Shown here: positions 1 to 64,000 of the stretch, one piece after another | How positions within the stretch are numbered: position 1 is the stretch's first letter | How the letters are laid out: each line of letters starts with the position of its first letter | NCBI GenBank assembly: GCA_918797485.1 | Contig: CAKKNE010000003.1 | Span: 3,906,001 to 3,970,000 of the forward strand | From: Pelagomonas calceolata | Taxonomy: Eukaryota > Sar > Pelagophyceae > Pelagomonadales > Pelagomonadaceae | Reading direction: 5' to 3' | DNA length: 64,000 bases | The notes under the pieces: model-generated | Seen by the model: only the letters and a program-made list of their open reading frames with translations | What the model was told of the DNA's origin: nothing | The model's database searches: none | Program-made: the position numbers and the translations under genes

Positions 1-451
1 CGGCCACGGCGTTCCTACCTCTGGTAAGTGCGTTGCGGACCATGCTCGTGATGTCTCCAATGACGACGGTGTCGCTGTCGAGCCACAGAGCCTTGTCCAC
101 ATTATCGGGTAGTATCTCTCGGAGGTAGAAGCGCGCGTAGTTCAACGCGTGCGCGAGATAGCCCTTCTTGCCGTGCCGCACCGATACGAGCCGGGCGACC
201 CTGCGATCCTCCCAGGGCACGACGCGCCAGTCTTCTTGTGGCAGCGCGCATCGTAGGGCCGCCTGGAAATCATGGACGTCCTTTTGTTGGACGATAACGT
301 GGACCTGGACTTGATTAAGAGCGCCTTCGAACACCGATCGGACGCAGGCCACAACCCCTAGCGCGTGGGAGCCGCTGCCGGCCACCACCACATGAGTTTT
401 GTCGTCTGAGGCGGTGGCTGCCGCGGCCAGCAGCACGAGTGCGAACCGCAT
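1..451 (-). CDS. GT8-family glycosyltransferase, N-terminal part (runs off the window)
   Basis: Reading the minus strand from the ATG at 451 gives an open frame that leaves the window at base 1, so the C-terminus is missing (about 150 codons seen). A short hydrophobic signal (MRFALVLLAAAATA) is followed by a GT-A fold: a beta strand HVVVAG, then LNYARFYLREIL, and then the metal-binding strand KALWLDSDTVVIGDI with the DxD motif. This order is typical of GT8 (glycogenin/galactinol/LARGE-like) enzymes that transfer sugar from a nucleotide-sugar to a retained acceptor. The signal sequence suggests the secretory pathway. Sugar and acceptor cannot be told from this part. Its 5' region faces the gene at 882. 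Confidence 0.75.
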   Translation of the reverse strand, partial: MRFALVLLAAAATASDDKTHVVVAGSGSHALGVVACVRSVFEGALNQVQVHVIVQQKDVHDFQAALRCALPQEDWRVVPWEDRRVARLVSVRHGKKGYLAHALNYARFYLREILPDNVDKALWLDSDTVVIGDITSMVRNALTRGRNAVA

Positions 452-881
452 GGCTGCTCAGGGCTTGGGGCGCATCGCTACGAGTGCGGTGTCCATCGCT
501 GCGGCAGCGTGGTCCGTGCTTGGGGCTGCCTTTTGCCAAGCACAGCTGCATGCAAAAAAGTTTTAGGTTGCGGGTTTGAATCAGCTCGCGCGAGCACTCC
601 GTTTTCGTGCCGTTGAGCGCTTTCAGAGCTGCCACTGACGCATGTCGCGCTAGTATGTCTAAGCTAGTTTGTCCTGGACAAAACGATTGTCTGTTTTGAG
701 CTAGACTGGGCCACCTCGGACAGCCGGCAGGCCGGCGGTCGTCTCATATCGGCTGCGATACCGGTCGCGGCTTGCTGCTCGTCCCGCACGGGCGGTGAGG
801 CAGTGAAACTGTTTTAACAGACGAGTGGGCCCGCAGCAGTAAAAACCGGCGCGCGCAGCGCAGCGCACGCGGCAAACAACC
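452..881. other. Intergenic region between divergent genes
   Basis: There is no convincing coding frame. At 650-667 a degenerate copy of the window-wide palindromic motif is present (CTAGTATGTCTAAGCTAG), and at 669-682 a short palindrome TTTGTCCTGGACAAA lies beside it. Both sit between the divergent starts at 451 and 882 and are probably promoter sequence. Confidence 0.4.
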
Positions 882-3746
882 ATGTCAGGCCTCCGCCGGA
901 AACCGCTTACCCCCAAAAGCCCAAATGTCGCCGCCGCCGCACCGCCCAAGTCGCGCTCGCCCGTGCGCCGGCGCCCCTCGCCACCCTCAAAACAAGCCGG
1001 CGACCCGCTCCAGCTCCAGGCGCGCCTGGCCGCCTCGGAGATGAAGCGCGCGCAGCTCGAGCGCGAGAACGCTCTACTAAAAAACGACGCGGAAAAAAAG
1101 GCGGCGACGATCGCCACGCTGCGCGCCGAGCTCGCGGCGGCGCGGCGCGCGGCCGTCGCCGCCGCGGCGCCGGCGCCGGCCGCCGCGGCAGCGGCGGCGG
1201 CCGCCGTCCGGGCGCCGCCGGTCGCGTCGGTGAGCTCCGACGACTCCGCCGATGTTGTACCACCGCCGCTGCCGCCGCCCGCGGACTTTGCGGCGGGTGC
1301 CCTGAGCGGCCGCGTGAACCCCACGGGCGCGGTCCTCGACGGCCGCCACGCGCCGCGCGCGTCGAGCGCGCTTTACGTGCCCGCCAAGCTCGCGGCGCCC
1401 ACAAAGGCCGCGCCGGCGTCGCCCGACGTCCGCGTGCTCGCCGAGGGCTTCGTGCCCATCGAGGCCGAGGTCGAGGCCGCCGTCGAGCCGCTGCCGCCGC
1501 CGCCCGCGGAGGCGCCGCCGGCCAGGACGCTCCGGCGGTCGCCCCGCGCGCCCACGCCGCCGCCGCCGCCACCGGCCGACGCCGCCGAGGCGCCACCGCC
1601 GCAGAAGGCCAAGCGCGCCACCGCGGCGCCGCCGCCCAAGGCGCCGCGCCGGTCGCCGCGCGCCCCTACACCGCCGCCGGCCGCCGAGGCGCCGCCACCG
1701 CCACCGAAGGTCCAGCAGCGCATCCCCAAGAAGGCGGCGGCGCGGCGGCGGCGCAGCGTGCGCCTCGCGCGGGCCGACGCCGACGAGTCGCCCGCCGCGG
1801 CGGACGAGCCCCCGCCCGCGCCGACGCCGGCGAAGCCGGCGTCGGAGGAACCCACGCCGACGCCTACACCGGCCAAAGCGAAGCCGGCGTCGGCGAGGAA
1901 AGCGCCTGCGGACGCGCCCGCGCCCACGCCGGCCAAAACAACGCCCGCGCCGACGCCCACGCCGGCCAAGTCCGCGAAGAAGAGGGTCGTTATCCGAGCG
2001 AAGTCGCCGGCCAAGCCGCGCACGCCCGCGAAGACGCCCGCGAAGACGCCAACCAAGAAGCCGTCGCCGCGGTCCCTCGTCGCGTCCGCGGCCACGGCCT
2101 GGTCGGCCTCGGCCAAGAAGGCGTCGGCGCACAAGGGCCGGCGGTCGCTCTCGTCGCCGGCGCGGACGCGCGCGCCCACGCCGACGCCGCAGAAGGCGGG
2201 CCGTCGCCGCCGGTCGCGGTCGCCGCCGCCTCCGACACAACAGACGACGCCGGCGAAGCCGACGCCGCGCCGCAGCGCCCGGCGGTCGCGGTCGCCGCCG
2301 CCGCCGACGCCGACGACGGTGGCCACCGACGACTACGCGGGCGTGCTGGCCTGGGACGGGAACGACGACGGCGTGCTGGCCTGGAGCCCGCGATCATCAG
2401 CGTCGCCCTGGTCGAAGCCCGCCAAGACGCCGACGCCGCCCAAGGCCAGCACGCCCCTCTCGAAGCCGCTGTCGGGCCCGCGGCTCTCCGAGGACGACTA
2501 TTATGATGGAGGCGTGCTGGCTTGGGACGGCGACGACGCCGGCGCCGGCGTGCTGGCCTGGAGCCCGCGCGCGTCGCTGGCGTCGCGGCCGCGCGCGTCC
2601 GTGGCGTCGCGCGCGTCGACGGCGGCGCCGGCGTCTCCATCAGTGGCGTCGCCGCGGCCGGCACCTCCGTCAATGACGCGCCCGGGCTTCGCCGCGGCGA
2701 CGGCCGCGGCCCGGGCCTTCGGAGAGGCGTCCGTCGATAAAGCATTGGAGCCCTGGGCGGCCGCGGCGTGCGCCGCCGAGGCGTGCGTCGCGCCACCCGT
2801 AACACAGGGCCGCGTGCGGTTTCGGCGGTGCGACTTCTCCAGCGTGGCGCCGCCCTGCGACGTTGCGAGAGGTTCGGAGCGCGAGACGGAGGCCGCCGTT
2901 ACGGCTCTAGGCAAGGCGGCGGCCGCGGGCGACGCGTTAAGTGCAGCGATACGGACGGCGCCCGACACGATGGACGCCGCGCGCGCGCTGCGGGAGTCCT
3001 TGCGGCGGGTCTCGCATATGAATGGAGAGACGGGCGGCGCCGCGGCCTTCTGGGGCGCCGAGCTCGACGCCATCCTGCGCGATAGGAGAGACGCGTCGCC
3101 CGTCCGTCAAAGATTGGGCGAGCTCTGCGTCTCCGGGCTGCGGTTCCACTTGAGGCGACTCCTCAATCAACCACCAGTCCCGCAGAACCCGGCCACCGAC
3201 GGCGCGATCTACGACTGGTCTCGCTCTAGGGTTCATACTTTCTTGCGGGTCGAGATTTCTGTGAACGGTGAGCCGTCGGAGGGCGCCCTCGCGACGGAAC
3301 TTGCTGGTGCTTTGGTAGATCTGAGCCGCGCGACTCTTGCGAGAGCTGCACCGGAGAGCACGGGTCTCCAGAGAGTCGACGACCTCTCGGCGTTAGCGCG
3401 CGGTGCGTTGGCACATGCCTTCCTCCACACCCTGCTGACGTGGCCTTTTCTGGACGAGGCCGTCGTCGAAGCGGGCGGCTGGGCGCCCGTGGAACGATTG
3501 GCGGCGGTCCTCGTGGTGCATGCTCCGTCCGCGTTCGAGGTCTGGGCGCCGCTCGCGGACGTGAGCTCCTTGCGCGCGCGGTTGAAAGCGGGCCTCGGTC
3601 CCTCGGAAAATGAGAAGCGCGCGGCGCTGCGCGCGTTGCAAGCTCTCGGCCGCGGCGCCGACGCCGTGGTCGCGCGCGAGGCCGTCCGGGCGAACGCGGC
3701 GGCCTTCGCCTACGCGGAGTGCTGCCCGGCCGAGGCGGAGGAGTGA
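882..3746 (+). CDS. Low-complexity, coiled-coil protein with GVLAW repeats (954 aa), function unknown
   Basis: I do not recognise this protein. Residues 1-40 are basic and Pro/Ser-rich. Residues 43-90 form a coiled coil (QLQARLAASEMKRAQLEREN onward). Residues about 90-470 are Pro/Ala/Lys-rich with many TPAK/TPTPAK units like linker-histone tails. Around residues 480-575 a module with two GVLAW cores occurs twice (DDYAGVLAWDGN and DDYYDGGVLAWDG, each followed by GVLAWSPRxS). The last 330 residues are an ordinary alpha-helical globular region. The ATG sits in CAAACAACCATG, a good eukaryotic context. The Lys/Pro tail suggests a nuclear or cytoskeletal protein, but that is inference. The stop is 25 bp from the stop of the convergent MYND gene. 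Confidence 0.7.
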   Translation: MSGLRRKPLTPKSPNVAAAAPPKSRSPVRRRPSPPSKQAGDPLQLQARLAASEMKRAQLERENALLKNDAEKKAATIATLRAELAAARRAAVAAAAPAPAAAAAAAAAVRAPPVASVSSDDSADVVPPPLPPPADFAAGALSGRVNPTGAVLDGRHAPRASSALYVPAKLAAPTKAAPASPDVRVLAEGFVPIEAEVEAAVEPLPPPPAEAPPARTLRRSPRAPTPPPPPPADAAEAPPPQKAKRATAAPPPKAPRRSPRAPTPPPAAEAPPPPPKVQQRIPKKAAARRRRSVRLARADADESPAAADEPPPAPTPAKPASEEPTPTPTPAKAKPASARKAPADAPAPTPAKTTPAPTPTPAKSAKKRVVIRAKSPAKPRTPAKTPAKTPTKKPSPRSLVASAATAWSASAKKASAHKGRRSLSSPARTRAPTPTPQKAGRRRRSRSPPPPTQQTTPAKPTPRRSARRSRSPPPPTPTTVATDDYAGVLAWDGNDDGVLAWSPRSSASPWSKPAKTPTPPKASTPLSKPLSGPRLSEDDYYDGGVLAWDGDDAGAGVLAWSPRASLASRPRASVASRASTAAPASPSVASPRPAPPSMTRPGFAAATAAARAFGEASVDKALEPWAAAACAAEACVAPPVTQGRVRFRRCDFSSVAPPCDVARGSERETEAAVTALGKAAAAGDALSAAIRTAPDTMDAARALRESLRRVSHMNGETGGAAAFWGAELDAILRDRRDASPVRQRLGELCVSGLRFHLRRLLNQPPVPQNPATDGAIYDWSRSRVHTFLRVEISVNGEPSEGALATELAGALVDLSRATLARAAPESTGLQRVDDLSALARGALAHAFLHTLLTWPFLDEAVVEAGGWAPVERLAAVLVVHAPSAFEVWAPLADVSSLRARLKAGLGPSENEKRAALRALQALGRGADAVVAREAVRANAAAFAYAECCPAEAEE

Positions 3747-3770
3747 GTAAGAGAGAGACTCATTATCTTC

Positions 3771-4454
3771 TTAGGTTAAATTCACGCCATCGGGAGTCGG
3801 ATACAACTCGAGGAAATCCTGTCGCAGTTTTTCAATCGTTTTGCCATGCGGGTCCCAGTGCGACCGGCGCTCCTTGGCTTGTTCAAGGAATGTTTTCAAG
3901 CACGGGCCCCGGTGCTCTGGCCAGTGCGCGCGCTGGCACGCCTCGTCGCAGTATCGTCCCTCGCCGCACTCGCCACAAACCAAGAGCCGCGGTTCCGAAA
4001 GATCATATTGCTTTCCGCACCCCGAGCAAATGCGGCGCCGGATGCGCGGCCAATATTTTCGGATGCGAGGCCAGCGCATGGTGGCCTTGATCAACTTAAA
4101 AGCTGTTCGATCAACGCCACTTCGGAGAAAGGTTTTGCTCATATACTCGGCCATGGTTCTCCTGTCGTCGTCGCCGAGCGAAATTGCGTCCACTAAAGCC
4201 AAGTTTGCCCGGAAAAGTTGCGGGTGAGTTTCAGGAGAAAAAGCAACACCACCCTCAGCGGACTCCAGGGCGGCCCAGCATTCCGCCTCGGCGGCCGCGA
4301 TGGCGGCGGCTCGTCGCTCCGGCGACAAGGTCGAGGCAGAGGGAGATGAGTTAAGATTCCGCCTCCCTGTTTCGACGTCTATCGGTATCAGGCCGCGCCG
4401 CGACGCATTTGAGACTGGCAAACCACCTCGCTGTCTCCTAGATTTCTTGCCCAT
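3771..4454 (-). CDS. MYND-type zinc-finger protein (227 aa)
   Basis: A C-terminal MYND finger spans residues 143-185: CSGCG, then LLVCGECG, RYCDEACQRAHW, and H181/C185, giving the full CxxC-CxxC-YCxxxCQ-H-C set of zinc ligands. The N-terminal 140 residues are basic, then helical, with no SET, ankyrin or other recognised domain. MYND fingers usually bind proline-containing partner peptides, so an adaptor role is likely. The gene is divergent from the DUF547 gene, and a promoter-type palindrome lies between them at 4546-4569. Confidence 0.8.
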   Translation of the reverse strand: MGKKSRRQRGGLPVSNASRRGLIPIDVETGRRNLNSSPSASTLSPERRAAAIAAAEAECWAALESAEGGVAFSPETHPQLFRANLALVDAISLGDDDRRTMAEYMSKTFLRSGVDRTAFKLIKATMRWPRIRKYWPRIRRRICSGCGKQYDLSEPRLLVCGECGEGRYCDEACQRAHWPEHRGPCLKTFLEQAKERRSHWDPHGKTIEKLRQDFLELYPTPDGVNLT

Positions 4455-4545
4455 GGCTCAATTTCGAACCAAGGATATTAGCCAGGCGCAGGCTCGAGCC
4501 GGCGTGCGCGTCCAGGAGCCAAAGATGTTGAGTTATGGCACCTCG

Positions 4546-4569
4546 AGCTAGCGGCTTGTAAGACACTAG
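4546..4569 (+). promoter_or_regulatory. Recurrent palindromic promoter motif, copy a
   Basis: AGCTAGCGGCTTGTAAGACA followed by CTAG. It sits between the divergent MYND and DUF547 genes, 78 bp upstream of the ATG at 4648. It is one of eight strong copies in the window, all 5' of genes. Confidence 0.6.
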
Positions 4570-4647
4570 GAAGCCCAAGCTCTCTCTCTCTGCCACCACT
4601 CGTTAAACTCGACTATTCTTCAGACACGTTGCTGAAACGCATCATCA

Positions 4648-6325
4648 ATGGGATCGCTGGACGCAGCCCTGCCAGCACTGCTGCAGCTGGCAGTGCTAGT
4701 GCTTGCAGGCATTGGAGCTCTGGCAGCACTGAATGCCTATGCCAGACCCGCGCGAGACGCCGCGACTGCGTGGGACGACGGCGCCGCGCTCCGCTGCGCC
4801 GTCGACGACACGCCGCTCGTCCCGGACGGCTCGTCGACACGAATCGAAACGTCCCGCCTCGTCGGCGAGGTGCGGTTCGTGCAGCGCCGCGAGGGCACGG
4901 CCCGCTGCGCAGTCGCGCTCGCTGCGCGGCCCACGGCGCCGCTGCCGCCACGGCTCTGGTTCGGCGTTGAGGTGGCCGAGGGCGAGTCCGAGCCGCCGCG
5001 GGCCTTGCGCGCGCTCGCGGGCACGCTCTTGACGCTGGCGCGGCGACTGATGGGCACGGAGGTGCGCTGCGAGCTGAACACGGTGAGGCCGCTCATCGCG
5101 TTCGACGTCGCGAGCGCCGCGACGCGCTTCGAGGCCTGGCCGTGTGCCGCGCCGGCGCCCCTCGACGCCGCCGACGGGGCTCCAGCCGAGGGCCCGGCAC
5201 CCGTCGAGGCCGACCGGGCGCGGGTCCTCGCCGCGGTGAAGGAAGGGCGTCACCTGGCGCTTGCGTGGTACACGACGTATGTCGATTTCGAAAAATGGTC
5301 CTGCGTTGGGCTTCCGGCCTGGCTGGGAGGCGAGGTGCCCATCGCGCGGCTCTGGGGGAATCGGGGGTTGCGCCTCGTGCTTTTTGGGGACGGTCCGGAC
5401 GGCGCGCGGGACTACTGGCTCGAGATAAACGTAGACCGGGCCACGAAGCCGCGGCCGCCGCCGCCGCGCGGCCTCGACGTGCTGAACGCGGCCGCGGGCC
5501 CGCGGTCGCGGTCGCTCTGCGTCGACGTCGCGGCCCTGCCCGGACTTTTGCTCAAACGGCTGCTCGGGGAAGGCCGCGACGACTCCGCTGCGTTAGCGTT
5601 CGTGGATCGAAGCGCCCTGGCCGCGTTGAGCGACGACGAGCGCCTCGCCTTCGCCCTCAACCTGTACCACCTATGCATCGCGGCGGCGCAGCGCTCGGGC
5701 CGCTACGTTATTTGGGGCCGCGACGTTCCCTGGTTCCGGCGCCGGCCGCCGTTCCTGGCGCTGGCGCGACTCGGCGTCCTTTTTCTCGCCGCGACGCCAT
5801 CGACGCGGCGTTTGAACACGGTTCCCCCGCACACAGGCCGACGCCCTGCGGCGCGCGTCCGTCGACGTCGGGGGTGTTTACGTCACGCCGCTCGCGCTCG
5901 AGCACGGCTGGCTGAGGGGGGCAACTCCGCAACGGTCATTCGCGGCGCTCGCGCTCGCCGGTAAGCCGCCGAATCCGCTGGCGCCGTGGGAGCCTCCAGA
6001 CGTCGACGCGTGTCTGGCCCTGGCGCTCCAGTCCGGCGTCGCCGCGTGCGGGCCGGCGGCGGTGCCGGTCTATGCCGCGGCGACGGTGCGCGCCCAACTC
6101 CGGGAAACTGCAAGGCGTGTCTGTATCGCCTTCGCCCCACGCCTACCCCCCGTGTGTCGCTACCACGCGCACGCGTTCGGCGTCGACCGGGCACGCGTCG
6201 CGTTCGCCGTCGCCAGTCTTGCGGGGGGCGGCATCTCGCTAGATGCTCGCCCGGCGCCGTTCTCGTGCGCGCCAGCACTCCTGGAGCTCCTCGACGAAGA
6301 CGGAGGGGAGCGCGTCGTCCGCTAA
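4648..6325 (+). CDS. Membrane-anchored DUF547-domain protein (538 aa, one intron)
   Basis: Coding is join(4648..5775, 5837..6325). An N-terminal hydrophobic anchor (about residues 8-30) is followed by a 300-residue unassigned region. A DUF547 fold begins at LSDDERLAFALNLYHLCIAA (compare LxxxeklAFwiNlYNalv). Exon 2 continues it with VGGVYVTPLALEHGWLRG and DACLALALQSGVAACGPAAV, matching the family's IEHgiLR and DpRvHFALncga.SCP blocks. Splicing out 61 bp joins the domain in frame. Read-through would destroy the second half. DUF547 proteins are widespread in plants and bacteria, with no settled reaction. Confidence 0.75.
5776..5836 (+). other. Introner-type intron in the DUF547 gene
   Basis: A 61-bp intron with donor GTCCTT and acceptor CACACAG. 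It contains the shared core GACGCCATCGACGCGGCG. Its length is 1 mod 3, exactly the shift between the two exon frames. Confidence 0.7.
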
Positions 6326-6577
6326 CTGTTGTTGTGAATTGTACATGAGTCTTAGAGTTGCGTCAGCGGGTGGAGGGCGGCCGCCGGCGTTGGCGGAGTT
6401 GGAGGTTCGTCGAGCCACCCTGGCGGGAAGGGCTCCGACGCCGAGCGGAAGTGTCCCGGCCCCCCGAGCGACGTGACCGTCGAGGCGGACGACGTCGACG
6501 ACGTCGGCCGCGCCCGCGAAACGCCGTCGCCGGCGGGCACCGCGTAAATGGTAGCATACACTAGTCACAACAACGGC

Positions 6578-9500
6578 TTAGTCCACCCCCCGCGCGACGA
6601 GCGCGCCGAACATGCCTCTCTTCGGCTTGACTTTTTTCTTCGAAACTCTTTCAGCATTGGCGGCATACCTTTCTCGCTCCGCCTGCTCGCGGGCCACCTC
6701 CCCGCGACACGCCCGCACCAACCGCACGACGGCCTCCTCGAATTCTCGGTAGGACCAATCCTGGTCGTCGAACTCACCGCTTTGTATGGTACCTTCGTCG
6801 TTGTCGTCAAAAGCTAAACCCGCGTCCGTCGCCGCTCGCGACAACGTACCATAGGAAGCCGCGATGTCCAGCATCGACTGGTACTGCTTGTACAAAGCAG
6901 CATCTTGGGCCCAGCCCTTGGGCTTCGTGCAAAAGCCGAGCTTCTCGACGAGTTCCGGATTGGCGACAAGCGTCTGCAAGAGGGGTTCCGTCGCGCAGAC
7001 GCCGTCGCCCCAGTCCTTGGCGAGCTCGAAGGCCTGGCGGCAGGCCGCGGCCCAGGACGCATTTAAGTGAGCTCTTCTCATGCGTCTCTTGGGATCCACT
7101 TTTTGATACTTGAGGACATCTTTATCAATTTCCTTGATCTCCTCGCGCAGCTTCTCCCTTCTGTTATCGTCGACGGCATGGCGCAGGTTCTGCCTCCTCG
7201 CTCCCGGTATTTCCTTCGCGGCGCCCGCGACGCCCTCAAATAAAGCTTTAGCACCACCTTTCATCGTCGTCTGGAAGACGCCCTTCTTGACGCCCTTCTG
7301 GACGGCGACGCCGAGCTTCGACTGCACCGCGCCGGGGTTCTGCATGTTCTTAATGACCAGTAAAAACTCCTCGAAGTCGATTTCACCTGCGTAGATCAAA
7401 GTTCAACTCGTGCTTCAATTTTTGGTGTGTCGTGGTCGGAGCGAGGTACGGCTCTCTGGATACGGTCGAGGGTATCGCTCGGAGGCCGTGGCCGAGTTTG
7501 GGCCAGAAACATGGCCGCGGTGCCGAGATAGCGAGACGCGCGTGTGTGATGAGTGACTCAGCGGCCTCGAATTTACTTCAAGTTGTATGGCGCGCTCCGT
7601 TGACGCCGTCGACGCGTTGCTGCCTCGCGCCGATGGCGTAGAGACCGACGCCGGTCTCGAAGGCCCGGCGGGACGCCGCTACACACCGTTCCCGTCGACG
7701 TCAATTTCATCCACAATGTCGTCGAGCTCCCGCTGGCCCATGGGCATGCGCATGTTCTTGAACAATACACCTAGCTCTTCGGCATCTAAGTAACCGGAAC
7801 CGTCGGCATCAAGTTCCGCGAAGAGCTCTTGTAACTTGAGCAACGTTTCCTTGTCGAAGCCGGCGGTGGCCGACGACAGCGCCGAGTAGCCCAGGTGCTT
7901 GCGCCAGTTCAATATTATCGACTGAAATTTCAGGCGTAGTGGTCGTGCGACGCGCCACACATTTCTTTCGACAATTTCCAGCTGGTTCAACAGCACGAGG
8001 AGCTCCAACTTCTTCGTCACGAGGACCTTCGACCGACTCGCGACGCCCGCGGACATGCTCTCCGGCAATGCATTAAGTTCCCTCTTCCAGTGCTCTCTGA
8101 CGTGCGCGTTGACGCCTGGTTCGGAACATAACGATAGTAAGGCAAGACAACCTCTCTGAACTAACGAGACAGAAGTAGGGTGCAGGGCCATCGACCACAG
8201 TTCTTTCAACACATCAGGATGCTTCCTTCTACGTGTGGGAGCATTCCGGTACGGCGACGGTTTGGCGAGGCCCTTCTGCTCGGCCAGGGCCATCTCGTGG
8301 AGCATGTCGTCGTCGTGGCCCCCACAAGCGCGCTCGACGAGGGCCTCCCAGCGCCGCGGGTTCATCTCGTTCGGGTCGTCTTTTATTGATGATAACGACC
8401 CTCGTCGCTTCTTGCCGCTCTCATGCTCCTTCCGCCGCGCCTCGCGCATGTCCCAGGCGTCCTTGTCGAAGTCCTTCAAATCAAACGACTTCCCGAGGGC
8501 CTCAAAATGGTCCTCGAGCAGCCCGAGCAGCCGCAGGATCCAGTCCCGCCCCACGTCTCGAGCTAGAGCGTCTTTGTCAGCTTTTGTGGAGGGTGGAAGG
8601 CCAAACGCCGGTCTATCCGGAATGCATTCCATCAATATCGATTCTGTCGCCGTCCGTATGAGGAAGAAGCCCGCGGGGTCGCAGTCGGCCGTCTCGGGCA
8701 CGCCGTGCCGCTCGATCTCTGGCAAAGTGACGCGGCGACATTCCAGGATGTCGCTGCATTCTACCTCGTCATAGGCCTCGGGGACATCCACGGTACCTTC
8801 GGGGAGGCCGTCTCTCAGGTTCTTTCTGACACAGGGGTCCTTGTAGCGCGAGAAGAGGGACTTGTTGGCCCGCGCTTCCATGCGCATGGCCTCCATCAAT
8901 CTCGGATTCGCCCGCATCGCTGTATATTCCTCCTCGTAGTCGTTGTGTTGCGTGCATTTGGCAACATAACCTGTCGACTTCGCTCGAGTTTCCCAGAACA
9001 CCCGTCCCGAGTCGATCTTGATGAGCCGCGGCGCGCCGGCCGCTTCTAGGAGCGAAACTTTGCCCTTCGTGACGGGCGCATCTCTCAAAGCTTCGCACTC
9101 GTCTCGATCAAAGACGCGGACGCGCGTCGACGGCGGCGGCGCGGTCCGCAATCGACGTTTCTCTTCGGCAATTTTCTCGGCTTCCGCGTCCTCCTCTTCT
9201 TCTTTCAATGAATCTAGCACGCTCAACTGGCCCAGATCGGCAGCTTTTTTGATGGCGCGCGCCTGCGTGGAGAACGATGCTGCCCCCGTACACTCACGAC
9301 GACGGCGTCACGGCGACGTGGGACGCCATCGACGCGACCACGCCAAGTTCAACTTCAATCACGACGCTGAGTCAGCGCCTTCGACGCCTCCGCGGACTCT
9401 TTGCCATAAACTACCTCTAAATAATCGGTAGGGCCGAAGTCCGTCTCGGAACACATCTCGATGTCCCGGACGTCTCGCCCGAAGACCAAGCGGTGGCGGG

Positions 9501-10974
9501 CGTGATCCGACACGTACAGTTGTTCGAAACAGCATGCGGCTTGGGCCCGGACTGGTTCCGGCCTCGTCCGAGACGCGCAGGCCGCCGCTAAGGGTGCCGC
9601 GTCGAGGGCTAGCTTCGAACTCCAAGGATCGCCGTCGTCATACGGCGTGCATTCTCCTAGTTTTCTCAGTAACATCAACGCAGCTTCGGTGCCGACTGGA
9701 TTGTAATCCGGCTCCAGACTTCTCAAGATAGCTTTCCGTATTCGATCATCCCGCAGGCAGTCGACATGTTCACTATGAGTTGCGATGCGCGCCAACGTCC
9801 ACAATGCCCCAATCTGCGCATGGGCGACCGTAGAGGGTAGGCCCGGCTTCCTCCGTCTTCCTCCAATCCCATCGAACGCGATCGCCGCCAGCAAGTCACA
9901 CCCCCCATGGTCGACAATCTCCGTGCAATCATCGATATCCGGCGCGACCTGGCCCAGTATGCGTATTGCTGCCGCTCTAGCTAGTGGGAGTTTCGGCACC
10001 CGGAGCATGCCGACGAGCGGCGCCACGCCGCCGTGCAACCCAACGAGTCGAGGATGCCAGATCGAGATAGGTACTAAACAAGCTACTGCCGGTTGGGTGA
10101 GTTCGAGAGGCCCAAAACGTAAGCAAGTTAACAGTGGTGGTATGGCTTGACACTCGCCGAGGCGCTGCGCCGTCTCCGAGCTGACACAGAGATTCCGCAG
10201 CGTCATCAGGACTAAGCTACAAACTTCGACCTCCCTTCTATCCCATTCTTTACCTCTTTTTTTGTCAGGAGATAACGAGGTTGGTGCTTCCTCGCGCTCG
10301 TTGGCCGCCGACTCGTGCCGCACGCAGCTCGATTGGAGCCACTTCACGAGACCTTCCACCAAGCCAGGAGCGAAGCCCAGCACTTTCTGCCGCTCCGTGT
10401 TCGAAGACACGGCCCAGCCGTCGCCGATGATCGAGTCCCACCTCGAACCATCATCAGTATGAACGTCGGGCACAGCTAAAGCTTGGATCAACTCGACGGC
10501 GGCGAACCGCGTCGCGGCCTCATATTGTCTCGACAACAACTCCGTCAGCGCCGCGATCGCTGGTTTTTGGGATTTGCCCAGAACTAAAATATCCCGAACA
10601 TCTTTGGCGGTGGCGCCCGGCACGTCGCCGCACGAACCCCTCACAAACGATTTGAGCGCCCGCAGTTTCCTCAAAACCCGTCGTTCCTCGAACGTCTCCG
10701 GCCGCGGGAACGACATTTCATTTAATATATCTAACATCATGGCTCGCGCGTATTCAGGATTCGACTTGCGGTCCACAGATCTAATAGATTTCGACTGGAC
10801 CGACGACTCCTCTTCATAAACTTCTCGGAGGACTTCCGGCGGTCCCAAGTTGCGATGCTCGGGGCCACCTAGTAAGCCAGCGGCGACGTGCTGCCGCACG
10901 CGTGCGAGCTCCGCCTCCCTCACTTCTTCTTCCGTCAGGAAGTTGGGCTCCATCGGCACGACGGCGGCGTCCAT
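6578..10974 (-). CDS. Armadillo-repeat protein with C-terminal EF-hand pair (about 1326 aa)
   Basis: The predicted exons are 10974..9379, 9262..7687 and 7386..6578. Exon 1 is a helical ARM/HEAT solenoid (blocks such as PLARAAAIRILGQVAPDID and HAQIGALWTLARIATHSEHV). Exon 2 adds another ARM-like stretch, then EF-hand loop DADGSGYLDAEE. The second EF-hand, DVDGNGEIDFEE, is split by the intron at 7387-7686, which firmly links exons 2 and 3. Exon 1 to exon 2 is less certain: exon 2 is open back to a CACGCAG acceptor at 9263, and a GC donor at 9378 or a GT donor at 9414 both restore the frame. These could instead be two genes. A Ca2+-responsive scaffold role is inference. Confidence 0.65.
7387..7686 (-). 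other. 300-bp intron splitting the second EF-hand
   Basis: Donor GTGTGT, acceptor CTACGCAG, length divisible by 3. Splicing rebuilds the EF-hand loop DVDGNGEIDFEE. Inside it lie both a GACGCCGTCGACGCG and a CGCCGATGGCGTAG arm, a degenerate form of the introner hairpin. No clear TSD remains, so it is probably an old copy. Confidence 0.8.
9263..9378 (-). other. Probable introner-type intron in the ARM/EF-hand gene
   Basis: The acceptor is TCCACGCAG, and the core GTCGCGTCGATGGCGTCCC lies inside. A GC donor at 9378 gives a 116-bp, frame-correct intron. A GTAGTT donor at 9414 gives a frame-correct 152-bp alternative. Confidence 0.5.
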
Positions 10975-11158
10975 GGGCCTCGCGTGGGGGCTGCCCTTAC
11001 TACTGAAGCCCTGCGCACGGCTCCTGGGGCTGCCCGCGCGCGCCGACGCTTGCGCCTGGCGCCCGGCGATCAGTGGGCACGCGGGGTTGGCTTTGGCTAG
11101 CCCCTGCCCGGCTGCACGGCGTGCAGTAGCGCACAACGCCGAGCGGCTTGCGTGCTTG

Positions 11159-11182
11159 CTAGTGTCTTACCGGCCGCTAGCT
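11159..11182 (-). promoter_or_regulatory. Recurrent palindromic promoter motif, copy b
   Basis: On the minus strand this reads AGCTAGCGGCCGGTAAGACA then CTAG, 185 bp upstream of the ARM/EF-hand ATG at 10974. Confidence 0.6.
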
Positions 11183-11293
11183 CGCGCGGGGACGAACGGG
11201 CAACTCGGAGAAGTATTATCTTACACGGGCGTGGGAAAGCAAGAGAGGGGATATAATGCACGTCTTCTTTGCGACTGGTGTAGACATGCGACT

Positions 11294-11817
11294 TCAGTCT
11301 TTGTAGCCGCCGCAGTCGCCGCCGCCTTGTTCACAAGCCGCTTTCGAGTTATCGGGGTTCTTGCACAAGTCGGACGTCGGGTCTTTGCAATTAGCGTCCT
11401 GACCAGAGCACGTCCAGCCCAACTCGTAAATGCACTTGCACGCGCAGCCCGAGATGCTCTGCGTTTGCGAGATAGTGCACCCACCCGGATGATAGTCACA
11501 ATCACAGTGCACGGGGGTCTCGAACGGATGACGCCCACCTTGTCTGGTACAATCTCCATCTAGGACGAGCTCCGTGGCCGTGGAACCGCGGAGGCCGGGC
11601 GACGGCGCGCCGGGCGTGGCCGTGACGGCGAGCACGCCTGCGCCGTACATAAGGTGACCCGCGCGTCCCGGAGATCGAGAAATTCTACGCAGGAGCGGTT
11701 GCCGAGGACGAACGACGCGACGCCGGCGAACGCGAGGACCTTCCGGGACAGGGGCTTGGACTTGAGCATGGTCTGCTCGGACGTCGCTTCGGTGGAGATC
11801 GTGCTGTACGAGGCCAT
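11294..11817 (-). CDS. Small Cys-rich, membrane-anchored or secreted protein (152 aa, one intron)
   Basis: Coding is complement(join(11294..11637, 11703..11817)). Exon 1 gives a short cytosolic-type leader, then a hydrophobic stretch (KVLAFAGVASFVLG) that continues into exon 2 as VLAVTATPGAP, forming one transmembrane or signal-anchor segment across the splice. The last 75 residues carry about 12 cysteines (CDCDYHPGGC, CACKCIYELGWTC, CKDPTSDLC, CGGY), suggesting a disulfide-rich extracellular domain. The family is not recognised. The intron needs a GC donor to restore the frame. The gene lies tail-to-head upstream of the ARM gene promoter and is followed upstream by a MITE-like element. Confidence 0.65.
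11638..11702 (-). other. 65-bp GC-AG intron
   Basis: Donor GCAACC, acceptor GGCGCAG, length 2 mod 3 as the frames require. No GT donor gives the right phase. Its ends (CTGCGTAG near the donor, CGGCGCAG at the acceptor) resemble introner TIRs, but the hairpin core is absent. Confidence 0.6.
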
Positions 11818-12464
11818 CTTGTAGGCCTGCGTCGTAGCAATTGATGGCTGAGAGCATTTTGTGGAGTAAATGCACTCAAGTGGTCGCTGTCGTGGAGGGT
11901 TGGAGGGTTGGAGAGGGTCGCGGAGGTATAGGTGGAGGTATAGGGGTGGTGGAGGTACGCACGAGCGCGCTGTGTGCTGATTGCTGATTTGCAGAAGCCA
12001 GGGCCCTTGCATACACAGACGCTCGCATACCTCCGTATGCGCCGCATGCAGGCGCGTATTTGGTGTTTTTCTAGGACCCTTACCATCGTAATTTTTGTGG
12101 GTCTGGGGGCGTTTTCTTGCTGGGGGGTATACCCTAGTTGAAGGTCGATGTTGAACTTGAACCATTTACCCCCCTACTACGGCCCACGTATGCAGACGCG
12201 CATGCGGGAGCGATCTCAGAAGTACGCATGTAGGGGTACGAGTTTGGACATACGTGCGTATGCAAGGGCCCTGGCAGAAGCTGGTGCTCTGAGCTCTCTT
12301 TGTGCTAGAGCTCTCCTATTTTTTTAGACGCAACATGCCTAAAAAGAAGCGTCGCGCGCATCTTACGTAAGACTGTGAGTGTATGATAGGCTACTACCCG
12401 GGCGCGTCGCGGGAAGGTGCGGCGCGTGCACACGTTTGTCATAAGCAAGATATATGTACACAAA
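11818..12464. other. Intergenic region holding a MITE-like element
   Basis: No protein gene is supported. The stretch contains purine/pyrimidine-skewed sequence (GGTGGAGGTATAG-type repeats at 11895-11955), then the inverted-repeat element at 11997-12275, then AT-richer sequence with a TTACGTAA palindrome near 12363. Confidence 0.4.
11997..12275. mobile_element. MITE-like non-autonomous DNA element (279 bp)
   Basis: Perfect 17-bp terminal inverted repeats GCCAGGGCCCTTGCATA (11997-12013) and its reverse complement (12259-12275); extending to 21 bp gives one mismatch. The element is flanked by AGAA on both sides (11993-11996, 12276-12279), a probable 4-bp target duplication. It has no ORF, and its interior is rich in GTATGC/GCATAC words. 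The ends do not resemble the introner TIRs, so this is a separate family. Confidence 0.65.
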
Positions 12465-13908
12465 CTAGCCCCCGACGCACGCCTTCGCCCCTTCAGAACT
12501 CTCGACGTCGTAGAACGCGGAATGACAATGAGTCTCCAACAACGCGACGCCTTCGGGCCCCCGCACCGGTTGGGACTCGCCGTCGTCCCGCTTGATCCAG
12601 TAGAAGCCGTCCTGGGCCCCCAGATTCACGCAGATGGAGTAGCGGCCGCCGCTGTCGCCCTCGAACTCCGGCTCGGGATCGCCCCTTTCCTTCCGCGAGT
12701 GGAAGAGCATGACCGCGCCGAGCGCATAGACGACGGCGTTCGACGGGGGGACCTCCTTCTCTTTCAAAGCGCGGGGCTGGCCCGTTTCTCCATCAAAAAG
12801 CACCCGCGACGGTAAGGCGACTCGGTGGCGACTCAGACCAGCACCACTACTTCTCAAAATGATGACCCACAACAGGTGCGGCGCGGCCGCCGCGGGCACG
12901 GGCGTGAAGCGCGGGAAGGACTCGTGGAGGGCCGGGCCCGCGGTGCCGCACGTCGGGCAGCGCACGCGCGCGGGTCCGTCCGCGTTCGCTCGGTGCAGCG
13001 GCGCCGCCGGCGGCCGCGCCCGCAGCGCCCCGATGAGGTCCGAGCAGCGCTCGGCGGGAGCTTGTTGAATCCAGGCGGCGTCGTCGTCCTCGTGCAAGGC
13101 GTGGCCTGCGCGCGTAATGACTCTCTGACGGCCGCGTCGACGCCATCGACGCGACTTGAAATAACACACGGAGCCACGGACCACATTCCGGAAACGTGTA
13201 CCGGTCGAACCGCCCGCAGATGCCCACGAAGGACCGTCTCACTACATTCGCCGGCAAACAAGATAAGACCACGTGCGCCAGGCGGAACCAGTCGGCCGGC
13301 GAGTCGATATTTAAAGTTGTACCTGCCGCGCGAGCTGTCTCCGCGAGCTTCTGGCAGCAGACTGCTGTTTTATGCCTCACGATCGACGCGTCCGGGTCCC
13401 TCGACGCGCAATCTTGGTCCATGGCCTCGAAGAGACGTAACAAACCTTGTGTTGCCTTCCGCGCGCAGGGCGGGTCGGCGTTGTCCACGCCTCGCAGACC
13501 GGACGGGATTGAACCCTTCGTGGCGAGTGCATCATGTAAACCCCTTCGGAACGACGGATGGGCCCTATATAAAGCTTGCACGAGAGGAGGTAAAGGGTGG
13601 CCTCGTCGTCTCGTCGGGTGCGGCGCCCGCGGCGTCCGTCTCAGTAAACAGAACGGCGCCAGGGCACCTCGCAGGACATGCGCCGGCAGGCCGACGCGTC
13701 GCAAGCCGAGGCAGGCCGCTCCGTACTGCTCCACACTTAATGCGGTGTAGGGCTTCGGCGCCGTCGGGACTGGGGCGTCCTTGCGCGGCGCGTCGAGCCG
13801 TAGCCGCGAGATCTTGGCCTCGAGGGCGGCAGCCATGGCTTCTCTTTGGCTTTCTCTTTGGCTTTCTCTTTGGCTTCGCGCGCTTCGGCTACTGGCTGCA
13901 CGTCGCAA
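12465..13908 (-). CDS. Degenerate ubiquitin-specific-protease-like protein (about 455 aa)
   Basis: Coding is complement(join(12465..13105, 13182..13908)). The order recalls a USP domain: an N-terminal block (ACLGLRRVGLPAHVLRGALA) where the catalytic box GLxNLGNTCFMNS would stand; a CPTCG pair feeding PHLLWVIILRSSG (compare P.vLilhLkRF); then YALGAVMLFHSRK and GGRYSICVN (compare YxLxAVxxHxG...GHYxxYv), ending in FYWIKRDDGESQPV. The expected catalytic Cys is absent and the GHY histidine is Arg, so it is probably catalytically dead if the assignment is right. The start is uncertain: 13908 or 13836, either side of a 12-bp tandem repeat encoding SQRE units. Confidence 0.5.
13106..13181 (-). other. 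76-bp introner-type intron
   Basis: Donor GTCCGT, acceptor TTACGCGCAG. It contains TCGCGTCGATGGCGTCGACGC. Its length is 1 mod 3, as needed to join CG with HALHEDDD. Confidence 0.7.
13838..13876. repeat. 12-bp tandem repeat (about 3 copies)
   Basis: GGCTTTCTCTTT repeated head to tail at the 5' end of the USP-like gene. On the minus strand it encodes SQRE repeats if the longer start is used. Confidence 0.7.
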
Positions 13909-14081
13909 GGAGCTCTAATTCTTAGGTCCTCTTGCACGGCGGCTGCGTCGCGCGGGGCTCACGCTTGGCCGGGCCGCAGCGCGGCGACGTTTTTTTTCTA
14001 GTTAGTTATGCGAGGCGTGGCCGCGTGGGACCACTGGGGCTTTAGCTTCGCACGTAGGGCACGTCGGCCTCTGCCTTCATC

Positions 14082-14105
14082 CTAGTGCCTTACAGACCGC
14101 TAGCT
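14082..14105 (-). promoter_or_regulatory. Recurrent palindromic promoter motif, copy c
   Basis: CTAGTGCCTTACAGACCGCT then AGCT. It is located between the divergent USP-like and sulfotransferase/glycosyltransferase genes. One base differs from consensus in GTAAGACAC. Confidence 0.55.
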
Positions 14106-14303
14106 CACCCTGCATTATTTTTTTGTGAGGGCAGCCCTCTGGCCGGCCGACGCGCGCGGGGCCAGCTGCAGGTCGCAGAGCGCATCGCAAGAGGTCGCCT
14201 CTGGCGTGCCTCAACGCGCGCGCGTCGACAGACCGCGTCTCGGAGCGTCCAGAGGCCGCTGCGCACCAGCGGCGCCGGCACGCAGCCGCGGCGGAACGCA
14301 TCG

Positions 14304-16816
14304 ATGCGCGCAGCCATGCGGCTCCTCCTACTCTTACAAGCAGCAAGCACCTTGAACGTCTCCGTCGTGCCGTCCTACTTCCGCTCCCCGAAGGAGCGCA
14401 ACTTCTTTAGGAGATACGGCAAGTGGCAGATTGACGAGAGACGCTGCGACAGGTTCATTCGGAACCGCGCCTACGACAAGACGTGCCAGCGGCTGGACCC
14501 TAAACCAAATGAATTGCTCCCGTTGCTCGTGACAGGAGCTCCTGGAAGTGGCACGCGCGCGGTCTTCGAACTGGTCTATGCGATGTGCCACAAAGCTACC
14601 AGAGAGTGTCGTCAATATCCGGAGTTCAACACGACACTCGATGCTGCCGTAGTGCTCCAGCCGCACGGTTCACCAAAACCGCCCCGAGGGACGCCACCGA
14701 TCATCTTCGAAAACCCCTGCTGCGAGGTCTGCCACGAGGGCTACGGGGACATGGCTACGGTGTCCTCCGTGCACGCCGTGAACGAACAGACGATGGGCGT
14801 GCCTTACCCCTATACGGACGAGCGGAGCGGCTGGTGGCTGAAACGACAAATCGTGGACAAGTACGGCTACGCGAACGCGTTCACGCCTCGTTTCAGACGA
14901 GTTGTCCATCTGATCCGGTGTCCGTTGGCGAACATCCAGACCTTGCTGAAGTCGACGGCACCGCTCATGCGGTTCGTCGAGGCCTTCACGGCACCTAAAC
15001 TCGAAGCCAGATGTGTGGCGCACGCCTGTGATGCTGATTTCGCTTCCAGATTGGGGTGGGCGACGGCGGCGTACGTGGCCTGGGTCGAGCATATCGACCT
15101 CGTCGCGCACGAGACGCTGCGCATCGACGCCTTCGACGCGACGCATACGTGGGCCAGTCGCCTGGAGAAGGCGGAGATGCTTTGTGTCTTGGCGTTCTTG
15201 AATAAGAATCGGAAGCCGCACGGCTGCGGCGATCGGCGGCGGAAGCTCGCCGACGTCGAACTTGGAAAGAATAGGACGCGACCCCTGCCTTTATTAACTT
15301 TGAAACATCTGGAGGAGGCGACCTGGCCGTCGCAGATAGACGGACCCGCTACTGTTCAGAGACTCAAGGCCTTTTGCGCCAAGCATGGCTTCGAGGGCCC
15401 TTGTGCTGGTATTAGTGACTACAAAGCTGTCCACTGGGACCTCGACAACGATATGATAAAGGAGGGCCCGCTACCTCCGAAAAGAGTCAGTGAGGAGCCC
15501 ACGAAAATGACAATAGAAGCATGCCTCACGAGCGACGCGTGCTCGCCCTTCACGGCGTGCCCTTCAAAAGCCTCGAGGGACTGCCTCCGAGCGAGTGTGC
15601 CCTTCCGCACTCCTCTCAGAAGAATCTCGTGCTGCTTTCGCTGTTGCACACAGCACTGGCTCGACACGACGCGACTCGGACGGAACCTCGACGCGGCGGG
15701 CGCGGGCATGCTTCAAATCTCGGAAAGCGCTTCTGTCAGATACAGCAAGCCGAACCCGGACAGCGGGGACTTCGGGCTCGCGCCGCGGACGAACGTCCTC
15801 GCGCACCCGCACATGTTCGCGGCGGCGCGGAAATCTGGCACGTACGCCATCGAACAGTTCCACGCAGGTTCGCGGCCGTTGCTGACGTCCATGTGCACCC
15901 GATGACAGGGTGTAGAGTTGTGGACGAGAAGGACTTTGAGGCTTCCTACACACTGTTAGCAGCTTTATATCACGTCGATCCCAATATAGCCTTGCGCTCG
16001 GACGCTAGTCTGATGTCCTTCGACTTGGGCAACCAGTACAAGTGCCTGAAGAAGTTACGAGCATCTGTCAGTAAACAGAGAAGGCTCGTGACGGATTATT
16101 TTATGCCCGTGCGCTGGGCGCCCGAGAGCCCTTTGCAGCACTATTTGGCGTTGGGCCTCGCGAACAACGTCAAGGAAAGTGCCAATGCAAACACGCGGGA
16201 GCGCGTTATTGGTGTGAGAGGGCCTTCTTTATGGCAAGCGGCCCTCGAGCATCCGGCGTACGATCAATTGCCGACGGACGATCGGTTGCTGCTCTGTTGC
16301 TGCATGAACATCGACGAAAAACATCCTTTAAGATTGGAGCACTACCTCATCCTCAACAAGCATCCCGAGTTCGCCTGCGCGGCACGAGAAAAAAAACACC
16401 TCGGAGAACCGATCACGGACCCGCGCGAACATGCGATCGAAAATGACATAAATTTGATGCTCAACGGGCGGTACGGGACGCTCACGAGCATGCTCGGGAA
16501 TTTTGATGCCCACTTACCGGTGCTGATGAGAGGTTCAAGGTTTGTTTTCAGCCCGAACGGGGTCGGCGAGCAGTGCTACCGCGAGTACGAGGCCTTGGTT
16601 GCGGGGACGTATCCGCTGGTCGACGCTACTGCGAATCGGCACCGCAACGCCATCCTGGACTTGTTGCCGGTCGTGCGCGTGGAGGACTGGTCCACGGTCA
16701 CGCCCTCATTCTTACGGGCGAAGGGCCGGGAGCTTGATGGAAAGGACTACGACGTTTCCATACTATATTTGCCGTACTGGTACGACCTGCTGCTGACGGC
16801 GCTGGAGCTCGCGTAA
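14304..16816 (+). CDS. Two-domain sulfotransferase-like / exostosin-like glycosyltransferase (819 aa)
   Basis: Coding is join(14304..15814, 15868..16816). The signal peptide MRAAMRLLLLLQAASTLN sets the start. The N-terminal half has a PAPS-binding-type P-loop, LLVTGAPGSGTRAVFEL (about residue 75), and a 3'-phosphate-type strand RVVHLIRCPLANIQTL (about residue 199), so it is sulfotransferase-like. A Cys-rich linker follows. The C-terminal half is exostosin-like: MRGSRFVFSPNGVGEQCYRE with YEALVAGTYPLVD, the acidic nucleotide-sugar binding end of a GT-B fold. A 53-bp introner-derived intron links the two halves. It probably modifies extracellular glycans in the Golgi. The fusion is unusual. Confidence 0.65.
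15823..15867 (+). mobile_element. 45-bp minimal introner element (intron 15815-15867)
   Basis: The element is CGGCGCGGAAATCTGG...CAGTTCCACGCAG with imperfect TIRs, flanked by a perfect 8-bp TSD GTTCGCGG (15815-15822 and 15868-15875). The GT of the upstream TSD is the donor and CACGCAG is the acceptor. Removing 53 bp restores HMFAAVADV in frame. It retains TACGCCATCGA from the family core. Confidence 0.8.
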
Positions 16817-17277
16817 CATTGTTGTGTGTTTCTTGGTCTTCTGTTCCTTCCTTACGAGCTAGGCCGCCTAGCTACCCGGCCGCCGCGGGGCTGTTAGTCT
16901 CACAGAAACTAGTGCGCGTCTCTCGTACGAGCAGACTTCCCGGCAGAAGCGCCTCGGCACACCCCTCCCGAACCATCACGCGCAGTCTCGCGTATGTTGT
17001 TACGGTGCAGACTCGCTGAGGCTGAGGCTACTCGCTTGCTAGTGTCTTACTGACGCTAGCTAGCCAATTTGCACGCAAGCGCATGCAGTCGTAACAGCCG
17101 CGTTGCAGCCATAACTTTCGCATAGTTGCGCTTCCTGGGCGTGTGTTCTCCGGCGCCAGACTCCGCATTGGTCGCGTACTGGACAGTGGCATCACACCTG
17201 CAGCCTGCAGCTGTAGTGCCGCGAGCGCCGAGCCCCGCGCGAGCCTGGGACAACTCAGCACGCCCCGCGTCGGACGC
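16817..17277. other. Intergenic / 5' region upstream of the RING gene
   Basis: No gene is seen except a possible N-terminal extension of the RING protein from 17143. It holds promoter motif copy d at 17039-17060. Confidence 0.4.
17039..17060 (-). promoter_or_regulatory. Recurrent palindromic promoter motif, copy d
   Basis: CTAGTGTCTTACTGACGCTA then GC, in the gap upstream of the RING-finger gene. The spacer is 2 bp shorter than in the other copies. Confidence 0.55.
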
Positions 17278-17667
17278 ATGGGCCGCGGCGACGCCGCAAC
17301 GGGCCCGCTCGGCGCGCTGCCGGGGCTCACGTGGGACCCGGCAAGGGAGCGGTACTTCGCGGGAGCCGCCGCCGCCGCGCCGGCGCCGCCGGCGGCACCG
17401 GCGGCACCAATCACATACGAGGCCGTCGCCGCGTGGCCCGCGGCCGCGCGCGTCGTGGAGACGCTTCCCGGCGCGGCTTCAAGTGAAGACGCGTGCCCGG
17501 TGTGCCTCGAGGCGCTCTCGTCGAAAGTCGTGGCGCTGCCCTGCGGCCACCGGCTCCACCGGCGCTGCGCCGATCCGTGGCTGAGGCGGCGGGGGTCCTG
17601 CCCGGCCTGCCGGCGCGGCGTCGACCGCGCGCTGGAAACCGCGGCGCGGGCGGCGGCGCCGGCGTGA
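17278..17667 (+). CDS. RING-finger protein, probable E3 ubiquitin ligase (129 aa)
   Basis: A C-terminal RING-H2 type finger is complete: CPVCLEALSSKVVALPCGHR, LHRRC and GSCPACR, supplying the C3-H-H/C-C-C ligands. The N-terminus has GLTWDPARERYFAG and an Ala/Pro-rich linker. I use the ATG at 17278. An in-frame ATG at 17143 would add 45 unremarkable residues. RING proteins recruit E2 enzymes, but nothing here identifies a substrate. Confidence 0.75.
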   Translation: MGRGDAATGPLGALPGLTWDPARERYFAGAAAAAPAPPAAPAAPITYEAVAAWPAAARVVETLPGAASSEDACPVCLEALSSKVVALPCGHRLHRRCADPWLRRRGSCPACRRGVDRALETAARAAAPA

Positions 17668-17901
17668 CGTCGTGTAAGGGTTGTGTGTCGTGTCATCCAT
17701 GGCGGCCACTCGACGCGCGTGCGGGTTTGGAGCTTTGCGGATCCGGGGCATCCGCATGGTTTTTTGGCTTTCAGCTTCTGCCCTGGGATCCGCGCGGCAG
17801 CGTCGCAACATCCGTCGGGCCCGAATAGTGCAGCTGCGGCGCTTCCTCGGCTGCCCCAGCCTGTGCTACCCATTTGTTGTTGCTCGGAGCGGTAAGTAAG
17901 A

Positions 17902-19278
17902 ATGGCGGCGGTGGCGGCCGAGGCGAACGGCGAGCCACTCTTTGGGCAGGTCGTGGGGCAGCTGGAGCCCAGCCCGCTCATGGACGAGCGAGTGTTGCGC
18001 CGGTTGTGCGGCATGCTGGGCGTGCCCGCGGCGGGCTCGCTCGCCGACCAGGCCGCGGCCTGCCGCGCGGCGCTGCTCGGCGGGGAGCCGGAGCCGGCGG
18101 CGGTCGCGCCGCGGGGTCAGGCAATGGAGCGCGCCTACGAGGGAACGGCACGCGGCTCCGTTGAGTCCCTCGGGCGCTGGAACGAGAAAGGCGACGACCG
18201 CGCGATGCCCGTCAAGCTTAAAGCTGAGACTCTGAGAGAGAAAAAAAACATGGTCCGAGTTGGCTTCGGCAAGCTCGTCGACGAGCTCGTACAGACTAAA
18301 GGCGCTTCAAGCGGCATTCTCGCGATCAGCAACTGGAAAAAGATGCGCGGGCCCCATGAAGTTACGGTTTCGGGAGTTTCCTGGTCCGCCAGCCCGGACG
18401 ACGTGAGCTACCAGCGGCACGGCTTTGTTGGGATGGAGTCTGGCCAGCGCCAGAATATCCGCTTCCCCGACTTCGAGGGCGTCGTCGACGATTTTGGAGA
18501 AGAAGACCAGATTGCGGTCTACCGCGTCACGCTGCCGAGCGGAGGCCTCCGAGGAAAATGGGCCGGTCGCCCGCCGCCGCCCGCGCCGGAGGACCTCTAC
18601 ACCGGCCCGCGGAGCGACGGGCTGCTGAGCACGGAGGAGATCAGCGGCGAGTATTCGGCCGCTTGTATATGTGCTGGTTGTCCATGGATATGCAACTCGA
18701 TGACCGTGGTGCCGCTCGGGCCCGATATGATCGAGACGTGGCGTACGTGCTGTCTATTTTGTCCTCCTTTTATCGGGCCGATAGTAGCAGGCGGGGTCCA
18801 GACGCGCAACCCGGGCACCAATACGTTTCGCGACCCGCATCCGAGCAAAATCGTGACGTTCTCGGCCGACGGCACGGCCCGGGCCACACAAGGATGCGGT
18901 AACTTTAAAAAACGCCGGACCTCGCAGAAACGGACCTTCCAAAAGGTCGATGCGAGGGACCTCGCGGGCAACTGGCGCGGCTGCTTTTGCCATCCGCTGG
19001 TGTATTCTTGGCCGTTTTCGCCCGTTTTCTGCACTACGAAGACGGCGCTCAACGAGGACCAGTACGAGGAGTCGGGTCGCTGTTGTTTTCTGTGTTTGCC
19101 GATTCCCATTTCCGGAACGCACACGCGGGTATACGTGAACGGCCACCCGACGAATGGGTTCGACAGCACTAATTGTTGCGGTGCCCCCGATTTCCACTGG
19201 CATCGCGACCCCGGCTGCGCCGCCCAGAATCCCGGGTCAAATGCCGGGTCATTCATCTTCGCGAAGAAGGTCGGCTAG
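17902..19278 (+). CDS. Unknown protein with two Cys-rich beta modules (458 aa)
   Basis: I do not recognise this protein. The N-terminal 170 residues are helical and charged. The C-terminal half has two related Cys/Trp-rich modules of about 90 residues, each opening with a short G-[YN]-[SW] strand and followed by paired cysteines: ISGEYSAACICAGCPWIC with TCCLFCPPFIGP, and LAGNWRGCFCHPLVYSW with CCFLCLPIPISGTHT. Both look like small lipocalin-like or beta-sandwich units with membrane-active aromatic/proline loops. No signal peptide is seen. The gene is uninterrupted and the codon use matches its neighbours. Confidence 0.7.
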   Translation: MAAVAAEANGEPLFGQVVGQLEPSPLMDERVLRRLCGMLGVPAAGSLADQAAACRAALLGGEPEPAAVAPRGQAMERAYEGTARGSVESLGRWNEKGDDRAMPVKLKAETLREKKNMVRVGFGKLVDELVQTKGASSGILAISNWKKMRGPHEVTVSGVSWSASPDDVSYQRHGFVGMESGQRQNIRFPDFEGVVDDFGEEDQIAVYRVTLPSGGLRGKWAGRPPPPAPEDLYTGPRSDGLLSTEEISGEYSAACICAGCPWICNSMTVVPLGPDMIETWRTCCLFCPPFIGPIVAGGVQTRNPGTNTFRDPHPSKIVTFSADGTARATQGCGNFKKRRTSQKRTFQKVDARDLAGNWRGCFCHPLVYSWPFSPVFCTTKTALNEDQYEESGRCCFLCLPIPISGTHTRVYVNGHPTNGFDSTNCCGAPDFHWHRDPGCAAQNPGSNAGSFIFAKKVG

Positions 19279-19302
19279 TCCAGACACACCTAATAAGATT
19301 AA

Positions 19303-20112
19303 TTAACTCGTCGCCTCCGCGAAGAACGCCGCCGACGCGAGCTGCACGCGGACGCGCGCGAGGTCGTAGTCGTGCGCGCCCTCGACGAGGCCCCACCGCT
19401 CGATATTCGCCGTCTCCTCGACGCGCGCCGCGGCCTCGGCCCCCTCGGCGTCGATTTCACAGTCGAGGAGCGCCAGACCAATCGCGATCGACTTGCTCTC
19501 GAAGGTCGCCGCCTGCAGCGCGGCGAGGTGGTAGTTTGATAGGGCCGCGCAGGCTGTCGTCAAGGCGTCGAGAGCCTCGGGCGGCGTCGGCGGCGCCCGC
19601 AACGCGCCGGGCGCGCCTCGTATCAACTCAGCGCCGTGCTTTTCACGGAGCCACGCGAGGATGGGTTCGTGGTATTTGTCCTGGCGCCGGCGCACCTCGG
19701 GCTCGCGCGCCGCGTCGGCGACGAAGCGGCACGTGTCCGTGGCCGCGTACGCCAAGATATTTTTTTCCGTCTGGTCCCGCTCCTTCGGGATCTGGTCGAT
19801 TGCGGTGGACGCGAGGGCCATGAGCGGCATGGCCGCCGGCTCGATCTTGTCGGTTTGGGCGTCCCATTCCGCAGCGATGGCGAGCGCGAGGCGCTCCGTC
19901 GGGAGGCGCAGCGCCTGGCCCGCGGGCGTCGGCAGCGGCCGCGCGTCGAGGGTCACGCGCCAGGCGGCGCCGTCCCTCTCGATACTAGTATGCTTGTAGA
20001 AGCGCGGGCGCGAGGCGGCGCCGCGGCGCTGGCGTACCGTGGCTGGCCGGCTGCGGAGGCAGCAGCGCTGCATTTCACTTGTTGGGCCCCTTCGCCGGCC
20101 GCACGTTGCCAC
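19303..20112 (-). CDS. ATP12: Mitochondrial F1-ATPase assembly chaperone ATP12 (ATPAF2)
   Basis: Family hallmarks are clear: RFYKHTSIER, WRVTLDARPLPTPAGQALRL, then LAIAAEWDAQTDKIEPAAMP, and the helical C-terminus with LSNYHLAALQAAT. ATP12 binds the F1 alpha subunit in the mitochondrial matrix and prevents its aggregation before assembly of the catalytic core. The leader after the second Met (MQRCCLRSRPATVRQRRGA, from 20073) is rich in Arg and lacks acids, as a matrix-targeting presequence should, so 20073 may be the true start. The length of about 256-269 aa fits. The gene is divergent from the DHQ-SDH gene, with promoter motif copy e between them. Confidence 0.9.
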   Translation of the reverse strand: MATCGRRRGPTSEMQRCCLRSRPATVRQRRGAASRPRFYKHTSIERDGAAWRVTLDARPLPTPAGQALRLPTERLALAIAAEWDAQTDKIEPAAMPLMALASTAIDQIPKERDQTEKNILAYAATDTCRFVADAAREPEVRRRQDKYHEPILAWLREKHGAELIRGAPGALRAPPTPPEALDALTTACAALSNYHLAALQAATFESKSIAIGLALLDCEIDAEGAEAAARVEETANIERWGLVEGAHDYDLARVRVQLASAAFFAEATS

Positions 20113-20206
20113 TGCTGGTTTTTCGTGAGTAATAACTCAAATTACAGCAGCCGGCGGGTGACTTTAGCAGCGAGAGCGTCCAAAAAGCTGCGAAGGCCGC
20201 ACATAA

Positions 20207-20230
20207 TGCTAGCGTCCGGTAAGACACTAG
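20207..20230 (+). promoter_or_regulatory. Recurrent palindromic promoter motif, copy e
   Basis: TGCTAGCGTCCGGTAAGACA then CTAG, between the divergent ATP12 and DHQ-SDH genes, about 142 bp upstream of the ATG at 20372. Confidence 0.6.
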
Positions 20231-20371
20231 CAAGAAGCCCTGAGGAGGAGGCAATTGAAGGCTGCTGCAGTGCCCTGGTAGAGCGCTAGCAAGTTGCAAC
20301 GTGTGTCCAAAAGCTCTCTCTCGGACGACCCCGCCATCCCGCGCTGCATTCGCGCCACTGCAGCAAAGCTG

Positions 20372-22546
20372 ATGGCCCTCCCGCGCTGCCTTGCAATCCT
20401 CGCCGCCGCCCATGCTTTCCTGCTACCTGCACAGAAAGCGCGCACGTCATTAAGAAGAGCGACGGGCCCCGTCGTGCTTATTGGAGAGGACAGCTTCGGC
20501 GAGGAGCTGGCCTGTTTGGGGCAATCCGCAGCCACCGCTCTCAGCGGTCTGAGTGTTGCGGTGCGAGGCAAGGACGAGCTCCGGAACGTCCTGAAAAACG
20601 TCGACGCCAACGACGTCGTCCACTGCACGGACTCGGCTCTGACGGGCAAGGACTGGAATTTACTAGAAAGAGATGCGTGCCCGATCTGGGTCCGCTGTGT
20701 CAATGAATTCGGAAATGATGTGGTGAAAGAAATTTTCCGAAACGGAAAGCGGCGGAAGACGTGTCTGTACGAGGTCGCGGCCTGCGCGCCTTATTCTGCC
20801 GTCTTATCAATAGAGGAGCGGGCGAGTTGGGGCGGCGGTGCTTCTAGCATCAAGAGAATCGTGGACTTCCACCGGCGCGACCGGTTGTCGGACGACGAGG
20901 TCGCCTTGGAGGCGGGCCTGGACACGTTCTTCGTGTCCTTGACGTTCGAGGATTACGAGCTGCCAGAGACGCGGCAGGTGCTCGCGGAGCTCGCGAATGA
21001 TGCAAGGGTCACGGCGCTGGAGTTTCGGTGTGATCTCCTGCGAAGCTACAACCCGGGCAATGTGTTGAAGCAGTTGCATGCGGCGCGGGAGGCCTGTCAG
21101 GCGTCGTGGCGCGGTTCCGAAGCGAGGCTCATGTTTACGGTCCGGAGCGTGTCGCAAGCGGGCGCGTTTCGCGACGAAGACGTCGACGAGATGGCGTCGC
21201 TGCTCGAGTTGGGTTTAAGGGCCGGCGTCGATTGGCTCGACGTGGAAACGGAGACTTTATCGCGGAAGCAACTGAAAAAATTGAGGCGGATGGCCGACGA
21301 ACGGGGCGCTACACTCGTGTTAGGGTCGCACCACCAGCTCGGCGAGACGACGTCGTCGGCACGGGCCGAGGCGTTACTGAACAAGTGCGCGAAGCGATCG
21401 GACGGCGACGCCGTCAAGCTCGTCGTCGACGCGGCGTCCGCCGACGACGCCGCGAGCGCCGCGACCGTGGCGGACGTTGATTCAAGGCCGCCTCGAGTCG
21501 TGTTAGCTCTGGGCGATGCGGGCAAACTATCAAGGGTGTTAGGTAGAAGATTTCTGCCCGCGACGCATGAATCCTTACCGTCGACGGCAGCTCCTGGGCA
21601 AATATCGCCGAACGAAGCCCTTGCCCTCCGACGGGACTGGGGCGTCGTGTCGCCGAAGAAGTACGCTGTTTTATTGGAGAGCGACTTTGGATCTCGCTCT
21701 CCGGCGATGCACAATGCCGCGTTCCGGGCGTGCGGCCTGCCTCATCAGTATAGTGTCTTGGAGTTACCTGATCAAGGTGGTCTCGACGACGTCAACTCCG
21801 AGACGTCCCAACAGTTCCGGGACTACCTGGCCTCGCCTTCATTTGGGGGGTTATCGGTGACCATACCTCATAAGTTGCGGGTCCAGCCGTTTCTAGATGA
21901 ATTGACGGACTCCGCGCGGAAGATCGGCGCGGTCAACACGATCACGCCGCGGCCGGCCCTGGTCACGTCGCGGACGACGCTGGGCGGCGCTTCCGTCCTC
22001 ACGGGCGACAACACGGACTGGATCGGCATCTGCGAGTGCATTTCCAAGGCGCTCCGTAAGAGGTCAGGAGCGACCACGGGGCGTGCATTAGTGGTAGGGA
22101 GCGGCGGGACGGCTCGGGCCGCGTGCTACGCTATGACATCTGGAAGACGTGCTAGAGGAGAGAAGCCGTTCTCGCTGCTGGTCTACGCGCGAGACACGAG
22201 CAAGGCCGAGGAGCTCGCCAGGGCCTTTGGTGGGAAGGCCGTCGCCGATTTGGCTTCTGTGACGGTCGACGCGGTCGTGTCCACGATCCCCGGTGCCGCG
22301 AACTTTGAGCTGCCGCCGGCATGTCTCAAAAACAAGCCCGCGGTCCTCGACGCGGCGTACAAGCCCGCGTCGACGGCGTTGTTGGTGCAGGCCAAGGCCG
22401 CGGGCTGCCCCATGGCCCAGGGCGCGTCGATGCTCGTGGCCCAGGGCGTCGCGCAGCTCCAGCAGTGGACGGGGCGTGTGGCACCTATACCGGCGATGCG
22501 CGCGGCGGTCTTCGAGGGCGTCGAGGAGCTGGAGGGGGATAGTTAA
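20372..22546 (+). CDS. Plastid bifunctional 3-dehydroquinate dehydratase / shikimate dehydrogenase
   Basis: Two fused shikimate-pathway enzymes (724 aa). The AroD-like domain (class I, Schiff-base) spans about residues 180-380: VSLTFEDYELP, ALEFRCDLLR, FTVRSVSQAG, LVLGSHHQLGE (catalytic His) and DAVKLVVDAAS (Lys). The AroE-like domain begins near residue 426: SRSPAMHNAAFRACGLPH, LSVTIPHK (catalytic Lys), AVNTIT, DNTDWIG (Asp) and the NADP loop VVGSGGTARAACY. Plants use the same fusion. The leader MALPRCLAILAAAHAFLLPA, with a predicted cut before Phe, resembles the ASAFAP signal of stramenopile plastids, so I start at 20372, not at an in-frame ATG at 20294. About 130 residues before AroD are unassigned. 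Confidence 0.9.
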   Translation: MALPRCLAILAAAHAFLLPAQKARTSLRRATGPVVLIGEDSFGEELACLGQSAATALSGLSVAVRGKDELRNVLKNVDANDVVHCTDSALTGKDWNLLERDACPIWVRCVNEFGNDVVKEIFRNGKRRKTCLYEVAACAPYSAVLSIEERASWGGGASSIKRIVDFHRRDRLSDDEVALEAGLDTFFVSLTFEDYELPETRQVLAELANDARVTALEFRCDLLRSYNPGNVLKQLHAAREACQASWRGSEARLMFTVRSVSQAGAFRDEDVDEMASLLELGLRAGVDWLDVETETLSRKQLKKLRRMADERGATLVLGSHHQLGETTSSARAEALLNKCAKRSDGDAVKLVVDAASADDAASAATVADVDSRPPRVVLALGDAGKLSRVLGRRFLPATHESLPSTAAPGQISPNEALALRRDWGVVSPKKYAVLLESDFGSRSPAMHNAAFRACGLPHQYSVLELPDQGGLDDVNSETSQQFRDYLASPSFGGLSVTIPHKLRVQPFLDELTDSARKIGAVNTITPRPALVTSRTTLGGASVLTGDNTDWIGICECISKALRKRSGATTGRALVVGSGGTARAACYAMTSGRRARGEKPFSLLVYARDTSKAEELARAFGGKAVADLASVTVDAVVSTIPGAANFELPPACLKNKPAVLDAAYKPASTALLVQAKAAGCPMAQGASMLVAQGVAQLQQWTGRVAPIPAMRAAVFEGVEELEGDS

Positions 22547-22629
22547 GGTTGAGCGAGAGTCGAGATAGTCGCTTAGTCCGCGAGGGAGGGGTCGGGGGAG
22601 TGGGAGGGCGCTCGCGGGGACATGCGTCG

Positions 22630-24384
22630 TCAGAGCGTGCCCGCGAGGAACGCGGTCACGATCGGCGCCATGCCGTCCGCCTGGCTCTTGGCGAGGGGCC
22701 CGTAGAGCTGCGCGAAGGCGTCCTTCGCGAAGCCACCGCCCACGACCGTCGGGACGCCTCCGTCGGTCCCCAGAGCTGTGTTCAGGATGAGGATCTCGAC
22801 GTCGGAACCCGCCTGGACACCGTACCAGTCGTTAGTTACCGTCGTGGCCCGGCCGTGCCAGTACGTCGACTCGGCGCTCCTGGTGAACGGTGGGAACCCG
22901 GGTAGCTCGAAACCTATACCGATCGGGCCTTGGAAATAGGCAAACGGATAAGTGTTCATCTTGTACGACTGGAACGCAGAGGGCTCCGGCGGCGCCTCGG
23001 CGAAGATCTGCTGCGACGCCACCGTGGCGTCGAACGCATACGGATACTGGTAGTACTCGTTCGCAGGCGGCTGATTCTCGAAATCGAAGAGCCGGAACGA
23101 GCCCTCCGTCTGATCGAGCTGGTCGACGATAATGATCTTTAGCGGTCCCGAGCAGTCGAGCTTGCCCTCGGCGCAATCCTTCTGCATCGCTGCGATCGCC
23201 GGGGCGGCGCCCGTGTTCTCGAGGAAACCGCCGTCGGCGAGGCGGTAGCGCGCATTCTCTGAGACCTTCGCGAGATCCGCCGGCGTCTGCGGGCCGTCGG
23301 GCGGGAACGTGTAGCCGTCCTTGAGCAAGGGCGACGCGGCGACCTGGAGCCCGAAAGGCTTGCATGCCGACGCCAGTTCATAGGCGGGATAACCCGGCTT
23401 CCCCGGCGTCGGATCGAGCACGGGCCCATCGGGCGGCGCGAGGAAGGGTAGCTGGCCGGTGAAGGCGAGCGTCGTCTGGAGCCACGTCGGGCCGCCGGCG
23501 TTTCCCAGGAAGGCCGAGGCGCCCGCCAAGAGTTCGAGCAGCGTCGGATTCGGCGTCAAGAGAGCGCTCCCGTCGACGGCCAGCGAGGAGATCTTCGCGT
23601 TCACGACCCAGTCCCCGCCGCCGCCGGCCGGTACCGAGTGCGCGACCGGGATGACCAGGTTGTACGGCGGCGCCGTACCATCATAGTCGTAGGTGCGGAA
23701 CGCTGCATTCGCGGACGACGTCGGCGGCGTGAGGTAGGCGTCGGGCCCTAGCGCCGCATGCACGACGAGAGCAGCAGCGAGGCCTGTCGTCGGCGCGTTC
23801 GTGGTGCGGAGGGTGCTGAACCCGTCAATGCTGTCCTTCAGCAACGCGTTGATGAACGAAAGCCAGTTCCAGGGGGGGAACTGTAGTGCGAGTGGCGGCG
23901 CCGTCAGGAATCCTGCCGTGAGCTGGTTGTACCCGGCATTGAACCCCGCGCAGATATCTGCTCCGCCCGGTCCAATCGGAAGTTCGAAGCCCTTGGGCTG
24001 CTCCGTCGCCCACGCGGGCGGGCCGGATAGCCCGGGATCGGCCGGGTTGAAGCCCGCGGACGCGTCTATCATCGTCTGGCCGTACTGAGCGCCCCATTCC
24101 GCCACCACGTCCTCGATGGGCTTGTCCGGATCGATGACCGCCGAGTAGAAGTCCGGCGAGTAGAGCATGAGCGCTCCAAACCAGCTGCCGCCGGAGGCGC
24201 CACCGAGGTGCGTGACCTCGCGGAGGCGGTCGCCGAGGGCGCGCGCGACCGCGGCGCCCTCCAGGACCGAGCGGAAGCCCGCGCCGTGAATCGTGACGGC
24301 GAGCGGTTTCTGCTCGTCTTTGTATTCGCCGAACGCGTGCGCGCCGGCGAGGGCCGCCGCGAGGACAGCGAGCTTGAGTTTCAT
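22630..24384 (-). CDS. Secreted cPLA2/patatin-like phospholipase (584 aa)
   Basis: A signal peptide MKLKLAVLAAALAGAHAFG sets the start at 24384. The catalytic Ser is in THLGGASGGSWFGAL (GxSGxS, about residue 64), preceded by an oxyanion-type glycine pair HGAGFRSVLEG. The catalytic Asp lies in YRLADGGFLENTG (DGG). Together these make a Ser/Asp dyad of the cytosolic PLA2/lysophospholipase superfamily. It probably deacylates membrane lipids in the secretory pathway or outside the cell. No transmembrane helix is seen beyond the leader. A degenerate promoter motif (24538-24558) lies 154 bp upstream. The family assignment is by motif order; exact specificity is unknown. Confidence 0.75.
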   Translation of the reverse strand: MKLKLAVLAAALAGAHAFGEYKDEQKPLAVTIHGAGFRSVLEGAAVARALGDRLREVTHLGGASGGSWFGALMLYSPDFYSAVIDPDKPIEDVVAEWGAQYGQTMIDASAGFNPADPGLSGPPAWATEQPKGFELPIGPGGADICAGFNAGYNQLTAGFLTAPPLALQFPPWNWLSFINALLKDSIDGFSTLRTTNAPTTGLAAALVVHAALGPDAYLTPPTSSANAAFRTYDYDGTAPPYNLVIPVAHSVPAGGGGDWVVNAKISSLAVDGSALLTPNPTLLELLAGASAFLGNAGGPTWLQTTLAFTGQLPFLAPPDGPVLDPTPGKPGYPAYELASACKPFGLQVAASPLLKDGYTFPPDGPQTPADLAKVSENARYRLADGGFLENTGAAPAIAAMQKDCAEGKLDCSGPLKIIIVDQLDQTEGSFRLFDFENQPPANEYYQYPYAFDATVASQQIFAEAPPEPSAFQSYKMNTYPFAYFQGPIGIGFELPGFPPFTRSAESTYWHGRATTVTNDWYGVQAGSDVEILILNTALGTDGGVPTVVGGGFAKDAFAQLYGPLAKSQADGMAPIVTAFLAGTL

Positions 24385-24801
24385 GCTGTTTCGAAATATC
24401 CTCAGGAACCAGAGGACCGACTTGCCGAAGACGTTTAAATGGCGACGTTCGGAATCTAATTCACTGCTCCAATCTACTGGGCCAAGACCCCAGACGATTG
24501 GGGCGGCAGGACCGAGGACTTGTCCGAGGCCAGATGAACTAGCGTCGACACACACTAGGGCGTCCCGAAGAGGTGTGGCGTGTGCGTCCCTGCGACTCAG
24601 CCCTTGCGTCCTAGTCCAGCCGGACGGGTGGGCCCGGGGGGAGCGGGAGGGGTACGGGGGACCCTGCGACGTAACTAGCCTCAGCCTCAGCCGAACACAA
24701 AAACGCCATCGCATCGTAACAACACACATAAAACGCCATCGTCGCGGGAAAAGCGTCTGTGGAAAAATGCGGCACAAGCCGTCCATGATACACACACATC
24801 G

Positions 24802-25290
24802 TTACACGAAGTCCCCATAAAAACTCCGGTCGGAGTCGAGCTCGCCGTCGCATTTCACCACCAAACGCGCGTCGAGGTCCGGCGCTGCCACTTGAAAAAC
24901 AAGGCACTCGTTCCGCGCTTGACTGTCCGGCCCCAAATCCTCGACGTCGACCTGCGGCGCGTCGGGGCACGTCACCCGTATCAATTTCGGTTGCGCCTCG
25001 ACGGCGTACGCGTCCTCGAGGCCCATGGCCGCCTGGCGCGCGGCTTCGACCTCGATGCGCTTCGCGACGCCCTCTACCACATCCTCGTCGGCGGCGGCGA
25101 GCGTCGCCGCGGCGGCGAGGGCGGCGACCGCGGCCCAGCGGCCGAGGCGCCAGCGGCCCCGCGCGCGCACCCCATCGGCGTGCGCAGCCCGATCGACGGA
25201 GCCGCCGCTGCGTGCCGTGCCGCAGTGCCGGCAGAAGTTGTCGCACGCGTCGCAGCTGCGACCGCAGCGGCGGCAGCGCAGTCCGTCCAT
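24802..25290 (-). CDS. Zinc-ribbon membrane protein (162 aa), function unknown
   Basis: The N-terminus is a double zinc ribbon: CRRCGRSCDACDNFCRHCGT, i.e. CxxC-x3-CxxC-x3-CxxC spacing. A basic stretch and a single Ala-rich transmembrane helix (AAVAALAAAATLAAA, about residues 51-66) follow, then a 95-residue soluble tail. The start at 25290 places the ribbon at residue 6. The frame stays open upstream to 25617, but that part reads like non-coding sequence. Zinc-ribbon plus single-TM proteins are common and poorly defined, so no role is assigned. Confidence 0.55.
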   Translation of the reverse strand: MDGLRCRRCGRSCDACDNFCRHCGTARSGGSVDRAAHADGVRARGRWRLGRWAAVAALAAAATLAAADEDVVEGVAKRIEVEAARQAAMGLEDAYAVEAQPKLIRVTCPDAPQVDVEDLGPDSQARNECLVFQVAAPDLDARLVVKCDGELDSDRSFYGDFV

Positions 25291-25716
25291 GTGTCCTTGG
25301 GCTGCCCGCAAACGCGTCGAGCTGGGAACCACTCTGCACTGTTTCCGCGACGGATGCGGCGTCGACGCGTCGGCGCTTTGAGGCTGCACTGCTGGCTGTC
25401 TCGGCCAACTCGTGATCTTGAGCCTCAGCTTTGCCCCGCAGCCCCGAGGGTGCCGTCGGGCAGCCCAAATCACGTATTTCGCCCAAAACGCGATGCAACA
25501 ACACGCTTTTTGAGCCCAAGCACTGGGACAAAACGCCGCAAAACCCGAAATACTTGAAAATAACAACTCACGCGTCTCCCACGGGTCTCGGCCGGGAGCC
25601 GTCCGCTCCGAACCCATCAGACACAGGCCGCGACGCCCCCGAATTCAGGCCGAGTGCGCGTGTCCAGTTTGTGGAGCATGCGCGCACCTGAGCGAACTGC
25701 CGGACTCTGGAGCCCC
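25291..25716. other. Intergenic region between divergent genes
   Basis: No supported gene. It contains A-rich stretches near 25545-25565. No clear copy of the palindromic motif was found. Confidence 0.3.
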
Positions 25717-27142
25717 ATGCGGACGCCGCAGAAGGCCGGGGCTGCGCCCGCCGATGACCGGTCGCCCGGCATGGTGAAGCGCGCGCGCCATGTGCCCGCG
25801 GCGCCGTGGCCTAGGAGGCAACAAGCCAACTTCACAGTGGTGATTCGGACGACGCTCTTCGTCGCCCTGGCCTGCGCGTTGCTGGCCTGGGGCGCGCGCG
25901 TCGGGAGCGCGCTCTTCTCGGACGGGGAGGACGCCCAAATTTTGGTCCATGATAGGTGTCCTCCTCCTGCTTCGCGTTTCGTGCGCGCGAGGCCACTCCC
26001 TGGTGGTAAATCTACTTCTGAGTTGATAGCCAGGGCGAAAAGTAGCGGAGAACCATGTGTGCAGCGTCCTCGCACGGTCGTGACGATGTCGTCGTTCTAC
26101 GGGCGGCACCAGAATTTACCACTTGTGGTCGAGTCGATACTGGCGCAGACGTGTCCCCCGGACCGGATCTACGTGTTCCTTTCCTTGGCTCCGTTGATCG
26201 ATCGAGAATTTAGACACAACAAGACGCGGAGTATCGGGTACTGGCGCGGCGTCCGACGACTCCACGCGACGATGGCGCGTGGGGTAGATTACACCACACG
26301 CGACGACGTAGCACCTGTACGCCATCGACGCGACGCGCGACGGCGCGAATCTGCCGCGACACCGCCCCGCACCACGCAGGCACGAGATCGGCGCCTTCGA
26401 GGCGGCCCTGAAGCGCATGTCTCCTTTGCTCGAGTTGGTCATCATCGATAGAGCTGAGGACGACCTGGGGCCCGCGACGAAACTACTCCCCGCTCTCAAA
26501 AGAGAAACGAACCCGTCTACGCGTTTAGTAACGGTCGACGACGACACGACGTATCATGAGGATTTACTACTGGCTTTGGCTCTGGCGGCGGACACGACCA
26601 AGGACCCCGTCGCGGTTGGTTTTTGGTGCGAAGAATTTGGCTGGTCGCCGGAGACGTCCTACTTCTTCATGCACGCTACTAGACGAAGGGAGTGCCTCGG
26701 GATGGCCGTGGAGGGGTCCTGTCACGGCTGGCTGAGCGGCGTCGGAGGTGTCCTGTTCACTAGAAGTGTCTTCGACGATTCTGTATTTAACTACACGTCA
26801 AGACCGCGAGGGTGTTGGCTACATGATGATGTGTGGTTTGGAGGCCACGTCGCGGCGCGACAGGACGCGGTGGCTTACCTCATAGACCCCGGCTTCCACT
26901 CGCGCAAGGTGCGGCGCATCGAGAAGGACCGGTCGCGGTCGTCGTCCTACAGTCAAACGCTCAAGATGCGGGAGCACGGTCATGACCCGGAGGCCCAGTG
27001 CGCGTCGTCCTTCGACGCGATGCGCGACGCCGTCCACCGGGGCCACGCGGCGTCCAGACGGCGTCGAAGACGTGCGGCCGCCGAGGCTCGCGCGGCGCGG
27101 GGCGCGCGGCGGCGCTTCCGCCACTTCCACCGAGGCGCGTAA
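25717..27142 (+). CDS. Type II membrane glycosyltransferase with DDD motif (about 427 aa, one intron)
   Basis: A short basic cytosolic tail, then a signal anchor (TTLFVALACALLAWGARVG, about residues 43-62), give Golgi-type topology. The catalytic domain begins RTVVTMSSFYGRHQNLPLV with SILAQTCPPDRIYVFLS, a GT-A nucleotide-binding half. Exon 2 supplies LVIIDRAEDDLGPATKL and the metal-binding RLVTVDDDTTYHED. The C-terminal 50 residues are Arg-rich. Acceptor 26379 is clear (CACCACGCAG); the donor is not, although GTACTGG at 26238 gives a frame-correct join. Family is GT2/GT-A-like with no certain substrate. Confidence 0.65.
26238..26379 (+). other. Introner-type intron, donor tentative
   Basis: Acceptor CACCACGCAG at 26371-26379 with core TGTACGCCATCGACGCGACG inside. 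The element start may be GCGCGTGGGG at 26276. The only phase-2 GT donor found is GTACTG at 26238. Confidence 0.5.
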
Positions 27143-27271
27143 CCTTCTCTTTTGCTGATCCACCTTTACTACACATTGTTAAATCGAAAGAAAACGGACC
27201 AGCGGCGCACGCCATCGCCGCGGCGCACGTACTACTTCGGCGCGGCGTGGCGCGAAACTCGCGCCTCGCGC

Positions 27272-28809
27272 TTAACCGCAAGCCGCCGGCGTATACAGAT
27301 CGGCAGCATAAGAGCACGTCTCCGGCTCGCCGACGTTTTCGAGCCACTCCTCGGAGCCACAGCGCAAGGACACGACCAAATCCCGCGCGCCGCGCCCGGG
27401 ACAGTGCTGGCCGCCCCCAAAATACCACTTCGTGTTGTCCGCGCGCCATTCCCGAAAACTTCCCAGCGACGTGTGGTCCTGCTTTGCTCGACCGAACGCG
27501 CACACTTCGTACGTGTACTGGCTGACCTTGACCGAGAAGCACCTATCCCGCAGGACGTGGTAGGCGCCATCTGGCCCTGCATCGCCGTCGAGGACCTTTT
27601 GGGCGTCCCGCAGCGCGGTCTCGGCCGTTTTTTTCGTGGCTTCGGCCTCCTCCAATTGTTTTTTCGCTTCCGACGCGTCGGCTGCTAGGTAGGCCTCCAT
27701 ATCTGACGAGGGCCGTTCCACGGGGAGCACCTTCCCAGCTAAGGCGCCGCCGACGTCGTAGAGCGGTACGAGGCGCTGCTTCGCTTGCGTCGCGTCGGTC
27801 TTCGCGCAGGCGGCGAGGGCCTCTGTCGCCGCCTTCGTCGTCGGCGCGTCGTCGGAAAAGGGCAGTCCAGATAATAATCCCTGCAGCCGCGTCCGCGCCA
27901 GCGACGCGGCGTCGGCGCGCTTGGCCTCCTCGCCTTCCTGCGCGTCGTTGAGCGCCTCCAAGGTGTCATGACCTGCGCACGGCGCGTCGCGGCGATGGCG
28001 TGCACGCGTCGCAGCGACGGCGTACCGCTCTTACGCCATCGACGCGGAAGGCAGGACGCCGCCGCGGCACCGAGCGACAGGACGTCGGCGTCCTCGATAG
28101 TATCCGAGGGCAGGTTCTCGTGCACCGCCTCCAGCAAAGCCTCGATATTATCAGCAACAACACAAAGCGCGACGGCGGCCCTTGCTATGGATGCGGGCGC
28201 TTCACCTAGCAAAGCGGCCTCGCGCTGCGCGGCCGCGTCGACGTCCGCCTTCGCGACGGCGGCGTCCCGCCGTGCCGTCGCCTCCGTCTCGTACGAAGCT
28301 ACTCGCTGGCGCGGGCCGTCTTCATCTATTTCGTCGAGGAGCCGCTGCGCGTCATCACGACGAGTCTCCGCGTCCGCGATATCATTTTTATACTGTTCGA
28401 CGTACTCGGCGCGTCTCGCGAGCCCTTTCAACCGCTCGGCCTCGGCCGCCGCCGCTGCGGCGGCGGCGGCCTCAGCGGCGGCAGCACAGGTGTCCTCGCA
28501 CGTACCTTCCGCTTCGTCCTTCCCGTCGCAGCAATCGCAGACGCCGTCGCCGACGCGCGACGCGGGGACTCCGGAGCCATCGGCACATGCAAAGCGTTTT
28601 AGGGCCGTGACGCCGGAGCACGCAGAAGTGCGCGGCTCGTCGGCGCCGTCGGCGCAGTCGCAATAATCATCATTGATATACGACGAGGGCACGGCCGTGT
28701 AGCCGCCGTCGCAGGCGAGGCCGCCCGCCGGCACGTCCGGCTTGCGCTGGCGGCCGAAGAAGGCGGCGTTCGCTGTTATTGTGAGCAGGAGGAGGGTGGC
28801 CCGCGGCAT
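27272..28809 (-). CDS. PRKCSH: Glucosidase II beta subunit (PRKCSH/GTB1-like)
   Basis: A signal peptide (MPRATLLLLTITANAAF) is followed by paired LDLa-like modules: YINDDYCDCADGADEPRTSA and SRVGDGVCDCCDGKDEAEGT, the signature N-domain of glucosidase II beta. A central Ala/Glu-rich coiled coil follows. Exon 2 ends in a mannose-6-phosphate receptor homology domain: DGAYHVLRDRCFSV, YTYEVCAFGRAKQ, KWYFGGGQHCPGRG and CGSEEWLENVGEPETCSY. In the ER lumen this subunit retains the alpha subunit and recognises mannose while glucose is trimmed from N-glycans. Length is about 479 aa if the donor at 28070 is used. It is divergent from selenoprotein M. No HDEL-type signal ends the frame (PAACG). Confidence 0.9.
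27973..28070 (-). other. Introner-type intron in glucosidase II beta
   Basis: Acceptor GTGCGCAG is clear. Three donors (28070 GTGCCG, 28043 GTCGAT, 28034 GTAAGA) all fit the frame. The interior contains both hairpin arms, GCGTCGATGGCGTAAG and CACGCCATCGCCGCGACG. Confidence 0.65.
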
Positions 28810-28993
28810 TGCTTCGCTGCGTCGCGCGCCGTAAAGCCGATTTGTGTCGGCCTTGAGTGCTTTGCCACAGCAGCGATGACAGCGTTCCGCGCGTCGCTGC
28901 AGCTATTGAGGGCGACAAATGCCTGGTCTGAGGACCGCGCAGCGATGCAATACGAGCTCCTAAGCCGACGGCGCGCAAAAATGTCGAGCGCGG

Positions 28994-29018
28994 CTAGTGT
29001 CTTTACACGACGCTAGCT
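28994..29018 (-). promoter_or_regulatory. Recurrent palindromic promoter motif, copy f
   Basis: CTAGTGTCTTTACACGACGC then TAGCT, 1 bp longer than consensus, between divergent glucosidase II beta (28809) and selenoprotein M (29192). Confidence 0.55.
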
Positions 29019-29191
29019 AACTTTTCACTGGATTTTTCCGCGGGATCTCGACGTCTCTCGCGTCGACGAGGCGTGGAGAGCCGAAGGAGTCAGCGGACAG
29101 CCCGCCCTTGCATATCGCAGCGCGCGAGCTCGCCGGAGGACGCGTCGGCGGAGCGCAGCTACACGTGGCTTTTCGCAGCGCTCGCAAGACG

Positions 29192-29853
29192 ATGGCGCCG
29201 CGACAGCTACTGATCGCCGCACTCCTCGCCTCCCCGTGCCACGCCTTCTTCAGCAGCGGCCGCACGTGCGAGATCGAGTCCTGCAACACGTGATGGCGCG
29301 ACCGCATCCCGGTGGCGGACCGGTGGATCAAGGGCGAGGACGGCGCGGCGGCGTACGGCTGCAAGATCACGTGGATCCGGCACCATTCTCCCGAACTCAT
29401 CGTCAAGGACGGCTGGTCGGAAGTAGAACGGATTTCTCTAGAAAGGATGCGGTCGGCCCAAGAAATTGATAGATTGATGCAGTCGCGAGGGTTCAAGCAC
29501 ACTGATCAATATCGGGAGAAGCTGCGGTCGAAAAGGGACGTCACGTTTGAAGCGACGGACGAAATTGATATCTACTATTTGCAGGCGGACGGGTCCGAGG
29601 CCGTGTCCACCTTACGCCATCGAGCAGACGCAGTTCGCGTCGATGGCGTGCGGATCGTGAAATCTGATGTCCACGCAGGTCCAAGGAGCACGTCGGGACC
29701 GCGGACCGCGGCGAGCCCGTGACGGTGCAGACGACGGTCGGGCACCGGTTCGAGATTCAAGATGGGTTCGGCGACGTCGTCAAGGTCTATGTCGTACAAG
29801 AGGGGTCGCTGCACCAGCGCGTGCGGGTGAACCCGTCGACGGGGGAACTCTAG
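29192..29853 (+). CDS. SELENOM: Selenoprotein M family protein with UGA-encoded selenocysteine and C-terminal VHL-like extension (195 aa)
   Basis: Coding is join(29192..29604, 29679..29853). The frame carries one in-frame TGA (29291-29293), giving CNTU at residues 31-34. What follows matches the SelM/Sep15 fold: WRDRIPVADRWIK, then SPELIVKDGWSEVERISLER (compare ADPELVLL...ELERIPLSEM of SelM), then EIDRLMQSRGFKH. The distance from the CxxU to the PELV block also fits, so TGA is best read as selenocysteine. An ER-type signal peptide (MAPRQLLIAALLASPCHAF) precedes it. These are thioredoxin-like ER redox proteins. The tail VTVQTTVGHRFEIQD and VVKVYVVQEGSLHQRVRV resembles a VHL-type beta domain, and the introner intron lies just before it. 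A hairpin with SECIS features follows the stop. Confidence 0.82.
29605..29678 (+). other. 74-bp introner-type intron in SELENOM
   Basis: Donor GTCCACCT, acceptor GATGTCCACGCAG. The downstream exon starts GTCCAAGG, so a decayed 8-bp TSD (5/8) supplies the donor. Both hairpin arms are present: TTACGCCATCGAGCAG and TTCGCGTCGATGGCGTGC. The 3' end matches the 87-bp element at 56638. Confidence 0.8.
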
Positions 29854-29860
29854 TCCGCTC

Positions 29861-29919
29861 GCCGGGCGCGTGAGATGACGGGGCGCGACTGTACTAGGTC
29901 GCGCCCCCGAGAAGACGCG
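29861..29919 (+). promoter_or_regulatory. Candidate SECIS element in the SELENOM 3' UTR
   Basis: Eight bases after the stop: helix I CGCGT/ACGCG (29867-29871 with 29915-29919), an internal loop, then ATGAC (29875-29879), a perfect 10-bp helix GGGGCGCGAC/GTCGCGCCCC (29880-29889 with 29898-29907), loop TGTACTAG, then CGAGA. ATGA opposite GA fits the SECIS non-canonical quartet. The apical loop lacks the usual AA, so the assignment is not certain. Confidence 0.55.
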
Positions 29920-30136
29920 TTTGGCGACGGGGGCTCTGTGTTAACATCTATGTCGTGAGGCTTCTTCGCGGCGGTGGCGTCGAGTGGTGCGCCGTCGATG
30001 TCGTCCCCGTTGAGAGTGCGGCCGCGACGACGGCGTCGAGCCCGGACGCCATCGACGCGCCGCCGCAGATAGTTTATGTGATTTGTCTTACTAAAACTGG
30101 GGTGCGTTGTGCACGCAACTCCGAGGCACGCCGCGG

Positions 30137-30463
30137 CTACGGCCTCAGCGCGTCGAGGTGGGCCCGGACCTCGCCCCGCGCCCAGCGGTCGCTCGTGCCC
30201 TCGGCCAACGACGGGTAGATCGGGATCGCGGCGCCCGTGTCGACGGGATGTAGCGTCGCGTAGCCGGCCTTGTAAATGGCCGGGACGACCGCTTCCCGGT
30301 AGTCGTCGTTGATGCTCTGGAAGAAATCTTCTCCGTGAGCATCGAGGTTGATCGGCGCCGTCTCAGGCGCGCTGATCATGCTGGGGCAGACGACGCGGTT
30401 CGCGCCGGGCAGTCGCGTCGCGAGCTTGACGCTCGCGCTGGCCAGGATGGAGATGAAGCGCAT
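30137..30463 (-). CDS. Small hypothetical protein (108 aa)
   Basis: An open frame starts with a weak signal-like N-terminus (MRFISILASASVKLATRL) followed by an acidic soluble body (GEDFFQSINDDYREAVVPAIYKAG...), with normal amino-acid composition and no low complexity, which supports coding. No family is recognised. It is convergent with SELENOM. The 283 bp between them hold the SECIS candidate and an isolated introner core (GACGCCATCGACGCG at about 30046). Confidence 0.5.
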   Translation of the reverse strand: MRFISILASASVKLATRLPGANRVVCPSMISAPETAPINLDAHGEDFFQSINDDYREAVVPAIYKAGYATLHPVDTGAAIPIYPSLAEGTSDRWARGEVRAHLDALRP

Positions 30464-30956
30464 CGTTCTAGTGTCGTGTCGTGGGTCGTGCCGTAGAGTC
30501 GTGAGAGGCGTCCTGGCGTTTGCGAGAGGCGGGAAAGCACAAGAGTGTTAGTCAATTGCAGAGTCTCACTTGGTGCGCGTCGAGGTTCGACGAGGCGTTG
30601 TGAGTGTCAATTCGGAGTGTAGAGGAAACGCGTGAGCGGGCCACAGGTCGCTGATGCGATTGCTGCGGCTTTTTTGTGGTGCTTAAATATTTTATGCTCT
30701 CCACAATCGGAGAACGAGGGCCGGCAAAGGCCGGGCACCGCAAGCCTAGAATGCCGCGCTCCACTCCTAGCTAGACCTCCAGACGCTTGGAGCTCTGGGC
30801 AGTGGCCCCTCCCGCCTGGCGCGCGCCGCTCTCGCCGCGCGCGCACGAAAAAGGCCGGGCAAGTGACCGCGTTCCACTCCTAGCCAGAGCACTGACGGAC
30901 CTAGAGCCCGTACGAAGGCCCTGTCCCGCGCACGCCCCGAGCGAAAGGAAAAACTA
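30464..30956. other. Intergenic region with an imperfect direct repeat
   Basis: Two related blocks, about 30722-30778 and 30849-30893, share AAGGCCGGGCA, a spacer, then CCGCG[CT]TCCACTCCTAGC. The first has extra bases in the spacer. No gene is supported. Confidence 0.4.
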
Positions 30957-32964
30957 TCACACATAAGTATACCCCGCCGTCGGCACTTGATCGGTAGCGA
31001 TCAACAGCGACGGATCAATAGCAGCTTCTTTCTTCTTCTTTTTCTTCGTCTCCGGCTTCTCCATCTTCTGCAGGATCCACCGGTTGTTCTCGCCCCGGAC
31101 GATCTGGGAGCCGTAGAAGGGTGCCGAGGACGCGTTCGCCCGGGCCACGCCATCCAACAACTCCTGGGAGACGGTGTAGCGCGACCGCTCCTTGATGATT
31201 TGCTGTTCTCGCTCTTCAGCTTCGCGTTTCTCGGTCTCCTCGACAGAGCCGCCCCAGTCGTCGTCGTAGGACAGCTTCCGGCGTTCTTTCTTCGGTAATT
31301 TTGGTGGTTCGAAAGAGCGCCCTTTGACGAGTGACGAGGGCGCCTTCGCGTTCAGAGGGTTCACGTCTCTCTTGGAAAACTTCTTCCGCCCGTAGACGTG
31401 GCGGTGCCTGTCTTGATTCGCGAGGGGATATTCTAACCCGTCGAAGCACTTATCCGGTAGGATGATAGAACCTCCCAAAAAATTGTCGCGCACGGTGACG
31501 ACGTGCGTGATGCCTGCGTGGAAAGCCACCGGTGAGTGTGCACTGCCCCTCCGTAGCGTATGGTACAGCTCGTTCGCCATCGACGCGACATGTCAACAAA
31601 CAGTGGAGGCGGACACCGCATCCTACGTTTCTCCGGGGGCTTGGCCGCGTACCGCAGCTGCTTCCTACAATAGATATCTCGGTTCTCAGGGTGGAACGGG
31701 TCCCGCGCCAGTGCCTTCTTCGACTCCGCGCGGTTCGCAATCATTTGTCGAGCAGGCATGTCCGTGACCCGCTCTCGTATTTTAAGAGGCAGGCACATCG
31801 TGTCCGTCCGCGCCTTCTGGAAGGCCTTCTTGCGCACGCGGATGCCCTTGTGGTGCACAGCTAACAAAGTTTTCAAAGGGCCGCGCTTCGTCGCGAAGAT
31901 ATTTTGGGGCTTGCCGAACTTCCAGGGCTCCCTCCTGAGCTTGCGGTGGGGGACCTGCGTGGTCATGGCGTCGGCGATGGCGCGGCCTCGACGCCGTCGA
32001 CGCAGGATCGAAGGCAAGACGCCGCTTCCCACGTTGTACAGCGTGTGCGGCAACCCGATGTCGTCGTGGAGCTCCACATATACGAGGTCGCAGAACTCCG
32101 GAAAGTCGATGTGGCCACTTCCGTCCTTGTCCGTCCTTCGAAATAAATCGTCGACGCAGTAGTCGTCCAGGGCCAGCGGGTGCTCCAGCTCGATGAGCAG
32201 CTTCTGGAGCTCATCCCTATCGATCTCCCCCGAGCCGTCTTCGTCGACGCGCTTGAACACGCGCTTCAAATGATCTATCTCGTCCGGCAGCCACGCGCCT
32301 TCACTTTCCAGGTGGACATCGTACCGAATATCGGGAGGCCTACCCGGGCACAATCGCCCGTAGTTCACCTTCCGCACCGAACCCTTGCGCCAGACGCCGT
32401 GCGTGTGGACTTCGACCTTGTCGCCTGCGCGGAACGACGGCCACGTCGACGGCGTCGCGGCGACGTGGCATCGCGTCGACGGCGTCGCGGCGGCGTGGCA
32501 TCGCGAGGACTCAAAATCTACGCTGGGGCAGCACCCTTCTCCGGGAACCAATTTCTTGTAATCCCGTCGTACTGCCTCGCGCGAGCTGCCCTCGACAAAA
32601 AGCCGTGGTGGCCCTCCATGGACACGTCGCCGAAGGCCCTACTTTCGCGGGGATAATCGCGATTCGTCACGCCAATTTGGTAGCCTTCTGGGGGCGCCGG
32701 CCACTCCAGTTCATGCCGCACGTCTTTTCCCGTGAACTCGTCCTGCCAGTCCGGTGCCAAACAGCACTTCACCGGTTCTCGCGCGAGTGCTTCGGCGACG
32801 GCGTCCTCGCACCACTCCTTCTTCTCGGTGGTCAGCCACTTCGCGACCTCCGGCGACGGCTTGTAGGGCAGAGGTAACCGCGCGGACGTGCCGGGCGCGT
32901 ACTTTTCCCGTTCTCTTCTCTCAGCGTCGGCCTTGGCCTTGGCCTTCTTGGGGGAGAGGGGCAT
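30957..32964 (-). CDS. EF-hand protein with Tudor-like module (three or four exons)
   Basis: Exons are 32964..32535, 32424..31615 and 31513..30957. The N-terminal 140 residues (AVAEALAREPVKCCLAPDWQ) are unassigned. The first junction gives DKVEVHTHGVWRKGSVRKVN with YDVHLESEG, an SH3/Tudor-like barrel. Two canonical EF-hands follow: DEDGSGEIDRDE and DKDGSGHIDFPE. The remainder is basic, and the C-terminal exon has a poly-Lys run. Both main junctions restore frame (introns of 110 and 101 bp). A third, in-frame 78-bp candidate intron is at 31955-32032. Calcium binding is well supported; the cellular role is not known. Confidence 0.75.
31514..31614 (-). other. 101-bp introner-type intron
   Basis: Donor GTCCGCCT, acceptor TTTCCACGCAG, core ATGTCGCGTCGATGGCGAACG. 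Its length (2 mod 3) matches the frame change from RRMRC to ITHVVTVRD. Confidence 0.7.
31955..32032 (-). other. Possible in-frame introner (78 bp), retained or spliced
   Basis: GTGGGAAG...GACCACGCAG with GCGTCGACGGCGTCGAGG inside, length divisible by 3 and no stop, so either form is translatable. The typical acceptor and core argue that it is an intron; an exitron-like use is possible. Confidence 0.5.
32425..32534 (-). other. 110-bp introner-type intron with internal tandem duplication
   Basis: Donor GTGCTG, acceptor TTCCGCGCAG, length 2 mod 3 as required. A unit of about 27 bp (GCGATGCCACG[TC]CGCCGCG plus ACGCCGTCGAC) is tandemly duplicated inside. Confidence 0.7.
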
Positions 32965-33181
32965 GCCTCGCGTTGGTTGGGCTGCCTCGGGGCGCGGCCC
33001 GGCGGCGGCGTCGCTGCGCGTGTTGGTTGGTGGTGTGCTGCGCGGCGATGGGTTGAGCTGGATCTCGCGCTGCGCCAGTGTGTCTGCTGCGTTAATCCTA
33101 GTGTGTCGATACGCTTAGCTCCTTGCTCGGCGCGGCTGCCCGCATCAAACTGTGGAGGCAGCCTTCGCGAGCATGTAGGCC

Positions 33182-34711
33182 ATGCCTGGGCAGCGGCTGC
33201 GCCTCGCGCTCGCCGCCATTTTTGCGGGCGCGCGCGCGCAGTGGCACATCTACCACTCCGACCGAAGCGCGGACAGCGTCTGCGCCCTGTGGCTGGAGTA
33301 CGTGCTCGCGCGCGCCTTCCCCAACGTGACTGGCAGCGCGTGCGTCTCGAGCTCCAACGGCCACCGCGACGACTGCCGGCGGGCGCCGCCGACGAACTTT
33401 AGCGTCTTCTTCGAGAAGGAGCCCGCCGACGGGCCCAGCATGAAGAAGCGGGCCGACGCGCACGACCTCGTCGTCACGAGCCTCGCCTCGACGCGGACGC
33501 CGCGGGCCGTCTACGTGCCGTGGGCGGCCCTCTCGTTCGTGTCACGCACGCAGCCGCCCGCGGCGCTGCTGCGCCCGGCGGGGGCGCCGGCGGAGGCCCG
33601 GACGAAGGCCGTGCTGTACCTGAACAAGCACCGGGTCTGGTACCGCGAGAATTTCGTCCGGGACCTGCGAGACGGGAACATTCCCGTGGTGAGCCGGGAC
33701 GACCTGCTGCGGAACGGGACGCTGAGCGACGTTCGCGCCGCGAACGTCAAGACGGAGGACGGCCGGCAGCTCTTCTTCGACGAGGCCGTCGAGGTGGCGG
33801 CGCGCTTCGACGTGCTCCTGGCGTTCGAAAACGCGGTAAAACCTGGGTGGGTCACGGAGAAGATCGTCAACGGGTTCCTCGCTGGCACGGTCCCCGCGTA
33901 CCGCGGCACCGACGACGTCTTCCGCTTCTTCAACCGGGAGGCGTTCATCCACTGCGCCTCGGCCGGGACGCGGTGCGAGGCGGCCATCCGCCGCGCGCTC
34001 GCCGACGGCGACGCGCTGCGCCGGCTGCGCGAGGCGCCGCCCGTGACCGCGGAGGGGTACGCGCGGTTGTTTCCGTGGCACGACACGGTCGCGGACGAAG
34101 CGTGGTATGCGAACGTACGGCGCATTCTGACCACGCCGCGGGAAGTCCGGGCCAAACGGGCCGACGGCGGCTCCTGCGCCCGCCCGACGCCGGACGACGC
34201 ATTGCTGCGCGCCTGGCGGGACGCCCTCGCCGAGGGACACGAGGGCACGTGCATGCGACGGCCGGCCGGGAGACGGTCGGCGAGGCCGCGCCGAGCGCCG
34301 CGCAAGCGGAGGCCAGAGTACTGCCCACGCCCGACGCCGGACGACGCATTGCTGCAAGCATGGCAGGATGCCCTCGCCGACCTCCCGGAGGACATGTGCG
34401 AGCGACCGCGGGAGAAGCGTCGGGCGCGCCGGACACCGAACAAGCGGCGGCAGGATATCTGCCCGCGGGTTGCGCCGGATGATGCGCTGCTGCAAGCATG
34501 GCGGGACGCGCTGACCAAGAAATCCGAAGGCGAAGGCGTGTGCAAGAATCGCCGCGGAAAGTCGACGGCACGGATCGCCCAGGAGAAGATCCACCAGAAG
34601 TTCGGCCGCGTGGCCCTGGCGGATAAGCGGAGACACGCCGACCGCATCGCGGCGAAGGCCAACCTCTACGCCCGAGGCGCGCGCATCAGAGACAGCGCGA
34701 AAGGCAGGTGA
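33182..34711 (+). CDS. GT10 fucosyltransferase with C-terminal Cys-bounded repeats (509 aa)
   Basis: A cleavable leader MPGQRLRLALAAIFAGARAQ precedes a GT10 (alpha-1,3/1,4-fucosyltransferase) fold. The diagnostic donor-binding block is FDVLLAFENAVKPGWVTEKI with VNGFLAGTVPAYRGTDDV (about residues 207-245; family pattern LafENs...VTEK...aG.VPv.G). GT10 enzymes move fucose from GDP-fucose to GlcNAc of N-glycans in the Golgi. The C-terminus has three copies of a roughly 26-residue unit, CxRPTPDDALLxAWxDALAE...C, starting near residues 331, 380 and 427 and separated by Arg-rich linkers. A degenerate promoter motif (33097-33120) lies between this gene and the divergent EF-hand gene. Confidence 0.8.
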   Translation: MPGQRLRLALAAIFAGARAQWHIYHSDRSADSVCALWLEYVLARAFPNVTGSACVSSSNGHRDDCRRAPPTNFSVFFEKEPADGPSMKKRADAHDLVVTSLASTRTPRAVYVPWAALSFVSRTQPPAALLRPAGAPAEARTKAVLYLNKHRVWYRENFVRDLRDGNIPVVSRDDLLRNGTLSDVRAANVKTEDGRQLFFDEAVEVAARFDVLLAFENAVKPGWVTEKIVNGFLAGTVPAYRGTDDVFRFFNREAFIHCASAGTRCEAAIRRALADGDALRRLREAPPVTAEGYARLFPWHDTVADEAWYANVRRILTTPREVRAKRADGGSCARPTPDDALLRAWRDALAEGHEGTCMRRPAGRRSARPRRAPRKRRPEYCPRPTPDDALLQAWQDALADLPEDMCERPREKRRARRTPNKRRQDICPRVAPDDALLQAWRDALTKKSEGEGVCKNRRGKSTARIAQEKIHQKFGRVALADKRRHADRIAAKANLYARGARIRDSAKGR

Positions 34712-34809
34712 TAGTAGTGTAAGTTAGACTCAATTGTTAAGGAGCATCCTTTGAGAGTTCATGCGCGGAACGGAGCCGCGCGGTCGATCGATCGGGCAAG
34801 TCACAAATT

Positions 34810-37800
34810 TCAGCTCGTGCGCGCGCGGAGGCGCTGGACGTCGGCGTCGAAGCGCCGGATCGCCGCGGCGTGGACGCGGCGGTCGATCGCGTTCATCGTC
34901 TCCAGTGCTTCGCGCTGCGACGCTGGGACAGGTGTCGGACTCGGCCTCGCTCCAACCGGGAGCACTCGCTCGATCGCGCCGTCGCTCCAGCCGAGCGTCG
35001 CCGTTACGAGGTCCGCCGTCGCCGCGTCACCAAGGCGCTCGAAGACCAGCACGAGGTCGAAGCGTTGGAGCGCGACGAGCGCAGCCCGGAGCGTCTCGTC
35101 CGGAGCGTCTCGTACGGCCGCTGCGTCCGCGCGGAGCCGTCGAGGCGCCTGGCGCAGCGCTATCGGCCCAAACTCGCCCCCCAGCAGCATGCGCGCCGTC
35201 AGGTCGGCCTCGGCCTCGCCGAAGGCGATTACGTCCGCGCACGGGCCGCCGTCGCACCTACCTCCACCGCCGCCGTGGAAGCGGTACGAGCTGAGCGTGC
35301 AGTTGACGGGGTCGCGGACTATGACGACAAACGCCACGCCGCGCGCGGCGGCGACCGCCTCGAGCACGGGCGGCGCGAGGAACTTGTGCTCGGTCGAGCC
35401 GAAGCCGATGCCGCGCGCCTGCAACCGGCGCAGGCCCCCCAACACGCCGTCCGCCTGTGTGGAAATCAAATTTTACGGCGCGTTCGTGCTGAATCGTCGC
35501 GTCGTCCTTCACGCCATCGACGCGACGCCTGCTCGATGGCGTGGCGATGCCGGTTCCTCGCCGCTCGACCGAGCCAGGACGGCCGCGTCATTGCCGAGAA
35601 ATGACTTAGTGAAGAATTGTCGGGTGTACCCGACGCACTGGTTGATTTCCACACAGCCGTCCGCGGACGCCAGGTCCAGTCTCTCCGCCCCCAACTCCAG
35701 GTGCCCGTGCGTCTCCGGCTCGTGCGGCGCCAGCCGAAGCCCATTTCGCAGTGCGAGAGAACAGAACGAAGTCCCGGCGGCCTTGTGGATGTGGAGTAGC
35801 CAGACGAAGCGCCCGGTAACGGGCGGCACGGCGTCCAGGTCGCTGCTCTCCGGGGCGCTCCAGGTCTGGTCGCCGCACCAGTAGCGATGCTTCGCGCACG
35901 CGTCGCGACGCCGCTCGGCCGCCGCACCCGGGGGAAAGTGCGCCGCCCACTCGTCGACGTCGTCCCACGGCTCGAGAAGTACGCCGGCCACCCTCGCCGG
36001 CTCGGGCAGCGCCTGCGTGCAGAGCCGGACCGCGCATAAGCTCCGCAACGCGCGTCTCGCCGCGGCCCGCAGATCATCCCTGGTCACGATCCCGTTTCCG
36101 ACCTTCGCTGCGCGGGCGGCCGCGCGCGCCACGCAACCGGCGGGCTCCTCGCGCGGCCGGCACCTGTGTGGATCAAATTTTACGGCGCGTTCGTGCTGAA
36201 TCAACGCGTCGTCCTCCACGCCATCGACGCGACGCCTGCTCGATGGCGTGGCGATGCCGGTTCCTCGCCGCTCGACCGGGCCAGGACGGCCGCGTCATTG
36301 CCGAGAAATGACTTAGTGAAGAATTGTCGGGTGTACCCGACGCACTGGTTGATTTCCACACAGGTCGGCACGTGTAGGTGGACCCCGGCGTCAGTTCCAG
36401 GACGACGCTCTGCCCCGGCAACGCCGCACAGCTCGTGTTGCCTCGGCAGAGTAGCGTGGCGATGTCTTCTGCCCGCGCCCGCCGGTAGTCCCGCGTCGCC
36501 CCGGCGTGGAGCTCGTCGGCGACGTCGACGCCGACGCTCCGCGGCCAGTCCCACGGCGACACGGAGAATTTCTCGCCGTCGTAGTCGAGCCGCGACGACC
36601 ACCCGTCCTTCTGGAGTTTCGCCCCGCGGCAGCCTTCCGGGCGCTGGTCGCAGAACCACTTTATGGATTCATAGAACGAGTTGTCGTCCACGATTCGGCC
36701 CGTCGTCGCCCGTATGTCGCGCGCCACGGCAGCGACGGCCGCCGGCGGCCACTCCCATGGCTCCATCGTCGCGACGCCGGCTGGCAGGAGAGCGAGCGTC
36801 TGCCGTGGGCCGGGCCGCGCCTCCTCTGCGGAGCACCGCCTCCTTTCGCAGATATTGGCCACGAGCGTGCGATACAGCGCGTTTGGCGTAGCCACGCCGT
36901 GCTTGGCCGCCTCGCGCGCGGCGTGCGCCGCCGCCAGGCGCGCGCTCCGGTAGATGGGCACCTTGACGGTGATCGCGAGCCCGTCCTCGTTGCTCTCGAT
37001 GTCGACGGTAAAGCTCAACTGCTCGCCAAGCGGCCGCGCCGCGACTGCGCCGGCGTCGATAGCTGCCTGGTACCACGCCCGGACCGCGTCGTCGGAAACT
37101 TCATGCCCAGCGCGGTCAGCGGCCTGCGCGAAGCGCTCGACGCTGTCCGCGGCCGTCTCGTTCGGCAGCGGCCGCATCGTACCAATTGACGGCACGTCGA
37201 TGGACCATGTCTTCTGCTGCCTGGTGGTGCCGACGCGATCTCGCGGCCCGCCGAAGCGCGGGACCGGGTGGGCCTCGGTCGTCAGCACCCACTCCGCCAA
37301 AGGCAGGAGCTCGTCGCCGCCGTCCGCATCATCAAAAATCAGGTAGAAATATTTGAGCGTCTCCGAGAGAAACCACGAGTCCATCTTGTCCACGCGCGCC
37401 GGCGTCTGCTTGTGGATCTGGCCAAGCGCAGCAAAGCCGCCGCCGTCGATGGCCGCGTGCCTTTGTAGAGCGTCCCAGATCCGCGCCGCGGCGGTGACCC
37501 ATTTTTGCTTGCGCGTGGCCCGGTACATCCAAAATAAGCTCTCGACGGTCTCGGGCCGAAGGAGGTGCCGCGACGGGCCGAGCTTGACGGAGCCGTCGTC
37601 GTTCACGTGCCAGGCCTCCGGGGCCAGGTTCGTCGGCGTCGCGTCGTAGGCCGCGACGCAGGCGTCTAGCAGCTTCTCCGCGAGGGGCAGGACCGACGAC
37701 GCGACCCGAGGATCCGCGAGCGCCTCCAGCGCTCGCAAGCCCGGCCAAAAACAAGCTAAATGCGTGGCCCGATTCCCGAGCGTCTCGTTCTTCTCGATGT

Positions 37801-38815
37801 CGGCCATGAACGTCGTCGGGCCGCGCACATTTATTAAATTTGCATCCACTGCGTCCACGGCATCGCTCCACGTTCTCGGCGGTCTGCCGCTCCCGCCCTC
37901 CTGGAGCCAGCCCTTGAGCAGGTACTCGTAGTACGAGTCGACACCCGAACCGACGGTGAGCTTCGCCTGGTCCCCGAACACGAACTGCGCGGCGCAGCCG
38001 CTCGAGGTCATCTTGAGCTTCGAAGGCGCGAGGCCCTTGACGCGTCCGGTGGCCTTTCCGAGCGCTTGCCAGGAGCGCATCGCTAGTTCCTCCAGGTCGG
38101 GTCGGCCCGCCAGGCGCGCCACGGCCCGGAACTCGAGCAGCAGCGTGCCGGCGGGCGCCGTCCCGCAGGTCGCACCGGTTGCGGGTGATACAATCCCGTC
38201 CCGGAGAGAAGCGAGGCCCCGGAACGGGATTCCCGATGGAGACGCCGAGAGAGCTGGAGCTAGAGCATCGGCGAAGGTCTCGGCGGCGTCGAGTAAGCGC
38301 TCGTCGCCTGATAAAGAGTAGGCGCTCACCAGCCCGCCCAGCACGCGTATGGTGGTCTCAAAGACGTCCACGAACTTGCCGCCCGCGATTTCAAAGGGAT
38401 CAAAGGACTCGGCGACGTGATCGGCCGCCTCTGCGAACTCGTCGCGGAGCCCCAGCACCCAGAGCGTCGACATGGCGTCGATGAGCGTGACTCCGAGGGC
38501 TGGTTGCGTCCAGTTGTGCGTCGCGTTGGACACGGGCCGCAACTCGTCGGAGCCCCAGGCGTGGCGCTTGTAGTGCTCGAAGCTTCGTTTCGTGGCGGCG
38601 ACGACCTGGGCCCGGCGCGCGGCAAACTCGGCGGAAGCACTGGGCATCACGCCATCCGGATCTATCACGCCCGGCGCCCGGGCCGGGAGTTGGAGCGGCG
38701 AGCTGCCGAGCGCCTGGTCGAGGTCGTCCAAATAGATAAGGTTCGGCGCTGCCCACGCATAGATGGGCAGCAGAAGGAGGGGCAGCGCAATCATCGCCTG
38801 CCCTCGCGCATTCAT
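34810..38815 (-). CDS. GH47 class I alpha-mannosidase fused to a sulfotransferase (1195 aa, two introner introns)
   Basis: Coding is complement(join(34810..35454, 35665..36163, 36372..38815)). A signal or anchor (MNARGQAMIALPLLLLPIYA) sets the start; an ATG at 38887 is also in frame. The GH47 domain spans about residues 60-560: GVTLIDAMSTLWVLGL, FETTIRVLGGLVSAY, LRPETVESLFWMYR (catalytic Glu) and MDSWFLSETLKYFYLIF. An unassigned linker follows, then a sulfotransferase domain: FVWLLHIHKAAGTSF (PAPS loop, about residue 935) and FVVIVRDPVNCTLSSYR (3'-phosphate strand, about 1024). Both introns are nearly identical 200-bp elements with TSDs, and splicing restores frame exactly. It would trim alpha-1,2-mannose and sulfate glycans in the ER/Golgi, a fusion I do not know elsewhere. 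Confidence 0.85.
35455..35656 (-). mobile_element. Full-length introner element, copy 1 (202 bp)
   Basis: TIRs CTGTGTGGAAATCAA / TTGATTTCCACACAG. The 8-bp TSD CCGTCCGC is perfect (35447-35454, 35657-35664). In the host gene the intron is 35455-35664. The acceptor is CACACAG of the TIR and the donor must be GC (GCGGAC of the TSD), because only this restores LAS|ADGVLGG. Confidence 0.9.
36164..36363 (-). mobile_element. Full-length introner element, copy 2 (200 bp)
   Basis: About 97% identical to copy 1 and in the same gene and orientation. TSD GCCGGCAC/GTCGGCAC (7/8). The intron is 36164-36371 with donor GTGCCG from the TSD and acceptor CACACAG from the TIR, phase 2. Confidence 0.9.
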
Positions 38816-38887
38816 GCGGATACCATCGCGCTGGGGATTTCGGCTTGCGAGCAGCGCGAGTCCGAGAGTGTCCGAGACTCGTGACAT

Positions 38888-39222
38888 CGAGATGAACCCG
38901 AACCTCGAACCCGACGTATCCTCGGAGCGTCAACAGGCTAATTCATTCTAGTTAGAGGTAAGGAAAGATAGCGCAGAATGTTACTCCCACGAAGAGCGCG
39001 ACCTCCCCGCCCCCAGCCGCGCGCCGCCCACGACGAACTGTGACTCTCGACCGTATGACTCTTCTTGCTTCTACTACTAAGTATTCGCGTCGTCATTACC
39101 TCTAGATATCACCTATTTTCGCTCGCGCTGTTCTGATGCGCGCGCGTCCGGAACGGCGCGACCGGAGGGAGCTAGTTGTATTCAACATCTGTGCGGCCCT
39201 ATGGTTTTCTTAGACCCGCTCC
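38888..39222. other. Intergenic region
   Basis: Nothing recognisable. Relatively AT-rich stretches (39060-39130) lie between the start of the GH47 fusion and the 3' end of the next minus-strand gene. Confidence 0.3.
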
Positions 39223-40302
39223 CTAGTCGACGTCCCCCCGCACTAAGCCTGGCCGGGCTTTCAGGTAGGCCTCGATGGCGGGGAGGATTTGATCGGTTCG
39301 GCACGCGATCAATCCAGCGACGATTTCCGGCGTGGCGGCGTCGCCTAAAGCGCCCACCACGACGCCGGCGGCGACAGCGGCGCTCGCGGCTCGCGGCACC
39401 TGGTGGAACTGGAGCCAGGTGCCCAGCTGGCCGACGCCCTGGCCCCCGATCGCGTTGACGAAGAGCCGGAGGTCCGCCGCGAAGGACGTCGACATGAGCT
39501 TGCGATATTGGGTATTTGATAGCCGCCGCCGAGTCCTTCGATTCCACCGCCTGAAGATCCTCCTAAAAGTCGCGTCGGCCTTCGCGATTCGACCGGGCTC
39601 GCCGCTCATGAAAGTGAGCGCCTCCCAGAGCACTCTATTTGGCAGCTGAGCAAGCAGTGCGAGACCCCACTCTTTGAGCAGCGCGCGATCCTGGTCCAGG
39701 TCGCCCGTGAGCAGGCCGAGCTTCTGCAATATCAACATCGTGGCCGGGAAAACGACCCAATTGGCGCAATTCTGCGCGAGACCCTGCAAAAGCAACAGAA
39801 ATGGAATGAGCTTGACCATGCTAAAGCTCGGGATGACTGCGGTCATCTCCGATTGGATCGTCGCGGCAAAAAATGTCGTGACATCATCGTCGCCGCACGC
39901 CGGAGCTATTCGCAGCGCCTGCCGCACGAGAGCCAGCGTCGGCTCCTCGGCGGCGACTTCATTAACTAAAGCGGCGCGTGCCGCTGGACCCGCCTCGTCG
40001 AAGGCGCGCGGGTCCTTTGCCCGCGCGACGGTCTCTCGGAGCGTCTCGTTCTCGCTCAAATCGCCCCGCAGTGCCACAATGATGCGTTGCGTCGCGCCGC
40101 CGGTAAATTCCGCGATGCGGGCCCGGAAACCCTGGTTCGCGCCGCCGCCGCTCTTCGCGCGTAGGTAGTCTCTGAGGGTGATTTGTACCGAGTGCCGGCC
40201 GGCCAAAACGGACACGTTTAGCGGCCTGCTTACCAGACGTAACAGACGTGCGACACCAGAGGCGCCAAAGTCACCGGAATTCGCCTTGCGGCGGCCGGAC
40301 AT
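39223..40302 (-). CDS. Unknown protein with a central hydrophobic segment (359 aa)
   Basis: Single uninterrupted frame starting MSGRRKANSGDFGASG. Residues about 155-205 contain hydrophobic stretches (VKLIPFLLLLQGLA, WVVFPATMLILQKLGLL) that could be one or two membrane helices, reminiscent of LETM1-type anchors but without a convincing match. The C-terminal half is basic and helical (RRIFRRWNRRTRRRLSN), ending in an Ala-rich region. I do not assign a function. Composition and codon use look like a real gene. Confidence 0.65.
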   Translation of the reverse strand: MSGRRKANSGDFGASGVARLLRLVSRPLNVSVLAGRHSVQITLRDYLRAKSGGGANQGFRARIAEFTGGATQRIIVALRGDLSENETLRETVARAKDPRAFDEAGPAARAALVNEVAAEEPTLALVRQALRIAPACGDDDVTTFFAATIQSEMTAVIPSFSMVKLIPFLLLLQGLAQNCANWVVFPATMLILQKLGLLTGDLDQDRALLKEWGLALLAQLPNRVLWEALTFMSGEPGRIAKADATFRRIFRRWNRRTRRRLSNTQYRKLMSTSFAADLRLFVNAIGGQGVGQLGTWLQFHQVPRAASAAVAAGVVVGALGDAATPEIVAGLIACRTDQILPAIEAYLKARPGLVRGDVD

Positions 40303-41196
40303 TTTTTTCAGGTTCAGGCAAACATATTGAGCTAGTTATGACCCACTAGATTTCACGCTCGACGCCCTCCTCTAGAGTTGTGGTTGGGCCGTATCGTTGT
40401 TCATCACCCGCAGTCGTGCTCATCACTCAGTGGCGCGCTGCGCTTCAATCGCTGCGGCTGCGCGGGCAACGCGGTGCGCCGTGCTGAGCCTCGCAAAAGG
40501 CGGAGACTCCTGGCGCCTGGCGGCCCGCGCGCGGCGCGACGCGTGCAAAGCGCCACCCCCCGGGCCCGCGCTCGGCCTCGGCCGTATGCTGAACGACTCG
40601 GCGCGCTCGCCGCAGCGGTACACGTCTCGCCGCTGCGCGCCGCCGCGGCCGTCGCGGCCGCGACCGCATCGATGGCGTCGGGCGGCTCGCGGGTCGCGCC
40701 CGAGCTGACGCCGGACGTCGCCGTTAACTTCTGATAGCGGGCCGCGCGGCTCGAAGCGGTGCGTCGATGCTTCGCGGGATGCGGCACACCACTGAAGTCT
40801 TGGAAGAGGCCAACTCGGATTAGATCCGGCCGAGACGCATACCTAGCTTTTGCGACATCATCTCGGAGACGCCGGCTGTCAGTGTGTACTCTATCTCGTC
40901 GTCCATGCACTACTACGACGACATCTGACCTCGAGACGATCTATCGTGGGCTCAGAGCGCGCCGATGTCGAGGGCCATCAAACACGCCAGTGTCCTAGCA
41001 TCCCGTGGCACGCTACTAACGTTCCGAGGGTGCCGTTCTCGGGGGCTACGACAATCACCAGCCCCGTCGCGCTTGCAAAAGAAGCGTCAGCCGCGTCGTC
41101 GCTCGGGGTTTCTAATATAGCTAGTCGTGGCCCGTAGACCTGCTAGGACCGGTGGTGGTGCGCGCGCGCGGGCGCCGGCCTGCGAGAGGCTCTGGC
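40303..41196. other. Intergenic region between divergent genes (about 0.9 kb)
   Basis: Open frames occur on both strands around 40400-40910, but their Arg/Ala-rich translations match no family and have no supporting feature. No clear copy of the promoter palindrome. A 14-mer CTAGTTATGACCCA at 40332-40345 recurs at 43364-43377. Confidence 0.3.
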
Positions 41197-43323
41197 ATGC
41201 AATTGTCGCTCTCCGTACGCGGCTCCCCGGTGCCAAAAATGAGCCGGAGACGCTGCGACTGCAACGGCCCCGTCGAGGCTTCAGCATTTGGAGCTTTCGT
41301 CCCGGATCTGAAGACTCTAAGCATCACACTGCCGTCCCTGCAGCCGCTGAGCGCCGCGCACGACTGGGATTACTGGCCGTTCGGCGCGCGATGCGAACGC
41401 GAGTACTACGCGCTAGAAGCGAGCGGCAGCCTCATGCAGATGGACGCATACGAGCGCGCGGACCTGCAGGAGAGCATGCCGTCGATCTGCGGCCTGGACG
41501 GCCGCCAGCTGGAGCTGGTCCTGAAGCAGTACGCTGGGACGAAAGCGTTTAGATACGCGGCCGCAAGGATGCCGGACTGGTTCCGGCAGATGTGCCACAC
41601 GGGCGCGCTGGTGCCGTACGTCGCCGGCGAGGAGGTCGCGCACGCCGCCGCGCGGCCGTCGCCGCCCGCGAGAAGGGCGCCCGCCGCGGCGCCGCCGCGG
41701 AGACGAATACTGCGCGGCGGCACGCGGCGGCCGCCGGCGGCGCCGGTCCCGGCGGCCGTCGAGCCCGACGAGCCCGACGAGTCCGACAAGGACGACAAGA
41801 TCAACGTGAGAAGGCTGACGTTGGCGGACTACAACAAGCCGGGCGTCTCCATGGCCGACAAGGACGCGAGACTAATAGCTTTATTGGATGCGTGTCGAGA
41901 GGGCGTGTTCGGCGAGGAGCTCCGGGACTGCGACGTGCGCATGGACTGCGTGGTGGCGCGGGGCTACCCGCTCGGCGTGGACGTGAAAAGACGACGTAAA
42001 ATTTTCGGCACCGACCCGCACGCCGACCAGTTATTGCTGGACGCGGGCTTCGTGCGAGTTGGTGCGAGATGCCCTGCGGCGAGGGCGGACGAGGCGCTCG
42101 AGCGGTACGGGCCGGTGCTGCGGGACGCGGCAAAGCGCGGGCTCGCGTTTGGGTCGTCGCGATCGGCGAAGATGACGGAGCTTAGGAAGGCCATCTGCTG
42201 GTTGAGAGAGCGGGTAAAGAATGCGCGTGCGTCGGACGACGTCGTCCTCGAGCTCGCCAAGGAGCTGGGCAAGCTGGCGCCGGAGGACGCGAAGGGCGGC
42301 CGGTGGGGCACCGAAGTTTACTGGGCGCACTACTACGCGGACCAGGCGCGCGCGGTGCTCGCTCGCGCAAACGAGGAGGACGAGGAGGAGGCCGCCGAAG
42401 CAGTTTCGGCGACGCCGCGGCCGCGGCCGCGGCCGCGGCGCGCCGCCTCGGGACTGGCGCCCGCGGTCGTCGAGAGCAGCGACGACGAGGACGTCGCAAC
42501 GCCGCCGACGGACGACTACGAGGACGAATTTGACGCCGCGCCCGCGGCTCGGCAGACGCGGAAGCGGGCGGCCACGAACACGGGCGACGGCGGGGATGAC
42601 GCGACGACCGGGGCGCCGCGAGCACGGCGGCGGCGAGACACGGACGTGCCCGACGCGTCCGACGTCAAGAAGAAGATCGACCCGACGAAGCTGACGAAGA
42701 AGGACTGGAACCGGCGCCTCCCCATGGACCAGAAGGAAGAGATCCTCGTGGCGTGTTTAGAGGCGATACGAGCGGGCGAGATCCCCGACGTCGAGGACTG
42801 CGACGTGCGCCAGAACTGCGTGCTGTCGGGCGGCTACGAGCTCGGCATGCACATGAAGCGCCGACGTCTGATCTGGGGCTCCGACCCGGACGCCGACCAG
42901 AGATTGCTGGACGCGGGCTTCGTGCGAGTTAGCGCGAGAGGCAACGTTGCGAGGGCGGACGAGGCGTCCGAGCTGCACGCGCCGGTGCTGCGGGCCGCGG
43001 CGGCGCGCGGGGACGGGTCGTACGCGACGACGGAAATTAAGGACAGCGTCACCTGGTTGGGAAGGAAGGTAAGGGAAGCCTCGCGCGCGTCCGATGTGGC
43101 CGACAACGTCTACCTCGAGCTCGCCAAGGAGCTGGGCAAGCTGGCGCCGAAGAAAGCGAAGGGCGGCCGGTACGGCACCGACGTTTACTGGGCGCACTAC
43201 TACGCGGACCAGGCGCGCGCGGTGCTCGACGGCGAGGACGCGGCGCCGCTGGTTCCGAAGAAGCGGAAGCGGGCCGCGGCGCGCGCGAAGCCGGTCAAGA
43301 AGCGGTCGGGGCGGCGGCGCTAG
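41197..43323 (+). CDS. Unknown nuclear-type protein with a duplicated roughly 150-aa domain (708 aa)
   Basis: No known family is recognised. After a 120-residue N-terminal region there are two copies of one domain. Each starts DCDVRxxCVxxxGYxLGxxx, continues KRRRxIxGxDPxADQxLLDA and GFVRVxARxxxARADEAxE, and ends LELAKELGKLAP and YWAHYYADQARAVL. They are about half identical and separated by an acidic, low-complexity linker (EEDEEEAAEAV, SSDDEDVATPP). The C-terminus is a Lys/Arg tail (KKRKRAAARAKPVKKRSGRR), suggesting nuclear location. The start may also be 41239 or 41152. The domain's Cys and KRRR motif may bind nucleic acid; this is inference. Confidence 0.7.
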   Translation: MQLSLSVRGSPVPKMSRRRCDCNGPVEASAFGAFVPDLKTLSITLPSLQPLSAAHDWDYWPFGARCEREYYALEASGSLMQMDAYERADLQESMPSICGLDGRQLELVLKQYAGTKAFRYAAARMPDWFRQMCHTGALVPYVAGEEVAHAAARPSPPARRAPAAAPPRRRILRGGTRRPPAAPVPAAVEPDEPDESDKDDKINVRRLTLADYNKPGVSMADKDARLIALLDACREGVFGEELRDCDVRMDCVVARGYPLGVDVKRRRKIFGTDPHADQLLLDAGFVRVGARCPAARADEALERYGPVLRDAAKRGLAFGSSRSAKMTELRKAICWLRERVKNARASDDVVLELAKELGKLAPEDAKGGRWGTEVYWAHYYADQARAVLARANEEDEEEAAEAVSATPRPRPRPRRAASGLAPAVVESSDDEDVATPPTDDYEDEFDAAPAARQTRKRAATNTGDGGDDATTGAPRARRRRDTDVPDASDVKKKIDPTKLTKKDWNRRLPMDQKEEILVACLEAIRAGEIPDVEDCDVRQNCVLSGGYELGMHMKRRRLIWGSDPDADQRLLDAGFVRVSARGNVARADEASELHAPVLRAAAARGDGSYATTEIKDSVTWLGRKVREASRASDVADNVYLELAKELGKLAPKKAKGGRYGTDVYWAHYYADQARAVLDGEDAAPLVPKKRKRAAARAKPVKKRSGRRR

Positions 43324-43367
43324 GGCGTCTCTGTACTGTCTATAAGAATATTGGCAAACACGTCTAG

Positions 43368-44507
43368 TTATGACCCAGCAAGCAGCCCCCGGCACCGCGC
43401 GAACAACGCCTCCGCCGCCTCATGTTCCCGCGCAGGCACGCGCGCGAACGCCGCGCCCGAACCCACGAAGTACCCGACGTACTCGAAGGCCGCGCGGCAA
43501 CCGTATCGAGGCACCCAGTACGGCGCCAGATACAGAGGCAGGCCGTCCCCGTCGCGTTCGAGAGGCAGCGCCGCCGCGGCGACGGAAGAAGCACACGCCT
43601 GGTCCGTCGTCAGGAAGACCGGCGCCACGCAGACTCGAAACAGCGGCCGCACCGGGGCCCAGACGTGGCGCCAAATATCCGAGTTCGCCGCGCCCGGGTT
43701 CACGGGGACGCCGTCGACTTTTCTACCTAAGTCGCCCCTTGACAAGGCCCTTGCTAATAAAACCATGGCCAGTTTCGATTCCGCGTAGTCCGCGTCGTGG
43801 GCGTGGCACGCCGCGCTGTGGTGGTGCATGACGCCTGCGTTTTGCGATTTGTGTCGCGTCGACGGCGTGGACGCCCTGGCGCCATCGACGCGACTCTGTG
43901 ACGCGTCGATGGCGTGAAAGATGGACGCCGCGCCCGCGCTCGCCAAACAAACCACGCGAGCATCCGCACCCAACGAGTCCAAGAGCAACGTCACGAGCAG
44001 GTAGTGGGCCACGAAGTTGACGCCAAAGACCAACGAACAGTCGAGCTCGGGATGCGTCGCCGTGGGCACGTTCGCATTCACACCAGCGTTGAGTATAAGT
44101 ACGTCGAGCCTCAGAGGTTTGACCTTTTCCGCGCAAGCTCTCACGGATTCTAGCGAGCACAGGTCCAAAGCAACGGCTTCGGCGCGGCCGCCGACCTCTT
44201 CTACGGCTCGCCTCGTGCGTTCCGCGTTGCGGCCACAAACGAGCACGCGCGCGCCCCGCGCCGCCAGCCGCTTGCACGTGGCCAGGCCGACGCCGGCCGT
44301 CGCGCCCGTGACCAGGATCGTTTTATTACGCAGGTCGGCGTCCCGTTCCACGGGCTCGACGGCGTCTACTATTCGTAACGTTTCGAGGAGGGGCTGGGCC
44401 AAAGCCGCCGCTACGGAGCACATCACTACCGGTGTTTGCGCGGCGAGCCGCAGGTAGCTGCCGAGGCGGCTGAGCGTGCTGCTGGCTGTCCGCGTGACTG
44501 GGAGCAT
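43368..44507 (-). CDS. Short-chain dehydrogenase/reductase (retinol-dehydrogenase-like)
   Basis: A Rossmann fold with all SDR marks: TILVTGATAGVGLATCKRLA (TGxxxGxG, about residue 68), DLCSLESVRAC, LDVLILNAGVN (NAG), and the catalytic YAESK. A roughly 60-residue N-terminal extension has a hydrophobic stretch and could be an anchor or transit peptide. An in-frame insert of about 33 codons carrying the introner core lies just before the active-site Tyr, and is best read as an intron with a GC donor (43835-43933). Typical substrates of such reductases are retinoids, porphyrins or lipids; none can be chosen here. The gene is divergent from USE1. Confidence 0.8.
   Translation of the reverse strand: MLPVTRTASSTLSRLGSYLRLAAQTPVVMCSVAAALAQPLLETLRIVDAVEPVERDADLRNKTILVTGATAGVGLATCKRLAARGARVLVCGRNAERTRRAVEEVGGRAEAVALDLCSLESVRACAEKVKPLRLDVLILNAGVNANVPTATHPELDCSLVFGVNFVAHYLLVTLLLDSLGADARVVCLASAGAASIFHAIDASQSRVDGARASTPSTRHKSQNAGVMHHHSAACHAHDADYAESKLAMVLLARALSRGDLGRKVDGVPVNPGAANSDIWRHVWAPVRPLFRVCVAPVFLTTDQACASSVAAAALPLERDGDGLPLYLAPYWVPRYGCRAAFEYVGYFVGSGAAFARVPAREHEAAEALFARCRGLLAGS
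43835..43933 (-). other. Probable in-frame introner intron in the SDR gene (99 bp)
   Basis: Acceptor AAAACGCAG. Two hairpin arms, CACGCCATCGACGCGTC and GAGTCGCGTCGATGGCG, lie inside. The length is divisible by 3 and open, so retention is possible, but the insert falls between SDR beta-5 and the YxxxK motif, where no extra sequence is usual. Confidence 0.5.
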
Positions 44508-44688
44508 GGTTGCGGCGCGCGGCGACAGCGTGCAAGTGGTGGTGATTGTCTGAGCTATGCAAGCTCGGCGGCGTTGACGGCTGAGGGATTCAATTAGCGT
44601 CGTCAAAGGATGCTGCGATGTGCCACCGATGTGCAAAGAGGTCCAGTGCTGCCGAAAGCTGCCTATGCAGCTTGACGCTCCAAAGCCG

Positions 44689-44712
44689 AGCTAGCGTCCT
44701 GTAACACACTAG
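44689..44712 (+). promoter_or_regulatory. Recurrent palindromic promoter motif, copy g
   Basis: AGCTAGCGTCCTGTAACACA then CTAG, between divergent SDR (44507) and USE1 (44863). One base differs from consensus in GTAAGACAC. Confidence 0.6.
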
Positions 44713-44862
44713 CAAACAACCAAGCCCCGGCTTTGGGCCGTCGTACGAGCCACCACAGCTCGTCTCAGAAACAAGAATCGAGCTACGCGCTCCCGGATTT
44801 GCTGCGATCCGAGCTGTGCCGAAAGAGAGCTGTCGCTGAGGCGGCACAGCCACTCTAACACG

Positions 44863-45477
44863 ATGAGCGCCGAGTGCGCGCGCCTAGCCGTGGACCTCGA
44901 GCGCCTCCTCCCAAAAGTAGATGCTGAGGATCTGGACGAGGACCGGCGCATCGCCTTCGCCGAGGCGGCCCTCTCTAAAATCGCCGCGCTCGAAGCCGCC
45001 GCAGACGGCGATGCTACGGTGCTGGCCCAAGTCGCAACTTATGAAGAGGCCATGCTGGCTGTCATCGACGGGTTGCGGCCGCCCGAGGAGGAGGAACCAG
45101 CAGAGGCACCGGCGCCAGCGCCACGCGTCGTGCCCGCCACTCAACAAAACGAGAGCGACTCCGAGAGCGAAGTCGACGAACCGCCCCAGAACGAGGCCGA
45201 TTCTTTACAGAGGGAGCTCGAGACGATGACCGCGCGCCTGAAAGCGTCGTCGCTCGCCGTCCACGAGAAGTTAAGGGAGCAGTCGAAGAAGATGGAGCAA
45301 CTCGACGACGCGACGTCCCAAAATCAAAACGCCGTGTCCAAGGAGCGGACCGCGTTGGATGTGCGCGCCGCGGCGAGGACGCGGACGCTGCTCCAGGCCC
45401 TCGCGGCGCTCGTGGCGGTTGTTGTGTCGTTCCTGGGGACCTACGTTTTTATTGCGGTGTTTCCGAAGCATCGGTAG
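44863..45477 (+). CDS. USE1: USE1-type SNARE (ER Qc-SNARE)
   Basis: A tail-anchored protein of 204 aa. The N-terminal helical region (residues 1-75) and an acidic linker lead to a SNARE-like coiled coil at about 113-170 (SLQRELETMTARLKASSLAV onward, then KKMEQLDDATSQNQNAV), with the LxxELxxMxxxLKxSS pattern typical of Use1. One C-terminal transmembrane helix (ALVAVVVSFLGTYVFIAVF, 182-200) ends four residues from the C-terminus. USE1 acts with Sec20, Syntaxin 18/Ufe1 and Sec22 in Golgi-to-ER retrograde fusion. Length and layout fit the family. Confidence 0.8.
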   Translation: MSAECARLAVDLERLLPKVDAEDLDEDRRIAFAEAALSKIAALEAAADGDATVLAQVATYEEAMLAVIDGLRPPEEEEPAEAPAPAPRVVPATQQNESDSESEVDEPPQNEADSLQRELETMTARLKASSLAVHEKLREQSKKMEQLDDATSQNQNAVSKERTALDVRAAARTRTLLQALAALVAVVVSFLGTYVFIAVFPKHR

Positions 45478-45573
45478 TCGTAAAAGTATGTGATGTTGAA
45501 CTTATGTATGGTTCTCGAGGGGGGAGAGGTTCAAAAATGGGGGTTTGCTGCTCCGGCATCGTTTCTCGTGCAG

Positions 45574-46287
45574 CTACTGATTGCGCGCCAGGCTCGTCGC
45601 GACCACGAGCGCGGCGACGGCTGAGCGCGCCGGGAGGTTTCGGTCCGCGCCGCGGAGCCGCTCGAGCGCGAGGAGCTGGCGCTCGCGGTCCAGGGCCGCG
45701 CGGTCGCGGTCGAGGGCCTCGCGGTCGTCGCGGAGGCGCCGCTCGCGCGACGCGGCGCTCCGTTCTCGATACGCAGCGACGAGCAGTGCCGCCCTTTGGC
45801 GCTCGTAGGCGAGGAGGTCCGTGCCGGGCCGCGGCGGGGCGTAGGTGCTGCCCGTTTCGTGCGCCTCGGCCGCGTTCGCGCCATAGTATGCGGGCGCCTT
45901 GGGAGCCGCGCGATCCATGGGCTTGAGCTCGTCGATAGCGTCGGTCTTCGGGACCGGCGGCGCGGGAGGATCGGGCGCCACGGGCGCGTCGGGCGCCTCG
46001 CGTGTCGTTTCTGGCGCCTCGTCGGCCGACGCGCTCGCGGCCACGGCGTCACCACCGGCGGCTACGTCCGCCGCGTCGGCGTCGTCTTCGCGCCAGGGCG
46101 GGTCCCACGTCGACGCGCCCGCATCATCAACATAGAACGCGTTGCCGTGGGAATCACGCCACTCGAGCCACCCGTCTTGTATAGGAGGCTTCTCCCAGCG
46201 GCTCTCCTGCCGCAGGGCGCTGTACCAGCACCAGTGGCCGCTCTCCGGGTCGAGGATTTGCACCCAGTCCGGCCGCGCGCGGGCCAT
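45574..46287 (-). CDS. Tandem WW-domain protein (237 aa)
   Basis: Two adjacent WW domains open the protein: DWVQILDPESGHWCWYSALR with RWEKP, and DGWLEWRDSHGNAFYVDD with TWDPP. Each has the two spaced aromatics and terminal Pro. A Pro/Ala-rich acidic linker (residues about 80-150) and a C-terminal charged coiled coil (RERRLRDDREALDRDRAALD) follow. WW pairs bind Pro-rich ligands and are frequent in splicing and signalling adaptors. Start 46287 places the first WW at residue 7. An ATG at 46329 is also in frame. Confidence 0.75.
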   Translation of the reverse strand: MARARPDWVQILDPESGHWCWYSALRQESRWEKPPIQDGWLEWRDSHGNAFYVDDAGASTWDPPWREDDADAADVAAGGDAVAASASADEAPETTREAPDAPVAPDPPAPPVPKTDAIDELKPMDRAAPKAPAYYGANAAEAHETGSTYAPPRPGTDLLAYERQRAALLVAAYRERSAASRERRLRDDREALDRDRAALDRERQLLALERLRGADRNLPARSAVAALVVATSLARNQ

Positions 46288-46893
46288 CCTTATATATCCC
46301 GCACCGCGAACGGTCCGGGGCGGGGCCAAATTACTCGTCGAAGGACGTGCGGCCCGATCTGGGTGTGGTGCAGGCCTCGATCATCTCCTGCTCGGCCTGG
46401 GACCGGCGGCGCGAGAGGGTGTGAATGGGTTCCCACCACCAATTCCAAGACAGCCAAGGGCTGGCGTCGCAGCAACCAGGGCTGGCGTCGGAGGTCATGG
46501 CGCTTCTGGGCGTGGGACGTGCGTGAACGTCGCGGTGCGTGGCGGCGCGCGGGGGGTCGCTCCCAGGCTGTTTATCATGTGATGGGGGCAGAAGCGGCGA
46601 ACCCGCACGACTTTGGCCTCTACGCGGACGTCTGCGCGTATGATCTTAAGCGTTGGAGGCGTCGGGGACGGGCTGCCGGTGGCGCGCGGGTCCTGCACTC
46701 GCCGCAGATTTTGCATGCCGGCGCTGCTGCAGCGCTGGGAGAGGCACCGCGCGGCGCAGGCGTGCCTACGCCGCACGCAGAATTGCGCCACGCCGACGTG
46801 ACTCTCTCGCCACGGCGACCGCGCAGCTGCGGCCAGAGATAAGGGCCGGCCCACCCTAGGCACTCGGGGCAGCCACACCACGCTAACACAGAG
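46288..46893. other. Intergenic region between divergent genes
   Basis: Long frames exist on both strands, but none carries a recognisable domain. A tandem CAGGGCTGGCGTCG pair is visible at about 46455-46490. No gene is supported. Confidence 0.3.
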
Positions 46894-47409
46894 ATGGCCC
46901 TCCTCTCCTGGGACGGTCAAATAATCAACGCCTTGGTCCACGACTGGCCTAAAGATGTTGAAGCGATCTTCAAAGACGATGCATGTAAAATAGACCAGCA
47001 GGTGCGAGGCGGGTGCTTTGGGCGCCAACAGCTCGTCCAGTGCGGCTTTTCGTCGCGCACGTGCCATACGGGCGACGCGTCGAGGTTCACCTATGAGTCA
47101 GGCGACACGCTCCTCCATCTCGGCAACCGCAACGCGAGCTCGCCGGCGTTCCTCTGCGAGCTGCTCGCGCAAGGAGCCTCAATACATGCGAAAAATAGTA
47201 AAGGCGAGACGGCCGAGGAGCTTGATAAACCAAGGATGCGGGAGGCGCAGCGCCTGTTCAAGCTGAAGCCTCGGGCGAAGAAGAAGAAGGCTGCGAAGAA
47301 GGTTGAAGGGAATCAATCCGCGCTCGTCGGCGCGACGTTCGGGGACGTCGTCGGTGTGGCCAATAGGGGCACGAAGCTCGCGCGGCTGATGCGGTCGGGG
47401 GTCGCGTAA
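46894..47409 (+). CDS. Small ankyrin-repeat-like protein (171 aa)
   Basis: The core reads GDTLLHLGNRNASSPAFLCE then LLAQGASIHAKNSKGETAEE, one and a half ankyrin-type repeats (GxTxLHxA...LLxxGAxxxxxNxxGxT). A basic Lys-rich stretch (RAKKKKAAKK) follows, with a short C-terminal tail. A Cys-containing segment before the repeat (VRGGCFGRQQLVQCGFSSRT) begins with GTGCGAGG after CAGCAG and ends in GAGTCAG, so it might be an in-frame intron; splicing is not proven. No partner is known. Confidence 0.6.
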   Translation: MALLSWDGQIINALVHDWPKDVEAIFKDDACKIDQQVRGGCFGRQQLVQCGFSSRTCHTGDASRFTYESGDTLLHLGNRNASSPAFLCELLAQGASIHAKNSKGETAEELDKPRMREAQRLFKLKPRAKKKKAAKKVEGNQSALVGATFGDVVGVANRGTKLARLMRSGVA

Positions 47410-47781
47410 GTTGGTGTGGTGTGTGTCGTCGTTCCGCGTCGCGTCGATGGCGTAAGGGGGGGATGCCAAGTCATATGCGGAGTCAAGGGTATATTGTTAC
47501 GGTGCTAGGAGGACTAGTGGCTACGAGTATTTCGAGAGCTAGTGTGTCAACCTAGAGGCAGGAGACTTTTTCACTCACGCACGACGCCTCAGTTTGCTAC
47601 GCTTGCGTTCGTTGGCGGGTCGACACTTGATCCAGCGGTTCACCGCACTGCTGCGGCGGCACCGTTTCGGTTACCAGCGACGCCAGGGAGAGGCTTGGCC
47701 GGCCTGACCCTGCTGCAGCTACACCCAACACGCCGCGCCGGGCCTGATCAGCAGTAGAACTACAGAGCACCCACTAGCGCC
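47410..47781. other. Intergenic region with isolated introner core and weak promoter motif
   Basis: Near 47438 an isolated GTCGCGTCGATGGCGTAAG lies just downstream of the ankyrin gene's stop. At 47538-47558 GCTAGTGTGTCAACCTAGAG resembles the promoter palindrome upstream of the P450 gene. Confidence 0.4.
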
Positions 47782-49596
47782 ATGACCCAGGAGTCCTGCG
47801 CCTACGCCTCCAGGGCAACGCAGCTCCTCTACGTCATCGCGACCGACTGCGCCGTGCGCCTCGCCCTGCGCGCGGGTTTGAGAATCGCGCCGTCGCTGTC
47901 GACGACGCTCCTCTACCGCGCCAAGGCCGCGGCTCGGAACGTCATCCACTTCGTAAGGGCGGCGACGGCGTGTCTGGGTTGCAGCGTCCAATGTGCTGCG
48001 CTGCTGAGCAGCCACTGCGACGCAACAGTCTTCGGCGCGGCGCTGCACGCCGGCTACCTGGCGATCGCTTTTGATGGTTTGTTCGGCGAAAAACTAGGAC
48101 GAAGAAGGGGCGTCGTCGCCGCGGCGGCCGTCGGTCTGCCAGCTGCTCTACTCGCGAGACAATCAATCGCAAGATACGCCTTGTATTGGGCCCTCTTCTG
48201 CTTAACTAAGCAGTCGCTGCAGATGGCGCTGTGGCGGTACCGGGGCTGGCGCGCGCCGCCGCTACCTATTACTTTACCGCTCCTCGGTAACTTACTACCG
48301 GCAGCTCCCGCGTTCATGCGATTCTTACTGAGACAGGCCAAAAGGCACTTCGCCAAGGAAGGATTATTTCTCTTCTGGCCGGCTGGCGGCGCGCCCCTAT
48401 GTGTGATTGCTCACGCGAAAACCGCGCGAAAAATACTGTCTGATAGAAGAACGTTCCCGAAGGGTCCCGACTACCGTAGGAAGTTCGGCTTCGTGTTTGG
48501 AGATGGTCTGGTGACGGCGGAGGGCGCTTCCCACGCGCGGGCGAGAAAACTACTAGCGCCGTACTTCAGGACCGATAGACTGAAGGTCGACGGCGTCCTG
48601 CAAGCTTTCCAAAGTTCACTGGATATGCTGAGCGAGGGCGACGTCGACGTGCAAAGTTTTTTTCATCTCGCGACGCTGCGCGCGTTTTGTCGCTGTTTAC
48701 TCAGCGAAGATGTTGATGGGTGGAAACGCGACGAGAACGACGCAAAAGGCGACGTCGCGAGGTTCGTGGCCGAGGCTTGTAGTTTTGGGAGTTTGGTGGT
48801 GGGGGAACACATGCTGTTTGATTTGCCGATGAGCGAGACGCTGTTTGGTCGTGTGCGCAAGCTAAGGAGGATGCGCGACTCATTGAGAAGCAAAGTCCTG
48901 CGGCCCGTCGTCGAGCGGAGGCGTGCCTTGGCAGAGAAGCCCGACGACTGCTTGACCGCGCTGATTCAGCACCAGTCAATTGATCCTACTTTCACTGACG
49001 AACACGTCCTCGACCAGCTCGTGACGCTGATCGGCGCGGGCCACGACACGTCGGCGTACTTTCTCTGTTACGCGTGCTTTGAACTGGCGCGGCACCCGGA
49101 GATCCAGGACGCACTGAGGGAGGAGCTTTCTACGAATGAAGATGACTTGTTCCGGAGAGTTGTACGAGAAACGTTACGCTTGTACCCGGTCATCCCCATG
49201 GTGACACGAGTCGCATCGTGTTCTACTTCCGTCGTGGACGGGCATGGGAACAACAAATCGATCCCGAAGGGTGCTCGGCTCATCGTGCCGTTCTTCCTCC
49301 TCAATAGATTACCGGAGGTCTGGGGCGCGGACGCGGCGGACTTCAAGCCGGACCGGTTCCTCGCCATCAGTGGTGGCGTCGCGGCGCCGGCGCAGGGCTT
49401 CCTGCCCTTCGGCTCCGGCGCTCGGAGCTGCGTCGGCCAGGGCCTCGCGCTGCTCGAGGCCCGCACCTTCCTGCGCGAGTTGTTGGACGTGTATGAGCTG
49501 CGGCCCGTCCCGGGCTTCGCGCCTTCCATCAAGGCCGGCGTGTCGCTGACCTCGGCCGGCGGCGTGCGCGTGCGCCTCGTCAAGCGGGCTGTCTAG
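47782..49596 (+). CDS. Cytochrome P450 with extended multi-helix N-terminus (604 aa)
   Basis: P450 signatures are complete: the I-helix oxygen-binding LIGAGHDTSAYF (about residue 418), the K-helix ETLRLYP (ExxR, about 462), the PxRF-type KPDRFLA, and the heme loop FLPFGSGARSCVGQGLALLE with the thiolate Cys (about 546). It resembles long-chain fatty-acid or sterol-oxidising clans, but the clan is not certain. Unusually, about 150 residues precede the catalytic domain and contain several hydrophobic segments (VGLPAALLARQ, YALYWALFCLTKQ and others), where most microsomal P450s have one anchor. Uninterrupted by introns. Confidence 0.88.
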   Translation: MTQESCAYASRATQLLYVIATDCAVRLALRAGLRIAPSLSTTLLYRAKAAARNVIHFVRAATACLGCSVQCAALLSSHCDATVFGAALHAGYLAIAFDGLFGEKLGRRRGVVAAAAVGLPAALLARQSIARYALYWALFCLTKQSLQMALWRYRGWRAPPLPITLPLLGNLLPAAPAFMRFLLRQAKRHFAKEGLFLFWPAGGAPLCVIAHAKTARKILSDRRTFPKGPDYRRKFGFVFGDGLVTAEGASHARARKLLAPYFRTDRLKVDGVLQAFQSSLDMLSEGDVDVQSFFHLATLRAFCRCLLSEDVDGWKRDENDAKGDVARFVAEACSFGSLVVGEHMLFDLPMSETLFGRVRKLRRMRDSLRSKVLRPVVERRRALAEKPDDCLTALIQHQSIDPTFTDEHVLDQLVTLIGAGHDTSAYFLCYACFELARHPEIQDALREELSTNEDDLFRRVVRETLRLYPVIPMVTRVASCSTSVVDGHGNNKSIPKGARLIVPFFLLNRLPEVWGADAADFKPDRFLAISGGVAAPAQGFLPFGSGARSCVGQGLALLEARTFLRELLDVYELRPVPGFAPSIKAGVSLTSAGGVRVRLVKRAV

Positions 49597-49887
49597 ATGT
49601 GCATAGGAAGTAAGTAAGACGTGTGTAAAATCGTGGTGAATGAGTCTTCCAGGAGGGGATCACGGCGATGGCGTACGGTGAGCTCGTGGAGTCGCGGACG
49701 GTACCTACCGATTCTGCGGTCGCGCCGTCGCCGCGCCGTCAAAACAACATGCGAGCGCCGCGGCGATGGCGCGGAGGTCGAGTTTGGTACGCCACTGACG
49801 CGACGCATCACTCACCGCCAGCAGCTTCCGCGCAGGCTCGACGAGGTGAACGGAAGAAACTTACGCGGCACGCAATCGACGGAACGA

Positions 49888-52800
49888 CTAGATGCGCACG
49901 GTAATGGTAGCGCCGGGCGCGACGCCCGGCGGTACGCGTACTCTGACGAGCTTCCCATCGGGGGCCCTCACTGTAATCGACCCACCAGCGGGCACGTGAG
50001 GAGGAATCTTCACGCGCATGAGCGTCGAGCCCGGCGGTCGCGGCGGCGGTCGCGGCGGCTGCGGCGGCGCCTTGGGCGCCGCCGCCGCCGGCACCGAGAT
50101 GCGCATCTGCTGGCCGGGCCGCACGTTCGGCGGCACGCGGACCTTGATCGTGCGGCCGTCCGGCGCGCGGACCTGGAGGATGGCGTTGGGGGCCGTGCCC
50201 GCGGGGATCTGGACCATCATGGTCCCACCCGACGGGGCGGCCGGCGTCGACCGCGGCGGCGGCGCCGGTGGCGGTGCCGGCGCACTCTCCTGCTGCCACG
50301 GCGTCGGTTGTGAAGGAGCTGATTGATCACCGTCGCGCCGCACGACGCGCGTGTTCTGGCTTCGTAGATTCACTTGAATAATACCCTCCGGCGGCGGGTG
50401 CGGCAGCTTCGCACTGACCGCCTCGTCGCCCCACCTTACTTCAAAGGGAATACCAGGTAATGATACTGTACCACTCCCGTTCGACGCCTTCATGGCCCGC
50501 TCAATCACGCGACAGTGCTCGTGCGCATAGGCCTCCCATCCTCCAGGACCGCGATGACTGAACCGCGCGTCGCCTTTATGAAAGCCAGACACGGCTTTCC
50601 TCGCCGCCTCGATGGCCCTCCGATTCGCAATTTTCTTCGCCTCGTCCCTTGCTTCCTCGGCCTTCCGCCTCTGGATCGCGGCGGCCTCCGCTCTTCTACG
50701 TTCTTCGACAGCCTTGCGCTCAGCCTCGCGCTGCGCCTCCACGGCCCTAGCTTCCGCCTCCCTTCGCTCGAGCAACTCCCGCTTTTCGCGTTCCTTGCGC
50801 TCCTTCAACTCCCGAGCTTCTCTTTCTTTCCGTGCTTGGACCTCGGCGAGCCGCGCAATTTCTTCGGCCCGTCGCGCCTCGGCCTCTTCGCGCTCCTTGG
50901 CCCTCCGCTCTTCAAGCGCCCGCTTCTCCCTTAATTTCCGCTGCAGCAATGCCTCGGCCTCCCTTTCTTTTTGGGCCTGGGTCGCCTGCAGACGCCGAAG
51001 TTCCTCGTCCCTCCTACGATCCGCCTCCTGCCGCTGTTGTTCTCGTCTCTCATTGAACACTGACGTCGCGGCGGTCTTCCGCTGCAGTAACGCCGCCGAC
51101 GCGGCCTCCTTCTCGGCGAGCTTCTCGCGCTCGCGAGCGGCGATCTGCTCCTGCCTATGCTGCGTCCGGGCGCGCTCAGCCTCGCGTCTCTGAAAAAAGG
51201 ACGCCGTGCCCTCCTGCGTCCGCGCGAGGTGCTGGGCCGCCTCCTCGCGGTGGGCCTCGCGCATGGCTCGCACCATCGTCGAGCCCGCCTGCCGGAAGGC
51301 GTCCCTTCTGTTCTCTCGCCGGGCGAGCTCCTCGGCGCGCCGTCTCAGCTTGTACGCTCGCTGCGCCTCGGCCTCGGCCCTAGCTGCTCTCTGATGGACA
51401 CAATCAAGAGGCAGGACCAAGCCTTCCTTGAGGATAACGTCTACACCTTTTTTCAATGCCGTCTGTTCGGCCGGTAAGAAGCCGCACAGGTAGACGTCCC
51501 CGTCGTAGTCGTGCGTCGCCACCGCCCGGCACGCGAGCTCCACGACCCTATCCAGTGCAACATGACCCCGGAAAATACCGGCCGATAAGAGTGGAAACGC
51601 CACCCGCTTGATGCCCTTCTCCCGGGCCAATGACAAAGATGAAGCATAAGCCGACAGCAATAACGTCTCGGCCTGTTGAGCAGGATGCGACCGGAAGTCG
51701 GGGCCAACAGCATGTAGTACGAACTCCGTGCCGATGTTGCCGTAGGAGTTCGGTCCCGTAGCCACGCAGCCGCCTACTTTTATTCTTTCATGCCTGTTAT
51801 TAATGATAGGTAGAGCCCTTCGATCTCTATGCATGGTCGGACCACCTGCCGAATTGACGGCCGCGTCGACGCCCCCGCCACCCAATCCCATCACATTAGC
51901 GGCGTTGACGATGGCCGCATAACCACTACCATAATTCTTGAAACTCACGACGGAACCCGCGGCGATGCGCAGCGACCCGCCCGCACTACGCCTTACTTCT
52001 AACAAACAGTCCACGCCGCAGTCTCGACGACTGAGCCACTTCGAATCTTGGATGTCCCAATGTAAATCACCGTTGTCCCGCACCTTGAACGAGGGGGCGT
52101 ACCTGTGTGGAAATAAAAAATTTTACGGCGCGTTCGTGCTGAATCGTCGCGTCGTCCTCCACGCCATCGACGCGACGCCTGCTCGATGGCGCGGTGGTGG
52201 TCGTTCCTCACCGCTCGACGGAGCCAGCACGGCCGCGCCATCGCCGAGAAATGACTTAGTGAAGAATTGTCGGTGCGCGCGACACACTGGTTGATTTCCA
52301 CACAGGCGCGTACGTCCGCCCTCGAGGACCGTGGATCTTCTCCTTCATGCGGCCTTTCAAGTGGTTGTGTTCTTGCACAATTGTAAAGGCGCTCTTGGGG
52401 GTTTCTCGCCCGTTGCGGTACGTGACGTACTCGTTGGTGGCCGTCTGTCTGAATTCGTATATGTCATTGTTGGGCTTTCCTGTTTGTACATCTACGGAGT
52501 ACCACCTGCCGGCGAGATCTAGGGTGAGCGTCGGTTCCTCGTCAGATGATTCGTCTGGAACCGCGACCGGCTTGGCCGCGGGCGCGGTCCTGGGCGCGGG
52601 CCGCCGCGCGACGGCCGAGGACGCCTCGCGCGGGCGCACGCGGTCGAAGGGCACGTTGCGCTCGCTGCCTCCATCATTGTATCGGACACTACAGCCTTTG
52701 TTAGACACCTCCGTGACCGTGCCGCGATACCAAGCCCCGCGGCCGCGCCAGTCGGCCTCGACACTGCAGCCCGCCCGCAGCCAGGCCGGCGCCTCGACTC

Positions 52801-53863
52801 TTCGCGTCGGCTTAGCACGCCGCGGCTTCCGGGGAGGCAGCGGCGGCACCACTTTATCAGATGACGTCGCCCGCTTCAGCGCCCTTTGCACGACGTGCGC
52901 GGCCCTCTCGGCCCGCCGGACCTCCCGCCCAAAGATGCAGTTCGGATCGTTCGCCTGCGCGTCCGCAATAGCTTTCTTGGCCTGAGCGCGGTCCCTCAAA
53001 TCTAGCAACCTCCTGCGAGCCTTCATGACACTCTGTAATTGAGCCGTCGCGCGCGCCATTTTTTCATTTTCCCGCTTGAAAATGCAGTCCTCATCAGACA
53101 CTTTGGGGATGGCACTCTCGTCGAAGCCCATCGCCCGCAGCTCGTCGGCGACGTGCTCGATCTTCTGGTTGCCGGTCCAGCCCTCGGCCGGTGCGCGTAA
53201 ATGGTTAGGTAGTGACGCCGCCAGGGTCAAGGATAACGCGTTGAAGGTGCCTTCATCTACTTCCTCTCGCTGCAGGAAATTTTTAGTTGCTTTCGTGGCC
53301 GCGAGGGCCCAGGGCGGCGGCATCGGACTTATGGCTTGCACGGGCGCGTCCGCGAACAAGACCTCGCAGAAGGCCCTGATGGTCGGGGAGAGAGCTTCGT
53401 CCAAGGAGACGTCGCCTCCTTTTTCATAAGCTTCTACTAATGATCGAGCTAGATGCATGCAGAAGGGCGGCTGCAGCCGCGTCGCGTCGTGTAACATCTT
53501 CGAGACCTCGACGTGGGCGAGCGGTCGCGTGACCTCATCTAATTCAAAACCGTCGCTGATCGGTTCCTTGGCGAATTCTATACAGACAGGCCGGCCGCAG
53601 CTCTCGAACAGCGCCTTGACCTTCCACGACGGCAGTCGGGGCAGCCGCGCGCCGTTCACGCAGACGAGGCGGTCGCCGACTTCGAAACCGGCGGACAGCG
53701 GGGCCTCGGACACGACGGGGACGCCATTCGCGTCGATGACCGAGAACCCGAGCGCGTCGCCGTCGAAGGTGACGACGTGACCGCCGCACTGGGGCCGGAT
53801 TCTGAGGGGCGGCGGGCCTTGCGGTGGCGGCGGGCCGTGCCGGCGGCGGACGGCTGCTGCCAT
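49888..53863 (-). CDS. PDZ-Tudor-macro-domain protein with coiled coil and C-terminal beta repeats (1254 aa)
   Basis: Coding is complement(join(49888..52102, 52314..53863)). In order: PDZ-like domain (ALGFSVIDANGVPVV...GDRLVCVNGARL), a helical region with UBA-like VADELRAMGFDE, a Tudor/SH3 barrel (AGCSVEADWRGRGAWYRGTV, about 392-445), a small W-rich beta module cut by the intron (GRWYSVDVQTGKPNNDIYEF and DNGDLHWDIQDSKWLSRRDC), a macro domain (about 575-720: AAIVNAANVMGLGGGGVDAA, LLSAGIFRGH), a long Glu/Arg coiled coil (about 725-1010), and paired PAGTAPNAILQVRAPDG-type beta repeats. Macro domains bind or hydrolyse ADP-ribose. The W-rich module continues only if the introner at 52103 is spliced, so this is one gene. 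Confidence 0.82.
52103..52305 (-). mobile_element. Full-length introner element, copy 3 (203 bp)
   Basis: Same family as copies 1 and 2 but more diverged. TSD GGGCGTAC/GCGCGTAC (7/8). The intron is 52103-52313: donor GTACGC from the TSD, acceptor CACACAG from the TIR. Joining CGGAC with GTACGCCCC restores RTYAPSFKV exactly. Confidence 0.9.
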
Positions 53864-54435
53864 TTCTATGCCTTTGGCTCTTCCAGGCCTTTGGCTTCCC
53901 AGGCTGGGCTGGCGGGGGGGGGCAGCCTTCCCCGAGGCGCTGGGCGCCGGGGGGGCAGCCGCGCGACCAGTGACGCCTGCGCGCTCCCAGCGTTTGTGGT
54001 GGCGACGTTTTCTCGTGCGGCGCGCAACAACAGGAGGCGTGCCGGAGATTGTCTGCCAAGTTTGGAAGCCGCGGCCCGGGGGTCGTCCGCGCGCGCGGGG
54101 CGCCCGGAGGCGTCGGTCGAGGGCTCCGACGGGTCCCCGGGCCTTTTTGCTGCGAACCCGAACGTAAGCTGAGTATGACTCTCTGCAAAGCTGCCAGATC
54201 CCAGCGCGCCGAGCGTAAAAACGCCTCGTGTGAGCGGCTGAGGACCAGCAGGACGGCGCTTTGGGTCGGTTAGCACCCACGGAAGGCAGCCTGCCCGCGT
54301 GCGTTGACGGGCCGCGCCCGAAAAGGTTCCAGAGGGGCAGCCTCAGGAGTGCGGGGAGTGCGGGCGGCCCCGCGCGGCGCGGGCGCGGTCGTGGGCGCCA
54401 AGAGTTTGGGCCGACCGCGCGGCGGTCCCGCAGAC
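53864..54435. other. Intergenic region between divergent genes
   Basis: The frame of the PDZ/macro gene is open upstream to 54280, but translation there is low-complexity and no signal supports it. The region holds a run of G at 53910-53960 and is probably promoter/5' UTR. Confidence 0.3.
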
Positions 54436-54786
54436 ATGGAGGTCACGCCCGTCGACGCGCGCCCGCCGCCGGGCCTCACGCCAACCGCAACAGAAAAGGT
54501 GGAATTATCAAGGGAAGCGAAGCGCGAGGTCGAGCTGTCGATCATGGAATTGAGGGACGAGCTCGAGGAGGAGGGCCTCGACGAGGACGCGATCGACGCG
54601 AAGTGCGACGCGCTCCGGACGAAGCTCCTCGAGGAGGCGGCCGAGGCGACGCCCGTGGAGGCGCAGCCCGGCCGCGACGCGCAGGACCCACCCGGTGAAA
54701 CTCTCGCCCAGACGTCCTGCTCCCTTTGCTTGGGCCAGTGCCTGGCCGCCATGTGCATGATGGTCTGCTGCGGCGATTGCGGTTAG
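54436..54786 (+). CDS. Small CWF21-like domain protein with Cys-rich tail (116 aa)
   Basis: From the ATG at 54436 (MEVTPVDARPPPGLTP) the protein has one helical hairpin, SREAKREVELSIMELRDELE followed by GLDEDAIDAKCDALRTKLL, matching the cwf21 motif (KR.vElk..eLrd.LEeqGl.eeeIe.kV..lR.kLl) of SRm300/Cwc21 splicing factors. The last 22 residues are strikingly Cys-rich (CSLCLGQCLAAMCMMVCC), as in membrane-associating or metal-binding tails. It is too short to be a full SRm300 orthologue. A role in spliceosome contacts is inference from the motif. Confidence 0.6.
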   Translation: MEVTPVDARPPPGLTPTATEKVELSREAKREVELSIMELRDELEEEGLDEDAIDAKCDALRTKLLEEAAEATPVEAQPGRDAQDPPGETLAQTSCSLCLGQCLAAMCMMVCCGDCG

Positions 54787-54848
54787 CGAGAGAGGTTCCT
54801 GGCTTGGCGGGGGATGTCCACCGGCAAGAATAGTTTACGTCTTAAGAA

Positions 54849-55430
54849 CTAGAACCTCGCCCCCCGGAGCACGTCGTTGGGCTTCTGGTCCCAGTACTCC
54901 CGGTACCTGACGAAGAGGCCCGTATCCAAATCCCGCGTCAGGACGACGCGGCCAGACACAAAGACCGTCGGCTTGAACGGAATATTGAAGCAGAGGTCCT
55001 CCTTGAACTTGAACTCGACGCTCTCATTGGAAGCGGTGACGGGCGACGCGAGGTCGACGTGGCTGCGGTCGGCGACGAAGAGGTTCGACGTGCCCTTGAT
55101 GAACTTGTCGAGCTCGTAGGTGTCGATCTCGTCCTGGAACGTGCAGGCCTCGTCGTACAACGTGCGGTCGAAGTTCGCGGTGGCGAGGAACTGGTTCTCG
55201 ACCAGGTCCTTTTCGACGCGCTTCGCTAACTCTTTGGGAGGCAGCTTGGTGGCCTTCGGCGTCGTTTTGTCCTGGCCACTGTAGGCGTTGCTCCGCGCTG
55301 TCGTCGTCGCCGCGAGGGCGGCGAGCGCGCCGCCCAGCCATCGTCGCCGCGCGACGGGTGGCGGCGCATGGGTGTGGCGCCAGGCGAGTACCGCAGCGGT
55401 CTGCAGCAAGAGGCAGCTCCTGGCACGCAT
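54849..55430 (-). CDS. Plastid-type DUF2358-like (SnoaL-fold) protein (193 aa)
   Basis: The leader (MRARSCLLLQTAAVLAW, then RRRWLGGALAALAATTTARSNA) looks bipartite: an ER signal followed by a twin-Arg-like thylakoid-lumen segment. The mature part has ANFDRTLYDEACTFQDEIDT, then LDKFIKGTSNLF and a strand-rich C-terminus (VFVSGRVVLTRDLDTGLFVR), the pattern of DUF2358 / NTF2-like alpha-beta proteins found in plastids. No catalytic residues are defined for the family. Promoter motif copy h lies in the 468-bp gap to the divergent glycosyltransferase. Confidence 0.7.
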   Translation of the reverse strand: MRARSCLLLQTAAVLAWRHTHAPPPVARRRWLGGALAALAATTTARSNAYSGQDKTTPKATKLPPKELAKRVEKDLVENQFLATANFDRTLYDEACTFQDEIDTYELDKFIKGTSNLFVADRSHVDLASPVTASNESVEFKFKEDLCFNIPFKPTVFVSGRVVLTRDLDTGLFVRYREYWDQKPNDVLRGARF

Positions 55431-55650
55431 GCTTGTGCGGTAACCTATGCGGCGCAGGATCGCTCGAGTGCTGCCCGTTGCGACTGCGAGCTGCAGGAGG
55501 CGCGCGCAGTGCAGCGATTGCTGGTGTGCGGCGGGCGCTCGTTCAGTTCGCAGCTACTGTACGAGTCAGCAACGAGTCCGGACGTCCAGCGGTACGCGCT
55601 TACGCGTTATGCTCGCGCTGCTCGCGCTGCTCGTCGAGCCTGAAAAGTGG

Positions 55651-55674
55651 AGCTAGCGGCCCGTAAGACACTAG
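55651..55674 (+). promoter_or_regulatory. Recurrent palindromic promoter motif, copy h
   Basis: AGCTAGCGGCCCGTAAGACA then CTAG, between the divergent DUF2358-like and GT77-like genes. Confidence 0.6.
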
Positions 55675-55898
55675 GGATGCCTAGCAAGCCACGAGCACCA
55701 GTCCCCCACCGACCCGCACGCATGGACGAGTAAGAGAACGACCCGTCCGTAGACTCGTCGCGCGCGGCCAGGTGCTCGGAGAGCGCTGTCCTCTGCGCTG
55801 TGCGAGACGCCATCGAGGCAGCCCGCCGCCGAGGCCGGGCCGGGCCGGCAGCCTTCTCCCAACCGCGATCATCACGCCGCGAGGGTGCCCCCGCGACC

Positions 55899-57628
55899 AT
55901 GGGCAAAAAGCCGCGCAGGCCGTCTCTGGTCTCCCCCAAGACCCAGAAGGAGCTCGCGACGCTCACGGGCAGCATGAAGGCCAACACGGCGCGCCACCTC
56001 GCCGAGGAGCAGTGCGCCGAGGAGCGGACGCGCCGGCGGCCGCGGACGCCGTCGCCGCGGCGGCCGAGGAGCACCGTCTTCACCCGTCTCGCCGGAGAAG
56101 AAGTAGAAGCGGCCGAGGCGGACGCTGTCGCCGCGTATTTGAAGAGATGCAACCACGTGCGCGTCGGAGTGCCCGTGTGTGTCGTGCGGAGAGACGTCGC
56201 GTTCGAGAGTCCCCAAGTGGCCACGCTGCCTCGAGACCAGCTGGTTGTGGTAGAAGAAGAACGGTTGCTCGGAGACGAACGACGCGTGCGGCTGTCCGCA
56301 CCATGCATCGGGTGGGTGTCTCGACGATGTTTAGTTGTTAGTGAAGACTTACTGAACGAGAGAAGATTGAGAACGTTAGTTTGCGTCTCCGGAGACGAAT
56401 TACCGCTCTTCGAGGCTTGGTTAAAATTCTACCGGAGATGGCACAATTCTCAGAGAGAACTACACGTCGGCTTCTACGACGACGAGGCCTACGCGTACCT
56501 TTTGAGGTTACAAGACGACGATGCATTAAATGTGATCCTCCACGACACCGTGATCTTTCCCAACGTTTATGAACGAAAAGAGGCCCAGAAACGCCGAGAA
56601 AAGATGCGCATCTACCAGTGGGTCTGCCAGTCCGCGCCTGTGTCATTTCTCGGCGATGGCGGGGCCGCGCTGGCTCCGTCGAGCGATTCAGGACGAACGC
56701 GCCGTACATTTGATGTCCACGCAGGTCCGCGCCGGTCGGCGCGCCCGTGGTCTACTCGTCGCTCGAAGCGTTCTGGATCAAGGACCCCCTACCTGATCTG
56801 TTGCAACACCGGAGACGAGTACCGCCGATGCTCGATGATATAAGGCCGCAGGGCCGGCCTTGTTTGCTGTTCTCGCTGGATTATGGGGAGATCTACGAGG
56901 GCGAAAAGAATGTGGAATTATGCACGGGCTTCTGTTGTGTTTTTAACGAAGAAAGCTCGAGGAAATTCCTGCGGGAGTGGCGAGCCAAAGTCGACGCGAC
57001 GGGCGCGCAGGGCTCGTATGATCAATTACAGGTGAACCAGATGTACAAGACGTGGACCGCGTCGCAGAAGATAAGGACCGTGGTCGAGCTCGACTACGAG
57101 GACTACCAGCGCTGCTTGAGAGGCAAGGAGACGTGGGCCGTGCCCTTGATCTGGCACCCGCGCTGTCCCGTCGATCCCGCGACGAAGAGGCCGTATGACG
57201 CTACTAGAAGAGCGGCGGCGCTAACATATGTGGCAAAGCAGTTGGTCAAAGGTCATGTTGGTGTGATAAGGGCCTTCCACCTGTGCCTCGAGGGCGGCGA
57301 GGACTTCGCTTCTCGCAAAGCGATGCATTTGGAGGCGACGCGCGGCGTGCTGCCTGTCCTCACGCCGGAGTTCGCGCTGGATCCCAAAACGGGCCGGCCG
57401 CGCTTTCGCTTGCGGAGCTCCGTGAAAGTGCCGGGGCCGAAGAAGGGGCCCTTGGTCGATTCTTCGGGGAAATTGACGGGGAAAATGAATCTCATGGACG
57501 CGGCGAGCGGCGCTTCCCGCAGAATGCGCTTCCAAGAAAAGCTCGACGCGAAGGCGCAGGCTTTGCATGAGAAGCATGCACCTGAACCAGTCGTGCGCAA
57601 CGCGGCCATCCCGTTGAAGCGGTCGTAG
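55899..57628 (+). CDS. GT77-like nucleotide-sugar transferase (544 aa, one introner intron)
   Basis: Coding is join(55899..56629, 56725..57628). After a basic N-terminus and an SH3-like stretch, the transferase part begins RTLVCVSGDELPLFEAWLKF. Exon 2 starts APVVYSSLEAFWIKDPLPDL, the place where GT77/nucleotide-diphospho-sugar transferases have the DxDxxWlrdPlp motif, then CLLFSLDYGE and ELCTGFCCVFN (compare lntGFfyv). The classic DxD is not obvious (YSSLEAFW), so it may be a variant or inactive enzyme. No signal peptide is seen at the chosen start. The intron is an 87-bp element with a perfect TSD. Confidence 0.65.
56638..56724 (+). mobile_element. 87-bp deletion-derivative introner element
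   Basis: Perfect TSD GTCCGCGC (56630-56637, 56725-56732). The intron is 56630-56724 with donor from the TSD and acceptor CACGCAG from the element, restoring CQSAPVGAPVVY. Its sequence joins the two outer parts of the 200-bp family (TTTCTCGGCGATGGC and GACGAACGCGCCGTA) with the middle missing. It is inserted in opposite orientation relative to the full-length copies, yet still ends in an acceptor. Confidence 0.88.
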
Positions 57629-57733
57629 TCGAGCGGTACCTGTGGACGGCGAGGATGAGGAGGCGCCTGGGGTCACGCCATCGACGCGACGCCAATGGAG
57701 TTTAAGTATGTTGTCTGTTACTACGACTAGTGA

Positions 57734-58936
57734 CTAGACCTTCGCCTTCTTCGCCACCGGCGTGTCCGTATCTTCTGAACGTTCAGTCTTCCGCGGCGTC
57801 GACGCCGCCAATCCTTGGAGCAAAGCCGCGGCGTCCTTCGGGGCCTGGGCCTCCGCTTCCGCTCGAGCGAGGCCCTCCTGCAAGGCCCCGGACATCATGG
57901 ACATCATCATCATCAGGGGACCATTGCCCATCTGTGCTAAAGCTTCCTTCAGCGCTTCGGGAGGTGGGGGTAAACCCAGCCTCTTGGCCGCTTCCAGCCC
58001 AGGAACCGACGTAGGACCGGGAATGGCGCTCTTATCGACCAGAGCGGCATGATTCCCTTGCGCGCCTTGTAATAATGAAATCAAGTCGTCTTGCGTCCGA
58101 ACTTGACATTTCAACGCCTCGCGCTCCGCCTCCAACCGCTTCAGGCGCTCGTTCTCCGCCTTCAACGCGCGCACGTCGCTCTCGAGCTCCGCCATCCGTC
58201 TCGTCCACTGGCCCGGGCCGACAGCATGCACGGGCTCGACACCCGAACCCGGGGGGAACGGCGGCCGCGCGTACATCTCGCGGGCCATCAATTCATCCCT
58301 CATCGTCTGGGCGCCCTTGCGCTGCACGAGCGGCAACAGATCATCTCTACCTCTTTGAAAATGCGGATGTTCAAAACACACGTCCTTCGAGTCCCTTTGG
58401 ACAGAAGGGACCTTGTGGAACTGGTACATGTTTAGTAACCGTGTGAACGAGTTGAAATTCCGATGCCGGAAGAACTTCGGGCAGACCTCGGCGGCGAAGC
58501 GGTCCGGTTCTTTGATCAGTATTTGAGTTCCATCTTCCGACCACCCGATGATGGAGTCGTCGCAGACTCTCAGTAGAGTATAAACAGTTCTAACAAACCC
58601 GGGCACCTCATCCACAGCCACCATGCACCTCCTTCTTTTGGAAAGTTGCGCCGCGCTCTGCAAGGCCGCGGCGGCGTCCTTCATGGACTGTTCTTTGCTC
58701 TTCGGTTCTCCACCGGGCTGTTGAGCGGCATGCTGCGCGGCGGCCGCGGCCCAGACGGCCGGATCGACGCCCGGCGGCGGCGGGATGAGCGGCGGGAAGC
58801 CGGGCACCAAACCGAACGGCGGCATCATGGGGAGGGGCGGCGCGTTGGGCGGCGAGGGCGCCTTGGCGGGCGGCACCGGCGCCGGTGCCGGCTCTTTCTT
58901 TACGGAGGCCTTCTTGGAGGCGGGCTTCTTGGGCAT
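57734..58936 (-). CDS. HSF: Heat shock transcription factor (HSF-type DNA-binding domain, 400 aa)
   Basis: The HSF DNA-binding domain spans about residues 112-206: GFVRTVYTLLRVCDDSIIGW, SEDGTQILIKEPDRFAAEV, then the recognition-helix region FFRHRNFNSFTRLLNMYQFHKV. A heptad coiled coil at about 235-275 (MAELESDVRALKAENERLKR) would trimerise the protein. A Pro-rich N-terminus (residues 1-95) and a C-terminal tail with a basic KKAKV end complete it. It should bind heat-shock elements in the nucleus. The start at 58936 gives a Lys-rich N-terminus; the frame is open further upstream without support. Confidence 0.88.
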   Translation of the reverse strand: MPKKPASKKASVKKEPAPAPVPPAKAPSPPNAPPLPMMPPFGLVPGFPPLIPPPPGVDPAVWAAAAAQHAAQQPGGEPKSKEQSMKDAAAALQSAAQLSKRRRCMVAVDEVPGFVRTVYTLLRVCDDSIIGWSEDGTQILIKEPDRFAAEVCPKFFRHRNFNSFTRLLNMYQFHKVPSVQRDSKDVCFEHPHFQRGRDDLLPLVQRKGAQTMRDELMAREMYARPPFPPGSGVEPVHAVGPGQWTRRMAELESDVRALKAENERLKRLEAEREALKCQVRTQDDLISLLQGAQGNHAALVDKSAIPGPTSVPGLEAAKRLGLPPPPEALKEALAQMGNGPLMMMMSMMSGALQEGLARAEAEAQAPKDAAALLQGLAASTPRKTERSEDTDTPVAKKAKV

Positions 58937-59625
58937 GGTCCCTTGTAAGTGGCGGCGCGCGTCGGGCGGCGGGAATGGCTGTTCGATGCGCGACTGCAGT
59001 CGTGCCTCGTTCGCAGAGGCTCCGCGGCGCGGCGGCGCAAAAAGGCGACGCACGCTCTGGCAACGAGCCGGCGCTGCACCCGACGCGAGTTGGAGCGCGA
59101 CAAGGGTTCCGGGCTGCCCCCTTTGAGCTCGGGCGTCACAGGCCCAAGTTGGCTGGAATTCACTGTTTTCGACTAGTAGGAAACCTTTTCCTTGGGAAAG
59201 CGGGGCGTCCTTGTTGTTTACGGACGCGGGCGGGCGGCGCGGGCACCCTCGGTACTGGTGCGGTGGAGCCCTGGTCCATTGGCGACCGGATTGACGGCCA
59301 AAGGCTGCCAAAGTGCACCTGTGGCGCGCGCTAGGCGTCTGGTGGGACGGGATTGGTCTGTTCTTGGAAGGATCCGTACTTCTGGCGACTGTTCATCCGG
59401 CGAGAAAACCCGAGCCTGGGTCCAGAGCTCGAGTCCGAGTCAAAACAAGGCAGGGCATCGTCCCAACAGCATTCGCGGATCCTTGGACCCCGGCGCGCAC
59501 TGGCGCTGCTGCACCGCTGCTGCTGACGCGCGCGAATTGCGCTCACACGGGCCCAAACATCAAAGCTCTCGGAGAGCATTCCCAAAAAAACAAAAAACAG
59601 TGTGCGGCGTACGGTTGCCCCAAAA
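58937..59625. other. Intergenic region between divergent genes (0.7 kb)
   Basis: No gene is supported, and no clear copy of the promoter palindrome is present. Open frames here show no domain. Confidence 0.3.
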
Positions 59626-60327
59626 ATGGCCACCATCGATCTCACGCAAGAAGATGGCGACGCGCCGGCACCAGCGCCGGCGGTGACGGACCTCACCCAA
59701 GATTCGGACGACGAGCCGCCCGCGAAACGCGCGAAGGCGGCAACGCCGGACCTCGCGCAGCTGCGCCGCGGTGCGCCGCCCGCGCCGGCGGCGCGCTCGC
59801 TGCAGCTCCGCACGCACCCGAACCAACTGCGCGACCTGTGGCGCGGCGACGTCACGCGCGAGGGTCAGACGCTCCCGGTCGTCGCGTTCTACAGCCACCG
59901 CGGCAGCAGCCCGCACCGCTGCTTCTCGAACTTTCACCAGGGCGCCTTCGACTTCACGCTGCCGGCGAGCTGCGACGGGGCGACGCCGCGGACGGTGCGC
60001 GTCGGCTGCGGCGAGCAGGCGATCATGCTGTCCAAGGCGGCGCTCTTCCGCGACGCCGTGCGGTTCGACGCGATCGCGGCGCCCGGCAAGCGCCCCGAGG
60101 ACTACAAGGCCCTGGGGCGGCGCGTCCAGGGGTTCGACGGGGGCGCCTGGGACGGCGTCGTCGTCGACGTGGCCATCGCGGTCGTGAGCCAGAAGTTCGC
60201 TTCGGACCCGGTGCTCAAGCAGGTGCTCCTCGCGACGGGAAACGCCGTCCTCGCCGAGGCGGCGCCGCAGGACGCCATCTGGGGCATCGGCCACGGCGCG
60301 TCGCACGCGAACACGCAAGAGTTATGA
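59626..60327 (+). CDS. NADAR/YbiA-type N-glycosidase domain protein (233 aa)
   Basis: The N-terminus has two hydrophobic-acidic patches (ATIDLTQEDGD and VTDLTQDSDDE) that look like SUMO-interaction motifs. The rest is a NADAR fold: HRCFSNFHQGAFDF, the catalytic-site GEQAIMLSKAALFRDA, DYKALGRRVQGFD, VSQKFASDPVLKQVLLATGN and DAIWGIGHG. In bacteria and plants YbiA/COS16-like enzymes cleave the N-glycosidic bond of early riboflavin intermediates; NADAR proteins are also predicted to act in ADP-ribose or NAD metabolism. The combination with SUMO-binding motifs suggests a nuclear protein. The C-terminus ends soon after the conserved WGIG, slightly early for the family. Confidence 0.8.
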   Translation: MATIDLTQEDGDAPAPAPAVTDLTQDSDDEPPAKRAKAATPDLAQLRRGAPPAPAARSLQLRTHPNQLRDLWRGDVTREGQTLPVVAFYSHRGSSPHRCFSNFHQGAFDFTLPASCDGATPRTVRVGCGEQAIMLSKAALFRDAVRFDAIAAPGKRPEDYKALGRRVQGFDGGAWDGVVVDVAIAVVSQKFASDPVLKQVLLATGNAVLAEAAPQDAIWGIGHGASHANTQEL

Positions 60328-61734
60328 GCAGGAGTTTCATGCTCAGCCTTTTTTCCTGCAGACTCATTACCTCATTTCTCAGTTTTATCATTTGCCCTTT
60401 TGAGCGTTTCTCCGTGTACGCAGCTTCGCCGGCGCATGAGTTAGTCTAGCGTTCGTGACCGCTTAAGTACTCTCTCATTTGTCCTCGCTGTTATTGAAGC
60501 ATGCGTGGCCGGACGCCATAGATGTCGATCATTGCCGGCCGAAACCGGTCGTTTGTCGTATCGGCGCGCGTCGCATCCGATCGCAAAACCTGTTTTGTCC
60601 GCTGACTAGTTGACCTGCGGCTAACCCTCTTCCTCGTGGTCTGATCCGTGCCTGGCGCCCTAACCCGTCCGAAAGGTTGGGCCGTTCGCGCGCAAAAAAA
60701 AACGCAGTCCCATCGCGACGCGCCCGCGCACCGTAACGGATTCACAGAACCAACAATTACCCACAAAAAACAACGCCCCGGAGAGCGTCCAATAGCCCTC
60801 GAGGATCCAGCGCGCCGCGTGGCGTGCCGTAGGGCTCACGGAGCTACCGGCGGCGCAACGCAAGAGGGGCCGTTTGCATGGTCGTGCGGCGCCCTTTCGA
60901 GGCCGCACGGCAGCCGAGGCCGGGGAGTGGTCGCCGCCCGCGGCGAGCCTCGGCGCACAGGTCGGCGGCCGCTCGACGCGGCGCGGCGCCTGCGGCGCCC
61001 GGCCGCCGGCGGCGGGCCCTCGCGCCGGGCGCCGGCGCCTCGGAGCGCGCCGCCGCGGCCGTTGCACCCGTGGCCCGGGCCGGGCAGCGCGCGCCCTCGC
61101 CCGCGGACGGCTGCCGCGGGCTCGGGCGGCCGGCGCGAAATTTTCCCCGGCGGCCGCCGGCGACGCGTTCGCGGCGCGGTTGGCGCGCGCCGGGGCGCCG
61201 GGGGCGCCGTCCGAGGCGCCGCGGGCGCCGCGGGGCGCCCCGGGGCCCCGCCGACCGCGGCGCCCGCGGCCGCGGCCGCGCGGGCACCCGATATCGCGCG
61301 CATCGCAAGAACGCGAGGGCTGCGTTCGGCGCGCGCGGCGGCGTTTTTGCAGCGGTTCAGCCCTCGCGCCCGAGCCAGGCGTGCTGGCCATCGATCGCGC
61401 GCGCGCCATCCATGCATGGGGCCGGCGCTGGAGCGCTACGGACCTCAAAAAGCGGAAATGCGAACACGGAGCGAACCCGGAAATATAAGGATGATGATGA
61501 GGCTGAGCTTGGTATAGCCGCTCTCTGAGGCTCTGGCGGTCGTATTAGTGACCAGTTGTCTCTGTTGTCTCTATATCAATCGTTCTGTGCCTGAATTGGA
61601 CAATTCCAAGCGCTCAAATTTAATCCAAGCCCCTGACTTGCAAGCCGCAGTCCCACCGACAGCCAGGATATACCGTCGACAGCGCGCCGACCGACGAGTC
61701 CGACGACTCGAGTCACTCCACATCGCCCGCACCC
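60328..61734. other. 1.4-kb non-coding stretch with an extremely GC-rich core
   Basis: 60840-61400 is almost pure G and C with long overlapping frames on both strands, whose translations are Arg/Ala/Pro-rich and match nothing. The flanks are AT-richer (60330-60560, 61540-61640). It is the longest gap between genes in the window. It may be a promoter CpG-like region or an unrecognised RNA gene; nothing specific can be supported. Confidence 0.4.
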
Positions 61735-63063
61735 ATGTCCCACAGCAAGGCCGTCATCGCGGCGCTCGCGGACGCGGGCATCTACATCGACGCGTCTACT
61801 GGGAGAGTAGTTAAGCGGTCGACTGCTGCTGCTGTTGCCGCGGACATCGCACTCGAGCGCGCCAAGCCGGCCGCGACGCTGCGGCGGTTTCGCAGAGATC
61901 CCAACCTGCCCGCCGTCCGATTCGTCGAGGACCTCTTTCCCGAGACGTCGCTCTTCAAAAGTCTGCTGAACGCCGTGGGGATTGGTGACCTAGCAAACAT
62001 AGTGGTCGTGAATCGTCAGTTCAAGAAGGAGTTCTACGACGCACAGATACTCACGGGCCGAGCTTGCATGGCGTTGACGGGCCAGGACTGCGAGGCCTCC
62101 GCCGCCGAGGCCCGGAAATGGTACAGGGTCTGTGCCGACATGCATGGCACGAGGGAAGCGTATTGCATGCTCGGCGGGATAGCGAACGAGGGCGGGGCGT
62201 CGAGCGTGCTCGCCGAGATGGTGAGCCCCCTCGGCGACGCTGCCATCGACCTAGACGAGTCGGAGCGATGCCTCCGCGCCGCGATCGCCGCCGATAATTC
62301 TCCTCCGGGGTCCTACCATTTGTTAGCGCCGCCGGACCACGCGCTCGACGCCGCGAAAGTTGATTTGGCCATGACGTTGGCCGATAAGGCCTGGTTCGAT
62401 CCCGAGGGAACCAATGCGCCCTATCTTCTCGCCGAGGCGGGTATTCTCCTCGACGCGGTCCTGGATCACGACGAGGTCCCGAGTGTGCACGAGGTGCCGT
62501 TCCGCTACCCGCGCCGCGAGGCGGCCACGCTGAAGGCGCAGATGATCCAGAAAGGGGACGTGGCGGGGACCCCGACCGACGTCCTGGCGCTCATCGAGGC
62601 CATACCCCCGGACGAACGCGACGCGAACTGCGACTACCTGCTGGGCAAGATCTACATGAGGCTCGACGAAGAGACGCCGAACGACGAGCACGCGGCGCGC
62701 GCCTTCCATCACATCCACCGCGCGTTCGACGCGGGCCACCCGCGCACGCCTTTCGAAATGGGGCAGCTCGCGGAGCGCGGCCGCGGCACCGACCTGAGCT
62801 TGTCCAATGCCTACTTCATGTATCTGCGTAACGCGTTTCACGGCGGCGACGGGAACGAGCGCTCCATCGCGCGCCTCGCCGAAGACGCCGCGGCGGGGCC
62901 GCCCTACCCTCCGGAGCTCATCGAGACGATGGAGGACTTCGACGAGCTGCGGGCGTATGCCGACGAAAACGACGGAACCCTGAACGTGGAGGAGGCATTT
63001 GCCTTTTTGGGCATTGGGGCACAGTCGTCTTCTGACGACGACACGTACGACGACAGTGATTGA
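61735..63063 (+). CDS. Sel1/TPR-like helical-repeat protein (442 aa)
   Basis: After a short N-terminal region (residues 1-60) and a DLANIVVVNRQFKKEFYD helix reminiscent of an F-box-type start, the protein is a helical solenoid with Sel1-like units: SAAEARKWYRVCADMHGTRE, HAARAFHHIHRAFDAGHPRT with PFEMGQLAERGRG, and NAYFMYLRNAFHGGDGNE (compare A..wy..aA..G...A...LG..y..G.gv). It ends in an acidic tail (SSSDDDTYDDSD). Such proteins act as scaffolds, often in ubiquitin or ER quality control, but no partner is visible. It converges with the RUS1-like gene 20 bp away. Confidence 0.7.
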   Translation: MSHSKAVIAALADAGIYIDASTGRVVKRSTAAAVAADIALERAKPAATLRRFRRDPNLPAVRFVEDLFPETSLFKSLLNAVGIGDLANIVVVNRQFKKEFYDAQILTGRACMALTGQDCEASAAEARKWYRVCADMHGTREAYCMLGGIANEGGASSVLAEMVSPLGDAAIDLDESERCLRAAIAADNSPPGSYHLLAPPDHALDAAKVDLAMTLADKAWFDPEGTNAPYLLAEAGILLDAVLDHDEVPSVHEVPFRYPRREAATLKAQMIQKGDVAGTPTDVLALIEAIPPDERDANCDYLLGKIYMRLDEETPNDEHAARAFHHIHRAFDAGHPRTPFEMGQLAERGRGTDLSLSNAYFMYLRNAFHGGDGNERSIARLAEDAAAGPPYPPELIETMEDFDELRAYADENDGTLNVEEAFAFLGIGAQSSSDDDTYDDSD

Positions 63064-63083
63064 CTAACCACGATAACTAGATA

Positions 63084-64000
63084 TTACGACTTCGACGTCT
63101 CCCCCCAGTCCGCCCGCACCTGGACCTCGGGAAACATGAACGACTGCGTCGACCAGCCCGCGTCCCGCAACGCGGTCCGCAGCGCCTCGCGACCCGCCCG
63201 CGCCTTTGATAGACCCTCGGTGCCTATTCTGAGTGATCGAGCGCGCGCATGTAAAGCATCCAACAGCGCGTCGTCGGTGGCGCCGTCCCGCAAAACGATC
63301 GCACCGTCCAGCACCAGGAAATCGTCCGTCGACGCCAACGCCACGTGCCGGTCGAGCTCGTCGCGCGACATGCCAGACGCCGCGGTCATCAGCGGCCGCA
63401 GGACACTCGTTCGCGTCGTCCGTGGCCTTCTTAATATACGTTCCCGCCGCGCGATGTCCCGGGGCGAGGGGCAAACGCCACTCTCGACGTACTCGTCAAC
63501 CACTAAAGTTGCCCGCTCAAAGTTCAACTGGCGAAAAACCACACAAGCGATCTCGCGGTACATGGCCCCGATCTCCAGCAGCGAGAGCGACCCGTAGATC
63601 GCTAATAACATCCTCGGGTTCGCCTGCGTCGAAGCCACGCCCAACTTCTTCGAGGCGACGAGGCCGATCAACAAACCTACGAGATCGACGACCGCAATTT
63701 GCGCTTCTCCCTTCGCAGTAACGTCGCCGAGGTTGTTCGTGGTCTCCGTCGCCGCAAAACTTCGATAGATGGCGGACCGCGTCGCCGTCGAGGTCAGCAT
63801 GCTAACTTGCTTGAGGCAGTTCGCGACTGTTGCTAATAGCAAGAACAGTAGTGGAAACGCGAACGTCGCGATCTGCAGCCCGTTGCCCGTCGCATACAAC
63901 AAAGAAGATCGGAACCGCCATCTTTTAGCGTCGCCGTCGAACTCCCGACCCATCCTCGCCGCCCAGCCGAGGCGCGTCACTTTCCCCAATGCGTCTTTGA
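63084..64000 (-). CDS. RUS1/DUF647-family protein, N-terminus beyond the window
   Basis: The frame is open to the window end (KDALGKVTRLGWAARMGREF at its edge), so the 5' part is missing. The DUF647 core is clear: GREFDGDAKRWRFRSSLLYA, NCLKQVSMLTSTATRSAIYR and NNLGDVTAKGEAQIAVVDLV, with hydrophobic segments (FAFPLLFLLLATVAN, VVDLVGLLIGLVAS). Plant RUS1 and RUS2 (root UV-B sensitive) act in early seedling development and vitamin-B6-linked UV-B responses, probably in plastids. The C-terminal 170 residues are the usual soluble tail. Two closely spaced Met codons near 63989 are internal, not starts. Confidence 0.85.
   Translation of the reverse strand, partial: KDALGKVTRLGWAARMGREFDGDAKRWRFRSSLLYATGNGLQIATFAFPLLFLLLATVANCLKQVSMLTSTATRSAIYRSFAATETTNNLGDVTAKGEAQIAVVDLVGLLIGLVASKKLGVASTQANPRMLLAIYGSLSLLEIGAMYREIACVVFRQLNFERATLVVDEYVESGVCPSPRDIARRERILRRPRTTRTSVLRPLMTAASGMSRDELDRHVALASTDDFLVLDGAIVLRDGATDDALLDALHARARSLRIGTEGLSKARAGREALRTALRDAGWSTQSFMFPEVQVRADWGETSKS

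Follow-up and report, generated by a model that had tools for sequence, protein, structure and literature searches.

The locus described here raises the question of whether an in-frame TGA codon is read as a stop or as selenocysteine (Sec), and of what kind of protein the frame around it encodes. Annotation readily overlooks genes for selenoproteins, since it takes their TGA for a stop codon; the present gene would show up as fragments. The window, i.e. the whole stretch of 64,000 nucleotides that was analysed, has a mean G+C content of 0.647 over 16 blocks; this lies between the genome values tabulated for Pelagomonas calceolata (63.6 per cent) and Aureococcus (67.4 per cent; Table 1, PMC9481584). 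In our view, the locus very probably holds a nuclear SelM gene that decodes Sec and belongs to an alga of the pelagophyte type, with one splice of 86 nt, a SECIS element after the stop codon, a secretory product with a CxxU motif and a C-terminal tail of the pVHL-fusion type.

The gene is read from the plus strand. ATG 29192 is the first ATG past the in-frame stop at 29018, and the reading from this codon is MAPRQLLIAALLASPCHAFFSSGRTCEIESCNT-TGA-WRDRIPVADRW... The first-pass annotation had placed a TGA at 29291-29293, at the second redox position of CNTU. The codon is indeed present there in the translation, as residue 34 and second position of a CxxU motif, and it aligns on the Sec column of human SELENOM. 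From the frame, the intron enumeration, the profile match and the alignment we take it to be probably selenocysteine. A signal peptide had also been proposed, and the start of the protein (29192-29248, plus strand, MAPRQLLIAALLASPCHAF) is hydrophobic and signal-peptide-like, as judged by eye on the translated sequence. Third codon positions have a G+C content of 0.91 ahead of the TGA, of 0.73 behind it in the same frame, and of 0.88 in the second exon described below.

Alternatively, the locus might consist of two short genes independent of each other, or of frames that are open by chance, and the resemblance to SelM might be accidental. Downstream of the TGA, the earliest in-frame start is GTG 29312 and no ATG precedes the conserved core, which argues against such an arrangement. 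With the TGA translated as Cys, the protein matched Pfam family PF08806 (Sep15_SelM) at E 2e-5 and 25.0 bits, with residues 28-101 aligned to profile positions 3-75 of 75. This score is 1 bit lower than the gathering cut-off of 26 bits, and such a slight shortfall would be in keeping with an accidental resemblance; however, the E-value over this length of the profile and the comparison with human SELENOM both speak against it. The local BLOSUM62 score between the two proteins was 62 and was reached by none of 2000 shuffles, the best of which scored 45. When all six frames of the window were divided into segments of at least 30 residues (TGA as Cys), human SELENOM ranked the segment of this gene first out of 857 with E 0.0064, followed by a runner-up with E 1.9. 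An accidental resemblance is therefore most improbable.

When the sequence was divided at the TGA, the stretch after it matched Sep15_SelM by itself with E 8.2e-4 and 19.8 bits; no Pfam match was obtained from the preceding 33 residues by themselves. In the alignment with the family, U stands in the Sec/Cys column, with CNT-TGA opposite CGG-Sec of human SELENOM. The PELIV, EVERI and GF blocks, previously described as following at the spacing seen in SelM, pair as PELIV, EVERI and RGF with PELVL, ELERI and LGF of the human protein. A phmmer search of the 191 residues of the spliced product against the PDB (E up to 10) returned no SelM or Sep15 chain; therefore, the relation is a distant one. 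The single-sequence structure model of the SelM part, for which a thioredoxin-like fold would be expected, was poor (pLDDT 39.9). Pattern searches for relatives of the exon 1 protein found none, neither from 3 stretches in viral contigs nor from 29 in genome contigs. The one match to an NCBIfam model scored 13.5 bits (E 0.036), where the cut-off is 500, and was disregarded.

Like mammalian SELENOM (mouse chain PDB 2a2p), the algal protein has the CxxU motif and the PEL../ELERI../GF blocks, but it differs by its longer tail, which ends in TGEL. The human protein stops soon past the domain and ends in HADL. The TGEL terminus does not fit the KDEL-type pattern of ER retention tails, which algal forms are not known to need. 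Selenoprotein F (Sep15, PDB 2a4h) belongs to the same Pfam family PF08806, but is characterised by a CxU spacing and a preceding cysteine-rich region, whereas the algal gene has the CxxU spacing and lacks such a region.

Another explanation would be that the TGA is spliced out by an intron and that no selenoprotein is encoded at all. Introns over the TGA were enumerated with donors from 29195 to 29293, acceptors up to 29439 and the frame kept to ELIVKDGW. Fifteen in-frame GC-AG pairs bridge the codon; however, each of these would delete the CxxU motif together with preceding residues, at least a quarter of the residues matched by Pfam, and not a single GT-AG pair bridges it. Thus, the earlier statement that no intron with GT or GC donor and AG acceptor can remove the TGA while sparing the coding sequence around it holds, and removal of the codon by splicing is highly improbable.

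With the TGA retained and decoded, the end of the gene has to be reconsidered. A single frame from 29192 to 29853 had been claimed. This frame is open across the TGA at 29291-29293, but when read straight on it hits further TGAs at 29720 (residue 177) and 29828 (residue 213). Therefore, an end at 29853 needs an intron. This intron is absent from the first-pass annotation, which likewise made no mention of a SECIS-like hairpin, a second domain or the published SELENOM-pVHL fusion. Another frame is open and coding-like from 29680 to a TAG at 29851-29853. Most simply, the reading frame would be restored by an 86-nt GT..AG intron at 29593-29678 (plus strand), which joins the frames of exon 1 and exon 2; splicing it out gives 191 residues and the stop TAG. 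Because many other in-frame donor-acceptor pairs exist, we infer this junction. Exon 1 (29192-29592, plus strand) would then comprise the signal-peptide-like start, the CNTU redox motif, the Sep15/SelM domain and the first part of a C-terminal beta region, and exon 2 (29679-29853, plus strand) the rest of this beta-rich region. Across the proposed intron, third-position G+C is 0.62 in the frame of exon 1 and 0.46 in that of exon 2.

Parts of the 86-nt intron recur elsewhere in the window. Its acceptor stretch is found again at 56708 (74% over 43 nt), and the interior of 212-nt repeats starting at 35445, 36152 and 52095 contains, in reversed orientation, a stretch that is 86% identical to 36-37 nt of the intron. 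Parts of the motif common to the intron and these repeats were met again at numerous further positions of the window. A short motif centred on CGCCATCGACGCG was observed at 29614-29650, at 30023-30059 and at many other sites of the window, on both strands. The 212-nt repeat is present in three copies (35445-35656, 36152-36363 and 52095-52306; the latter two 94% and 76% identical to the first), which have the inverted ends CTGTGTGG / CCACACAG. These repeats are introner-like, and introners have been reported for Aureococcus (PMC9860276).

Decoding of the TGA as selenocysteine would call for a SECIS element. A SECIS-like hairpin was found by a core scan and by folding at 29854-29931 (plus strand), directly adjoining the stop codon. 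Helix I (29854-29871/29915-29931) has 17 pairs, four of them G-U, and one bulged base, and is separated by an internal loop from a GA/GA core (ATGAC 29875-29879 / CGAG 29908-29911) located 21 nt past the stop of the gene. The 11 pairs of helix II (29880-29890/29897-29907) are closed by the apical loop GTACTA (29891-29896). Thus, the stem with a non-Watson-Crick GA/GA core that is required of a eukaryotic SECIS is present in the putative 3' UTR, and the apical loop, GTACTA, lacks the unpaired AA or CC usually placed 10-13 nt from the core. The hairpin has a minimum free energy of -53.2 (z -4.78), and none of 200 shuffles was equally stable; equal stability was found in 178 of the 18262 83-nt windows of this G+C-rich DNA.

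How often such a structure arises by chance was estimated from 40 dinucleotide shuffles of the window. Sites with a GA/GA core and a helix II of at least 8, at least 9, 10 and 11 pairs are expected 1.575, 0.55, 0.15 and 0.075 times per window, respectively. On both strands of the 64 kb, this hairpin is the only site with a core and at least 9 pairs, and three sites have 8 pairs. A lax scan (core and at least 7 pairs) returned 26 sites on the plus strand and 42 on the minus strand; between 29000 and 31500 of the plus strand, the hairpin was the sole site listed. Rfam gave no match at the gathering threshold over the whole window and, with E up to 10, six weak matches within 28800-30700, none of them a SECIS. 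The classic SECIS search pattern, quoted as NTGA..AA/CC..GA (PMC2375036), misses the hairpin because its loop is without AA or CC. Within 29800-30500 of the plus strand, the only candidate for this pattern starts at 30309, and its AA is paired or half paired. Fourteen sites elsewhere that pass the pattern, nine on the plus and five on the minus strand, were taken as chance occurrences.

Among vertebrates, the loop of the SelM SECIS carries CC in the placental mammals and AA in all others (PMC3316567), whereas the algal candidate has neither dinucleotide. Since the apical dinucleotide varies within the SelM family, the hairpin was accepted, in part on this ground, as the SECIS of the gene with a non-canonical loop; it is likely functional. 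The odd loop could also be read in another way, namely as a sign that a Cys-type SelM gene has become a pseudogene or a dead allele by a point mutation of TGC or TGT to TGA, Cys codons being one base away from TGA. A dead gene is, however, difficult to reconcile with a frame that is still open after the TGA and has G+C-rich third positions, with a TGA exactly on the Sec position of the family, and with a SECIS-like hairpin directly downstream whose helix II is of a length expected only 0.075 times per window. In addition, the fusion protein published for Aureococcus is a selenoprotein with EST support (PMC7539508). We consider a pseudogene improbable. Taken with the profile match and the CxxU position of the TGA, the hairpin supports the initial interpretation as a SelM gene in which TGA is decoded as selenocysteine.

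A second beta-rich region lies C-terminal of the SelM domain. From Aureococcus anophagefferens, Jiang and colleagues (2020) described a fusion of SELENOM to a pVHL domain whose coding region is present in genomic and EST sequences (PMC7539508). Like the present gene, it combines a SelM selenoprotein with a further domain, and it comes from a pelagophyte; the comparison of the two is one of published architecture. On this analogy, the gene is probably of the SelM-pVHL kind known from Aureococcus, being either that gene or an ortholog, and a pVHL-like nature of the tail is suggested by the published architecture. Pfam gave no pVHL match for the C-terminal region. An ungapped alignment of the tail with human VHL (a fragment matched to PDB chains) extends over 34 residues spanning the splice junction, but its score was reached by 177 of 2000 shuffles. 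Folded alone, exon 2 gave an all-beta model with five strands (pLDDT 64.8). Foldseek returned 213 PDB matches for this model at E up to 10, none with E of 0.001 or lower, and VHL was absent among the best 50 of them. No relatives of the spliced C-terminal region were obtained from 23 pattern stretches in viral contigs. The single candidate from 297 stretches in genome contigs, on a Bacteroidales contig, was a 22-residue match under ORFs on both strands and was rejected as chance.

Upstream, the SelM gene has a divergent neighbour on the minus strand, a gene for the glucosidase II beta subunit (27272-28809) assigned by Pfam in two ORFs (27739-28809 and 27272-27961; PF12999 E 4.2e-23, PF13015 E 3.4e-18). 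The start codons of these two head-to-head genes are 382 nt apart. A promoter common to the SelM gene and a gene of ER glycoprotein quality control would suit an ER protein, but this is only suggestive. Downstream of the SelM stop codon, a GT10 fucosyltransferase gene was noted at a distance of 3.3 kb (33182-34711, plus strand), with three 92-nt repeats near the end of its reading frame (79% and 61% to the first), and a GH47 mannosidase gene at 6.3 kb (36173-38887, minus strand). Further away, an ORF at 41152-43323 contains an internal duplication (41925-43243) made up of 224-nt and 149-nt repeats, 867-870 nt apart and 80% and 87% alike, and a single ORF at 20294-22546 (plus strand) fuses type I dehydroquinase with shikimate dehydrogenase. 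No tRNAs were found in the 64-kb window.

In the proposed model, the mRNA would be spliced once, with 86 nt taken out, and the UGA at codon 34 would be translated as selenocysteine by means of the SECIS hairpin that adjoins the stop codon. The SelM product would enter the secretory pathway, carry a thioredoxin-like CxxU redox centre and end in a second beta-rich region that may be the counterpart of the Aureococcus anophagefferens SELENOM-pVHL fusion. The SelM-pVHL architecture itself is already known (PMC7539508); the present locus is new only in detail, namely in the odd SECIS loop and the divergent glucosidase II beta neighbour. It is tempting to speculate that a SECIS without AA or CC stands on a long helix I that starts from the stop codon, and that Sec-containing SelM and a pVHL-like tail together form one secreted redox-plus-binding unit under a promoter shared with glucosidase II beta; as a whole, this combination is rather doubtful. 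Should the SECIS without AA or CC work, a lineage whose selenoproteome is very large could dispense with the apical dinucleotide. A functional loop of this kind would be of consequence for programs that search for SECIS elements and require AA or CC.
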